From Nevskia sp. (GTDB lineage Bacteria > Pseudomonadota > Gammaproteobacteria > Nevskiales > Nevskiaceae): 49,350 bases of DNA. The notes beneath the pieces were generated by a model that saw only the letters and a list, made by a program, of their open reading frames with translations, was not told the origin of the DNA and did no database searches. The DNA is taken from positions 1 to 49,350 of the forward strand of contig NZ_JAHFRY010000014.1 of the NCBI RefSeq assembly GCF_023266035.1, read 5' to 3'. Below are positions 1 through 49,350 of this stretch, one piece after another; within the stretch, counting starts at the first letter, position 1, and the number at the start of each line of letters is the position of its first letter. The translations under genes and the position numbers were made by a program.

Positions 1-921
1 GGCGGCGGCGCCAGCACCATTGCGCGTGGCTTCCTCGCTGGTCTGCTCGCTGCGGATCGCCTGCGGATTCGGGTTGTAGGCTTCGCGCGCTTCTTCGGTG
101 ACGCTGAAATCGACATCCGCCGATACCTGCGCGCTGACCCGGCCAGCGCCCATCATCGGTGCCAGCAGCTGCTCGATTCGGCGCACGTAATCGGCTTCCA
201 CGCGACGCGCAAAGCTGAACTGTTCGGACGAGGCGTCGGCCTCGCTATTGTTGCCGTCGCCGGTCAGCAGATGGCCGTACTGATCGATCACCGTGACGGC
301 CGACGGCTGCAGGTTGGGCACGCTCGACGCCACCATGTGGACGATCGACGCCACCTGTCCGGCTTCGAGCTGGCGGCCCGGATGCAGTTCCAGCAGCACC
401 GACGCACTGGCCTGATCCCGCGAGCGGGCAAACGCCGAAGGCTTCGGCAGCGCCAGATGGACGCGTGAACTCTTCACCGACATCAGGCTGCCGATGGTCC
501 GCGACAGCTCGGTTTCCAGGGCCAGCTGATAGCGCGCGGTTTCGATGAACTGGCTGGTGCCGAAACCCTGTTCCTCGCGAATCATCTCCATGCCCAGCGA
601 CGAACCTTTCGGCAAGCCTTGCGAGGCCAGGCGCAGGCGCGCTTCGTGAACCTTGTCGGCCGGCACGGTGACGCTGCCGCTCGCACCATCGAGCTTGAAT
701 TCGATGCCGGCAGCCCGCAGCGCATCGGCCACTTCGGCGGAATCCTTCTCGCCGAGGTTGGGATACAGCGGTGCCTGGTTCGGCTTCTGTGCCCAGAAGA
801 ACAGCGTGATGCCGGCGGCGATCGCCAGCGCGATACCGGCGATCGCCATCAGCTGGCGTACCGCAGGAAGGTCCTGGAGCTTGCGGGAAGCGAATCCCGC
901 GGGAACTGCGATGTCAGCCAT
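1..921 (-). CDS. fliF: FliF, flagellar MS-ring protein (N-terminal 307 codons)
   Basis: FliF forms the inner-membrane MS ring that seeds flagellar assembly. Reading leftward from an ATG at 921..919, the frame stays open to the window edge, so only the N-terminal part is seen. The product has a short cytoplasmic start, one hydrophobic segment near residues 23-40 (AIAGIALAIAAGITLFFW), then the typical periplasmic ring-building region with YPNLGEKDSAEVADAL, LPKGSSLG, the SRVHLALPKPS motif and VTVIDQYGHLLT. These are hallmarks of the YscJ/FliF family. The rest of the protein and its C-terminal FliG-binding tail lie outside the window. fliE lies 21 bases upstream in the same direction, so both probably share the sigma54-type promoter at 1328..1342. 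Identification is firm. Confidence 0.96.
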   Translation of the reverse strand, partial: MADIAVPAGFASRKLQDLPAVRQLMAIAGIALAIAAGITLFFWAQKPNQAPLYPNLGEKDSAEVADALRAAGIEFKLDGASGSVTVPADKVHEARLRLASQGLPKGSSLGMEMIREEQGFGTSQFIETARYQLALETELSRTIGSLMSVKSSRVHLALPKPSAFARSRDQASASVLLELHPGRQLEAGQVASIVHMVASSVPNLQPSAVTVIDQYGHLLTGDGNNSEADASSEQFSFARRVEADYVRRIEQLLAPMMGAGRVSAQVSADVDFSVTEEAREAYNPNPQAIRSEQTSEEATRNGAGAAA

Positions 922-942
922 GGTCGTTTAGGTTTCGTGCAA

Positions 943-1275
943 TCACAGCGGCATGTTCATGACGTCCTGATACGCGGACACCAGACGGTTGCGAACTTCG
1001 ACCATGGCCTTGAACGAGACCTGGGACTTGGAGGTGGCGAGCATCACGCTGGCGAGATCGGTGTTGGGATCGCCGAGCTCGAATTTCTTCTGCAGCTCGC
1101 TGGCCTTGTTCTGGGTGCTGGAAACCGAGTCGATCGACGATTTCAGCATTGCGCCGAAACCGCCCGCGGCCTCGCTGCCGGCCTCGGTGGCCAACGGTGC
1201 CGACGGGCGATTCGTTGCCTGCGTCTGCAGTGCGCGAATCTGGGAAAGCACCTGGCTGACGTCGATCGTGTTCAT
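943..1275 (-). CDS. fliE: FliE, flagellar hook-basal body adaptor
   Basis: FliE is the small adaptor that joins the MS ring to the proximal rod. The 110-residue product has the usual FliE length and the conserved C-terminal half, including DLASVMLATSKSQVSFKAM and EVRNRLVSAYQDVMNMPL. The open frame extends further upstream to 1356, but the first 27 codons there are arginine-rich and unlike FliE. The ATG at 1275 gives the normal family start (MNTIDVSQVLSQI), so it is preferred. The gene is followed directly by fliF on the same strand. A -24/-12 element starts 53 bases upstream of the ATG, consistent with FleQ/RpoN control. Confidence 0.95.
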   Translation of the reverse strand: MNTIDVSQVLSQIRALQTQATNRPSAPLATEAGSEAAGGFGAMLKSSIDSVSSTQNKASELQKKFELGDPNTDLASVMLATSKSQVSFKAMVEVRNRLVSAYQDVMNMPL

Positions 1276-1327
1276 CCGTGTTCGCCTAGTGATAGCAGGA
1301 CTTGAGAGCGGTTCTGCCAGCGTTCGA

Positions 1328-1342
1328 GCAAGACCTGTTCCA
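1328..1342 (-). promoter_or_regulatory. Sigma54 (-24/-12) promoter for fliE-fliF
   Basis: On the minus strand the 15 bases read TGGAACAGGTCTTGC. They keep the invariant GG and GC dinucleotides exactly ten bases apart and have a perfect TTGC -12 element. Transcription would start near 1316, giving a leader of about 40 bases before the fliE ATG. The window also encodes rpoN and a FleQ-type activator, which makes the site functionally plausible. Confidence 0.7.
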
Positions 1343-1551
1343 CGGCGAAAGCACACGGAAACCCCTGAAATCAGGCGGAATCGCGACAGATTTCCGACGC
1401 GAAACGATGCGCGAAACCGAGCTTCAGCGCAGTCCTACCTTCGGTCGGCCAACGATAAATGATCACTGTCAGCGGTCATCAATGCCGCCCACACTCACGT
1501 CATCAGCTGCTGTGCTGGCGTCGCCGACACACGCCTTCAGGAGCACTCGCG

Positions 1552-2526
1552 ATGTCCCCTCCTTCCGAAACAACCGCCGCTGGCGATGAGACAGCAATGA
1601 GCTTACCGATGACGCAGATCGAAACCGAGCAACTTCGCGAAACCCTGGCCATTGCCCAGGCGACGATCGAGAGCAGCGAACGGTTCAGCCGTCATGGCCT
1701 GTTGATGCAGGCATTCATGGATGGCAGCGCCCAGCTCGCCTGGCTCAAGGACGAACGCGGCCGGCTGGTCTGGGCCAATCGCCGCTGGTTCGAGCAATTC
1801 GGCATCGACGAAAGCACGGCACCCGACAAGACCGATTTCGAACTGTTTCCCGAAGCGGAAGCGCAGCGCATCCGCGCGCTCGATCTGGAAGTGCTCGGCG
1901 GCCACACGCCGCAGCACAGCATCGAAACCATGCTCGGCAGCGATGGCCGCGAACTCAGCTGGCGGGTCACTCGCTTCCCGTTCCACGACGCCGCCGGCCA
2001 GCGCTATGTCGGCGGCCTGGCCGAAGACGACACCGAACGCGTGCGCCAGCACGAGATCGCCCATCGGCAGTCGATCACCGACAACCTCACCGGCCTGCTC
2101 AATCGCCACGGTTTCGACGCGCAGGCAGCGCCTGAACTGCTGCGCGCACGGCGTCGCGGTTCGTCCTGCACCCTGGTCTGCATCGGGCTCGATGGCCTGA
2201 GCGGCGTTCATGTGCGCCTGGGCTCTGCCGCCAGCGACGCGCTGATCTCGCTGGCTTCGATGATCCTGCGCAAGAGCTTCCGCACCACCGACATCGTCGC
2301 CCGCATCGATGGCGACCGGTTCGCGATCCTGGCGCCGGACTCATCCGGCGAAGTGGACGTAATCCGCCGCCGGCTGCAGGCCGCGGTCGCCGAGCTGTCG
2401 GCGAATCCGATCCTCGAAGCGCAGTTCGATTTCCGGATCGGACTGCTGCTTTGCGAGCCGGCCGGCAGCGAATCGCTGGCGCAGTTGCTGGACCTTGTCG
2501 AGTTGCAGATGACAGCCGCGAGCTGA
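1552..2526 (+). CDS. PAS domain protein with a degenerate GGDEF domain
   Basis: The 324-residue protein has an N-terminal coil, a PAS sensor domain at about residues 45-165 (AWLKDERGRLVWANRRWFEQFGI) and a GGDEF-like domain from about residue 177, beginning with the usual DNLTGLLNRHGF motif. GGDEF domains normally make c-di-GMP. Here the signature is IDGDRF rather than GG(D/E)EF, and the metal/substrate motif normally reading DxDxFKxxND is altered to LDGLSGVHVRLG. Catalysis is therefore doubtful; the domain may bind nucleotide or act structurally. No EAL or HD-GYP domain follows. The ATG at 1552 is chosen because an AGGAG box lies eight bases upstream; longer starts back to 1459 lack one. It is on the strand opposite to the flagellar genes and is probably transcribed alone. 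Confidence 0.82.
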   Translation: MSPPSETTAAGDETAMSLPMTQIETEQLRETLAIAQATIESSERFSRHGLLMQAFMDGSAQLAWLKDERGRLVWANRRWFEQFGIDESTAPDKTDFELFPEAEAQRIRALDLEVLGGHTPQHSIETMLGSDGRELSWRVTRFPFHDAAGQRYVGGLAEDDTERVRQHEIAHRQSITDNLTGLLNRHGFDAQAAPELLRARRRGSSCTLVCIGLDGLSGVHVRLGSAASDALISLASMILRKSFRTTDIVARIDGDRFAILAPDSSGEVDVIRRRLQAAVAELSANPILEAQFDFRIGLLLCEPAGSESLAQLLDLVELQMTAAS

Positions 2527-2652
2527 TCGCAGGGCTGGGCCAATCCGGGGATTCGCAAGCATTTTTTTGAACGCTTGCAGCACTCGATTGTCGGACGAGG
2601 AGTATGTTACCGATCGGTATCATTCACTCCCCGCCTGATCCGGAACCCGAAA

Positions 2653-3708
2653 ATGTCCTTTACCTCGCTCAGCTACGCGGCGCCCGCCGCCAGCGTCCCG
2701 CTTGCTCCGTTCACGATCGACCGCCGAGCCCTGCGCCCGAAGGATGTCGCGATCGACATCCTCTACTGCGGCGTCTGCCACTCCGATGTCCATCAGGCCC
2801 GCGATGAATGGGGCGGCTCGAAATTCCCGATGGTGCCCGGCCACGAGATCGTTGGCCGCATCTCCGCCGTCGGCCCCGAGGTCAAAGGTTTCAAGGTCGG
2901 CGCTACCGTCGGCGTCGGCTGCATGGTCGACAGCTGCCGCAGCTGCTCCGCCTGCCAGGAAGGCGTCGAGCAGTATTGCGAAAAGGGCTTCACCGGCACC
3001 TACAACAGCAAGGATCGCCACGACGGCTCGACCACTTACGGCGGCTATTCCAGCCACATCGTCGTCGATGAAGCCTTCGTGCTGCGGGTCTCGGACAAGC
3101 TGCCGCTGAACGCTGTTGCGCCGCTGCTCTGCGCCGGCATCACCACCTATTCGCCGCTGCGCTACTGGAAGGTGGGCCCGGGCGACAAGGTCGGCGTCGT
3201 CGGCCTCGGTGGTCTCGGTCACATGGCGGTGAAGATCGCCAATGCCATGGGCGCCCACGTGGTGCTGTTCACCACTTCGCCCAGCAAGGTGGCCGATGCG
3301 GTCAGGCTCGGCGCCAAGGAAGCGGTGATTTCCAATGACAAGAAAGCGATGTCGGCACACCTCAACAGCTTCGATTTCATCATCGACTGCGTCAGCGCCC
3401 CGCACGATCTCAACGCCTACCTGGTGCTGCTCAAGCGCGAAGGCACGATGACCTTGGTCGGCGTGCCGGACAAGCCGCCGACCATCGAGATGGCACCGCT
3501 GGTGTTCAAGCGCCGTCACCTTGCCGGCTCGCTGATCGGCGGCGTTGCCGAGACACAGGAGATGCTCGATTTCTGCGCCGAGCACGGCATCGTGTCGGAT
3601 GTCGAAATGATCGACATCAAACAGATCAACGAGGCCTATGACCGCATGGTCAAGAGCGATGTGAAGTACCGCTTCGTGATCGACATCGCGACCTTGAAAG
3701 CGGCCTGA
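2653..3708 (+). CDS. Zinc-dependent alcohol dehydrogenase, NAD(P)-linked (AdhA/YahK type)
   Basis: This 351-residue medium-chain dehydrogenase belongs to the cinnamyl-alcohol-dehydrogenase-like group, which interconverts alcohols and aldehydes, usually with NADP(H). The catalytic-zinc motifs are visible: CGVCHSD near residue 38 and GHEIVGRI near 61. A four-cysteine structural-zinc loop follows (CRSCSACQEGVEQYC), then the Rossmann nucleotide motif GLGGLGHMAVKIA near residue 185. The length is standard. The ATG at 2653 opens the family's normal N terminus; 26 further in-frame codons upstream do not resemble it. The gene is convergent with the fleQ-like gene, separated by a hairpin. The true substrate cannot be told from sequence, and there is no obvious link to the flagellar neighbours. 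Confidence 0.9.
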   Translation: MSFTSLSYAAPAASVPLAPFTIDRRALRPKDVAIDILYCGVCHSDVHQARDEWGGSKFPMVPGHEIVGRISAVGPEVKGFKVGATVGVGCMVDSCRSCSACQEGVEQYCEKGFTGTYNSKDRHDGSTTYGGYSSHIVVDEAFVLRVSDKLPLNAVAPLLCAGITTYSPLRYWKVGPGDKVGVVGLGGLGHMAVKIANAMGAHVVLFTTSPSKVADAVRLGAKEAVISNDKKAMSAHLNSFDFIIDCVSAPHDLNAYLVLLKREGTMTLVGVPDKPPTIEMAPLVFKRRHLAGSLIGGVAETQEMLDFCAEHGIVSDVEMIDIKQINEAYDRMVKSDVKYRFVIDIATLKAA

Positions 3709-3730
3709 TTCTCGGGCGGCGCTGGGAACT

Positions 3731-3756
3731 GGCCGGCAGCGCAAAGGCTGCCGGCC
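3731..3756. terminator. Hairpin between convergent adh and fleQ-like genes
   Basis: A perfect ten-base inverted repeat (GGCCGGCAGC, six-base loop, GCTGCCGGCC) fills the 52-base gap between two converging genes. It lacks a clear run of T on either side, so it is a probable bidirectional terminator rather than a textbook one. Confidence 0.5.
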
Positions 3757-3760
3757 GGTT

Positions 3761-5290
3761 TCAGGCCTCGAGGTCGGCGTCGTCGCGCTGCAGGCCGTAC
3801 TTGCGCAGCTTCTCGACCAGGGTCGTGCGCCGCGTGTTGAGCAGCTTCGCGGCATGGGCGACCACGCCGGACGACTGCATCAACGCCTGCTTGATCAGGG
3901 CCAGTTCGATGGTTTCGATGTGGTCCTTCAGGTTGACACCATCGGGCGGCAACTGTGTCGAGGCCGACGGGAAGTAGGTGCTCGACGCCGACGACAGCGG
4001 CGGCAGGCTGCTGATCGCCGTGAAGCCGGACGAGCCCAGTCCTGAGCCGCTGGACTGGCTCCGCGCATTGACGGCAATCGGCTCGTGTTCTTCATCGGCC
4101 ACCGCGGGCACTGACGTCACGGGCATCACCGGCAGCGCCACGTTCTGGCGATAGCGGCTCGGCAATTCGGCGATGCCGACCATCGAATGCGGATGCAGCA
4201 CGGCCAGACGCTCGATCAGGTTCGACAGCTCGCGGACATTGCCCGGCCAGTGGTAGGCGCGCAGCGCGTGCACGGCATCGGGCGACAGCCTGACCGAACC
4301 ATGACCGTTGCGACGCATGGAGTCGATCAGGTCGTCGATCAGCAGCGGCAGGTCTTCCAGGCGCTCACGCAGCGCCGGCATTTCAATCGGGAACACGTTC
4401 AGGCGATAGAACAGATCTTCGCGGAAGGTGCCCTTGATGATGTTCTCTTCGAGGTTGCGATGGGTCGCGGCGATGATCCGCACCTCGCAGCGCATGCTGC
4501 GATTGGAGCCCACGCGCTCGTAGGTGCGTTCCTGCAGCACTCTCAGGATCTTCACCTGCATCGGCAGGGTCATGTCGCCGATTTCGTCGAGAAACAGGGT
4601 GCCGCCATCGGCCATCTCGAAGCGGCCCTTGCGCGAGGTGATCGCGCCGGTGAAAGCGCCCTTCTCGTGGCCGAACAGTTCCGATTCCAGCAGCTCGCTC
4701 GGGATCGCGCCGCAGTTGACCGCGACGAAGGGCTTGTCGCGACGCGCCGATTGCTCGTGCACCGCGCGCGCCACCACTTCCTTGCCGGTACCGGATTCGC
4801 CGGTGACCAGTACGGTGGTGTCGTGGCCGGCCACCTGTTCGACCATGCGCCGCACCTTGCGGATCGGTGCCGAATTGCCAGTCGGGCCGACCAGGCGAAT
4901 GGCCGCAGCTTCCTGATCCATCCGTACCAGACCGGCACGGCGGAGCAGATCGTTCAGCTGGGCATAGCGCACCGGCTGTTCGAGCGCAAAGCAGGCGCTG
5001 CGATCGAGACTGAATTGCTCGCAAATCGTTTCCTGGCGCGTTGGCGAGACCAGCAGCGGTGGATGGTGGCGATCGCGCTTCAGCCATTCGACGAAGCGGC
5101 CGAGCGCAGCCGGATCCGCTTCCTGACCAACGATCACCGCCAGCCATTCCTGGGGCTTGCGATCGGCCAGCTTCAGCGCGGCCGCGCTGGGCACGCAGAC
5201 CGGCACGAAATCGATGAACTGCAGGATCGAGGCGAGTGTGGCCGAGCTCTGCTCGTCGCCGTCGATCACCAGCACGCGGGATTCAGCCAT
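3761..5290 (-). CDS. fleQ: FleQ/FlrA-type sigma54-dependent flagellar activator
   Basis: This 509-residue protein is an enhancer-binding ATPase that opens sigma54 promoters, here most likely those of flagellar genes. Residues 5-120 form a receiver-like FleQ domain without a clear phosphoacceptor pocket. The AAA+ core has Walker A GESGTGKE at about 164-171, the sigma54-contacting GAFTGA loop at 211-216, the Walker B region [12 protein letters not shown] and the arginine-finger region. After a Ser-rich linker a Fis-type helix-turn-helix closes the protein ([20 protein letters not shown]). The start at 5290 gives the family N terminus; the longer frame to 5419 only runs antisense to the overlapping receiver gene. 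Its ATG lies inside the last codons of the lone receiver gene (8-base overlap), so the two are translationally coupled. It lies in the flagellar block beside rpoN, which supports the FleQ role. Confidence 0.92.
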
Positions 5291-5681
5291 GCGCGCCGCC
5301 CTCCTGTACCGATGCCGCCATGTTGGCGCGCACGTACTCGGCGATGCGGTGCTCGTAATCGTGCTTGGAAATGAAGCCGTCGGCACCGGCCTGCGCGGTG
5401 TGCTCGCGGTGCTCGGCATCGTCGTAATGGCTGGCGATCAGGATGCGCGGCGGCGTGTCCTGCGCCTTGATCAGCCGGGTCGCCTGCAGGCCGCCCATGC
5501 CGGGCATCGACAAGTCCATCAGGATCAGATCGGGGCGCAGTTCTTCGGCGAGACGCACGGCGTCGTAGCCGTCATGGCCGAGGCCGACGACGCTGATTTC
5601 CGGCACCGTGGCCAATAGATGGCGCGCCAGCACCAGAAACGCTTCGTTGTCATCGACCAGCAAGGTACGAACGGTATTCAT
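5283..5681 (-). CDS. Single-domain (CheY-like) response regulator coupled to FleQ
   Basis: The 132-residue product is a lone receiver domain. All phosphorylation residues are present: the acidic pair D10/D11, phosphoacceptor D56 ([13 protein letters not shown]), S84 and K106 (FISKHD). There is no output domain. It overlaps the start of the fleQ-like gene by eight bases, so the proteins are made together and probably act together, for example with the phosphorylated receiver binding FleQ, whose own receiver-like domain looks non-phosphorylatable. No histidine kinase is encoded nearby, so its phosphodonor is unknown. The ATG at 5681 follows a GGGGAA ribosome-binding sequence. It is not the chemotaxis CheY by context, since no che genes are seen. 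Confidence 0.88.
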
Positions 5682-5748
5682 GGGTTCCCCACGGAATTCT
5701 CTGGGCCGCGTCTGCGGCCTTGGCTCGCGGTTCAAGCAACGATCCGCA

Positions 5749-7227
5749 TCAGCTCGCCATTCTGACTGCAATGGGTACCGCGATCCGTCTGCGTTCCTTG
5801 GCCGGTGCAATTTTCATGGCTTCGCGGTACTTGGCGATCGTCCGTCGGGCAATCAGCACGCCGCCGCGGGCAAGGATAGCGGCGATGGCACCATCGCACA
5901 GCGGCGCGCTCAGCTTCTCGCCATCGACGATGCGGCGGATCATTGCCCGCACCGCAATGCCCGAGGTATCGCTCTCCGCGCCCTGGATCTGGCTCGGGAA
6001 GAAATCCTTCATCGAGTACACGCCCCAGGGCGTGGCGACGAACTTGTTGGAGGTCACACGGCAGACGGTGGACTCGTGCATGGCGATCGCATCGGCGACT
6101 TCACGCAGGGTCAGCGGCAGCATGCCCTCCTCGCCACGGCGCAGGAAATCGCGCTGCCGCTCGAACACCACGCGGGCCGTCTTCAGCAAGGTTTCATGGC
6201 GCATTTCCAGGCCGCGAACCAGCCAGCGCGCCTGCTGCATCTGATCTTTCAAACCGCGATGGGCGCTGGCCGAAGTGGCCATCATCCGCTCGTAGGTGCT
6301 GTTGATGCGCAGCTTCGGCAGGCTGGCCGGATTCAGTTCGATCTTCCAGGCACCGGCGACGCCGCTGACGATCAGATCCGGCACCACCGCCTGCGCCGGT
6401 TCGATGCGCGAGGCACCCGGCTTCGGATCGAGCGTGCGGATCAGATCCATCGCCTGGATCATCCGGGTTTCAGTGGCGCCGAGTTCGCTGCGCAGCTTGC
6501 CGAAATCACGGGCGGCGACGCGCTCCAGATGATTCATCACCAGTGTTTCCGCCAGGTTGCGGCCCGGCGTGCCGGCTTTGATCGCTTCCAGCTGCAGCAG
6601 CAGGCATTCGCGCAGATCGCGGGCGGCGAAGCCGGTGGGCTCGACGCTCTGCACGGTGGTCAGCGCAGATTCGAGTTCGTCCATCGTCACCTGCCATTCG
6701 GCCGGCAGGCCGGCGAGGATCATCGCCAGTTCGGTTTCCAGATAACCGTTGTCGTCGATGTGTTCGATGATCGCCACCGCCAGCTGCCAGTCGCGGCGGC
6801 TTTCGATGATCAGCTCCAGCTGTTCGAGGGCGGCAACCCGGGCGTCCTCGATCGGCGCCGCCGCGCGGCGGGCTTCGATCGGCTCGCCGTCTTCGGTCGG
6901 TTCGCCACCGGACCAGGACTCGGCGCTGGACCAGTCGAAATCGGCATCGACACGATCACCGGCGGCTTCATCGCAACCGCTGACCGCCACTTCGGTGGAC
7001 TCGCTGCTGGCCTGCGTGCGGTCGATCAGCTCAGGAGACGGCGCCTCGGCACCGGCGGTCGTCGGGGTGACGTCGTCATGGCGCTCGAGCAGCACATTGC
7101 CTTCCAGGGCGGTTTCCACTTCCTGTTCCAGCTCGATCGCCGAAAGCTGCAAAAGGCGAATGGACTGAAGCAGTTGCGGAGTCATCGCAAGGTTCTGCGA
7201 CATGCCCATCCTGGTGGCCGGCTTCAT
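5749..7227 (-). CDS. rpoN: RNA polymerase sigma54 factor RpoN
   Basis: This 492-residue sigma54 directs RNA polymerase to -24/-12 promoters and needs an activator such as FleQ. Region I is recognisable (MSQNLAMTPQLLQSIRLLQLS), with a following leucine/glutamate-rich part; an acidic, variable region II covers about residues 50-135. The core-binding and helix-turn-helix parts follow, and the diagnostic RpoN box ARRTIAKYRE lies at about 460-469. A GGAG box precedes the ATG at 7227. The copy sits inside the flagellar block rather than beside lptB/hpf, so it may be the flagellar-specific second copy (RpoN2) found in some xanthomonads; whether another rpoN exists cannot be seen here. A possible sigma54 site in its own upstream region suggests autoregulation. 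Confidence 0.95.
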   Translation of the reverse strand: MKPATRMGMSQNLAMTPQLLQSIRLLQLSAIELEQEVETALEGNVLLERHDDVTPTTAGAEAPSPELIDRTQASSESTEVAVSGCDEAAGDRVDADFDWSSAESWSGGEPTEDGEPIEARRAAAPIEDARVAALEQLELIIESRRDWQLAVAIIEHIDDNGYLETELAMILAGLPAEWQVTMDELESALTTVQSVEPTGFAARDLRECLLLQLEAIKAGTPGRNLAETLVMNHLERVAARDFGKLRSELGATETRMIQAMDLIRTLDPKPGASRIEPAQAVVPDLIVSGVAGAWKIELNPASLPKLRINSTYERMMATSASAHRGLKDQMQQARWLVRGLEMRHETLLKTARVVFERQRDFLRRGEEGMLPLTLREVADAIAMHESTVCRVTSNKFVATPWGVYSMKDFFPSQIQGAESDTSGIAVRAMIRRIVDGEKLSAPLCDGAIAAILARGGVLIARRTIAKYREAMKIAPAKERRRIAVPIAVRMAS

Positions 7228-7298
7228 GGTTGCGCTCCGTTGTGTGATTCCGTGGAGCCATCCTCAGTCAAAGCGCAGCATCGCCCAATCAGTTTATT

Positions 7299-7334
7299 CC
7301 TGACCGGATGTCAGCAAAATCCTGACCAGTGTCA
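7299..7334 (-). promoter_or_regulatory. Candidate sigma54 promoter with clustered TGAC/GTCA half-sites before rpoN
   Basis: On the minus strand 7328..7314 reads TGGTCAGGATTTTGC, with GG and GC ten bases apart and a TTGC -12 element; transcription would begin near 7302, about 75 bases before rpoN. Around it lie TGAC/GTCA half-sites at 7301-7304, 7310-7313, 7323-7326 and 7331-7334, and the heptamer CCTGACC is repeated 22 bases apart. FleQ in Pseudomonas prefers a GTCA...TGAC dyad (recalled), so a FleQ-like site is plausible; spacing differs from that consensus. Confidence 0.4.
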
Positions 7335-7438
7335 AAAGCCGATCAGTGGATTCGCCACTGGTCCGGAAATTGCCCTCGCCGGTCCGGATGCAAGCTTTGG
7401 GCGAGCCCGTGGTTCCAGCGTGGGCCGGCCCACATCGC

Positions 7439-8074
7439 TCAACTTTCTGCGCCTTCCAGACCGGTGCGGATCGCATAGCGCATCAGCGCATTGGTGCCGT
7501 AGAGGCCGAGCGCGTCCATCATCCGCGCCCGGTGGGTTTCGACGGTCTTGGTGCTGATGCCCATCAGCTGGGCAATTTCCTTGGTCGACTTGCCGCGGGC
7601 GATCATCTGCAGCACCTGCTGCTGGCGACGCGGCAGGGTCACGCTGTCCTCGGCACGCGCCGATTTGCGCACCCCGACCAGCGTGTGCGACACGCTCGGG
7701 CTCAGGTAGGTCTGACGCTTGGCCACCGCTTTCAGCGCCAGTTCCAGTTCCACCGCTTCGCCATGCTTGGACAGATAGCCCACCGCGCCGGCCTTCAGCG
7801 CCGCGCGCACCTGCGAAGCCTCCGAACGCGCCGACAGCACCATCACCATGGTCTGCGGGTAGTGGCGGCGAATCTGCTGCAGCACGTCGAGGCCGTTGAT
7901 CGTCGGCAGGCTCAGGTCGATCAGCGCCAGATCCGGCTGCTGCCGGGCCACCAGTTCCAGCAACTGCTGGCCATCGCCGGTTTCGCCCAGCACCTCGGTG
8001 CCGGCAATCGCTTCGCAGAGCTTGCGGATGCCGGCACGGATGAGCGGTTGGGAATCGGCGAGGACGAGTCGCAT
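7439..8074 (-). CDS. NarL/FixJ-type response regulator coupled to mazF
   Basis: The 211-residue protein has an N-terminal receiver (phosphoacceptor D53 in ALIDLSLPTINGLD, K103 in YLSKHG) and a C-terminal LuxR-type DNA-binding domain at about residues 145-208 (GKSTKEIAQLMGISTKTVETHRARM). The acidic pocket is reduced to a single D7 in LADSQPL, where most relatives have two acidic residues, so phosphorylation may be weakened. Its ATG follows the mazF stop codon by only two bases, so translation is probably coupled to the toxin gene. No sensor kinase is nearby. It could regulate the toxin-antitoxin pair, rpoN just downstream, or distant genes; the sequence does not decide. Confidence 0.9.
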   Translation of the reverse strand: MRLVLADSQPLIRAGIRKLCEAIAGTEVLGETGDGQQLLELVARQQPDLALIDLSLPTINGLDVLQQIRRHYPQTMVMVLSARSEASQVRAALKAGAVGYLSKHGEAVELELALKAVAKRQTYLSPSVSHTLVGVRKSARAEDSVTLPRRQQQVLQMIARGKSTKEIAQLMGISTKTVETHRARMMDALGLYGTNALMRYAIRTGLEGAES

Positions 8075-8076
8075 GC

Positions 8077-8415
8077 TCAGACCGAAAGAACCAGCTTCAG
8101 GCCGCTGTCGACCGCTTGCATGACGCTGGCGGGCAAGGCTTTGACTCTTGCGGTCAACAGGGCTTTGTCGACGGTCAGCAGCTGCGACACGTTGATCACC
8201 GATGCCTTCGGCAAGCCGGATTCGCTCTTGCCGATACGGACATTGCCGGGCGCCGCCGCCAGCGCCAGATTCGAGGTGACGACGGCGACGATCACCGTGG
8301 CGATGCGGCTGTCGTTATAGGGATTGGCCTGCACCACCAGCACCGGCCGGCGCAGGCCTGGTCCCGAACCCGTCGGCTCCGGCAGATCAGCCCACCAGAC
8401 TTCACCACGTTTCAT
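8077..8415 (-). CDS. MazF/PemK-family toxin, endoribonuclease
   Basis: The 112-residue product matches the MazF/PemK fold, whose members cut mRNA at short sequences and are neutralised by a paired antitoxin. Family signatures are the opening MKRGEVWWADLPEP, the RRPVLVVQ strand with the conserved arginine pair, the VIVAVVTSN strand and the SGLPKASVINVSQLLTVDK segment. The ATG at 8415 lies inside the 3' end of the antitoxin gene (14-base overlap), the usual way of matching antitoxin and toxin amounts. Upstream in-frame codons to 8538 are just the other reading frame of the antitoxin. Whether it is active is not visible, but no frameshift or missing motif is seen. Confidence 0.9.
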   Translation of the reverse strand: MKRGEVWWADLPEPTGSGPGLRRPVLVVQANPYNDSRIATVIVAVVTSNLALAAAPGNVRIGKSESGLPKASVINVSQLLTVDKALLTARVKALPASVMQAVDSGLKLVLSV

Positions 8416-8638
8416 CGGCGAGCGGCTGCATTTGGGCACGCGCCAAAGCCGGATCGAGGTCCGACGCCTGATTGCCATAGACGGCATCGAGCTGCTCGCG
8501 AATGCCGATATCGCCATGACTGACGACGTAGGCCGCAACTGCGTCGGCGTAGAGCTGGCTGCGCGATTTCTTCTGCTGGCGCGCCACCTGTTCGGCGGCG
8601 CGGAACACGGAGTCAGGCACGGAGATCGCGATCTTCAT
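8402..8638 (-). CDS. MazE/RHH-type antitoxin
   Basis: This 78-residue protein begins with a ribbon-helix-helix DNA-binding fold (MKIAISVPDSVFRAAEQVAR then KKSRSQLYADAVAAYV) and ends with an acidic, probably disordered tail that would wrap the MazF partner. It overlaps the toxin gene by 14 bases and precedes it. Proteins of this layout normally repress their own operon together with the toxin. Direct repeats of GGTATNACC 11 bases apart lie just upstream of its ATG and could be the operator. The pair sits between a PilZ-like gene and a response regulator, all on the minus strand. Confidence 0.85.
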   Translation of the reverse strand: MKIAISVPDSVFRAAEQVARQQKKSRSQLYADAVAAYVVSHGDIGIREQLDAVYGNQASDLDPALARAQMQPLADETW

Positions 8639-8646
8639 GCGCCGAC

Positions 8647-8691
8647 GGTATCACCGAGGTATGACCCGGACAAGGCACGACGACGCCTTGT
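8647..8691 (-). promoter_or_regulatory. Candidate operator of the toxin-antitoxin operon, with an adjacent dyad
   Basis: GGTATCACC at 8647-8655 and GGTATGACC at 8658-8666 are near-identical direct repeats with an 11-base period, the pattern used by ribbon-helix-helix repressors, beginning 8 bases upstream of the antitoxin ATG. Next to them, ACAAGGC (8670-8676) and GCCTTGT (8685-8691) form a seven-base inverted repeat ending exactly at the PilZ-like stop codon; it could be a weak terminator or a second binding site. Confidence 0.4.
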
Positions 8692-9267
8692 TCAAGCTGA
8701 GGCGGTACGCCGAATACCCGCAATCGCTCTGCGGTGTCGCAGGAAGACGTGGCGTTCCAACGCCGTCTGCAGCGCATCGCCGAAGGCTTCGAAACGGGCA
8801 TGGCATTCGTCGCCATCGACATGGACGATGCGCGCCGGCCAGACCAGCGGCTGCGGCACGCTGCGATTCAGGCGCAGCGACACCAGCCCGATGTCGCCGA
8901 GCGGCTGTTCGCCGCTGAACACCAGGCCCTGCCAGGACAGGCGCACCCGACGCGCTTCCGCCGCCGGTGCGTTCTGGCTGACCAGAAAGCCAAGCAGATC
9001 GATGACCAGGTTCAGCTTCTGGTTCAGCCGTGCGATCTCGGCATCGATCGGCGAGCTTTCATCGGCCGCGGTACCACTGCCGCGCTGCTCGTCGAGCAAG
9101 GCGACGGCCGCGAGCACGCGCAGATTGTCCTCGTTGAACTGCTCCAGACGCACGGCGCCGGGCAGCGCGACCAGCGGCGTCCAGCTCACCGGCATCGCCG
9201 CGTCATAGCTCAGCGCATCGCCGAGCGGAGCGCTGACAGCGGCAGTCATCGGGTTCGGATCAGGCAT
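8692..9267 (-). CDS. PilZ-like protein linked to fliS (atypical)
   Basis: The 191-residue protein has an N-terminal region with a likely coiled helix (residues about 70-100, EIARLNQKLNLVIDLLGFL) and a C-terminal beta-rich part (VRLSWQGLVFSGEQPLGDIG ... ARIVHVDGDECHARF) that resembles PilZ domains. In xanthomonads a PilZ-type protein is found next to fliS (recalled), which fits the 66-base gap to fliS here. True c-di-GMP-binding PilZ proteins carry RxxxR and (D/N)xSxxG; neither is evident, so nucleotide binding is doubtful and it may act through protein contacts. The family call rests on context plus general resemblance. M7 is an alternative start. Confidence 0.62.
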   Translation of the reverse strand: MPDPNPMTAAVSAPLGDALSYDAAMPVSWTPLVALPGAVRLEQFNEDNLRVLAAVALLDEQRGSGTAADESSPIDAEIARLNQKLNLVIDLLGFLVSQNAPAAEARRVRLSWQGLVFSGEQPLGDIGLVSLRLNRSVPQPLVWPARIVHVDGDECHARFEAFGDALQTALERHVFLRHRRAIAGIRRTASA

Positions 9268-9333
9268 GAAGGACTCCGTGCAAGGCCTGCGCCTGGCAGC
9301 CGGGCGACGGATCGCTGACGGCCCCTCCCTCGA

Positions 9334-9735
9334 TCAGTGCGCTCTGGCGCGCGCCGTGATCACGTCCCAGCCGCCCTTGATCTCGCGCAGCAGGCCGATC
9401 ACTTCATCGACGGCCGCCGGATCGTCGGCCAGGTTTGCGGCCGGCAGGCGGCCGAGCATGTAGTCGTAGAGGCGGCGCAGATTGCGGGCGATGTCGCCGC
9501 CGGCATCGACATCGAGCACCAGCCGCAGATGCTCGATGATCGACATCGCCGAGGTCAGGTAATGGTGCTTGGCCTCGCGCTCCTGGCGCAGCATCGCGCC
9601 GCGGGCATGCGCCAGGCGATCGATCGCGCCGCCGAGCAGCATCTCGATCAGCTTGACCGGATCGGTCTCGACGGTCGCCGCCGCGATGCCGGTCTGGCGG
9701 TACTGGTTCATCGCGGAATTCATGTAATGGGCCAT
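9334..9735 (-). CDS. fliS: FliS, flagellin export chaperone
   Basis: FliS binds the C terminus of flagellin in the cytoplasm, preventing premature polymerisation and delivering it to the export gate. The 133-residue product has the normal FliS length and features: NQYRQTGIAAATVETDPVKLIEMLLGGAIDRLAHA near the N terminus and the helical LYDYMLGRLPAANLADDPAAV region. The ATG at 9735 is preferred because AAGGA lies upstream at good distance. In most relatives fliS directly follows fliD. Here about 8 kb of metal-efflux genes on the other strand lie between them, so fliS needs its own promoter; none could be recognised in 9736-9867. Confidence 0.93.
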   Translation of the reverse strand: MAHYMNSAMNQYRQTGIAAATVETDPVKLIEMLLGGAIDRLAHARGAMLRQEREAKHHYLTSAMSIIEHLRLVLDVDAGGDIARNLRRLYDYMLGRLPAANLADDPAAVDEVIGLLREIKGGWDVITARARAH

Positions 9736-9867
9736 CGCCGTTTCCTTCATTTGCCTGCTTCGTCTAACGGCCTCACGGGCAGGAACTTGAGCGCGCAGTG
9801 CGCTTCCTGGGCTCGTCATGAAGCGTCATTCATTCGGCACCGCCTTCAGCTCTGCTAGGCTTCCCAG

Positions 9868-10269
9868 GTGATCACCACCCGCCCCTTGCTGCTGGTTCTG
9901 GCCTGCATTGCCGTCTTGGTGATGCGGCTGGGCGGTGTTCATCAGCATCTCTGCTTCGATGGCTCGGAAGCGCCGAGTGCGCTGCACTTCGTCGATGGTG
10001 GGCTGCATCACGTCGACGGCGAGCATGGCGTCTCGATCGACGACAGCTTTCATCACCACGATGTCGAAGTCTCGGCCGCCGATGACGGCGTGACCAAACT
10101 GCCATCGCTCGATCTGCCGGTGCTGGCACTGCTGATCGCGGTCAGCTTGCTGATGCCGTTCGGCCGACGTGGTGGCTTGCGCCCGGCCCGCCCGATAGCC
10201 CGTCTCGCGCAAGCTCCACTGCATTTACGACCGCCACTGCGCGGGCCACCCCGCTTCTCTTTCGCGTGA
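9868..10269 (+). CDS. His-rich membrane protein heading the metal-efflux cluster
   Basis: The 133-residue product is not a family I can name with certainty. It starts with a signal-anchor helix (LLLVLACIAVLVM), then a histidine/aspartate-rich stretch at residues about 25-70 (GVHQHLCFDG, HHVDGEHG, SFHHHD) that would lie in the periplasm, then a second hydrophobic segment (LPVLALLIAVSLLMPF) and an Arg/Pro-rich tail. Histidine clusters suggest binding of Zn, Co, Ni or Cu. It precedes czcC in the same direction, the place held by the small regulator CzcI in Cupriavidus czcICBA (recalled). The start is GTG; an in-frame TAG at 9856 excludes a longer N terminus. Confidence 0.7.
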   Translation: MITTRPLLLVLACIAVLVMRLGGVHQHLCFDGSEAPSALHFVDGGLHHVDGEHGVSIDDSFHHHDVEVSAADDGVTKLPSLDLPVLALLIAVSLLMPFGRRGGLRPARPIARLAQAPLHLRPPLRGPPRFSFA

Positions 10270-10352
10270 TCTGAACGCGCCCGGCCGCTGAGGCTCGGGC
10301 ATCGAATGCCGCTGGCGCCACGCGCGCCGCGGCTTTGAGAAGGAGATGAACC

Positions 10353-11620
10353 ATGTGGTCGTCATTCGCTCGCCGGCTGTGCGTCGGCGTGCTGTCCCTG
10401 CTTCCCGTCGTGGCTGTTGCCGAAGCGGAAGCGCCCCTGCAAGGCCCGCCGATCCGGCTTGTGCAGGCCGTTGCCCAGGCCTTGGAAAAGAACCCGGACC
10501 TCGCTGCCTTCGGCTACGAGTTTCGTGCCCAGGATGGCCGCAGCGTGCAGGCGGCGCTGGTGCCGAATCCGCTGCTGAACTTGAGCGTCGAGGACGCACT
10601 CGGCAGCGGTGCTCGCAGCGGCATCGACAGCGCCGAATTCACCATCAGCCTGAGCCAGGTGCTGGAGCGTGGCGCGCGCCAGAGCCGCATCGCCGTTGCT
10701 GCTGCCGGGCGCGACAAGCTGGCTGCCACGCAGCTCGAGAAGCTGGTCGATACCGCGGCCGAAACGGCGCGCCGCTACGGCCATGTGCTGTCCGATCAGG
10801 CGCAGCTGGTAGTCACTCACGAAGCGATCGAACTGGCGCAGCAGACCGTCGACCTGGCGCGCAAGCGGGTCAAGGCCGGCGCCGTGCCGTCGGCGGAAGT
10901 GGCGCGCGCGATGGCGGCGCTGGCGCGGGCCGAGCTGGAACACGAGCACGCCGAGCACGAACTGCTGACCAGCCGCCGCCAGCTCGCTTCGCTGTGGGGC
11001 GATCGAGAACCGGCGTTCGGCACAGCGCTGGGTGATCTGATGGTGTTGCCGGCGCTGGCGCCGTTCGAAGCGCTGGCCGAGCGGCTGCAGGCCAATCCGG
11101 CGCTGCTGGCGTTCATCGCCGAACAGCGCGTGCGTGATGCCGAGCTGCGGCTCGCGGAGCAGCGCCGCAAGCCGGCCTGGCAGGTCTCCGCCGGCCTGCG
11201 TCGCTATCAGTCCGGCAATGACTTCGCGGGCGTCTTCGGCCTGTCGATCCCGCTCGGCGTTCGCGATGCCGGCCAGGGTGCGGTGGCCGAAGCGCAGGCC
11301 TTGTCCGAACAGGTGTCGGTGCAGCGCACGGCGGCCGAGACGCGCGGCCTGACCCAGCTGTTCGAGCTGTTCCAGGAGCTGAAGCACGCGCGCACCGCCG
11401 CCGACACCCTGGACCGCGCCGTGCTGCCGCAGATGAGCGAAGCGCTGCGCCAGACCGAGTACGCCTACAGCCGCGGCCGCTATGGCTACCAGGAACTGAT
11501 CGCCGCCCAGAAAGAACTGCTCGAAGCCCGTCGCGCGCGCATCCAGGCCGCTGCCGACGGCTGGGGCTACGCCACCGAAATCGATCGTCTGACCGGCGCG
11601 CTGCCGGCGCGGACCACGCC

Positions 11621-11624
<4 letters not shown>
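10353..11624 (+). CDS. czcC: CzcC-type outer-membrane factor of a heavy-metal efflux pump
   Basis: This 423-residue TolC-family protein would form the outer-membrane channel of a tripartite RND efflux pump. A signal peptide spans about residues 1-24 (SLLPVVAVAEAEA); the rest shows two repeated long-helix regions typical of outer-membrane efflux proteins, e.g. KNPDLAAFGYEFRAQDGR and ALVPNPLLNLSVED in the first half and AYSRGRYGYQELIAAQKELL near the end. An AAGGAG box sits just before the ATG. Its stop overlaps the czcB start in an ATGA arrangement, so czcC-czcB-czcA is one operon. The partner pump's metal motif points to divalent zinc/cobalt/cadmium-like ions. Confidence 0.9.
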
Positions 11625-16031
<4,407 letters not shown>

Positions 16032-16068
16032 TCCTGTTCAACGCTGACCCAACCCGAAGGAGTTTTCG

Positions 16069-16299
16069 ATGAAGCTGAAATTGCTTGCGCCGCTGCTGCT
16101 GAGCCTGATCGCCGCCCCGGCCTTTGCCCATGGCAATCACGACGATGAAGACGACGACGCGCCGGTACCGACGACGCAGGAAGCTGGCAAGGACGCAGCG
16201 AAGCCTGCGAAGAAGCCAGAAGCCGCGCAGCCAAAACCGGCGCCGAAGCCGGCCGCGGCCAAGGACAAGCCGGCACCGGTTGAACCGAAGAAGCCGTGA
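16069..16299 (+). CDS. Small exported His/Asp-rich protein of the metal-efflux cluster
   Basis: The 76-residue product has a clear signal peptide (MKLKLLAPLLLSLIAAPAFA), leaving a mature protein that opens with HGNHDDEDDD, a strong candidate metal-binding patch. The remainder is a low-complexity Lys/Pro/Ala tail (repeats such as KPAPKPAAAKDKPAP). An AAGGAG box precedes the ATG. It lies 37 bases after czcA and overlaps the next gene by GTGA, so it is part of the operon. A role as periplasmic metal buffer feeding the pump or the HupE-like protein is an inference; I recognise no named family. Confidence 0.75.
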   Translation: MKLKLLAPLLLSLIAAPAFAHGNHDDEDDDAPVPTTQEAGKDAAKPAKKPEAAQPKPAPKPAAAKDKPAPVEPKKP

Positions 16300-16985
16300 T
16301 CCGCAGATCTTCGATGCTCCGCCTTGCATTGCTGCCGGGCGTGTTGCTGTCCGGCGTCGCAGCCGCGCACGGCGTTGCCGACGACGACCGGATGTTCATC
16401 GAAGGCAGCGCCGGCCTGCAGTTGCTGCCGTTCCTGTACCTCGGCGCCAAGCACATGGTCACCGGCTACGACCATCTGCTGTTCCTGTTCGGCGTGATCT
16501 TCTTCCTGTACCGGCTCAGGGACGTCGGCCTCTACGTCACCTTGTTCGCGATCGGTCACAGCAGCACCTTGCTGTTCGGCGTGCTCAGCGGCACTCACGT
16601 CAACCCGTATCTGGTCGATGCGCTGATCGGCCTGTCGGTGGTCTACAAGGCGCTCGACAATCTCGGCGCATTCAAGACCTGGTTCGGCGTGCAGCCGAAC
16701 GCCAAGGCAGCGGTGCTGATCTTCGGCCTCGCCCATGGCTTCGGCCTGGCGACCAAGCTGCAGGACTTCCAGCTGTCGGCCGACGGGCTGCTGCCGAACA
16801 TGCTGGCCTTCAACGTCGGCGTCGAGTTCGGCCAGTTGCTGGCCCTGGCCGCGATCCTGATCGTGATGGACTTCTGGCGACGGTCATCGCTGTTCGCCCG
16901 GCAAGCCTTCGCCGCCAATACGCTGCTGATGACCGCCGGCTTCGTGCTCGCGGGCTATCAGCTGGTCGGCTACTGCCAATCCTGA
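16296..16985 (+). CDS. HupE/UreJ-family membrane protein
   Basis: The 229-residue protein has a signal-like N terminus (LRLALLPGVLLSGVAAAHG) followed by about six membrane helices. Family features of HupE/UreJ, thought to carry nickel or cobalt, are visible: GYDHLLFLFGVIFFLY, FAIGHSSTLLFG and FGLAHGFGLATKL, each with histidines within helices, and NVGVEFGQLLAL. The start is GTG overlapping the upstream TGA (GTGA). Being within the czc operon, it probably moves the same or a related divalent metal. No hydrogenase or urease genes are here, which argues against the namesake roles. Confidence 0.85.
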   Translation: MIRRSSMLRLALLPGVLLSGVAAAHGVADDDRMFIEGSAGLQLLPFLYLGAKHMVTGYDHLLFLFGVIFFLYRLRDVGLYVTLFAIGHSSTLLFGVLSGTHVNPYLVDALIGLSVVYKALDNLGAFKTWFGVQPNAKAAVLIFGLAHGFGLATKLQDFQLSADGLLPNMLAFNVGVEFGQLLALAAILIVMDFWRRSSLFARQAFAANTLLMTAGFVLAGYQLVGYCQS

Positions 16986-16995
16986 GAACCCGGAC

Positions 16996-17559
16996 ATGAC
17001 ACCCGTCTCCCCTTCCGTGCACGCGAGCACGCCACAACTGCTCAAGGCCACCGGCGGCGCGCTGCTGCTGGCCACCGCCATCCTGCTGACCACGGTGCTG
17101 CCAGCCGAATACGGCCTTGATCCCACCGGCATCGGCCAGGCACTGGGCCTCAAGGCCTTGAGCGCGTCTGCAGAGGCTGCGCCAACGACGGCCGTCGAAG
17201 CGGTGCCTGCGGCGCTGGTCGTGCAGCGCGACACGCCGTTCCAGACCAGCGAGATGAGCCTGGTCCTGGCAGCCAATCAGGGCGCGGAGATCAAGGCGCT
17301 GATGCGGGCCGGCGAAACCTTCGTGTTCAACTGGAGCACCGACGGCGGCCCGGTGAATTTCGACATGCATGGCGAGAAGCCGAATGCCGGCGACGAATTC
17401 ACCAGCTACTGGAAGGACCGCGGCAAGACCAGCGGCCACGGCAGCTTCACCGCGCCGTTCGATGGCTCGCATGGCTGGTACTGGAAGAACAAGGGCAGCG
17501 AGCCGGTCACCGTCACGGTGACGGTCAGCGGCTGGTTCGAGCGGCTGTACATGCCTTGA
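16996..17559 (+). CDS. Membrane-anchored periplasmic protein of czc clusters
   Basis: The 187-residue product has one N-terminal membrane helix (GGALLLATAILLTTVLPAEYGL) and a periplasmic beta-rich domain with conserved-looking KALMRAGETFVFNWSTDGG, NFDMHGE, SGHGSFTAPFDGSHGWYWKN and a final SGWFERLYMP. Relatives in databases are labelled 'transmembrane anchor protein' and often lie beside CzcCBA (recalled). The H-G-S-F-T-A-P-F-D-G-S-H-G-W-Y-W region may bind metal or sense it. It follows the HupE gene by ten bases in the same direction. The biochemical role is unknown. Confidence 0.78.
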   Translation: MTPVSPSVHASTPQLLKATGGALLLATAILLTTVLPAEYGLDPTGIGQALGLKALSASAEAAPTTAVEAVPAALVVQRDTPFQTSEMSLVLAANQGAEIKALMRAGETFVFNWSTDGGPVNFDMHGEKPNAGDEFTSYWKDRGKTSGHGSFTAPFDGSHGWYWKNKGSEPVTVTVTVSGWFERLYMP

Positions 17560-17599
17560 TCGATCCGACTGAAAGCCTCATGTCGAGGCGCGGCCGACG

Positions 17600-17926
17600 A
17601 TGATCCAGACGCTGGCGCTGTTCGCGATCACCGCGCTGGCGGAGATCGTCGGCTGTTACCTGCCCTACCTGTGGCTGCGCAAGGGCGGCTCGGTGCTGCT
17701 GCTGATTCCGGCAGCAGCCAGCCTCGCGCTGTTCGCCTGGCTGCTGACCCTGCACCCGGAAGCCGCCGGCCGCACGTACGCCGCGTATGGCGGCGTCTAT
17801 GTGCTGATCGCGCTGCTATGGCTGTGGGGCGTCGATGGCATCCGGCCGGACCGTTGGGATCTGGCGGGTGCCGCGTTCGTGTTTACGGGTCTGCTGCTGA
17901 TCTACTTCGGGCCGCGCGGCGCTTGA
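17600..17926 (+). CDS. YnfA-family (UPF0060) small membrane protein
   Basis: The 108-residue protein has four membrane helices and matches the YnfA family: [20 protein letters not shown] at the start, [21 protein letters not shown] in the middle and [20 protein letters not shown] at the end. YnfA proteins resemble small multidrug resistance transporters, and a role in efflux of cationic compounds has been proposed. It lies 40 bases after the czc-cluster anchored protein and is the last plus-strand gene before the convergent fliD (15-base gap). Confidence 0.9.
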
Positions 17927-17941
17927 ACGCCGCAGGTCGAA

Positions 17942-19273
17942 TCAGCTCAGCTTGGCCAGCTGCTGAGTCAGATACGAACTGGTGGAGCTGAGCTTGGACA
18001 TCAGCGTATCGAGTGCCGTGAACTGCGCGCGAGTACGCGCTTCGTAGGCCTGGATGCGGACATCGACGGCGGTCTGCTGCTTGCCAAGATCTTTCAGCCT
18101 TGCGTTCAGACCATCGGTCTTGGCCTGCAACTGGCCATCGTCGGCGAGCAGCGTCTTGGTCAGTGCCGACATCCTGGTTGCCAGGCCATCGGTGCCGGCG
18201 AACAGGCGCTGCACGGCGGCGAAATCGGTACTGGTCGCCTTGTTGAACTTGGTGGTGTCGGAGATCAGCGTGCCGTCGGCTGAGGTGGTGATGCCGATCG
18301 CCGACAGCGTCTTGTAGACGCCAGCCGAATCGGCGCTGCCGCCAATGACGTTGCGCAGCTGCTGGGTGGCCGACAGCACCGTGGAATCGCCGAGCAGGAT
18401 GCCGGCGGTCTTCGCGACCGGATCGAACTTGGTCTGCGTGGCAATGAACTTGACGACGTTGTTGTAGGCGTTGACGAAGGTCGCCACCGCCGCTTCCGAG
18501 GCTTTCTGATCGAGGCCCACAGTCAAGGTGGTACTGGTGCCCGGCTCGGCCTTGACCAGATTCAGGGTCAGGCCATCGACGGCGGTGGTCACCGCATTGC
18601 TGCTGCTGGTGGTGGTGAAGCCATCGACCTTGACCACGGCATCTGCCGCAGGCTGGGACTCCGTGGTGTTGAAGATCGTACTGCTGACGCTGACCGCATT
18701 GGCGGTACCGGTGGCGCGGCTGGTCAGCAGCAGGCGGGCGCCGCCGCCGTCGGAAACGATGGCGGCACCGACGCCGCTGTTGTCGCTGGCAGCGTTGATC
18801 TTGTCGCGCAGGTCGGCGAGCGTGTTGGCCGGGCTGGTCAGATTGACGGTGAATGACTTGCCGGCGACGGCGATCGTGACGTCGCCATCGCCGACGGTGG
18901 CGCTGCTGCTGGCGTAGAGATCGCTGGCGCGCTTGTTGGCAGCAGCCAGCGACACGACTTCCACCGAGTAGTTGCCGGCCACCGCCTTGTTCTCGGCGCT
19001 GGCGGTGAAGAAATCCAGCTTGGCGGGCGTGGCTGTCAGCTTGCCGAGGCTGCTGGCGGCGCCATTGCTGCCCGGTAGCAGCGCGTTCGAAGCGGTCTGC
19101 AGATTGGCCATGGCCGAACGGAAATTGGCCAGTGCCGAGATCGAGGTATTGGCTCGCGTCGTCGCGATCGAGATGCGCTGATCGGCCGGGCCACGCTCGG
19201 CGGCAACCAGCTGCGAGACGATGTTGGCGACATCGAGCCCGGAGCCGATGCCGGCGGAAGTGATGGCGGCCAT
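17942..19273 (-). CDS. fliD: FliD, flagellar filament cap
   Basis: FliD caps the growing filament and guides flagellin insertion. The 443-residue product has the FliD N-terminal domain (SAGIGSGLDVANIVSQLVAAERGPA), a variable Thr/Ala-rich central head and the C-terminal coiled domain (SASLKAYEARTRAQFT-like region, ending LDTLMSKLSSTSSYLTQQLAKL). The ATG at 19273 gives the standard start. It lies ten bases after flaG on the same strand and is followed by the convergent ynfA. Expression probably derives from read-through of the fliC/flaG region or an unrecognised promoter. Confidence 0.94.
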   Translation of the reverse strand: MAAITSAGIGSGLDVANIVSQLVAAERGPADQRISIATTRANTSISALANFRSAMANLQTASNALLPGSNGAASSLGKLTATPAKLDFFTASAENKAVAGNYSVEVVSLAAANKRASDLYASSSATVGDGDVTIAVAGKSFTVNLTSPANTLADLRDKINAASDNSGVGAAIVSDGGGARLLLTSRATGTANAVSVSSTIFNTTESQPAADAVVKVDGFTTTSSSNAVTTAVDGLTLNLVKAEPGTSTTLTVGLDQKASEAAVATFVNAYNNVVKFIATQTKFDPVAKTAGILLGDSTVLSATQQLRNVIGGSADSAGVYKTLSAIGITTSADGTLISDTTKFNKATSTDFAAVQRLFAGTDGLATRMSALTKTLLADDGQLQAKTDGLNARLKDLGKQQTAVDVRIQAYEARTRAQFTALDTLMSKLSSTSSYLTQQLAKLS

Positions 19274-19283
19274 GAAATTCTCC

Positions 19284-19664
19284 TTAAGCGATGCGCCTGA
19301 TCAAGGTGCCCAGCGCCTCGTCGAGTGCTTTCGAAACGCGCAGCGCTTCCTCGGTCGGCATCTGCCGCAGCACCGTGCCGTCCTGGGCATCGACGACCGA
19401 CACCACGGTGCGGCCGCTGTCTTCGTCGATGCTGAAACGCAGATCGGTGCGGCTGTCCTTGAAACGCTGATTGAGATCGTCGACCGCCTGCGCAAGCTGC
19501 GCGGGCTGGGCGGCGATATCGGTAGCCGCCGTGCTCGATGGCTGGAGCACGGCGGGAATGGAATTCGTCTGCGCCGAGCCCGGCACCGCGATGACGGAAA
19601 CGGCAAGACGATCCACGCCCATCGGGGCCTGGATCGTGCTGACTGCAGTACTGGTCAGAGACAT
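19284..19664 (-). CDS. flaG: FlaG-family protein
   Basis: The 126-residue product matches FlaG: a variable N-terminal half, then the conserved domain DLNQRFKDSRTDLRFSIDEDSGRTVVSVVDAQDG and QMPTEEALRVSKALDE. FlaG affects filament length or stability in several bacteria, but its exact function is unsettled. It sits between fliC and fliD, its usual place. A strong hairpin terminator lies between fliC and this gene, so flaG and fliD would be made at much lower level than flagellin unless they have their own promoter. Confidence 0.88.
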   Translation of the reverse strand: MSLTSTAVSTIQAPMGVDRLAVSVIAVPGSAQTNSIPAVLQPSSTAATDIAAQPAQLAQAVDDLNQRFKDSRTDLRFSIDEDSGRTVVSVVDAQDGTVLRQMPTEEALRVSKALDEALGTLIRRIA

Positions 19665-19680
19665 GGCTCTTTCCCTCTTG

Positions 19681-19736
19681 AAAAATCCAGGCTCCGGCCG
19701 GCAATCCCCGATCAGGATTGCAAGCCGAAGCCTGGA
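19681..19736 (-). terminator. Strong intrinsic terminator after fliC
   Basis: Read on the minus strand, TCCAGGCT at the 5' side pairs with AGCCTGGA at the 3' side; inside, GCAATCC pairs with GGATTGC around a short loop. The hairpin is followed at once by five T residues (AAAAA at 19681-19685 on the plus strand). It lies directly after the fliC stop and explains how flagellin can be overproduced relative to flaG and fliD. Confidence 0.82.
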
Positions 19737-19750
19737 CCCGTCCTACTGTT

Positions 19751-20902
19751 TTAGCGGAGCAGGCTCAACACGCTCTGCGGAGCCGAATTGGCCTGCGACA
19801 GGATTGCAGTTCCGGCCTGCTGCAGGATCTGGCCGCGAGTCAGCGCGGCGGTTTCCTTGGCGAAATCGGCATCCTGGATGCGGCTGCGTGAAGCCGACAG
19901 ATTCTCCGACGTCGAAGCGATGTTCGAGACCACCGAGCTGAAGCGGTTCTGGATCGCACCGAGGTTGGCACGAGCCGAATTGATCTGGCCAAGTGCCGAA
20001 TCGATCTGCTTGATCGCCAGCGAGGAACCGGCGTAGCTGGACAGATCCAGCGAGGTCAGACCGGTGGTGGTGCTCGCCGTGCCGGTGACGCCGGTGGCGC
20101 CATCGAAGCCGGTGGCCGTGCCGTCATCGGTGCCGCCGACGGTGATGGTGGACTCCGAGCTCAGCACGATCTTGCCGGTCGAGGCATCGAAGGCGGCATT
20201 GACGCCAGTGGTGGTCGAGCTGTTGTTGATCGCATCGACAACCTGGCCGACGCGCTGCTGCGAAGTGCCGGCAGCGCCGATCTGGGTGCTGATGTCGGTG
20301 CCGTTGATGGTCAGCGTGCCGGCCACCGGGGCGGTCAGGACGCTGATGCCGGAGACGGCGCTGGACTGCGCACTGGCCGAAGTCACCGAGCCGAGCGCCG
20401 CCGTGTTGGCGTCGACCAGCGAGCTGACGGTGATCGTTTCGCCGGCATTGGCACCGACCTGGAACACCGCCGAAGTGAAGCTGCCGTCGATCAGCGACAC
20501 GCCGTTGAACTTGGTCTGGTTGGCAACGCGGTCGACTTCGCTGAGCAGCTGCGCGGCTTCGCCCTGCAGTGCGGCACGGTCGGTGGCGCTGTTCGAGGCA
20601 TTCGCCGACTGCACGGCCAGTTCACGGACGCGCTGCAGGTTGTTGGTGACTTCGCCCAGCGCGCCTTCAGCGGTCTGCGCCAGCGAGATGCCGTCATTGG
20701 CATTGCGCGAGGCGACATCGAGGCCGCGAATCTGCGAGGTGAAGCGGTCCGCGATGGCGAGGCCGGCGGCATCGTCCTTGGCGCTGTTGATGCGCAGGCC
20801 CGAAGACAGGCGCTGCAGGGAGGTGTTCAGGGCGCCCTGAGACGACGACAGATTGCGCTGCGCGTTCAGAGACGCCACGTTGGTGTTGATGATTGCGGCC
20901 AT
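19751..20902 (-). CDS. fliC: Flagellin FliC
   Basis: This 383-residue flagellin forms the filament. The conserved D0/D1 ends are clear: [40 protein letters not shown] and [12 protein letters not shown] at the N terminus; [20 protein letters not shown] and [14 protein letters not shown] at the C terminus. The middle (about residues 150-290) is Ala/Thr/Ser-rich and surface-exposed. The start at 20902 is chosen over the ATG six bases upstream because AGGAG then has a spacing of eight. Only one flagellin gene is present in the window. A sigma28 promoter at 21019-21045 gives a leader of roughly 105 bases. Confidence 0.96.
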
Positions 20903-21018
20903 GGTCATTGCTCCTGGTGAGGTGGGTCTCGGCAGGTCTGATCCGTGTCGAGGGTGCTGCGAGAAAGCGGGAAAAGATGGGACCTTGCTTCGGTGCTGCC
21001 TTGCTGCTCTTGGAGGAT

Positions 21019-21045
21019 TTAGCGGTCCGCCCCGGCAAAACTTGA
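21019..21045 (-). promoter_or_regulatory. Sigma28 (FliA) promoter of fliC
   Basis: On the minus strand TCAAGTTT, eleven bases, then ACCGCTAA closely match the flagellar sigma28 consensus TAAAGTTT-N11-GCCGATAA with exact spacing. Transcription would begin near 21010. The fliA gene itself is not in the window. Confidence 0.8.
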
Positions 21046-21243
21046 CTCACGAAGGATTGACACCGACCAGCGGTAGCGTCGCGCGGAAGTTCGGTGGTGA
21101 GCGAGCGTTTTGTGGTGGCACGAGAATCAATGGCCGCTGCCTCGCGGCAGCTTCAAGCCATTGTCGACAATGGATTTCTCGATTCCGGAGGGATCTGCAG
21201 GCGCTTCAAGAGCGCAAGCCGGCAAGGCTCTGCAAGTCCACTC

Positions 21244-21270
21244 GTCATTCCCGCGCAGGCGGGAATCCAG
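21244..21270 (+). repeat. 27-base palindromic repeat, copy 1
   Basis: The element begins GTC and ends CCAG; arms ATTCCCGC and GCGGGAAT form an eight-base stem with loop GCAG. The core fits the ATTCCC-N8-GGGAAT pattern known as dRS3 in Neisseria (recalled). It forms an inverted pair with the copy at 21297-21323, separated by 26 bases, a REPIN-like layout. Confidence 0.8.
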
Positions 21271-21296
21271 TCCTGATGCGGGGCGCTACGGCCAAA

Positions 21297-21323
21297 CTGG
21301 ATGCCCGCCTGCGCGGGCATGAC
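21297..21323 (-). repeat. 27-base palindromic repeat, copy 2 (inverted)
   Basis: Read on the minus strand the copy has the same framework as copy 1, with arms ATGCCCGC and GCGGGCAT around loop GCAG. Relative to copy 1 a T-A pair has become G-C on both arms at once, so pairing is kept. Confidence 0.8.
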
Positions 21324-21414
21324 TGGCTTTCATGTATCTACTCAACAAAAACCGTGCTGGCGGCTTACCCAATACGAGACTGGCGCGTGACGTAACCGCG
21401 CAACACGCACCCGA

Positions 21415-21801
21415 TCATTGGCCAGCAGGCGGCTGCCAGAGTTCTACTTTGTTTCCTTCCGGATCGATGACCCAGGCAAATTTCCCGTACTCGGAATCGT
21501 CGATCTTCTCGAGGACGTTGCAGCCTTCTTCGCGCAAGACTTTGACCAGGGCGTGGAGATCGTCCACCCGATAATTGATCATGAAAGCGGCAGTGCTCGG
21601 CGCGAACTGGTCGCCTTGCGCCGAACCGATCGACCAGATGGTCGTTCCGGCAACGGGCTTGCCATCACCGTCGGTCCAGGTGAACGCCGTGCCACCCCAT
21701 GCCTGGACATCGATCCCGAGGTGCCGCTTGTACCAGGCCAGCAGTGCCGGAGCGTCCTTGGCCTTGAAGAAGATGCCGCCGATGCCGGTGACTCGTTTCA
21801 T
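21415..21801 (-). CDS. Glyoxalase/VOC-superfamily protein
   Basis: The 128-residue single-domain protein has the beta-alpha-beta-beta-beta pattern of the vicinal-oxygen-chelate fold: IGGIFFKAKDAPALLAWYKRHLGID, then TAAFMINYRVDDLHALVKVL and the final FAWVIDPEGNKVELWQPP, with the glutamate that often serves as a metal ligand. Members include glyoxalases, dioxygenases and antibiotic-binding proteins; the substrate cannot be deduced. GGAGG precedes the ATG at 21801. It lies between fliC and the flgL operon and appears to be accessory. Confidence 0.85.
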   Translation of the reverse strand: MKRVTGIGGIFFKAKDAPALLAWYKRHLGIDVQAWGGTAFTWTDGDGKPVAGTTIWSIGSAQGDQFAPSTAAFMINYRVDDLHALVKVLREEGCNVLEKIDDSEYGKFAWVIDPEGNKVELWQPPAGQ

Positions 21802-21923
21802 GGAACCTCCGAGCTAGGGTGCGGTGGTGGTAGTGCGGGAGCGCTAATTTTCTGCGGTCTATCGCTCAAGTTAAATCGCGTTGCCGACTTTTCGGAAACG
21901 TCAGATCGAACACATGGTCGCCG

Positions 21924-22532
21924 TCATTTATTAAGAATAATAGGAACGGTAATCGTTGTAGATCTGAATTCTTGCGTAGTCTTAATGCAATCTTCTTCGG
22001 TGCACTTCAAGAAAACGGCGAGTTCAGCATCGATTATGCGATCATTAATATTTTCAATATTTCTCTTGAGCATTTCATAATCTTCTAGCAGATGATCCGA
22101 GACATCTACAGAATAGTTTTGAGAAGCTCGATTCAATTTCAAATCGATTCTTCCTTTATAAGAAATACGACCTTTTATAATAGAAAAAGGTATTTTGAAG
22201 AATGCTGTTGGCTGGAAACCAAGCAATATTTCCCAATCATAAAACTCGTATTCTCCTTCATCCAACTCTATAACAACTAATCGGCCCTTAGGATTGGTCC
22301 AGACAAGAGGATCATAAACTGTATGGAATGTGATCTCTTTCGAGTCTTTTGATCCAACCTTTCGAAGATGCCAATAAAAATTAGGCATACTTTCGTCAGC
22401 CGTAATACCAACGGCGAGTATTCCCTTTCCAGAGCCTTCTGAAAGCTGATACCCAGATTTAACATTAAGCTCTGCGCAGCCCGTTAAGCACGCAAACAAT
22501 AGTACGATGGCTAAATATTTCGCTGTTTTCAT
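21924..22532 (-). CDS. AT-rich lipoprotein of unknown function
   Basis: The 202-residue product has a lipoprotein signal (YLAIVLLFACLTGC, Cys at 19) and a mostly beta, charged mature part (GILAVGITADESMPNFYWHL, RLVVIELDEGEYEFYDWEI, RISYKGRIDLKLN). There is a pair of cysteines near the C terminus (KCTEEDC). I recognise no named family, although the layout of a short beta-rich lipoprotein resembles DUF2846-like proteins. Composition is strikingly unlike the neighbours: 38 of 120 bases are G or C at 22081-22200, and codons ending in A/T dominate. This indicates acquisition from a low-GC source. No mobility gene is adjacent. Confidence 0.75.
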   Translation of the reverse strand: MKTAKYLAIVLLFACLTGCAELNVKSGYQLSEGSGKGILAVGITADESMPNFYWHLRKVGSKDSKEITFHTVYDPLVWTNPKGRLVVIELDEGEYEFYDWEILLGFQPTAFFKIPFSIIKGRISYKGRIDLKLNRASQNYSVDVSDHLLEDYEMLKRNIENINDRIIDAELAVFLKCTEEDCIKTTQEFRSTTITVPIILNK

Positions 22533-22902
22533 CGATTCTATTACTTAATAATGTATAAATAGATTTAACGTAAAAATTCGCTTAGTGAATTTTCCAGAAG
22601 TGCGCAAATAACCGAATAAGAATACACAATAAGTTGATTTTCTGAGTGCTAACGAATCCGGGCAATTCATGCGGTGACTGGACAGCGACAACGGCGCCAT
22701 AGTAAAGCCACCCGGCCTGCTGCATAGCATGCGGCAAGCTCGCATTCCGGCCTCAGAAAGACATGCAGGGGTTTGCCTTGACCCAACGGGACATCGCTTT
22801 TCCCGGCGAGCGCTACTTCCCGCACGAATCCGGCGCTCGGTCGTTGCCCTGCGTTCAGTCAATCGCCATCAGTACGCCGAACTCAGCTTAGCCCACCACG
22901 CT
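22533..22902. other. 370-base gene-free stretch between the lipoprotein and flgL
   Basis: The first ~130 bases are AT-rich and continue the islet; on the minus strand they hold TATACAT-like sequence upstream of the lipoprotein ATG that could serve as its promoter, but no confident -35/-10 pair is seen. From about 22660 composition returns to the high-GC background. One 105-codon minus-strand open frame crosses the composition boundary and looks non-coding. No clear terminator for flgL was found. Confidence 0.5.
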
Positions 22903-24099
22903 TCAACGCAGATAGTCGAACAAACTCAAACCCTGAATCTTCGCGAACGACTGCTGCGCGGCCTGCAGGCCGGTGAGTTGTTGCGTGAGGCGGCCGGCGG
23001 CTTCGGCGTAGTCGATGTCGCGCAGGCCGGACAGAGCGTCCTGCACTTTCACGGCCTGTGACGACAATTGATTGCTGGCGTCGTCGGCCGCGACCAGTCG
23101 CGCGCCCAGCGAGGCACGGACGTCGATGATCCGGTTCTGCGCGGTTTCCAGTGACGACAGGTTTTCGAGCAGGCCGGTCTGCACCTTGGCGCGCAGTGCG
23201 GGGTCGTTGGCGGTGGGCGTTTCCAGCAATGCCGCGAGATCGCGGATGGTCTGGAAGACGTCCTTCTGGCTGCTAGGCGCGACGCTGAAGGAATCGCCAT
23301 CGGCCGGCTGGCCGGTGACGGTCAGATCAACGCCGCGAAAGCGGATGCTGTTGCCGGCCGTGTAGGCGCCGCTAGCTACGGCGTTGTTGCTGGCGTCGGT
23401 CACCGAGTAATTGCCGGCGCTGAAGCTGACCGAGTAGCTGCCGCCATCCCAGGCCGATGAGTCGTAGACCTTGCTCGACGAGATCGTCGCCGTGCCGGTG
23501 TTGGCTGCGGTGGCGGCAATGCTGAAGCTGCCGTTGCCAGAGACGTGGCGCAGGAACACGTCGGCGCCGCCATCGCTGGATTGCACGGCGCGGTTCGGGC
23601 CGATCTGGATCTGGCGGATGACGTCGTCGCCGCTGAACTGGGTGCCGGCGCTGGTCAGCGAAAACGGTGCCGAGGCGTCATTGCTGCCGGCGAACAGGTA
23701 GCGGCCCTCGCCGTCCGCGGCGTTGGCATAGCTGAGCAGGCTGTCGAGCGACTGGCGAATATCGGCCGCAAGGCTCTTGCGATCGGAATCGCCGAGCGTG
23801 CCACCGTTGCCCTGCAGCACCCGTTCGCGAATCCGGTTCAGGGTTTCGCTGGCGCCGGACAGCGCGTTCTCCTCGAAGCCCAGACGTTCGGACACCGCCT
23901 GGGTGTTCGAGGTGTAGCGCTGGTTGGCGCTCAAGGTCTGATCCAGCGACAAGCCGTGCGCGGCGCCGGTGGGATCGTCGGCACCGGTCAGCAGCTTCTT
24001 GCCGGAGGACAACTGGTTCTGCGTCGCCAGGGCCAGCGATTGCTGACGCTGCAGCGAAGCGATGCTCTGACGATAGAAATCAGCGGTCGAGACTCTCAT
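22903..24099 (-). CDS. flgL: FlgL, hook-filament junction protein 3
   Basis: FlgL joins the hook to the filament together with FlgK. The 398-residue protein has the flagellin-like N terminus (MRVSTADFYRQSIASLQRQQ, QLSSGKKLLTGADDPTGAA) and the C-terminal helix (LTGLQAAQQSFAKIQGLSLFDYL). The middle is Ser/Gly/Ala-rich. It follows flgK by 11 bases and is last in the flgGHIJKL run. Length is somewhat above the E. coli protein (317), by an enlarged central domain. Confidence 0.94.
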   Translation of the reverse strand: MRVSTADFYRQSIASLQRQQSLALATQNQLSSGKKLLTGADDPTGAAHGLSLDQTLSANQRYTSNTQAVSERLGFEENALSGASETLNRIRERVLQGNGGTLGDSDRKSLAADIRQSLDSLLSYANAADGEGRYLFAGSNDASAPFSLTSAGTQFSGDDVIRQIQIGPNRAVQSSDGGADVFLRHVSGNGSFSIAATAANTGTATISSSKVYDSSAWDGGSYSVSFSAGNYSVTDASNNAVASGAYTAGNSIRFRGVDLTVTGQPADGDSFSVAPSSQKDVFQTIRDLAALLETPTANDPALRAKVQTGLLENLSSLETAQNRIIDVRASLGARLVAADDASNQLSSQAVKVQDALSGLRDIDYAEAAGRLTQQLTGLQAAQQSFAKIQGLSLFDYLR

Positions 24100-24110
24100 G
24101 TGTCTCTCCT

Positions 24111-25994
24111 TCAGCGACGCGTGGCCGCGAGCAGCGAATCGAACACTGTGCTGGCGACGGAAATGATTTGCGCAGCGGCCTGATAAGCCTGCTGGTAGCG
24201 CAGCAGATCGGCGGCCTCTTCATCGAGGTTGACGCCGGACAGCGCATTGCGCTCGGTGATCGTCTGCGCCTGCAGCGAGGTCTGGGCATCGAGCTGCAGC
24301 TGCGCGGTCTGGGCGCTGGAGCCGACCTGCTGCACCAGCTGGCCGTTGGCCGCGGTCAGCGTGTTCAGGCCGCCGTCGAGCAAGGCTTTCGTTGCAATGC
24401 CGGACAGCAGGCGGGCGTTGCGATCGTCGCCGCTGTTGGCACCGGTGGGGCCGACATTGAAGCTGTCGCCGCTCGCCGGCGCACCAGAGATAGCGACCTT
24501 CCAGCCATTGACGCTGATGTCGCTGCCGGCGGTGTAGGTATAGCTGCCGCTGCCGTTGATCGTATAGGTGCTGGCGCTGGTGAACTGGATCTGTGCCGGC
24601 GTGCGCAGGTTCGGATTGGTGACGTCGACCACCTCGCCCGCGGTGATCGTGCCGCTGCCGAGATTGCCGACCGTGGCGCTGGCCTTGATCGGCGCTGCGG
24701 CAGCGAGCTGCGAGGGATTGCTCAGCGCCACCTGCAACTGGCCGGCGGCGCTGCGGCCGGGCTGGACCAGGAACTTGTCGCCGGCGGCAGCGCCTGGCGT
24801 AACGCTCAAGGAAAGGCCCTTGGCGACGAAGGGATCGGCCGTGGTGCCGCTGCCGGTGAATGGAACAGCCGAACCACTGGCGGCATCGGTCAGCGACCAG
24901 GCGCTGCCGTTGTAACTGAGCTGGTAGGCACGACCATCGAGCTGGGTCGCGTCGCTGAAGCCGACGGTGACTGCAGCGCTGCCGGTGTTGCGATAGGACG
25001 CCGGTGCGGCACCGGCCAGAGGCGCGAATAAAGGCTGGCCAAAGTTGCCGCTCTGATCGACGCCCTGCGCCTGTTGCGCGTTGACCGCTTCGGATAGCGA
25101 GATGGCGATGCGGCCGAGCTTCTCGCGTGCCGGATCGAGCACTTCGCGGCGCGCATCGAGCAGGCCGCCGAGGCTGCCACCGCCGACCTGGCCGCTGATC
25201 ACTGCCCCGCCCGGCACGGTCACTTCCACACGCCCGGAATCGAACTCGTTCGGCGCGGTGCCGAGCTGCGTTGCCTTGGTGCCGACGACCAGGCTCTGGC
25301 CGTTGGCGACGAACACGTTCAGCGCGCCGTTGTCCTGCTCGACAGTGGTCACCGAGACGCGATCGGCCAGATCACGCACGGCCTGATCGCGCTGATCGAC
25401 GAGATCGTTGGGAATCTTGCCGCCGGAGCTGCCGATCGCCTGGGCAATGCGTTCGTTGAGCTGGGCGATGGTGCCGGCGTAGTTGTTGATCTCGGTGACG
25501 GTCTGCGTCACTCGGGAGTTGATCGAGTGCTCGTCGGCATCGAGCTGGCTCTGCAGATCGTTGAAGCGGCCGGCCAGGGCATCGGCGGCGCTGAGCACGG
25601 TCTGCCGGGTGGCGCTCGATGACGGCGTGGTCGCCAGCACGCTGAGGCTGTCGAAGAAGCTGGTCAGCGGCGTGCCGAGGCCGGTGGTGGCATCGGACAG
25701 CAGCGCATCGCTGCGCTTGGCTTCGGCGGTGAAGGTTTCGATGCGCGAGTAGGAGGCTGCGCCGGCGATCTCGCGGGCGAAAACGAACTTGTCCGACAGG
25801 CGCTCGACGCCGCGCACGGTGACGCCATTGCCGGCATAACCGTAGGTGGTGACTGCGCCGACGGCGTTGGTGGTATCGAGCCGCTGGCGCGAATAGCCAG
25901 CGGTGTTGACGTTGGCGATGTTGTGGCCGGTGACATCCAGTCCGCTGCGGTTGGCCAGCAGTGCCGAAATGCCGATGCCGAGGATGTCCGCCAT
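24111..25994 (-). CDS. flgK: FlgK, hook-filament junction protein 1
   Basis: The 627-residue FlgK has the conserved opening MADILGIGISALLANRSGLD and GHNIANVNTAGYSRQRLD motif and the closing helix region with GVNLDEEAADLLRYQQAYQA, typical of flagellar rod/hook/HAP proteins. The ATG at 25994 is the family start; 38 upstream in-frame codons are antisense to the flgJ end. It begins one base after the flgJ stop, so the genes are cotranscribed. The central region is a long Ser/Thr/Ala/Gly-rich variable domain. Confidence 0.95.
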   Translation of the reverse strand: MADILGIGISALLANRSGLDVTGHNIANVNTAGYSRQRLDTTNAVGAVTTYGYAGNGVTVRGVERLSDKFVFAREIAGAASYSRIETFTAEAKRSDALLSDATTGLGTPLTSFFDSLSVLATTPSSSATRQTVLSAADALAGRFNDLQSQLDADEHSINSRVTQTVTEINNYAGTIAQLNERIAQAIGSSGGKIPNDLVDQRDQAVRDLADRVSVTTVEQDNGALNVFVANGQSLVVGTKATQLGTAPNEFDSGRVEVTVPGGAVISGQVGGGSLGGLLDARREVLDPAREKLGRIAISLSEAVNAQQAQGVDQSGNFGQPLFAPLAGAAPASYRNTGSAAVTVGFSDATQLDGRAYQLSYNGSAWSLTDAASGSAVPFTGSGTTADPFVAKGLSLSVTPGAAAGDKFLVQPGRSAAGQLQVALSNPSQLAAAAPIKASATVGNLGSGTITAGEVVDVTNPNLRTPAQIQFTSASTYTINGSGSYTYTAGSDISVNGWKVAISGAPASGDSFNVGPTGANSGDDRNARLLSGIATKALLDGGLNTLTAANGQLVQQVGSSAQTAQLQLDAQTSLQAQTITERNALSGVNLDEEAADLLRYQQAYQAAAQIISVASTVFDSLLAATRR

Positions 25995-25995
25995 C

Positions 25996-26913
25996 TCAGG
26001 TCTCCCAGGTGTTGCCAGCGAGCTTCGGCGACGCATCCAGCGTGGCCGACATCGTGCGTCCGTATGCCACTCGCGCAATCTTCTGCGCGTAGGCCGGGTC
26101 GGTGGCATAACCGGCTTGCTGCAGACCCTGCAGGTACTGTTCCCCGCTGCCGCCGTGCTTCAGCGCCTCGGCATAACGCGGGTTGTCCTTGACGAAGGAC
26201 ACGTAGTCTTCGAAGGCTTCGCCGACCGACTTGTACGAGCGGAATTCGGCACGCTCGACGCGGCGTTCGCCCTTCACGTATTCGTGTGTGGCGGTGTTGG
26301 TGGTAGCGCCATCCCAGCCGCGGCAGGCCTTGATGCCGAACAGATTGTGGCTGTCGGTGCCATCGGCATTCTTGATCTGACGCTTGCCCCAGCCGGTTTC
26401 GTGTGCGGCCTGCGCCACCAGCACGCGCGCCGGAACGCCGAGTTCCTTCGCGGCTTTCTCGGCGAACGGGGTGATCTCGTCGACGAAGGCGTCGGCGGAT
26501 TCGACAGCGGTGCCGTTGACTGGCGCCACGCTCGTTGCCGAAGTTGCAGCGCTACGCCCGCGCAGACCCGCTGGCGCCACTGTCGAGCTTTCGATGCCCG
26601 GTGTTTGCGCGCCAATCAATTGACGCGCAAGCAGGTCGGCGAGCCCCAGGCCCTTGCCGGACGACAATTGCGCGGCCATCTGCTGATCGTAGATATCGCG
26701 GTAGGTGTCGCTGCCGGAGCCGCCGAGCAGATCGTTGCTCGCCGTATCGTCGCTGTGCGAAGCCTTGAGCAGCATCTGGGTAAACAGCGCTTCGAACTGC
26801 CGCGCGACCTGCTTGATGGTTTCCGGATCACGATCCTTGGCGCCCGAACGCAGCTTCGCGAACTGGCCGAAGTCCGTCGTGTTGATGCCCTGCGTGGGCG
26901 CCGCGCTGCTCAT
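25996..26913 (-). CDS. flgJ: FlgJ, rod-capping peptidoglycan hydrolase
   Basis: The 305-residue protein is the two-domain form of FlgJ. The N-terminal rod-capping domain covers residues 25-100 (KQVARQFEALFTQMLLKAS). After an Ala/Ser/Thr linker the C-terminal glucosaminidase domain covers about 145-300, with the catalytic glutamate in AHETGWGKRQI (E172), then SHNLFGIKAC and FRSYKSVGEAFEDYV. It opens the cell wall for the growing rod. Its ATG overlaps the flgI stop (ATGA), so translation is coupled. Since flgJ and fliF are present, a full rod is expected, but flgB, C, F are outside the window. Confidence 0.95.
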   Translation of the reverse strand: MSSAAPTQGINTTDFGQFAKLRSGAKDRDPETIKQVARQFEALFTQMLLKASHSDDTASNDLLGGSGSDTYRDIYDQQMAAQLSSGKGLGLADLLARQLIGAQTPGIESSTVAPAGLRGRSAATSATSVAPVNGTAVESADAFVDEITPFAEKAAKELGVPARVLVAQAAHETGWGKRQIKNADGTDSHNLFGIKACRGWDGATTNTATHEYVKGERRVERAEFRSYKSVGEAFEDYVSFVKDNPRYAEALKHGGSGEQYLQGLQQAGYATDPAYAQKIARVAYGRTMSATLDASPKLAGNTWET

Positions 26914-28034
26914 CAGATGATCACCAGCTCGGCACGCAGCGCACCGGCGGCACGCAGCGCTTCGAGGATCGCGACCAGATCGCCAGGCGCGGCACCGACC
27001 TGATTGATCGCGCGAACGATGTCGTCAAGATTGGCACCGCCATCGAACACGAAGGCCGGGCGGCCGCTGGAAGTGACTTCGATCTGCGAGCGCGGCACCA
27101 CCACGGTCTGGCCTTTCGAGAACGCTTCCGGCTGGCTGACTTCGGGCTTCTCGCTGATCGTCACGCTCAAGGAGCCATGCGAGACCGCCGCCGGCAGCAC
27201 GCGCACGGCGCTGGAGATCACCACGGTGCCGGTGCGCGAGTTGACGATCACCCGCGCCGGCGCATCGCCGGGGGTGATGTCGAGGTTTTCGAGTTGCGAC
27301 AGAAAAGCGACTCTGGCATTGGCATCGGCCGGCGCAACCACGGACACCGTCACCGGGTCGATCGCCCGAGCCAGTTCGGAGCCGAGCGCGCTGTTGATGC
27401 CGGTGGCCAGACGAGTCGCGGTGGTGAAATCGGAAGTGCGCAGATCCAGCCGCAGTTCCGGGCTGGCGCCGAAAGTCGCCGGCACGGCGCGTTCGACCGT
27501 CGCCCCCCCCGGCACGCGGCCGGCGCTCGGCACATTGATGGTCACTCGCGAGCCATCCTTGGCCGACACGCCCAAGCCGCCGACCACGACATTGCCCTGG
27601 GCGATGGCATAGACCTGTCCGTCCGCGCCTTTCAGCGGCGCCATCAGCAAGGTGCCACCGCGCAGGGAGCCGGAGTTGGCGATCGACGACACCGTGATGT
27701 CGATCGTCTGGCCGGGCTTGGCGAACGGCGGCAGCTCGGCGTTGATCGCCACCGCGGCGACATTCTTCAACTGCGGATTGACCCCCGGCGGCACGGTGAC
27801 GCCGAGCTGGGCGAGCATCGCTTTCAGGCTCTGCACGGTGAACGGTGCCTGCGAGGTCTGATCGCCGGTGCCATCGAGACCGACCACCAGGCCGTAGCCG
27901 ATCAGCGGATTCGAGCGCACGCCGGCGACCGTCGCCAGATCCTTCACGCGCTCGGCGCGGGCCACGTTCAGGGTGGCGATCGCCATCAGCAGACAGAGGC
28001 AGGCGATGAGGTGGAACGCAGTGCGCATGGACAT
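26913..28034 (-). CDS. flgI: FlgI, flagellar P-ring protein
   Basis: FlgI forms the periplasmic P ring. The 373-residue product has a signal peptide ([19 protein letters not shown]) followed by the conserved [33 protein letters not shown] and [21 protein letters not shown]3 is an alternative start. The gene contains a run of eight identical bases (C on the plus strand, 27503-27510) encoding part of VPGGAT, in frame here. It overlaps flgJ by one base and follows flgH by 22 bases. Confidence 0.95.
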
Positions 28035-28056
28035 GGGAGTGCTTGCCGGTCGGCCG

Positions 28057-28719
28057 TCAGAACGGGAACCACGGGGAGTTGAAGAAGCGCGTCAGCCAGC
28101 CCTGGGAGTTGGCATCGGCCAGCGCGCCGCGGCCCTTGTAGGAGACGCGGGCATTGCCGACGCGATCCGAGGAAACCGTGTTGTTACTGAGGATGTCGAC
28201 CGGGCGGATGACGCCATCGATGAACAGGGTTTCCGAACCCTGATTCAGCTCGACCTGCTTCTCGCCGCGAATCTGCAGCAGCCCGTTCGGCAGACGGCCG
28301 ATGACCACCGCGGTGATGCTGCCGTCGAGGCTGTTGCTCTGCTTGGAGTCGCCGCTGCCATTGGCGCTGCGAGTGCCGGCGATGCCGGTGTTGACGCCGA
28401 TCGGCTTGCCGAACACCGAGATGTCGGTGAGATCGACCTTCGATGATTTGGAAGTGTTGGTCTCGGCGCTCTTCTGCGCCTGGGTCTTCTCGATCAGCAG
28501 GATGGTGATCAGATCGCCGACGTTGCGCGCCTTGGCGTCCTCGAACAGGGCGATCGACTGGCCATCGCTGTAGATCGCACCTTCGCTCGGCATGCCTTGC
28601 GGCAGAGGAATCGGCACCGGCTGCGGACGCTCTTCGCCAAGCGAGACTCTCGGCGACATCGAGCCGCAGGCGCCGAGCAGCAATGCCGAAGCGACGACGA
28701 GGGCGCGGACAGCGGTCAC
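28057..28719 (-). CDS. flgH: FlgH, flagellar L-ring lipoprotein
   Basis: FlgH is the outer-membrane L-ring subunit. The 220-residue protein carries a lipoprotein signal ([15 protein letters not shown]) and the FlgH signatures [27 protein letters not shown]-type region, [18 protein letters not shown] and [14 protein letters not shown]. The start is a GTG overlapping the flgG stop (GTGA), as the preceding open sequence offers no better start. Confidence 0.95.
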
Positions 28720-29501
28720 AGATTCTGGCCGATGTACTGCAGCATCTGGTCGGTGGTCGAGATCGCTTTCGAGTTCATCTCGTAGGCGCGCTGCGTCTCG
28801 ATCATGTTGACCAGCTCCTCGACGACATTGACGTTCGAGGCTTCCAGCGCACCCTGCTGCAGCGAGCCGGTGCCGTTCAGGCCCGGCGTGCCGACCTGCG
28901 GCGCGCCTGAAGATGCGGTTTCGACGTAGAGATTGCCGCCCACCGCCTGCAGGCCGGCGGGATTGACGAAATCGGCGACCGTCAGCGAACCGATCTGCTG
29001 GCCAGCCGCCTGGCCGGGGAGCTGCGCGGAGACGGTGCCATCGGTCCCGATGGTCACCGACAGCGCGTTCTGCGGCACCGTGATGCCCGGCTGGATCGTG
29101 TAGCCGGCCGCCGTCACCAGTTCGCCCTGGCTGTTCAGCTGGAAGCTGCCGTCACGGCTGTAGGCAGTGCTGCCGTCGGGCTGCAACACCTGGAAGAAGC
29201 CGCGACCATTGATCGCGACATCCAGCGAGTTGTTGGTCTGCTGCAGGTTGCCCTGGGTGAACTGCTTGTCGGTGGCGACCACGCGGACACCGGTGCCCAG
29301 CGTCAACCCCGTCGGCGCCTGGGTTGATTGCGTGGTCTGGCCGCCGGGCTGGCGCACCGTTTGATAGAGCAGATCCTCGAACGCCGCACGGCCGCGCTTG
29401 AAGCCGGTGGTGTTGACGTTGGCGAGATTGTTCGACACCACGCTCATCCGCGTGGCCTGGGCATCGAGCCCGGTCTTGGCAACCCAGAGTGCTGAATTCA
29501 T
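28716..29501 (-). CDS. flgG: FlgG, distal rod protein
   Basis: The 261-residue product has exactly the normal FlgG length. Key features are [52 protein letters not shown] and the C-terminal [20 protein letters not shown] with [10 protein letters not shown]. The ATG at 29501 is the family start; an upstream in-frame extension to 29639 is rejected. This is the first gene of the flgGHIJKL run: the usual upstream partners flgB-flgF are absent and an unrelated exported-protein gene lies upstream. Its promoter should be in 29502-29643, but no clear sigma54, sigma28 or sigma70 site was recognised. Confidence 0.96.
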
Positions 29502-29643
29502 CGTCTGGCCCCGTCTTTCGCATGCCGGAATCCGGCGGACGAGGGAACATTTACAAGTTCCGGACCAGACGCGATCGCGACGGTTTTGCGTCGCGGCCCG
29601 GGAGCGCGCAGCGGCTTGTTGGCCGCCGCGCGCGACCATCCAT

Positions 29644-30384
29644 TTAAGGCAGCGTGACCGGCTCGATGCTCAGGTCATAACCGTAGGCATGGCTGGCCAC
29701 GCCGACGCCGAGCGGCAGCGGCATGGGCAGAAAGCCGCCCTTGGCTTGCAGCACCGTGCCGGTGCCGATCTTGGCGCTCTGTGCGCTGTAGTGACCTTCG
29801 ATCACCGCGGTCACCGCGCCGTTCTGCACCCGGAACAAGCGCGCCGACGCCGCCGCGAACTTCAGCACCGGGCCGGTGACCACCGTGCTGGTGTTCAGAC
29901 GCGTCCGCGGGCCGGCTGCCTGGGTCTTGCCGCTGCGGGTGCCGAGCAAGGACTTCACGCTGACGTCGACCATGCCCAGTTCGACCAGATCGCCGAATCC
30001 GAGCGCCGCGAAACTGGCGGCGGTCTTCGTGCTTTCGGTGATCGCCCCCAGGAAGATGCCGTAAGCCAGGATGCCGTCCGCCTGCAGCGCCAGCGGCGGC
30101 ACCACCTCGACGAAGGAAATCACCTCATCCGTCGGCCGCCCCTCGCCGCCATCGGCGCAGGACGAGCCGGACACGTGCACCGAAGCCCGCCGTCCATTGC
30201 CAGGAAATGTGAACCCGGCCGGCAGCAGATCGGCAAACCGCGAAGCCGGATAGTTCAGCAGCACGGTCTGCTCGGCGCAGTCGCTGAAGTAAAGGAAATT
30301 CGCCGGCACTTGCAGCGGCGGCTGGGCGCCGACGCTGGCCGAAGCAATGGCGAGCGCGGCAACAGCGAGGAATCGGAAAGTCAC
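29644..30384 (-). CDS. Exported protein of unknown function
   Basis: The 246-residue product has a clear signal peptide ([17 protein letters not shown]) and a mature beta-rich domain containing [34 protein letters not shown] and [16 protein letters not shown]. Two cysteines, in SDC and SSC, could form a disulfide. The '[10 protein letters not shown]' segment faintly recalls acetoacetate-decarboxylase-like folds, but I would not assign that function. The GTG at 30384 is preferred over a TTG six codons upstream because AGGGAG lies seven bases before it. It sits alone between flgG and yjbH on the same strand. Confidence 0.7.
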
Positions 30385-30474
30385 GGCAATGCTCCCTGGC
30401 AATGGTGGATCAAGGTTTGCGATCGCCTTGTCCCGGCGATTCCAGGGATTGTGTGCGCCGCCACGGGAAATATC

Positions 30475-30498
30475 TTCCCCGTCCTGCAGGACAGGGAA
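30475..30498 (-). terminator. 24-base dyad just after yjbH
   Basis: TTCCC and GGGAA flank a perfect twelve-base palindrome GTCCTGCAGGAC, with a single mismatch between them. It lies six bases downstream of the yjbH stop codon on the minus strand. It may end yjbH transcription, though the lack of a loop and of a T-run leaves an operator equally possible. Confidence 0.4.
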
Positions 30499-30503
30499 TC
30501 GCC

Positions 30504-32687
30504 CTAGCGCACCACGTCTGCCCAGTCACCGACGATCCGCTCCGGGTTGCCGGCGTCGGTGGCGCCGTAGAGATCGACGCCATCGCGGACTTTCTGGCCG
30601 CCGTCCCGGGTCAGCGGACGGAACAGGAAGCTGCCGTAGCCGCGCGTCGAGCGCTGGAAGAACAGATCCAGCGGCATGCTGACGAAGAAGCCCTTGTCGA
30701 ACGAGCCTTCGCCGAACTTGCTCGCCGACACGTTGGTGAAGGTTGCGAACGCGCCGAGCGTGGCGCCACTCTTGAACTCGCGAGCGATCTCGACGGTGGT
30801 GCCGTAGTCCTTGGCCAGGTAGCGGCCGTAGCTGATCTTGGTGCGCAGCCGGTACCACGGGAATGCGTAGTAGAAGTTCACATGGCCGGTGGCGACGCGG
30901 TAGTCGCGGAAGTTGAAGCGCACCGCGTAATCGCGCTGCTGCACGACGTTGGCATTGACGCCCAGCGCCCAGCGCTGGAAATGCGGCCGCCACAGCAGTT
31001 CGCCAGCGACGCCGCCGTACATGTCTTCGAACAAGCCGGCGGAAGCGCGCGCGTAGACACCCGAAGAGATCGAGGTGATGTAGTTCGCTTCCAGCTTGGT
31101 GACTGCCTGCTGACCCTGCTGCAGGTAATCGACGATGTCGCTGCGCACGCGCGGTAGCTGGCTGTTCGATTCGAGGCGGATGTTCTCGAAGTTGTTCAGC
31201 AGGTTCAGCGACACCGTGCCGCTGAGGCTGAGCTTCTCGGTGACCCGCACATCGCCGAACACCCGCCACAGGATCTGGCCGAAATAGAAACCGTCCGGCC
31301 CACCGATCTGCTGGCGCACGCCCGGTCCCATGTCCCAGCTGAACGCCGGCATCTTGACCAGATCCTGGGCGTCGGCTTCGGCGTGATCGGGCTGCACCGG
31401 ATCGAGATCGGCGCTGTAGCGCACTTCTTCAGGGCTGCCGCGATACTCGGCGATCTTCTCGAACTCGCTGCGTTGCACGGCCAGCCGCCAGCTTTCGACG
31501 CCGGCATCGACGCCGATCACGGTGATCCTGTCGACCCAGGGCGGCAGCACGGCGCTGGTGGCGCGCACGGTGCGGCCGGTGGTGGTCAGCGCACTGCGAT
31601 AGCGCCCCTGTTCGACCCAGATGTAGACCTGCCGCCGGTCCACCTCGACATCAAAGGCCGATAGCGTGAAATCCTGTTCCTTCAGCGCTTTCTTGACCTC
31701 GGCGAGCAGCGCGTCGAATTCAGGCTTCGGCAGCGGTACCGGTGCCTCGACGCCGATCGTCGCTGGATCACGTACCGCGATCTTCGGCAGCGGTGGATCG
31801 AGCACCTTCGGCGGACCACTGCCGGTCTCGAAATTGGTGCGCATCGAGACCCGAAAAGTCAGGAGGTCGCCACGCTCGTAGCCGATGCCGGCGCGGAAGT
31901 TGTCGGTGATCGCGTAATCAGCGCCGAAATTGACCGGCAAGCTCTGCCGGATCGACGAGCCGGTGCCGCGTTCGTTGCTGTAATCGTTGCCGTCGTACTC
32001 GGCTTTCAGGCTCAGGCCGTTGAGCGGCGTCTGCCATTGCACGCCGCCGAAGACGCCGACGGTGCGGCCAGTGAACAAGCGGCCAACGCCACTGCCGCCT
32101 GGCGTGCTGGTCGACGTACCGGTGCCGGTGCGGTCGCGATCGAAGCGGCTCGACAACTGGCTCAGCGGATTGCGCAGATCACCGCCTTCACCCAGACGCC
32201 CCCAGCCGAGGCCGAGGCTGAAGTCGAAGTCGTACCAGCGCCGGCTGGCGACGAGGTATTCACCACCAAAGACGCCGGTACCGCCGAAATCCTGGATGCC
32301 GATCGCCAGTGCCGGCGTGTTCGGCCCTTCTTCGAGCAGCCGCAGCTTGAACGCGAAGCTGCGGTCCTTGTATGACTGCGCGCCGCTGAACGATTCCGGG
32401 CCGTAGGGACGATCGGTGACATCGGTATAGCGGAACACCGCTTCGAGAAACGGCAAGGGCTGCGCGAACAGCTGGATCTGGTTGTACGGCTTCACCACCG
32501 AGATGCCACCGCCGAAGCTGCCTTGCTCCATGAAGCGGGCGCTCGGCGTCTGCAGCAAACCGACGCCGCCGAAGTCATTGAGATCGACGAAGCCAGCCGC
32601 CCGGGCCTGGCTCAGGCTGACGGCGGCCGTGGTCAACACCAACGCCACACCGCTTAGCCGCCGCGGACCTGGCATCAGGGCAGTCAT
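30504..32687 (-). CDS. YjbH/GfcD-family outer-membrane protein for exopolysaccharide
   Basis: The 727-residue protein starts with a signal peptide (VALVLTTAAVSLSQARAAGF) and then the YjbH-type motif DFGGVGLLQTPSARF...GSFGGGI. It continues with alternating beta-strand sequence to the end, consistent with a large outer-membrane beta-barrel (for example FNFRDYRVATGHVNFYYAF and GYGSFLFRPL). YjbH and its relative GfcD belong to operons for secreted polysaccharide; the exact step is unknown. It follows the giant SLBB export gene by 54 bases on the same strand, so the two form a pair, probably cotranscribed. Confidence 0.85.
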   Translation of the reverse strand: MTALMPGPRRLSGVALVLTTAAVSLSQARAAGFVDLNDFGGVGLLQTPSARFMEQGSFGGGISVVKPYNQIQLFAQPLPFLEAVFRYTDVTDRPYGPESFSGAQSYKDRSFAFKLRLLEEGPNTPALAIGIQDFGGTGVFGGEYLVASRRWYDFDFSLGLGWGRLGEGGDLRNPLSQLSSRFDRDRTGTGTSTSTPGGSGVGRLFTGRTVGVFGGVQWQTPLNGLSLKAEYDGNDYSNERGTGSSIRQSLPVNFGADYAITDNFRAGIGYERGDLLTFRVSMRTNFETGSGPPKVLDPPLPKIAVRDPATIGVEAPVPLPKPEFDALLAEVKKALKEQDFTLSAFDVEVDRRQVYIWVEQGRYRSALTTTGRTVRATSAVLPPWVDRITVIGVDAGVESWRLAVQRSEFEKIAEYRGSPEEVRYSADLDPVQPDHAEADAQDLVKMPAFSWDMGPGVRQQIGGPDGFYFGQILWRVFGDVRVTEKLSLSGTVSLNLLNNFENIRLESNSQLPRVRSDIVDYLQQGQQAVTKLEANYITSISSGVYARASAGLFEDMYGGVAGELLWRPHFQRWALGVNANVVQQRDYAVRFNFRDYRVATGHVNFYYAFPWYRLRTKISYGRYLAKDYGTTVEIAREFKSGATLGAFATFTNVSASKFGEGSFDKGFFVSMPLDLFFQRSTRGYGSFLFRPLTRDGGQKVRDGVDLYGATDAGNPERIVGDWADVVR

Positions 32688-32741
32688 GTCAAACGAACAG
32701 CGAGGGCCGGATGGCGAACGGTGCTTCAGGTGAGCAGTCGA

Positions 32742-35651
32742 TCAGTTGCGGCTGATGGTGGCCAGTGCTGCGGCCGAGATCGCGAGATTCGACAGCAGGC
32801 CGAACAACCGCTCCGAGAACGCCACCAGGTTGAACGGCGCAGCGTCGCGCGGCACGACGATGACGCTGCCAGGCGGGATGTCCTGAGTCTGGTAGTTCCA
32901 GAAGCTGTTCCTGAACTTCTTCGCGGTGCCATTCGGCAGGATCACGAACACGCGGCCATCGTCGGACGCTTGCGAGTAACCACCGGCGCGCTCGATGTAA
33001 TCCTTGAGCTTCGCGCCCGGCGCGAACGCCAGACTGCCGGGGTTCAACACCTGGCCGATCACCGTCACCGAGATCGGCCGCTTCGGGACTACCAGCAGAT
33101 CGCCCGGTTCGATCACGGGATCGATTTCCGGGCGCGCTTCGAGAATGGCCGGATCGGCTTCGATAACCACACGACCTACCGCGTCAGCGTTCTGCAGCCG
33201 CGCGATCACGGTGCCGAGGAACTGCGCGGAATTCGACGCATCCTTGCCTAGTGCACCGCTGGTGACGGCGGTGACCATCGCTTCCTGCAGATCGCTGGCG
33301 GCACGCCGGTAGGACTCGCGTTCAGCGTCACGGGCCGCCACGCGGGTGAACACCGCGCCATACGGATAAGCGTTCTGGGTCACACCACCGGCGCGCTTCA
33401 TCAACTCGCTCAGGCGCTCGCCGCGCAGGATGCCGTAGGAGCCCGGGAAGCGGAACTCACCCATCACCCGCGCCGTGCCCACTTCCTGGCCGAGATACAG
33501 CGGCTTGAAGTTGAACAGGTCGCCGGGATTGACCGAGAGCGCCAGAGTCGCGGCATTGCCGACATTCAGCGTCTGGTAGCTGGACTTGCCGTTCTTCAAC
33601 GCCGCGTCATAGGACACGAACTCGACATTGGCGGCATCCGATTCGTTGCTCAGTCCACCGGCGGCATCGATCAGCGTGTTCAGCGGCGTGCCGCGAGCGA
33701 TCGGATAGATACCGGGACGGCGCACTTCACCGTAGACCGCGGTCGATTCTTCAAGCAGGTACTGCAAGGCCCGGGGTGCGGCGCGAAACAGGTCCGGGCA
33801 ACGATCGTGATCGACATCAACGCGAGTCATCAGCTTGTTCTCGCGGGTGTTCTCGGCCGTATAGGCCTTCAGAAACCGGGCAGCGCGTTCGGAATTGGCG
33901 ACGTCGGCAATCAGCTTCAACGCTTCACAATCGCTGGCCGTCTTGGCACTGCCGCTAGCCACCGCACGGACTTCCTTCGAGTCGAGAAAGGCAATGTCTT
34001 CGCGGGTAAGGATCACGATGCGGTCATCGCGCTCGAGCGGAATCGCCGCACTGGCGGGATCGACGGCGATGCTGACATTGAAGCTGATCCAGCCGCGCAC
34101 ACCGGTCGCCGAATTGGTGCGCTCGATCAAACCGAGCGGCAGATAGGCCTCGGAGCGCGCATCGCTGGACTTGATCTGGGCGGCGCCGAGCAGGCTGCGT
34201 AGATCGTAGCCACGGCTCCACTGGTACGGGCCCGGATACTTCACATAGCCAATGACCCGCACCTTGTCGTCGATCGCCGCAGCCACCGGGCCGACTCTGA
34301 GGAAATCGCCATCGCGAACCGGCAGACCGAGATCGGCAGCCTTCGACAGCTCGATCTGGCGAATCGAACGGCGGTTACCTTCATAGCGCTCGATCTGCGC
34401 GGTGCTGGTGTTGACCGTGGCCAGCAGACCGCCGGCCAGTTGCACGATCGCACCCAGCGTCTGTTCGCCATCAAGCTCGTAGATCGCCGGCCGCTTGACC
34501 GCGCCGGCCACCGAGACGCGCGCGCCAACCGGTGGCACGAACACCACGTCGCCAGGCTGCAGGCGCAGATCACCGGTGGAATCACCGCGCAGCAGCAGGG
34601 AATACAAATCCAGCGTCTGCAGCAGGCGGCCGTTGCGCTTCAGCTGCACCTTGCGCAGCGAACCGACTTCGGTGATGCCGCCACCGACGAACAGCAGATT
34701 GGTGATCGTCGCCAGCGAACTGATCGTGTAGGAACCGGGCTGGCGTACGTCACCAAGCAGGAACACCTGAACCGAACGCAGTTCGCCGAGCGAAATGCTC
34801 GATTGCACGCCGATCAGTTCTCGGCTCACCCGTTCCGAAAGCAACTGGCGGACGTTCTCGAAACGCTGGCCGGCGACCGCGATCGGGCCCAGCTTCGGAA
34901 AATTGATCTGACCATCCCGGCCGACCAGCAGGCTGTAGTTGCCGTTCTCACTACCGAACAGTTGCACGCGTACCGAATCGCCCGGGCCGACGACGTAATC
35001 AGCCGGCACCGGAATATCGGTGGCCGGGGCGAAGGTGGTGGCACCGGCGATGAACAGATCCTGGCCGAACGGGCGCAGTGGCAGGTCTTCACTATCGCCG
35101 TACTCGACCGGCAGTTTCAGACCATCCGGGAATCGGTCGGCGTCGCGATAGCCAGCCTCGGGCACGCAGTCCTGTTGATTGCTGCCGTTCGAAAACGGCT
35201 GTCGCGTACCTGATGCCTGCGGATACCGACTGGTATTGGGGCGGCCACTATTGCCGCGGTCCGCACCGGCCAGTTGGCCGTTGCCGAGAGGACGGCAGTC
35301 CGGCAGACGCTGCTGACTCGAGCCGTTGCTGTAGGCATTACGGCTGGAATAGTTGCTGCTGCCAGAATTATTGTCGTTGCGAACGTCGGGGTTGTCGCCC
35401 GTCCCGGTCTGAGTCGACAATTTCTTGTCGCGGAAACTGCCATCGGGCGAGGCCACCGCGCCACCGCTGCTGGCACCGCTGGTGCCTAGCGCCTCAAGGG
35501 CGCGCTGCCGCTGCTCAGGCGTCAACTGATCGATCGACGAGGGATCGAACGGCAACTGAGCTTGCGCAGCGGCCCACGGCAGGCAGGCGATCAGCAGGCC
35601 GGCCACGAAGGCGGAGGCAGTCGGGTAGATCCGCGTTCTCACAATGGGCAT
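32742..35651 (-). CDS. Giant polysaccharide-export protein with six SLBB domains
   Basis: The 969-residue product is a Wza/GfcE-like exporter of unusual size (E. coli Wza is 379). It has a signal peptide, a Ser/Asn/Gly low-complexity region (about residues 50-140) and a polysaccharide export domain near 195-270 (YVVGPGDSVRVQLFGSENG, GRDGQINFPKLGPIAVAG). Six SLBB repeats follow, each with the G-x-V-x-x-P-G pattern: LLGDVRQPGSY, VAGAVKRPAIY, VIGYVKYPGPY, VYGEVRRPGIY, VMGEFRFPGSY and VIGQVLNPGSL. A C-terminal hydrophobic helix (LFGLLSNLAISAAALATI) may cross the membrane. The ATG at 35651 is preferred over a TTG four codons earlier. It is divergent from the yjbE-like gene. No chain-length kinase or glycosyltransferase is in the window. 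Confidence 0.88.
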   Translation of the reverse strand: MPIVRTRIYPTASAFVAGLLIACLPWAAAQAQLPFDPSSIDQLTPEQRQRALEALGTSGASSGGAVASPDGSFRDKKLSTQTGTGDNPDVRNDNNSGSSNYSSRNAYSNGSSQQRLPDCRPLGNGQLAGADRGNSGRPNTSRYPQASGTRQPFSNGSNQQDCVPEAGYRDADRFPDGLKLPVEYGDSEDLPLRPFGQDLFIAGATTFAPATDIPVPADYVVGPGDSVRVQLFGSENGNYSLLVGRDGQINFPKLGPIAVAGQRFENVRQLLSERVSRELIGVQSSISLGELRSVQVFLLGDVRQPGSYTISSLATITNLLFVGGGITEVGSLRKVQLKRNGRLLQTLDLYSLLLRGDSTGDLRLQPGDVVFVPPVGARVSVAGAVKRPAIYELDGEQTLGAIVQLAGGLLATVNTSTAQIERYEGNRRSIRQIELSKAADLGLPVRDGDFLRVGPVAAAIDDKVRVIGYVKYPGPYQWSRGYDLRSLLGAAQIKSSDARSEAYLPLGLIERTNSATGVRGWISFNVSIAVDPASAAIPLERDDRIVILTREDIAFLDSKEVRAVASGSAKTASDCEALKLIADVANSERAARFLKAYTAENTRENKLMTRVDVDHDRCPDLFRAAPRALQYLLEESTAVYGEVRRPGIYPIARGTPLNTLIDAAGGLSNESDAANVEFVSYDAALKNGKSSYQTLNVGNAATLALSVNPGDLFNFKPLYLGQEVGTARVMGEFRFPGSYGILRGERLSELMKRAGGVTQNAYPYGAVFTRVAARDAERESYRRAASDLQEAMVTAVTSGALGKDASNSAQFLGTVIARLQNADAVGRVVIEADPAILEARPEIDPVIEPGDLLVVPKRPISVTVIGQVLNPGSLAFAPGAKLKDYIERAGGYSQASDDGRVFVILPNGTAKKFRNSFWNYQTQDIPPGSVIVVPRDAAPFNLVAFSERLFGLLSNLAISAAALATISRN

Positions 35652-35807
35652 GAATCCGTTCAAGAAGATTGAAGTATCGCCAGCAGCGCCGGCGGATCGT
35701 AAGGATAACGGCTCGGCTACGCCACTGCGGAATAATCGGCTGCGGCGTGTTGTCGCTACCGCAGGGCATTCAGCGCTGGACGTTGCCGAACCTGACAGCT
35801 ATCCTGA

Positions 35808-35822
35808 CGGCAGTCTCGATGC
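35808..35822 (+). promoter_or_regulatory. Candidate sigma54 promoter for the yjbE-like gene
   Basis: CGGCAGTCTCGATGC has GG and GC ten bases apart, GGCA in the -24 element and ATGCA at -12. It would start transcription near 35834, 40 bases before the yjbE ATG. CCTGAC occurs twice just upstream (13-base period). The -12 element lacks the usual TTGC, so this remains tentative. Confidence 0.3.
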
Positions 35823-35874
35823 ACCTCCAGCTGGGGCGTCCCGAGTCGCCCGAACCTCTCAGGAGCTTACAAAA

Positions 35875-36144
35875 ATGAAGCATGTAGTCACCGGATTGAC
35901 CCTCGCCCTGCTCGCCGCCACCTCCACCATGGTGTCCGCTGCCGACCCGGCTCCCGCTGGTGCTGCGGGCAGCGTTGAAAAGGCTTCGACGTTTGCCAAT
36001 GGCAATGTCGCCACGATCATCGCCATCGGCGCTGGCGCCGCTACCGGCATTGCCGTCTACGTGCTGGGTGCCAGCGATGGTGCCAACTCGACTTCGACCT
36101 CAACGGCGACGGCGACTTCGACGGCCACTGCAACGACCCGCTAA
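35875..36144 (+). CDS. YjbE/GfcA-like small exported protein
   Basis: The 89-residue product has a signal peptide (LTLALLAATSTMVSAA), a short Gly/Ala-rich hydrophobic segment (IIAIGAGAATGIAVYVLGAS) and a Ser/Thr/Ala repeat tail after DGANSTS. YjbE and GfcA of E. coli share this exact layout of signal, Gly/Ala-rich helix and Thr/Ser-rich end, and are made from polysaccharide operons together with YjbF and YjbH homologues, as here. Its role is unknown. AGGAG precedes the ATG by nine bases, and a strong terminator follows, so it is a short monocistronic unit likely to be highly transcribed. Confidence 0.75.
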   Translation: MKHVVTGLTLALLAATSTMVSAADPAPAGAAGSVEKASTFANGNVATIIAIGAGAATGIAVYVLGASDGANSTSTSTATATSTATATTR

Positions 36145-36162
36145 GGGCGTCACAGCGACAAG

Positions 36163-36190
36163 AAAGCCGCTCTTCGGAGCGGCTTTTTTT
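36163..36190 (+). terminator. Intrinsic terminator after the yjbE-like gene
   Basis: AAGCCGCTC, loop TTCG, GAGCGGCTT form a nine-base stem with a stable tetraloop, followed by a run of T. It lies 19 bases after the stop codon; a textbook rho-independent terminator. Confidence 0.92.
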
Positions 36191-36240
36191 ATGGGGGTCT
36201 GCCGATGGGCTGACAGTGATTGCAGCCGATCACCGCAGCT

Positions 36241-36984
36241 TCAGACCGCGTCGGGCGGTGGCTCGATGGCCGGTCTCAGCACTTCCATCGTGATCGCCGC
36301 CACTTCCGGACAGTATTGCTGGCGGGATTTCAGCATCAGCCCGCTGTCGACATCGAACCAGTAGCGGTTCTCGGCTTTCCAGCGCCATTTGCCGACCTTG
36401 ATGTGCTCGCTCAGCATCACGGTGCGCCGGGTGCGGCCGACCAGGGTCAGGGTTTCCTCGCCGAGCCATTCGCAGCGCGATTCCACCGGCACGCTGAAGT
36501 CATCTTTCGGGCGCAGATCGATGATGCGGCCGACTCGCGAATCTTCAGTGCCAGGCACACGACGCAGCACCGGCAACAGCGAATCGGCGCCGGTCCAGCG
36601 GGTACTGAGCAGATCGCGCGGCATGCCGATGGTCTTGACCAGCCGGCCACGCTCGGTGATCAGCACCACGCGATCGGCCGATGCCCAGTGCAGCTTGGCG
36701 CCGTTGATGTTGGCCAGGATCATGATCACCGGCGCACTCCCGCCGATGCGCACGCCCATGCTCGCGTAGGGAATGTCGTCGATCTGCGCATTGGTCAGCG
36801 CATAACCATCGCTGCCGAACAGACTGCCAGGCTTCTTGAATGGCGCCCCAATCAGCTGCAGCGATGGGCTGGCGCAGCCGGCAGCCAGCAATCCTCCGAC
36901 CGCGCCCAGCCCCGCGAGCAGGACTCGGCGGCGCTTCAAGAACGGATCAGCAGCGGCTTCAGAGGGTTGTTCGAAATGGGGCAT
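36241..36984 (-). CDS. YjbF/GfcB-family lipoprotein
   Basis: The 247-residue product is a polysaccharide-operon lipoprotein. Its N terminus reads LKRRRVLLAGLGAVGGLLAAGC: a lipobox (LAAGC) preceded by an arginine run close to the twin-arginine pattern, so Tat export is possible. The YjbF domain is clear: YALTNAQIDDIPYASMGVRI, NGAKLHWASADRVVLITERG and RLVKTIGMPRDL. It converges on the yjbE terminator and diverges from rlmKL. The start at 36984 leaves a modest N-tail before the signal; the frame to 37062 is longer but less likely. Together with YjbE, YjbH and the SLBB exporter it completes most of a Gfc/Yjb set, with a separate GfcC/YjbG not seen. Confidence 0.85.
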   Translation of the reverse strand: MPHFEQPSEAAADPFLKRRRVLLAGLGAVGGLLAAGCASPSLQLIGAPFKKPGSLFGSDGYALTNAQIDDIPYASMGVRIGGSAPVIMILANINGAKLHWASADRVVLITERGRLVKTIGMPRDLLSTRWTGADSLLPVLRRVPGTEDSRVGRIIDLRPKDDFSVPVESRCEWLGEETLTLVGRTRRTVMLSEHIKVGKWRWKAENRYWFDVDSGLMLKSRQQYCPEVAAITMEVLRPAIEPPPDAV

Positions 36985-37118
36985 CGGATGGTCGATGACG
37001 ATCACCGGTAAAATGCGGGCAGGCAGTGTAACCGCTGCGAGTATCGTGCCAGTCGATGGCACTGCAATGAAATCCTGCGGCCCCGTCCGCTGCCCCTGCC
37101 GGACGCCTGCCCCCTGCC

Positions 37119-39401
37119 GTGACTGACGAAACCTCGACCCTCTCCTCTACCAGCCAGCCGTCCGCCCCCTTGCCCGGCCCGCTGTTCGTCACCTGTGCAC
37201 GTGGCCTCGAGCCGCTGCTGGTCGACGAGCTGAAAACCCTGGGTTTGAGCGAAGTCGCCGAGCGCGGCGGCGGTGTCACCGCCAGCGGCACCTGGGCTGA
37301 TGCCTATCGCGCCTGTCTGTGGTCAAGACTGGCCAGTCGCGTGCTGCTGCCGCTCGATTTTTTCGAGATCGCGGATGCCGACGCGCTGTATGAAGGCGCC
37401 AAGCGCATCGACTGGACCGCCTGGTTCGACGTCGATTCCAGCTTCGCGATCGATGTCGCCGGCCGCTCGAACACCGTCACTCATACCCATTTCGCCGCGC
37501 TCAGGGTCAAGGACGCGCTCGCCGATCGCTTTCGCGACGTTCACGGCCGCCGGCCGAACGTCGATGCCGACGATCCCGACGTGCAGATCCACGTCCATCT
37601 GCATGGCGCGCAGGCCACCGTCAGCCTCGATCTGTCCGGCGAAAGCCTGCACCGGCGCGGCTATCGCCTGGCGACCGGCGGCGCGCCGCTGAAGGAAAAC
37701 CTCGCTGCGGCGATCCTGATCCGCAGCGGCTGGCCCGCGGTGTTTGCCCGTGGCGGCAGCCTGTTCGATCCGATGTGCGGCTCCGGCACCCTGCTCCTCG
37801 AAGCGGCCCTGATGGCCGGCGATGTCGCCCCCGGCCTGATGCGCACGCGGCACGGTTTCCTGGCACTCAGCACCTGCGAGATCGATAACTGGCGCGCGTT
37901 GATGGATGAAGCGAAGGCGCGCCGGGAAACTGGCGCCGAGCGCATTCCGACCCTGTACGGCGCCGATCTCGACCCGGCCGCGCTGAAAGCAGCGCGCGGC
38001 AACATCGAACGCGCCGGCCTGGCCTGGAAGATCAAGCTGACCGAGGCCGATGTCTCCCTGATGCGGCCGCCAACGGCGACGCCAGGCCTGGTGGTCACCA
38101 ATCCGCCGTACGGCGAGCGCATGGGCAGCGAGGCCGAGATGGTCAAGCTGTACAGCCTGCTCGGCGCGCTGCTGAAGCAGCATTTCCACGGCTGGCGTGC
38201 CGGCGTGTTCACCGGCCGGCCGGACCTCGGCCCGCGTCTCGGCCTGCGCGCCGAGCGGATGTATGCGTTCTACAACGGCGACCTGCCCTGCAAGCTGCTG
38301 ACCTTCGACATCGCCGCGCGCGATCCGGATGCCGCGCTGCCGGCGCAGATCGTCGACGGCGATTTCGCCAATCGCCTGCGCAAGAACCTCAAGCACCTCG
38401 GCAAATGGGCCAAGCGCACCGGCGTCAGCAACTACCGCCTGTACGACGCTGACCTGCCCGACTACGCGCTCGCCGTCGACCTGTATCAGACCGATCAGCT
38501 CCATGTGCACGTGCAGGAATATGCGCCGCCAAAGACCATCGATCCGGTCCACGCCGAGCGCCGCCTGCGTGAAGGCCTGAACGCGATCCAGCAGGTGCTG
38601 GAAGTGCCGATCTCGAACATTCATCTCAAGGTGCGGCGCCAGCAGAAGGGCGATTCGCAGTACGGCCGCCAGGGCGAAAGCGGCGCGCTGCATGTCGTCG
38701 ACGAACACGGCTGCCGCCTGCAGGTGAACTTCACCGATTACCTCGACACCGGCCTGTTCCTCGATCACCGGCCGATGCGGATGCGGATCCGCGCCGAAGC
38801 GCAGGGCGCGCGCTTCCTGAACCTGTTCTGCTACACCGGCTCGGCGACTGCGCAAGCGGCGGTGGGAGGCGCGATCGAAAGCGTGTCGGTCGATCTGTCC
38901 AACACCTATCTGGACTGGGCGCGCGAAAACCTGCGTCTGAACGGCATCCGCATGGTCGATGTCGAGCGGCGCAGCGCCAAGGAAAACCCGCATCGCTTCT
39001 ATCGCGCCGATTGCCTGGCCTGGCTCAAGGAACAGGCCGACAAGTCCCGCCCGCCGCAATTCGACCTGATCTTCTGCGACCCGCCGACCTTCTCGAACTC
39101 GAAGAAGATGGACGGCACCCTGGACATCCAGCGCGACCATGTCGAGATCATCACCCTGTCCGCGCAACTGCTGGCGCCGGGCGGCGTGCTGTACTTCTCG
39201 TGCAATCGCAAACGCTTCAAGCTCGACGACCTGAAGCCGCACGGCCTCGATGTCGAGGACATCACGCCGAAAACACTGGACGAGGACTTCAAGCGTCCAC
39301 CCGCGGCGCATCGCGCCTGGGCGATCCGGAAGGTCGGCGCCGTCTGGCGTCTGGCCGGCCAGACGGCAGAAACCAGAATTCAAGGAAAAGCAAAAGCTTA
39401 G
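37119..39401 (+). CDS. rlmL: RlmKL, bifunctional 23S rRNA methyltransferase
   Basis: The 760-residue protein fuses two methyltransferases: RlmL makes m2G2445 and RlmK m7G2069 in 23S rRNA. A THUMP domain occupies residues ~60-170. The first catalytic domain has DPMCGSGTLLLEAALMA and the NPPYGER motif near residue 327. The second has FLNLFCYTGSATAQAAVGG and CDPPTFSNSKKMDGTLDIQ near 652. Length exceeds E. coli (702) slightly through the N terminus and linkers. The start is GTG, since no ATG gives the conserved opening LPGPLFVTCARGLEPLL. It is probably a single-gene unit divergent from yjbF. Confidence 0.96.
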   Translation: MTDETSTLSSTSQPSAPLPGPLFVTCARGLEPLLVDELKTLGLSEVAERGGGVTASGTWADAYRACLWSRLASRVLLPLDFFEIADADALYEGAKRIDWTAWFDVDSSFAIDVAGRSNTVTHTHFAALRVKDALADRFRDVHGRRPNVDADDPDVQIHVHLHGAQATVSLDLSGESLHRRGYRLATGGAPLKENLAAAILIRSGWPAVFARGGSLFDPMCGSGTLLLEAALMAGDVAPGLMRTRHGFLALSTCEIDNWRALMDEAKARRETGAERIPTLYGADLDPAALKAARGNIERAGLAWKIKLTEADVSLMRPPTATPGLVVTNPPYGERMGSEAEMVKLYSLLGALLKQHFHGWRAGVFTGRPDLGPRLGLRAERMYAFYNGDLPCKLLTFDIAARDPDAALPAQIVDGDFANRLRKNLKHLGKWAKRTGVSNYRLYDADLPDYALAVDLYQTDQLHVHVQEYAPPKTIDPVHAERRLREGLNAIQQVLEVPISNIHLKVRRQQKGDSQYGRQGESGALHVVDEHGCRLQVNFTDYLDTGLFLDHRPMRMRIRAEAQGARFLNLFCYTGSATAQAAVGGAIESVSVDLSNTYLDWARENLRLNGIRMVDVERRSAKENPHRFYRADCLAWLKEQADKSRPPQFDLIFCDPPTFSNSKKMDGTLDIQRDHVEIITLSAQLLAPGGVLYFSCNRKRFKLDDLKPHGLDVEDITPKTLDEDFKRPPAAHRAWAIRKVGAVWRLAGQTAETRIQGKAKA

Positions 39402-39529
39402 GAACTTCTTTCGAGAAACTCCGGGATCGCTGTCGATTTCGTGGGCGGCCGTTCGACGTAAAGACAGAAGCGCAGAAAATCGCTTCAAACCTTGCCCGAA
39501 CCCAAGCAGCCCCCTCGAGAGGAACAGCC

Positions 39530-39889
39530 ATGAATTACGTCGACGGTTTTGTCATCCCAGTTCCGAAAGCCAAGCTGGACGCCTATCGCGAACTGGCCGA
39601 AAAAGCAGCCGCGATCCTGCGCGAACTCGGCGCGCTGGAAGTCCGCGAATGCGTCGCCGATGACGTCAAGGCCGGCGTCCACACCTCGTTCCCGCAAAGC
39701 GTGCTGCTCAAGGACGACGAGGTGGTGGTGTTCTCGTGGATCGTCTTCGAATCACGGGAAGCGCGCGACAAGATCAACGCCGCATTCATGGCCGACCCGC
39801 GCATGGCCAGCATGATGGATCCCAGCAGCCATCCGTTCGACAGCAAGCGGATGTTCTTTGGCGGCTTCAAGGTGCTGGTTGCGGCTTGA
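39530..39889 (+). CDS. DUF1428 (YbaA-like) protein
   Basis: The 119-residue protein matches the DUF1428 family: MNYVDGFVIPVPKAKLDAYR at the start, REARDKINAAFMADPRM in the middle and a final FDSKRMFFGGFKVLV. These small alpha/beta (ferredoxin-fold) proteins have no established function. GAGAGGA precedes the ATG by six bases. It follows rlmKL by 128 bases in the same direction. The palindromic repeat at 39915 begins 25 bases after its stop. Confidence 0.9.
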   Translation: MNYVDGFVIPVPKAKLDAYRELAEKAAAILRELGALEVRECVADDVKAGVHTSFPQSVLLKDDEVVVFSWIVFESREARDKINAAFMADPRMASMMDPSSHPFDSKRMFFGGFKVLVAA

Positions 39890-39914
39890 GTGGCGCCTAC
39901 CCCCCATTTTCTTT

Positions 39915-39941
39915 GTCATACCGGCGAAAGCCGGTATCCAG
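39915..39941 (+). repeat. 27-base palindromic repeat, copy 3
   Basis: Same GTC...CCAG framework as the copies near fliC, with arms ATACCGGC and GCCGGTAT around loop GAAA (a GNRA tetraloop). It is the left border of the GIY-YIG gene and is exactly identical, inverted, to the copy at 40330-40356. Confidence 0.85.
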
Positions 39942-39962
39942 AGTCGGAAAGGACCTCGGCAG

Positions 39963-40256
39963 CTAAGAAGCGATCACCTCGTAAAGATCGCGCCACTGCG
40001 GATTGCTGCTTTCAATCAACTCCAGCTTCCAGGCCCGCTTCCATTCCTTGATCTGCTTTTCGCGTGTGATCGCCGAAATCGAATCAGGATGCGGCTCGAA
40101 CCACACCAGCCGATGCACCTGATAGCGCTTGGTGAATCCCGCTACCTCATCATTGCGGTGCTGCCAGATGCGCAGAACGAGGTTCGACGTGACGCCGACG
40201 TAAAGCGTGCCATTACGTTCGCTGGCCAGAATGTAAACGTGGAAATGTTTTTCCAT
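39963..40256 (-). CDS. GIY-YIG domain nuclease, single domain
   Basis: The 97-residue product is a stand-alone GIY-YIG endonuclease of the UPF0213/YhbQ-like type. The two strands are HVYIL (residues 6-10) and LYVGVTSN (18-25); catalytic R29 sits in LVLRIWQH and E66 in ITREKQIKEWKR. All key residues are present, so it could be active. A GGAGG box precedes its ATG. The gene is enclosed by a perfectly matching inverted pair of 27-base palindromes (39915-39941 and 40330-40356), with a relic of a dcd gene end beyond the right one. That arrangement resembles a small mobile unit in which the nuclease might act on the repeat hairpins. Confidence 0.9.
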   Translation of the reverse strand: MEKHFHVYILASERNGTLYVGVTSNLVLRIWQHRNDEVAGFTKRYQVHRLVWFEPHPDSISAITREKQIKEWKRAWKLELIESSNPQWRDLYEVIAS

Positions 40257-40329
40257 TCAGCGCCTCCAGGCTGCACTTCGCCGCGGCCCACTACCGGAGG
40301 CATGACATTCGTCCGCATTCTTCCTGGCC

Positions 40330-40356
40330 CTGGATACCGGCTTTCGCCGGTATGAC
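40330..40356 (-). repeat. 27-base palindromic repeat, copy 4 (inverted)
   Basis: Reverse complement of copy 3 with no mismatch in 27 bases. It forms the right border of the GIY-YIG unit and lies 18 bases from the dcd-tail relic. Confidence 0.85.
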
Positions 40357-40374
40357 GAGTTTAAAAAGCGGCGA

Positions 40375-40440
40375 TCAAGTCTTCGGCGGGGCCACACCCG
40401 TCTGCCCCTGGTACTTGCCGCCACGGTGCAGACCGTCGCT
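40375..40440 (-). pseudogene. Duplicated 3' tail of dcd (relic)
   Basis: Read on the minus strand these 66 bases encode a C-terminal peptide with [10 protein letters not shown], then PKT and a stop. They match the true dcd end at 40534-40590 in 14 of the last 17 residues, with [11 protein letters not shown] conserved. No start or body of the gene is present. It lies downstream of intact dcd in the same orientation, directly beside the repeat-bordered GIY-YIG gene. It is either a partial tandem duplication or what remained when an incoming dcd replaced a resident copy. Confidence 0.75.
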
Positions 40441-40453
40441 ACCCGGCGAGGGA

Positions 40454-40478
40454 CCCGATGCGGCTTCATCGCATCGGG
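40454..40478 (-). terminator. Possible hairpin terminator downstream of dcd
   Basis: CCCGATGCG and CGCATCGGG form a nine-base stem with a seven-base loop, 55 bases after the dcd stop. No T-run follows on the minus strand, so termination would be weak or rho-assisted. Confidence 0.4.
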
Positions 40479-40533
40479 ATCGACGGCAAGGCGGCGGGCT
40501 GCAGCGATCGGGGTGTGGCGGCAGCCGGCAGAC

Positions 40534-41100
40534 TCAGGTCTTCGGCAGGGTCACGCCGGTCTGCCCCTGATACTTGCCACCCCGATCGCCATAAGACGTC
40601 TCGCAGATCTCATCGCTCTCGAAGAACAGCATCTGCGCCACGCCTTCGTTGGCGTAGATCTTCGCCGGCAGGGTCGTGGTGTTCGAGAACTCCAAGGTCA
40701 CGTGGCCTTCCCATTCGGGTTCGAGCGGGGTGACGTTGACAATGATCCCGCAGCGCGCATAGGTGCTCTTGCCGAGGCAGATGACCAGGGTCGAACGCGG
40801 GATGCGGAAGTACTCGACGGTGCGCGCCAGCGCGAACGAGTTCGGCGGGATGATGCAGACGTCGGACTTCAGATCGATGAAGCTGCGCTCGTCGAAGTTC
40901 TTCGGATCAACGATCGTCGAATTGATGTTGGTGAAGATCTTGAATTCGTCCGCGCAGCGCACGTCGTAGCCATAGCTCGAGGTGCCGTAGCTGACGATCT
41001 TGTTGCCGTTGGCGGTCCGAATCTGGCCGGGTTCGAACGGCTCGATCATCCGGTCGCTTGCGGCCATGCGCTTGATCCACTTGTCTGACTTGATGCTCAT
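40534..41100 (-). CDS. dcd: dCTP deaminase
   Basis: Dcd converts dCTP to dUTP and ammonia, the main route to dTTP in many Gram-negatives. The 188-residue product shows [13 protein letters not shown] at the start, [15 protein letters not shown], the catalytic region [20 protein letters not shown] (with the conserved Glu) and [14 protein letters not shown]. It ends in [15 protein letters not shown], the tail copied in the relic at 40375-40440. It lies downstream of mrp and the anchored protein on the same strand (gap 41 bases to the next gene), probably one transcription unit. Confidence 0.96.
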
Positions 41101-41141
41101 CGGCGGCGGGTTCGGTCTGGCTGCGGGGTTTCGGAACGTGA

Positions 41142-41759
41142 TTATCGCCGGTGAAGCACTTCCAGGTCTTCGACCCAGATGACTTCGCAGGCACCGGCGC
41201 CGGTATCGTCACGGCGCAAGGAGCTGCGGATGCGCATGCCGTTCGGCGCCACGGCTTCGACGAGCCGCCCGCGCAAGCGGATCAGCTGACCACGCCTGAG
41301 AGCCGAAATCCGCCGCGCAATCACCGGTGTCGCCGGGATCAGGTGCATGTTCGCCGCACTATTGATGATCTGCCGCTCGGGAATCGGAAACTGGGCGACG
41401 TGCCAATACATGAAGCGCCCGCTCTGGCTGAGCTCGATCTGCGCCAGCACGGCGCTATCGGACATCGCACCCCAGCCGAGACCGACGTCGACCGGCACCA
41501 GCCCGGCCAGCCGATCGAAGCGATAACTTTCGGTGGTCAGCACGCGGGCTTCGAGCGCGAAACCGGCCAGCGGCGTCAATCGGTAACCGCGATGCTCGAA
41601 CGGTGCAGCCTCATCGCCTGAGAGCGCGGTCTGCGCCGGGACTTCAGCGACCAGCACGCCCGGCGGCTGTTCGACTTCGCGATGCGTCCAGGCATTCCAG
41701 CCACCCCACGCAGCCAGCGCCAGCGCGATCCAGACCCAGCTGACAGACCGGTTCAGCAT
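41142..41759 (-). CDS. Membrane-anchored protein of unknown function
   Basis: The 205-residue protein has one N-terminal helix ([17 protein letters not shown]) and a predicted periplasmic domain containing [51 protein letters not shown] and [20 protein letters not shown]. The last part resembles an OB-like beta barrel. I do not recognise a named family, though it seems well conserved in its WGAMSD and [11 protein letters not shown] segments. It sits 17 bases after mrp and 41 before dcd, likely one operon. No enzymatic motif is evident. Confidence 0.72.
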
Positions 41760-41776
41760 CGCGGAGCGAACACGTA

Positions 41777-42871
41777 TCAGTCGTCGCTGATCGACAGGTT
41801 CGGGAAGGCCAGTTCGCCAGCCACGCCATAGGCCAGACGCGCGGCGGCGAGACGGGCGATATCGCGGTAGCGCAGGCTCAACTCCGAGCGAGGATCGGCG
41901 GCGACGGTCGGATTGCCGCTGTCGGCCTGCAAGCGAATGCGCATGTCGAGCGGCATCTGGCCGAGCAGCTCGGTGCCCGCTTCACGCGCCAGCTTGTCGC
42001 CGCCGCCGGTACCGAAGATCGCCTCTTCATGGCCACAGTGGGTGCAGACATGGGTCGCCATGTTCTCGACCACGCCGAGCACCGGAATGCCGACCTTGCG
42101 GAACATCTCCAGGCCTTTGCGGGCATCGAGCAAGGCGATGTCCTGCGGCGTGGTGACGATGACGCTGCCGGCCACCGGGACTTTCTGGGAAAGACTCAGC
42201 TGGATATCGCCGGTGCCCGGCGGCATGTCGACGATCAGGTAGTCAAGATCGTCCCAGACGGTGTCGGTCAGCATCTGGGTCAGCGCCTGTGTGGCCATCG
42301 GCCCGCGCCAGACGGCCGGCTGGGCATCGTCCTTGAGCAGGAAACCGATCGACATCGCCTGCAGGCCGTGGGCAATGATCGGGTTGATGCGCTTGCCGTC
42401 CGGCGAGCTCGGCCGCTCGCGCGAACCGAGCATCAGCGGCTGCGAAGGCCCGTAGACATCGGCATCGACGATGCCGACCCGCGCGCCCTCGGCCTGCAGC
42501 GCCAGCGCCAGATTGACCGCCACCGTCGACTTGCCGACGCCGCCCTTGCCCGAAGCCACCGCGAGAATATTGGCGACGCCGGGCAGCGGGTTCAGGCCTT
42601 TCTGCACCGCCTGCGGCAATACGCGACAGCCGATGCGCACCTGGACTTCGACCCCACAGGCGGCCAGCAGCAACGCTTTCACGTCATCGACGATGCCGGC
42701 CGCGATGCCAGCTGCCGGGAAACCGAGTTCGATCGCAACCTGCGGGCTGTCGCCCGGCGCCACGTCGACCAGGCATTCGGCAATGCATCCGGCACTGACC
42801 AGGCCGCGGCCAATCAGTGGATGAATGTAGCGATCGAGCGCAGCAAGCAAGGATTCGCGGGTAGCGGGCAC
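41777..42871 (-). CDS. mrp: Mrp/ApbC iron-sulfur carrier ATPase
   Basis: Mrp (ApbC/NBP35 family) is a cytosolic P-loop ATPase that carries and hands over Fe-S clusters. The 364-residue product has an N-terminal MIP18-like part (residues 1-90), the deviant Walker A GKGGVGKST near 108-116, IVDADVYGPSQP, DMPPGTGDIQLSLSQ and the cluster-binding CxxC in HVCTHCGHEE. It is first of a likely mrp-(anchored protein)-dcd unit and diverges from sbcB with a 74-base gap. Confidence 0.95.
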   Translation of the reverse strand: MPATRESLLAALDRYIHPLIGRGLVSAGCIAECLVDVAPGDSPQVAIELGFPAAGIAAGIVDDVKALLLAACGVEVQVRIGCRVLPQAVQKGLNPLPGVANILAVASGKGGVGKSTVAVNLALALQAEGARVGIVDADVYGPSQPLMLGSRERPSSPDGKRINPIIAHGLQAMSIGFLLKDDAQPAVWRGPMATQALTQMLTDTVWDDLDYLIVDMPPGTGDIQLSLSQKVPVAGSVIVTTPQDIALLDARKGLEMFRKVGIPVLGVVENMATHVCTHCGHEEAIFGTGGGDKLAREAGTELLGQMPLDMRIRLQADSGNPTVAADPRSELSLRYRDIARLAAARLAYGVAGELAFPNLSISDD

Positions 42872-42945
42872 GGGCGGTTCACGAACGGTGGAAAGGCTGC
42901 GCTATTGTCTCGCATTCCGCCGCCCTCGCCCGTCCGCATCCGCTT

Positions 42946-44391
42946 ATGAGCTTCAGCTTCGTCTGGCACGACTACGAAACCTTCGGCACTGACCCGGCTC
43001 GCGATCGCCCTTCGCAGTTCGCCGCGCGGCGAACCGATGAAAACCTGGAACCGATCGGCAAGCCGCTGGTGATCTTCTGCGCACCCGCAATTGACGTGCT
43101 GCCGCATCCCGAAGCCTGCCTGATCACCGGCATCACGCCGCAGCAGGCACGCGATGAAGGGCTGCCCGAGTACGAGTTCGCGCGCCAGATCGACGAGCTG
43201 TTCAGCGTGCCCGGCAGTTGCGCCGCCGGCTACAACTCGATCCGCTTCGATGACGAAGTCACCCGCTATCTGCTCTATCGCAACTTCCACGAGGTCTACC
43301 TGCGGGAATGGCGCGGCGGCAACTCGCGCTGGGACCTGATCGATGTCGTCCGCCTCTGGCATGCGCTGCGGCCGCAAGGACTGGAATGGCCGGTCGGCGA
43401 CAACGGCGCCACCACTTTCAAGCTGGAACGGCTCAGCAAGGCCAACGGTCTGGTTCACGAGAAAGCCCATGACGCGCTCAGCGATGTCGACGCCACGATC
43501 GCCGTTGCCAAGCGCCTGAAGACCGCGCAGCCGCGGCTGTTCGAACACGCGCTTAAGCTGCGCGACAAGAAGTTCGCCGCGACCCTGCTCAACGTCCACG
43601 AGATGGCGCCGGTCGTCCACGTGTCATCGAAGATCCCGGCGATGCGCGGCTGCATGGCGGTGATCGCACCGATCGCGATGCACCCGACCAACAGCAACTG
43701 CGTGCTGACTTTTGATCTGAGCTGCGACATCGACGAACTGCTGGAACTCGATGCCGACGATCTGCGCGACAGAGTCTTCGCGTCGAACGATGATCTGCCC
43801 GATGGCCTGACTCGCCTGCCGCTGAAAGGCGTGCACCTCAACAAGTCGCCGATGCTGTCGCCGCTCGCCACGTTGCGCGGCCCGGATGCCGAGCGCTGGG
43901 GCATCGATATCGCCGCCTGCCTCGCCAATCAGGCCCGGCTGTTCGCCGCCGGTGACGCGCTGCGCGACAAGGTTCGCGAAGTGTTCACCCAGGAGCCGCG
44001 CGATTGGGCCGATCCGGAGCTGTCGCTGTACGGCGGCTTCCTGCCGGATGCCGACAAGCCGCGCCTGGCGCGAGTCCGCAACGCCGGACCGGACAGCATC
44101 GCCCGCCTGCACGGCAGCTTCGCCGACTCACGCTACGACGAACTGCTGTTCCGCTACCGCGCGCGTCACTACCCGGACACGCTCGACGAAGACGAACGCG
44201 CGCGCTGGCAGGACTTCGTCGCCGGCAAGCTGCGCTACGACACCGGCGTCGCCAGCCTGACCCTGAACGCCTACCGCGAACAGGTCGCGACGATGGCGGA
44301 GCGCGAAGGCAACCCGGAGCGGCTGCGGGTGCTGGCGCAGCTGGCGGTCTGGCCGGAGGAATCGGGGCTGGAGCGACTGATGCGGGGCTGA
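42946..44391 (+). CDS. sbcB: Exodeoxyribonuclease I
   Basis: Exonuclease I degrades single-stranded DNA 3' to 5' and acts in repair and recombination. The 481-residue product is of usual length (E. coli 475). The DEDD exonuclease motifs are FVWHDYETFGTDP near the start, GYNSIRFDDEV and KAHDALSDVDATIAVAKRL, followed by the SH3-like and helical C-terminal domains (LYGGFLPDADKPRL, RYRARHYPDTLDEDERARW). It is convergent with aqpZ (42-base gap). Confidence 0.96.
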   Translation: MSFSFVWHDYETFGTDPARDRPSQFAARRTDENLEPIGKPLVIFCAPAIDVLPHPEACLITGITPQQARDEGLPEYEFARQIDELFSVPGSCAAGYNSIRFDDEVTRYLLYRNFHEVYLREWRGGNSRWDLIDVVRLWHALRPQGLEWPVGDNGATTFKLERLSKANGLVHEKAHDALSDVDATIAVAKRLKTAQPRLFEHALKLRDKKFAATLLNVHEMAPVVHVSSKIPAMRGCMAVIAPIAMHPTNSNCVLTFDLSCDIDELLELDADDLRDRVFASNDDLPDGLTRLPLKGVHLNKSPMLSPLATLRGPDAERWGIDIAACLANQARLFAAGDALRDKVREVFTQEPRDWADPELSLYGGFLPDADKPRLARVRNAGPDSIARLHGSFADSRYDELLFRYRARHYPDTLDEDERARWQDFVAGKLRYDTGVASLTLNAYREQVATMAEREGNPERLRVLAQLAVWPEESGLERLMRG

Positions 44392-44433
44392 AACCCAAGC
44401 CTCCGGCTCAGCCGCTCCGATCAGGCTCGCGCC

Positions 44434-45144
44434 CTAGCTGTGCGGGTGAGACGAGTCGAGCCAGCGCGAAAACCCGCCGGCGACGACCGCGCCGGCAATC
44501 GGCGCAACCCAGAACAGCCAGAGCTGGGCGATCGCCCAACCGCCGACGAACAGCGCCGGGCCGGTCGAGCGTGCCGGGTTCACCGAAGTGTTGGTGACTG
44601 GGATGCTGATCAGATGGATCAGGGTCAGGCAGAGGCCGATCGCGATCGGCGCGAAGCCAGCCGGCGCGCGGGCCGAGGTCGCCCCCAGGATCACCAGCAG
44701 GAAGAAGAAGCTCAGCACGAACTCGGTGGCGGCGCTCGCCGCCAGCGTGTAGCCACCCGGCGAGTGCTCGCCGTAACCGTTCGAAGCGAAGCCGCCGGCC
44801 AGATCGAAACCGGACACCCCGCCCGCGATCACCAGCAGGATGCCGGCACCGGCCACCGCACCGAGCACCTGCGCCGCGATGTAGGGCAGCAGCTCGGCGG
44901 CCGGGAAGCGGCCGCCAGCCCAGAGGCCGATCGATACCGCCGGGTTCAGATGACAGCCCGAGATACGACCAATGGTGTAGGCCATGGTCAGCACCGTCAG
45001 GCCGAAAGCCAGCGACACGCCGGCGTAGCCGATACCCACGTTCGGCACGCCTGCAGCCAACACTGCGCTGCCGCAGCCCCCAAGCACCAGCCATGCAGTG
45101 CCGACCAGTTCCGCTGCCAGTTTCTGCCCCAGATTGACGGTCAT
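44434..45144 (-). CDS. aqpZ: Aquaporin Z, water channel
   Basis: The 236-residue protein has six membrane helices and two NPA boxes, N67-P68-A69 in [10 protein letters not shown] and N189-P190-A191 in [13 protein letters not shown]. Residues F47, H177 and R192 fit the narrow selectivity filter of an orthodox water channel rather than a glycerol facilitator. The ATG at 45144 is the family start ([16 protein letters not shown]), preceded by a G-rich ribosome-binding sequence; the longer frame to 45315 is not used. It diverges from metG. Confidence 0.94.
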
Positions 45145-45277
45145 GACGCTCACCCCCTTGGTGGAAACCCCGACAGATAGTGCACCCCCGCGCGGCAGCT
45201 TCCAAATGGCCGAGATCAAAGTCGGCGCGCCGGAGGCGCATGCGATAATCGCTGCCCGCTTCGAGTCCTTTCCAGCC

Positions 45278-47392
45278 ATGTCCGCTCCGGCGCCACGCAA
45301 GATTCTGGTCACCAACGCCCTGCCCTACGCCAATGGCCCGCTGCACCTCGGCCACATGGTCGGCTACATCCAGGCCGACATCTGGGTGCGCTTCCAGCGC
45401 ATGTGCGGCAATGAGGTGACCTATGTCTGCGCCGACGACGCCCACGGCACGCCGATCATGCTGGCTGCCGAGAAGGCCGGCGTCGCCCCGGAAACGTTCA
45501 TCGCCGGCATGCAGGAATCCCACGCGGCCGATTTCGCGGCCTTCGGCGTGGCCTTCGATCACTACCATTCGACGCATTCGGACGAGAACCGGAAGCTGTC
45601 GGAATCGATCTACTCGAAGCTGAAAGCCAAGGGCCTGATCGCCAGCCGCTCGATCGAGCAGGCCTACGATCCGGTCAAGGAAATGTTCCTGCCGGATCGC
45701 TACATCAAGGGCGAATGCCCGAAGTGCGGCACCGCCGACCAGTACGGCGACAACTGCGAAAACTGCGGCGCGACCTACGGGCCCACCGACCTGAAGAATC
45801 CGAAGTCGGTGGTCTCCGGCGCCACGCCGGTGTTGAAGGAATCCGAGCATTACTTCTTCACGCTGTCGAAGCTGCAGGCCGAAGTCCAGCAATGGCTGGA
45901 AGCCGCGAACGTCCATTCCAGCGTCAAGGCCAAGCTGCGCGAATGGCTCGATGGCGGCCTGCGCGACTGGGATATCTCCCGCGACGCACCGTACTTCGGC
46001 TTCGAGATTCCAGACGCGCCGGGCAAGTATTTCTACGTCTGGCTCGATGCGCCGATCGGCTACTTCGCCAGCCTGAGCGCCCTGCTCGGCAACGACGAAG
46101 CCAAGCTCGCCGAGTTCATCGGCCCGGATTCCACCGCCGAGATGTGGCATTTCATCGGCAAGGACATCATCAACTTCCACGGCCTGTTCTGGCCAGCGAT
46201 GCTGAAAGGTGCTGGTCACCGCCAGCCGACCGGGCTATCGGTCAACGGCTATCTGACCGTCAACGGCGCGAAGATGAGCAAGTCGCGCGGGACCTTCATC
46301 AAGGCGCGGACCTTCCTCGATGCCGGCTTGAATCCGGAATACCTGCGCTATTACTTCGCAGCGAAGCTGTCCGACGGAGTCGATGATCTCGATCTGAATC
46401 TCGATGATTTCGTGGCGCGGGTGAACAGCGACATCGTGGGCAAGTACGTGAACATTGCCAGTCGCTGCGCCGGATTCATCGAAAAAAGATTCGATGGCCG
46501 CTTGGCGGAATTCTTCGATGACGAGTTCGCGGATTGGTACCGCCTGTACTTCATAGAAGCAGCAAGCTCAATTCGCCAGGCGTACAACGATCGAAACTAT
46601 CTTGCCGCGATCTCACAAATTATGGGTCTGGCTGACAGTGCGAATGAGTGGATTCATGATCGCGCGCCTTGGGTTCTAGCAAAGAATATTGATGCCGAGT
46701 ATCCGGAGCCTGAAAAAATTTCAGCGCAACTTCATCAGGTTTGTTCGATTAGTTTGAACATTTTTCGGGTACTGACGATCTATCTGAAGCCTATTCTTCC
46801 GGAACTCTCCCGTGAAGTAGAAAAATTCTTGGCCTTAGATTCAGAGTTGAGTTGGGAGCACGTCGCCTCACCGCTCCTTGATCACAAAATCAATTCCTAC
46901 AAACCACTCGCCACCCGCATCGATCCAGCCGCAATCAAGGCAATGATCGCCGCATCAACCGAAAGCCTCGCACCAACTGCCGCCGAAGTACCGAAAGCCA
47001 AGCCCGCGAAACCGGCACCGGCTGCCGTGACTGCTCCGACGACGAGCACGCCCGGCGACACCACCCACGCCAGCATCGAAGACTTCGCCAAGATCGACCT
47101 GCGCATTGCCCGCATCGAAAACGCTGAAAGCGTCGAAGGTGCGGACAAGCTGCTGCGGCTGACGCTGGACCTCGGCGCACTCGGCAAGCGGCAGGTGTTT
47201 GCCGGCATCAAGAGCGCTTACCCGCCAGAAAAACTCGTCGGCCGGCTGACCGTGATGGTCGCCAATCTGGCGCCGCGCAAGATGCGCTTCGGCATGTCCG
47301 AAGGCATGGTGCTGGCGGCCAGCGGTGATGAAGGCGGGCCGTTCCTGCTGGCGCCGGATGACGGTGCCCAGCCCGGCATGAAGGTGAAGTGA
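45278..47392 (+). CDS. metG: Methionyl-tRNA synthetase
   Basis: The 704-residue enzyme charges tRNA-Met. Class I signatures are present: HLGH at the end of [20 protein letters not shown], zinc-binding CxxC pairs (CPKCG, CENCG) and KMSKS at about residue 332. The C-terminal OB-fold dimerisation/tRNA-binding domain is present ([20 protein letters not shown]), as in E. coli. The ATG at 45278 gives the standard start. Between about 46480 and 46905, covering the anticodon-binding helical domain, GC falls to about 46% (137 of 300 bases at 46561-46860) while both ends keep the high-GC codon style. The frame and the protein remain intact, so the patch looks like a recombined allele. Confidence 0.96.
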
Positions 47393-47772
47393 ATCTCGAC
47401 TTCCGGGGCAACTTCCGGCTCGACCTCCGGTTCGCGGCGAAGCTGTACTGCACCGCGACCGGTGCCGTGCTGATCGCCCTCGGCCTGAGTGCCTGGGGCA
47501 CGGACCACGGGAATCCGATCATCGGCGCGATGCTGGCCGGCGCCGGGTTGTTCCTGATCGCCGGCAGCTTCGGCCGCCCGACCCGGCTGACCGCGATGCT
47601 GGCCTTGTGCGCGCTGTGCTTCGGCGGTGCTTTCCTCGCCGGGCTGGGCTATGCGCTGCTGGCCTTGGCGCTGCCGTCCTGGCCAGTGCTGCGGCTGCTG
47701 CTGATCGAGCTGGTGGCGACCCTCGTCGCCGCGACGCTGGCCCGCCGGATGTATCTCGAATCCCTGAAATGA
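47389..47772 (+). CDS. Small membrane protein coupled to metG and rsxB
   Basis: The 127-residue product has four predicted membrane helices ([68 protein letters not shown]). It is not a family I recognise. The start is GTG overlapping the metG stop (GTGA), and its own stop overlaps the next start (ATGA), so it is made with both neighbours. It may anchor the soluble RnfB-like protein that follows, an inference from position only. Confidence 0.72.
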
Positions 47773-48422
47773 ACGGCGTCGCAATCGCCGATCTGATCAC
47801 TCGCCTCGACGCGCTACTGCCGCAGACGCAGTGCCGGCGCTGCGGCTTCGACGGCTGCCGGCCCTATGCAGAGGCACTGGCCAACAACAGCACCACGCTG
47901 AACCGCTGCCCGCCGGGCGGACTGGCGACGATCACCGCGCTTGCTGCGGCGCTCGATCAAACGCCGCTGTCGCCGGACCCAACGGTATGGCCGGACGATG
48001 CGCCGCTGACGAAGGATCAGGCGCTGATCCAGACCATCGCGGTGATCGACGAGACGCGCTGCATCGGCTGCTACAAGTGCGTGCTGGTCTGCCCGGTCGA
48101 CGCGATTCTCGGCGCGCCGAAGTTCCTCCATGTCGTGATCGACGAGGACTGCTCCGGCTGCGATCTCTGCCTGCCACCCTGCCCGGTCGACTGCATCGCG
48201 CTGGAAGTTCGGCCAGCCGCGCTGACACCGGCCGCCGCGATGGCCGAACGCTGGCGCAAGCTGCACGAGCGTCGCAAGGTTCGTCTGGCGCGCGAGCGCG
48301 AGCAGCGCGACGAAGCCCGCCGCCTGCGCCGCGGCGAAGTGCTGGCGGCGCAGGCGAAGGAGATCGACATCGGTGCCGCGATCGCCCGCGCGCGACTGCG
48401 CAGACAGCAGACCCGGCCCTGA
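47769..48422 (+). CDS. RnfB/RsxB-like ferredoxin protein lacking the membrane helix
   Basis: The 217-residue protein matches the RnfB electron-transfer subunit. A first [4Fe-4S] domain near residues 15-50 carries CRRCGFDGCRPYAEAL and NRCPPGG. Two ferredoxin clusters follow, CIGCYKCVLVCPVDA and CSGCDLCLPPCPVDC, then a basic tail. The usual N-terminal membrane helix of RnfB/RsxB is absent: the protein begins directly at the cluster domain. No rnfA, C, D, G or E is present. It is linked by overlaps to metG and the small membrane protein, and nth follows, as next to rsx in E. coli. It probably works as a soluble electron carrier; its redox partners are unknown. Confidence 0.88.
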   Translation: MNGVAIADLITRLDALLPQTQCRRCGFDGCRPYAEALANNSTTLNRCPPGGLATITALAAALDQTPLSPDPTVWPDDAPLTKDQALIQTIAVIDETRCIGCYKCVLVCPVDAILGAPKFLHVVIDEDCSGCDLCLPPCPVDCIALEVRPAALTPAAAMAERWRKLHERRKVRLAREREQRDEARRLRRGEVLAAQAKEIDIGAAIARARLRRQQTRP

Positions 48423-48429
48423 ATTGGTC

Positions 48430-49143
48430 ATGAAACTGGAAAACCGCATCGAGCTGTACCGTCGCCTCGCCACCGTCAATCCGAGTCCGCGCAGCGACCT
48501 GGTCTATGGCAATGACTTCGAGTTGCTGGTGGCCGTGGTGCTGTCGGCGCAGGCCACCGATGTCAGCGTCAACAAGGCGACGGCGAAGCTGTGGCCGATC
48601 GCCAATACCCCGGAAGCGATCCTCGCGCTCGGGGAAACGAAGCTGCGCGACTACATCAAGACCATCGGTCTCTATCAGACCAAGGCGAAGAACGTCATCA
48701 AGCTGTGCGAGCTGCTGCTGGCGCGCCACGGCGGTGTGGTGCCGAACGATCGCGCCGCACTTGAGGCGCTGCCCGGCGTCGGCTCGAAGACCGCGAGCGT
48801 GGTGCTGAACGTCGCCTTCGGCGTGCCGACGATCGCCGTCGATACCCACATCTTCCGGATCGCCAACCGCACCGGCCTGGCACCGGAAAAGACCGCCGAC
48901 AAGGTCGCTGCGAAGCTTGAAAAAGTGACGCCGAAGGAATTCCTGCTCAACGCCCATCACTGGCTGATCCTGCACGGCCGTTATGTCTGCAAGGCGCGAC
49001 AGCCGGAATGCTGGCGGTGCTCGATCGTCGATCTCTGCGGCTACAAGGCGAAGACGCCGGCGGCAGGCGAAACCGCAACGGCACTGAAGGGCAAGCCGGT
49101 GGTCAGAAAGAAAGCTGCAGCCCGCAAATCTGCCGCGCGTTGA
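48430..49143 (+). CDS. nth: Endonuclease III
   Basis: Endonuclease III removes oxidised pyrimidines in base excision repair. The 237-residue product has the helix-hairpin-helix LPGVGSKTASVVLN with the catalytic lysine, the catalytic aspartate in VDTHIFRIANR, and the four-cysteine [4Fe-4S] motif C-x6-C-x2-C-x5-C (CKARQPECWRCSIVDLC). A Lys/Ala/Arg-rich tail of about 25 residues extends beyond the E. coli length (211) and may add DNA affinity. The ATG at 48430 gives the usual family start and lies seven bases after rsxB-like. Confidence 0.95.
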   Translation: MKLENRIELYRRLATVNPSPRSDLVYGNDFELLVAVVLSAQATDVSVNKATAKLWPIANTPEAILALGETKLRDYIKTIGLYQTKAKNVIKLCELLLARHGGVVPNDRAALEALPGVGSKTASVVLNVAFGVPTIAVDTHIFRIANRTGLAPEKTADKVAAKLEKVTPKEFLLNAHHWLILHGRYVCKARQPECWRCSIVDLCGYKAKTPAAGETATALKGKPVVRKKAAARKSAAR

Positions 49144-49164
49144 CCAAACCCGGACAATTCACCG

Positions 49165-49350
49165 ATGGATGACGGCCTTTCCCCAATACCGAACGCGACC
49201 CGCCCGCTGTGGCAGACGTTGCTCGCCGACGCGATCACTCGGCCGGCCGATCTGCTGGCCGCCCTCGGCATCGATCCGGCGCAGCCGGCGCTCGCCGCCG
49301 AAGCGCTGCGCGCGTTTCCGATCCGGGTGCCGCGCGGCTTCGCGGCTCGC
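49165..49350 (+). CDS. epmB: EpmB, lysine 2,3-aminomutase for EF-P (N-terminal 62 codons)
   Basis: EpmB is a radical-SAM enzyme that makes (R)-beta-lysine for modification of elongation factor P. Only the N terminus is inside the window: PLWQTLLADAITRPADLLAALGID and FPIRVPRGFAAR, which match the opening of EpmB/KamA-like proteins (Trp-x-x-x-L-A-D and the F-x-x-R-V-P-R-x-F motif). The cysteine motif and the rest are beyond the edge, so identification is good but not complete. It follows nth by 21 bases. Confidence 0.8.
   Translation, partial: MDDGLSPIPNATRPLWQTLLADAITRPADLLAALGIDPAQPALAAEALRAFPIRVPRGFAAR

Follow-up and report, generated by a model that had tools for sequence, protein, structure and literature searches.

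In a 49,350-nucleotide stretch of DNA from Nevskia sp. (contig NZ_JAHFRY010000014.1, positions 1 to 49,350; hereafter the window), a small gene for a GIY-YIG nuclease lies between two inverted copies of one hairpin repeat. Does the enzyme act on the repeats that surround it? REP/REPIN hairpins in many bacteria are spread by RAYT (Y1) transposases, and the original prediction for this locus was that a nuclease of a different class recognises, cuts or spreads the hairpins here. We think it highly likely that the gene encodes an Ssn-type site-specific nuclease, which targets the hairpin that flanks it and recurs through the genome, and which reads a base of the stem via residue 71 (with residue 73). 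The arrangement of gene and hairpins is real, more frequent than chance would give, and biologically meaningful.

The nuclease gene and its flanking hairpins

The features of the window that concern us are the following.

39963..40256, minus strand: GIY-YIG nuclease gene (Ssn-like), encoding P0001, 97 aa, E71/K73 type
39915..39941, plus strand: CGTC-1 type hairpin, stem CCGGC, on the 3' side of the GIY-YIG gene; tag reads TGTC
40330..40356, minus strand: identical inverted CCGGC hairpin on the 5' side of the GIY-YIG gene; tag CGTC, outward
39942..40329, no strand: cassette interior, starting AGAGTC inside the left hairpin
40534..41100, minus strand: dCTP deaminase gene (dcd), neighbour on one side of the cassette
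39530..39889, plus strand: DUF1428 gene, neighbour on the other side
21245..21322, no strand: sister-type (CCCGC) hairpin dimer, gene-less, upstream of the flagellin gene

Both hairpins around the gene are identical copies of the 27-mer GTCATACCGGCGAAAGCCGGTATCCAG, one on each strand; the perfect inverted pair that had been predicted is present, and its coordinates and its distances of 21 and 73 bases from the open reading frame hold as well. Searching the window for the 23-base core with up to three mismatches returned the two gene-flanking sites only, and 100 shuffled sequences returned none. As single-stranded DNA the hairpin folds into an 8-bp stem with a 4-nt loop at -8.7 kcal/mol, a stability reached by none of 200 shuffles. 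A repeat of the same family had also been noted near fliC. It is real and encloses no gene, but it belongs to the sister stem type, CCCGC rather than CCGGC; this dimer is upstream of the flagellin gene (19751-20908, minus strand), some 340 bases away from it. The 3' end of dcd has a 51-base duplicate, 84% identical, at 40375-40425, between dcd and the hairpin and about 110 bases past the gene. A similar duplicated dcd end is seen in the relative G018 (locus L190), where no hairpin follows dcd.

P0001 matches PF01541 with 60.1 bits (cut-off 22.6). GIY-YIG enzymes use Tyr, Arg and Glu residues in catalysis, and the catalytic residues are intact, as had been claimed: Y8, Y19, R29, E66 and N85 are invariant in 61 sequences. 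A structure model of P0001, computed from an alignment (A1) containing 60 of the 80 relatives introduced below, has a pLDDT of 95.2 and shows residues 71-73 linking the E66 helix to the one that follows it, from where they might contact the hairpin stem. In a profile search of solved structures the UPF0213 pair 1zg2 and 1ywl were the sole sequences matched (E up to 0.01). The nearest solved folds to the model are UPF0213 and Slx1, a branched-DNA nuclease, with about 23-29% identity in the fold alignments. A phmmer search against solved structures matched only WD-40 repeat proteins, which were set aside as repeated weak matches. No NCBIfam model matches P0001, and a phage origin of the gene was discarded, there being no PHROG match.

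The 4.5 Mb genome contains 36 copies of the hairpin (pattern TCATNCCNGCGNANGCNGGNATCC, at most one mismatch), with none found for the reversed control. Of these, 30 are arranged as 15 pairs whose tags point outwards: in 14 dimers the spacer is 29-52 bases long, and in the pair that encloses the gene it is 392; the opposed copies of a dimer start 53-76 bases apart. Two stem types occur in this genome, CCGGC and CCCGC. With a CGTC or TGTC tag, an 8-bp stem starting AT, a 4-nt loop, a CCA tail and arrangement in dimers, the hairpins are of the kind described as CGTC-1 REPs by Di Nocera et al. 2013 (PMC3733652), a group that includes dRS3 of Neisseria and, according to the available text of that survey, apparently has no dedicated transposase. 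Among the literature matches listed, titles and abstract openings gave none that joins GIY-YIG enzymes to REPs or CGTC repeats.

Association of the gene with the hairpins

We found 229 relatives of P0001 in genome contigs from many phyla and took the best 80, of which 79 had enough flanking sequence. Perfect AT-stem hairpins were sought within 200 bases of the gene, and intervals of equal size from other parts of these 80 loci served as control. Among these best 80 of 229 relatives, hairpins lay on both sides of the gene at 37 of 79 loci, compared with 0.02% of random positions, and on at least one side at 64 of 79 (control mean, 2.4%); the control maxima over 200 rounds were 1.25% and 7.5%, respectively. 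The comparison with chance that had been proposed as a check thus comes out clearly in favour of the association. The consensus of the flanking hairpins is CGTCATNCC...GNAR...GGNATCCAG.

A definition based on the tag was applied to a discovery set of 99 loci, made up of the same 80 and 19 from genomes of the order. It finds a hairpin at 78 of the 99 and hairpins on both sides at 54. The nearest hairpin is in plus orientation in 55 of 65 cases upstream and in minus orientation in 48 of 67 downstream. Where both sides are occupied, the two hairpins carry the same inner triplet at 49 of 54 loci (shuffled mean 20, highest 32).

The association extends to whole genomes. A relative of P0001 (E < 1e-18) is present in 25 of 85 genomes of the order, and hairpins were counted in all of them with the pattern TCATNCCN10GGNATCCA. 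At least ten hairpins were found in 18 of the 25 genomes with the gene versus 9 of the 60 without, the medians being 30 and 0. Hairpin number therefore follows the gene (p about 1e-8; 5 of 20000 in a within-genus permutation). The nine gene-less genomes are exceptions, and two of them have about 60 hairpins. A distribution of the hairpins independent of the gene had been named as grounds for abandoning the prediction; the 85 genomes and the flanks of the relatives show otherwise.

A protein residue that varies with a stem base

We write the tagged arm of the hairpin as AT-N-CC-X, where X is the sixth base. In the 99 discovery proteins, mutual information with the inner stem triplet is highest for residue 71 (z = 18) and residue 73 (z = 13.9), the next column reaching 3.8. 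This covariation set omits L125-L128, which are from the same genomes as L044, L045, L046 and L047 (two were checked, at 100%), L142 (stop), L147 (split match), the weak matches L149-L153, and second and third copies without a locus. At the discovery loci, X=G goes with Glu at position 71 in 38 cases (Asn 4, Gly 2, and Ala, His and Gln 1 each), X=C with Lys in 23 and Arg in 1, X=A with Ala in 3, and X=T with Lys in 3 and Arg in 1. A rule pairing C or T with Lys/Arg, and G or A with another residue, describes 78 of 78 loci.

The prediction K/R-C and E-G was set down before new loci were taken; its extension to A and T came later. The held-out set of 133 loci consists of 129 of the places listed by the search (all but the 18 lowest), none near-identical to a discovery locus, and four copies from the window's own order (L329-L332). 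Tagged hairpins were found at 49 of the 133; those with a 4-nt loop and an ATCC tail, 31 in number, are called canonical, and the other 18 non-canonical. The code held in 30 of the 31 canonical loci, and in 26 of 27 when L329 and L330 (orthologues of discovery loci) are removed together with L229 and L231 (overlapping L210 and L213); since the canonical loci include only three with X=G and three with X=A, these figures weigh mostly on the pairing of Lys/Arg with C. It held in 13 of the 18 non-canonical loci, and all five failures combine X=G with R71, a combination seen in 5 of the 10 non-canonical loci with X=G. With a wider hairpin definition there are 53 held-out loci, of which 10 break the rule; H71 accompanies X=C in five of the ten, and four of these five have loops of 7-8 nt. 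Under the strict definition, 84 of 135 held-out loci have no tagged hairpin within 250 bases; this count includes L333-L335, which repeat discovery genomes and were removed from the 133-locus test. Divergent hairpin families accompany Lys/Pro or His/Pro at positions 71/73, for example at L399 (9-bp stem) and at L215, L240, L258 and L282 (7-8 nt loops); perhaps they follow a second code.

On the best tree of 109 loci, calculated without columns 70-74, 19 changes are counted for K/R71 and 18 for X as a pyrimidine. Few of these changes fall on well-supported branches, leaving one to four independent pairs, because the protein is short. As enzyme and hairpin sequence change together, the enzyme very probably recognises these repeats.

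Stem types within genomes

The two stem types were also counted genome by genome in the order. All genomes carrying the gene except G032 and G035, 23 of 25, were covered by this comparison in trans, and 16 of them could be entered. CCGGC hairpins outnumber CCCGC hairpins in five of the six genomes with only E71 enzymes and in none of the ten with only K/R71 enzymes (p = 0.0014), all ten of the latter being mostly CCCGC. Outside the comparison stand G020 (Q71, 92 CCGGC and 0 CCCGC hairpins), G024, G028, G012, G034, G048 and G058; the last has S71 with 30 CCCGC hairpins, against the code. G024 and G028 carry both enzyme types, each copy flanked by its own stem: the three copies in G024 are one E71 with CCGGC flanks and two K71 with CCCGC flanks.

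The single exception in the comparison is the window's own genome (G000), which has 9 CCGGC and 18 CCCGC hairpins despite E71. A K71 copy occupies a site common to G013 and G024. In G000 the corresponding site (C129) has flanks 95-96% identical to those of G013, and only 33 bases lie where G013 has 433. These 33 bases contain GGGATGACGG, which resembles the outer end of a hairpin and hints that a cassette has been lost there. The absence of a K71-type cassette at C129 may account for the excess of CCCGC hairpins in G000. The site of the window's cassette between dcd and the DUF1428 gene is likewise variable: it is occupied in G000 and G024, and the two genes adjoin without a cassette in G013 and G027.

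Cassettes and gene-less dimers

The gene and its two outward-tagged inverted hairpins together form a cassette of about 440 bp. Its architecture matches that of the gene-less dimers of 77-100 bp, and so, in the two genomes compared, do its inner ends. Inside its hairpins, the G013 cassette reads AGTT...AACT; among 18 dimers compared, 16 start with AGTT and 16 end with AACT. The G000 cassette starts AGAGTC, as do three of the four CCGGC dimers of G000. The same start occurs in 2 of 19 CCGGC dimers of G019, G014, G020 and G015 among the matches listed. The CCCGC dimers of G000 resemble those of G013, 8 of 10 having AGTT. Because cassettes and dimers have inner ends in common, the dimers look like gene-less cassettes.

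Other arrangements were also seen. At L384 (G010:C10:1918-2538), the GIY-YIG gene lies between two complete dimers and not within one split dimer. At L398 (870-1487 of an Azospirillum lipoferum plasmid record), two members of an iron-sulphur gene cluster, sufB and sufC, are set apart by the nuclease gene and the dimers to its left and right.

A homologue in Neisseria

A search of plasmid records identified a gonococcal homologue in two records of chromosome size, 66% identical to P0001 over residues 7-92. The records (PLSDB NZ_CP119142.1 and NZ_CP119140.1) are 2.17 Mb sequences of Neisseria gonorrhoeae that are filed as plasmids. In one of the two, the enzyme is of the K71/N73 type and its gene has CCCGC hairpins to either side, in agreement with the code; 12 hairpins lie in the 50 kb containing the gene against 1 in a distant 50 kb.

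Neisseria is reported to possess Ssn, a site-specific single-strand nuclease of the GIY-YIG superfamily that has a repeated sequence as its recognition site and influences transformation (Nat Commun, 2025); many homologues of differing specificity are said to have been found in the same study. The gonococcal locus is presumably the published Ssn, and we assume that P0001 is to be filed with the Ssn site-specific single-strand nucleases. The window's gene has the cognate repeat around it and throughout its genome, and its homology to the Ssn family runs through the gonococcal protein.

Discussion

In the mechanism that we propose, the enzyme would read a central stem base with the stretch that directly follows the catalytic glutamate, residue 71 (with 73) being matched to X mostly as E-G, K/R-C or T, and A/S-A. 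Recognition of the hairpin by the GIY-YIG enzyme is well supported by the sequence comparisons. By analogy with Ssn, the enzyme probably also cuts hairpin DNA, with a likely preference for the single-stranded form. Such cutting could limit or shape the exchange of repeat-carrying DNA, move the repeats, or both.

Two other readings would take the hairpins away from the nuclease. In one, they owe their spread to a RAYT (Y1) transposase, with the GIY-YIG gene as passenger or antagonist. A RAYT-like gene is indeed present in the window's genome, PF01797 is also matched in 22 of the 25 genomes carrying the GIY-YIG gene, and the dimer geometry described above (copies 53-76 bases apart) resembles that of REPINs. 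A RAYT gene matching these repeats had been named beforehand as a finding that would speak against the nuclease; the gene in the genome has no hairpin at its own locus. By one pattern, a hairpin lies within about 1.5 kb at 20 of 25 GIY-YIG gene loci and at 0 of 30 RAYT loci (the 30 best, one per genome, of 63 genomes with a match). PF01797 occurs in 63 of the 85 genomes, at least ten hairpins being found in 23 of the 63 with it and 4 of the 22 without, and across the 85 genomes RAYT is not associated with hairpin number (p = 0.15; 2680 of 20000 permutations). Accordingly, we rejected RAYT as the partner of the hairpins. A RAYT would moreover leave the residue 71 code unexplained, and in its available text the 2013 survey reports CGTC units around none of the tyrosine transposase genes (PMC3733652). 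We consider this reading very unlikely. Even less credible is that the hairpins are merely terminators or mRNA-stabilising elements which flank a small gene by chance. They are intergenic and have stable stems, but neither flanking far above control nor a protein residue that covaries with a base of the stem is to be expected on this reading.

Recognition by the nuclease leaves room for different functions. A guard of natural transformation, which would cut single-stranded DNA at the hairpins on its entry and thereby limit or channel exchange between relatives with the same repeat, is quite possible, though we would not put it at even odds. The Neisseria Ssn study reportedly supports it, and the same layout is found for the gonococcal homologue, whose genus is naturally competent; homologues also in metagenome-assembled genomes of Chloroflexota, Planctomycetes and others may count against it. 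Somewhat more doubtful is a REP-like mobile system in which the GIY-YIG cassette is the autonomous parent and the gene-less dimers are internally deleted miniatures, multiplied by nuclease action and repair. This extends our preferred explanation rather than opposing it: a mobile cassette with miniature dimers, each nuclease kept matched to its own hairpin family by the 71/73-versus-X code, is a tentative addition and on the whole improbable. The ends that cassettes share with cognate dimers beyond the hairpin (G013, G000), presence or absence at two sites (433 versus 33 bases; dcd-DUF1428) and the gene lodged between sufB and sufC in Azospirillum would fit mobility. On the other side, genomes of the genus hold one to three diverged copies, with no recent near-identical copies seen there, and no target-site duplication was noticed. 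The cassette may instead be a dimer that a gene entered, given the genes between two full dimers in G010 and A. lipoferum, and its absences may be deletions, the gap at C129 having kept its GGGATGACGG. The original prediction of a GIY-YIG enzyme as the partner of the hairpins is strongly supported by the flanks, the genome-wide association and the code on new loci; its further proposal, that the nuclease may spread the hairpins, is compatible with the likeness of cassettes and dimers.

The CGTC REPs make up a large group of palindromic repeats in bacteria, to which the 2013 survey, in the text available, assigned no enzyme (PMC3733652). Here they are linked, across many phyla, with a single small nuclease family. 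If the mobile reading is true, a mobile GIY-YIG system would supply the missing enzyme. The recognition code is specific and easily tested; it should help to explain how the repeats are kept or spread, and to choose nucleases by specificity.

Comparison with known systems

The REPIN/RAYT system, with its GTAG REPs and Y1 transposase, resembles the present one in having inverted hairpin pairs with one matching enzyme gene between them. It differs in that the enzyme here is a GIY-YIG nuclease, the tag is mostly CGTC or TGTC rather than GTAG, and hairpins show no association with RAYT, whose genes they flank at 0 of 30 loci. CGTC-1 REPs, including dRS3, agree with the window's hairpins in tag, 8-bp AT stem, 4-nt loop, CCA tail and a prevalence of opposed dimers; the available text of PMC3733652 names no enzyme for them. 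UPF0213 (1zg2, 1ywl) and Slx1 share the GIY-YIG fold with P0001 at about 23-29% identity.

The closest parallel is Ssn of Neisseria, for which the idea of a repeat-specific GIY-YIG enzyme has reportedly been published already. The pairing of enzyme and repeat thus seems to be known in outline from Neisseria; subject to the content of the Ssn paper, what is added here is the residue code, the link to the CGTC REP class and the relation between cassettes and dimers. Ssn and P0001 are both small, stand-alone GIY-YIG proteins, each linked to a repeat of the same hairpin class that recurs across the genome. Unlike the window, with E71/K73 and a CCGGC stem, Neisseria combines K71/N73 with CCCGC.
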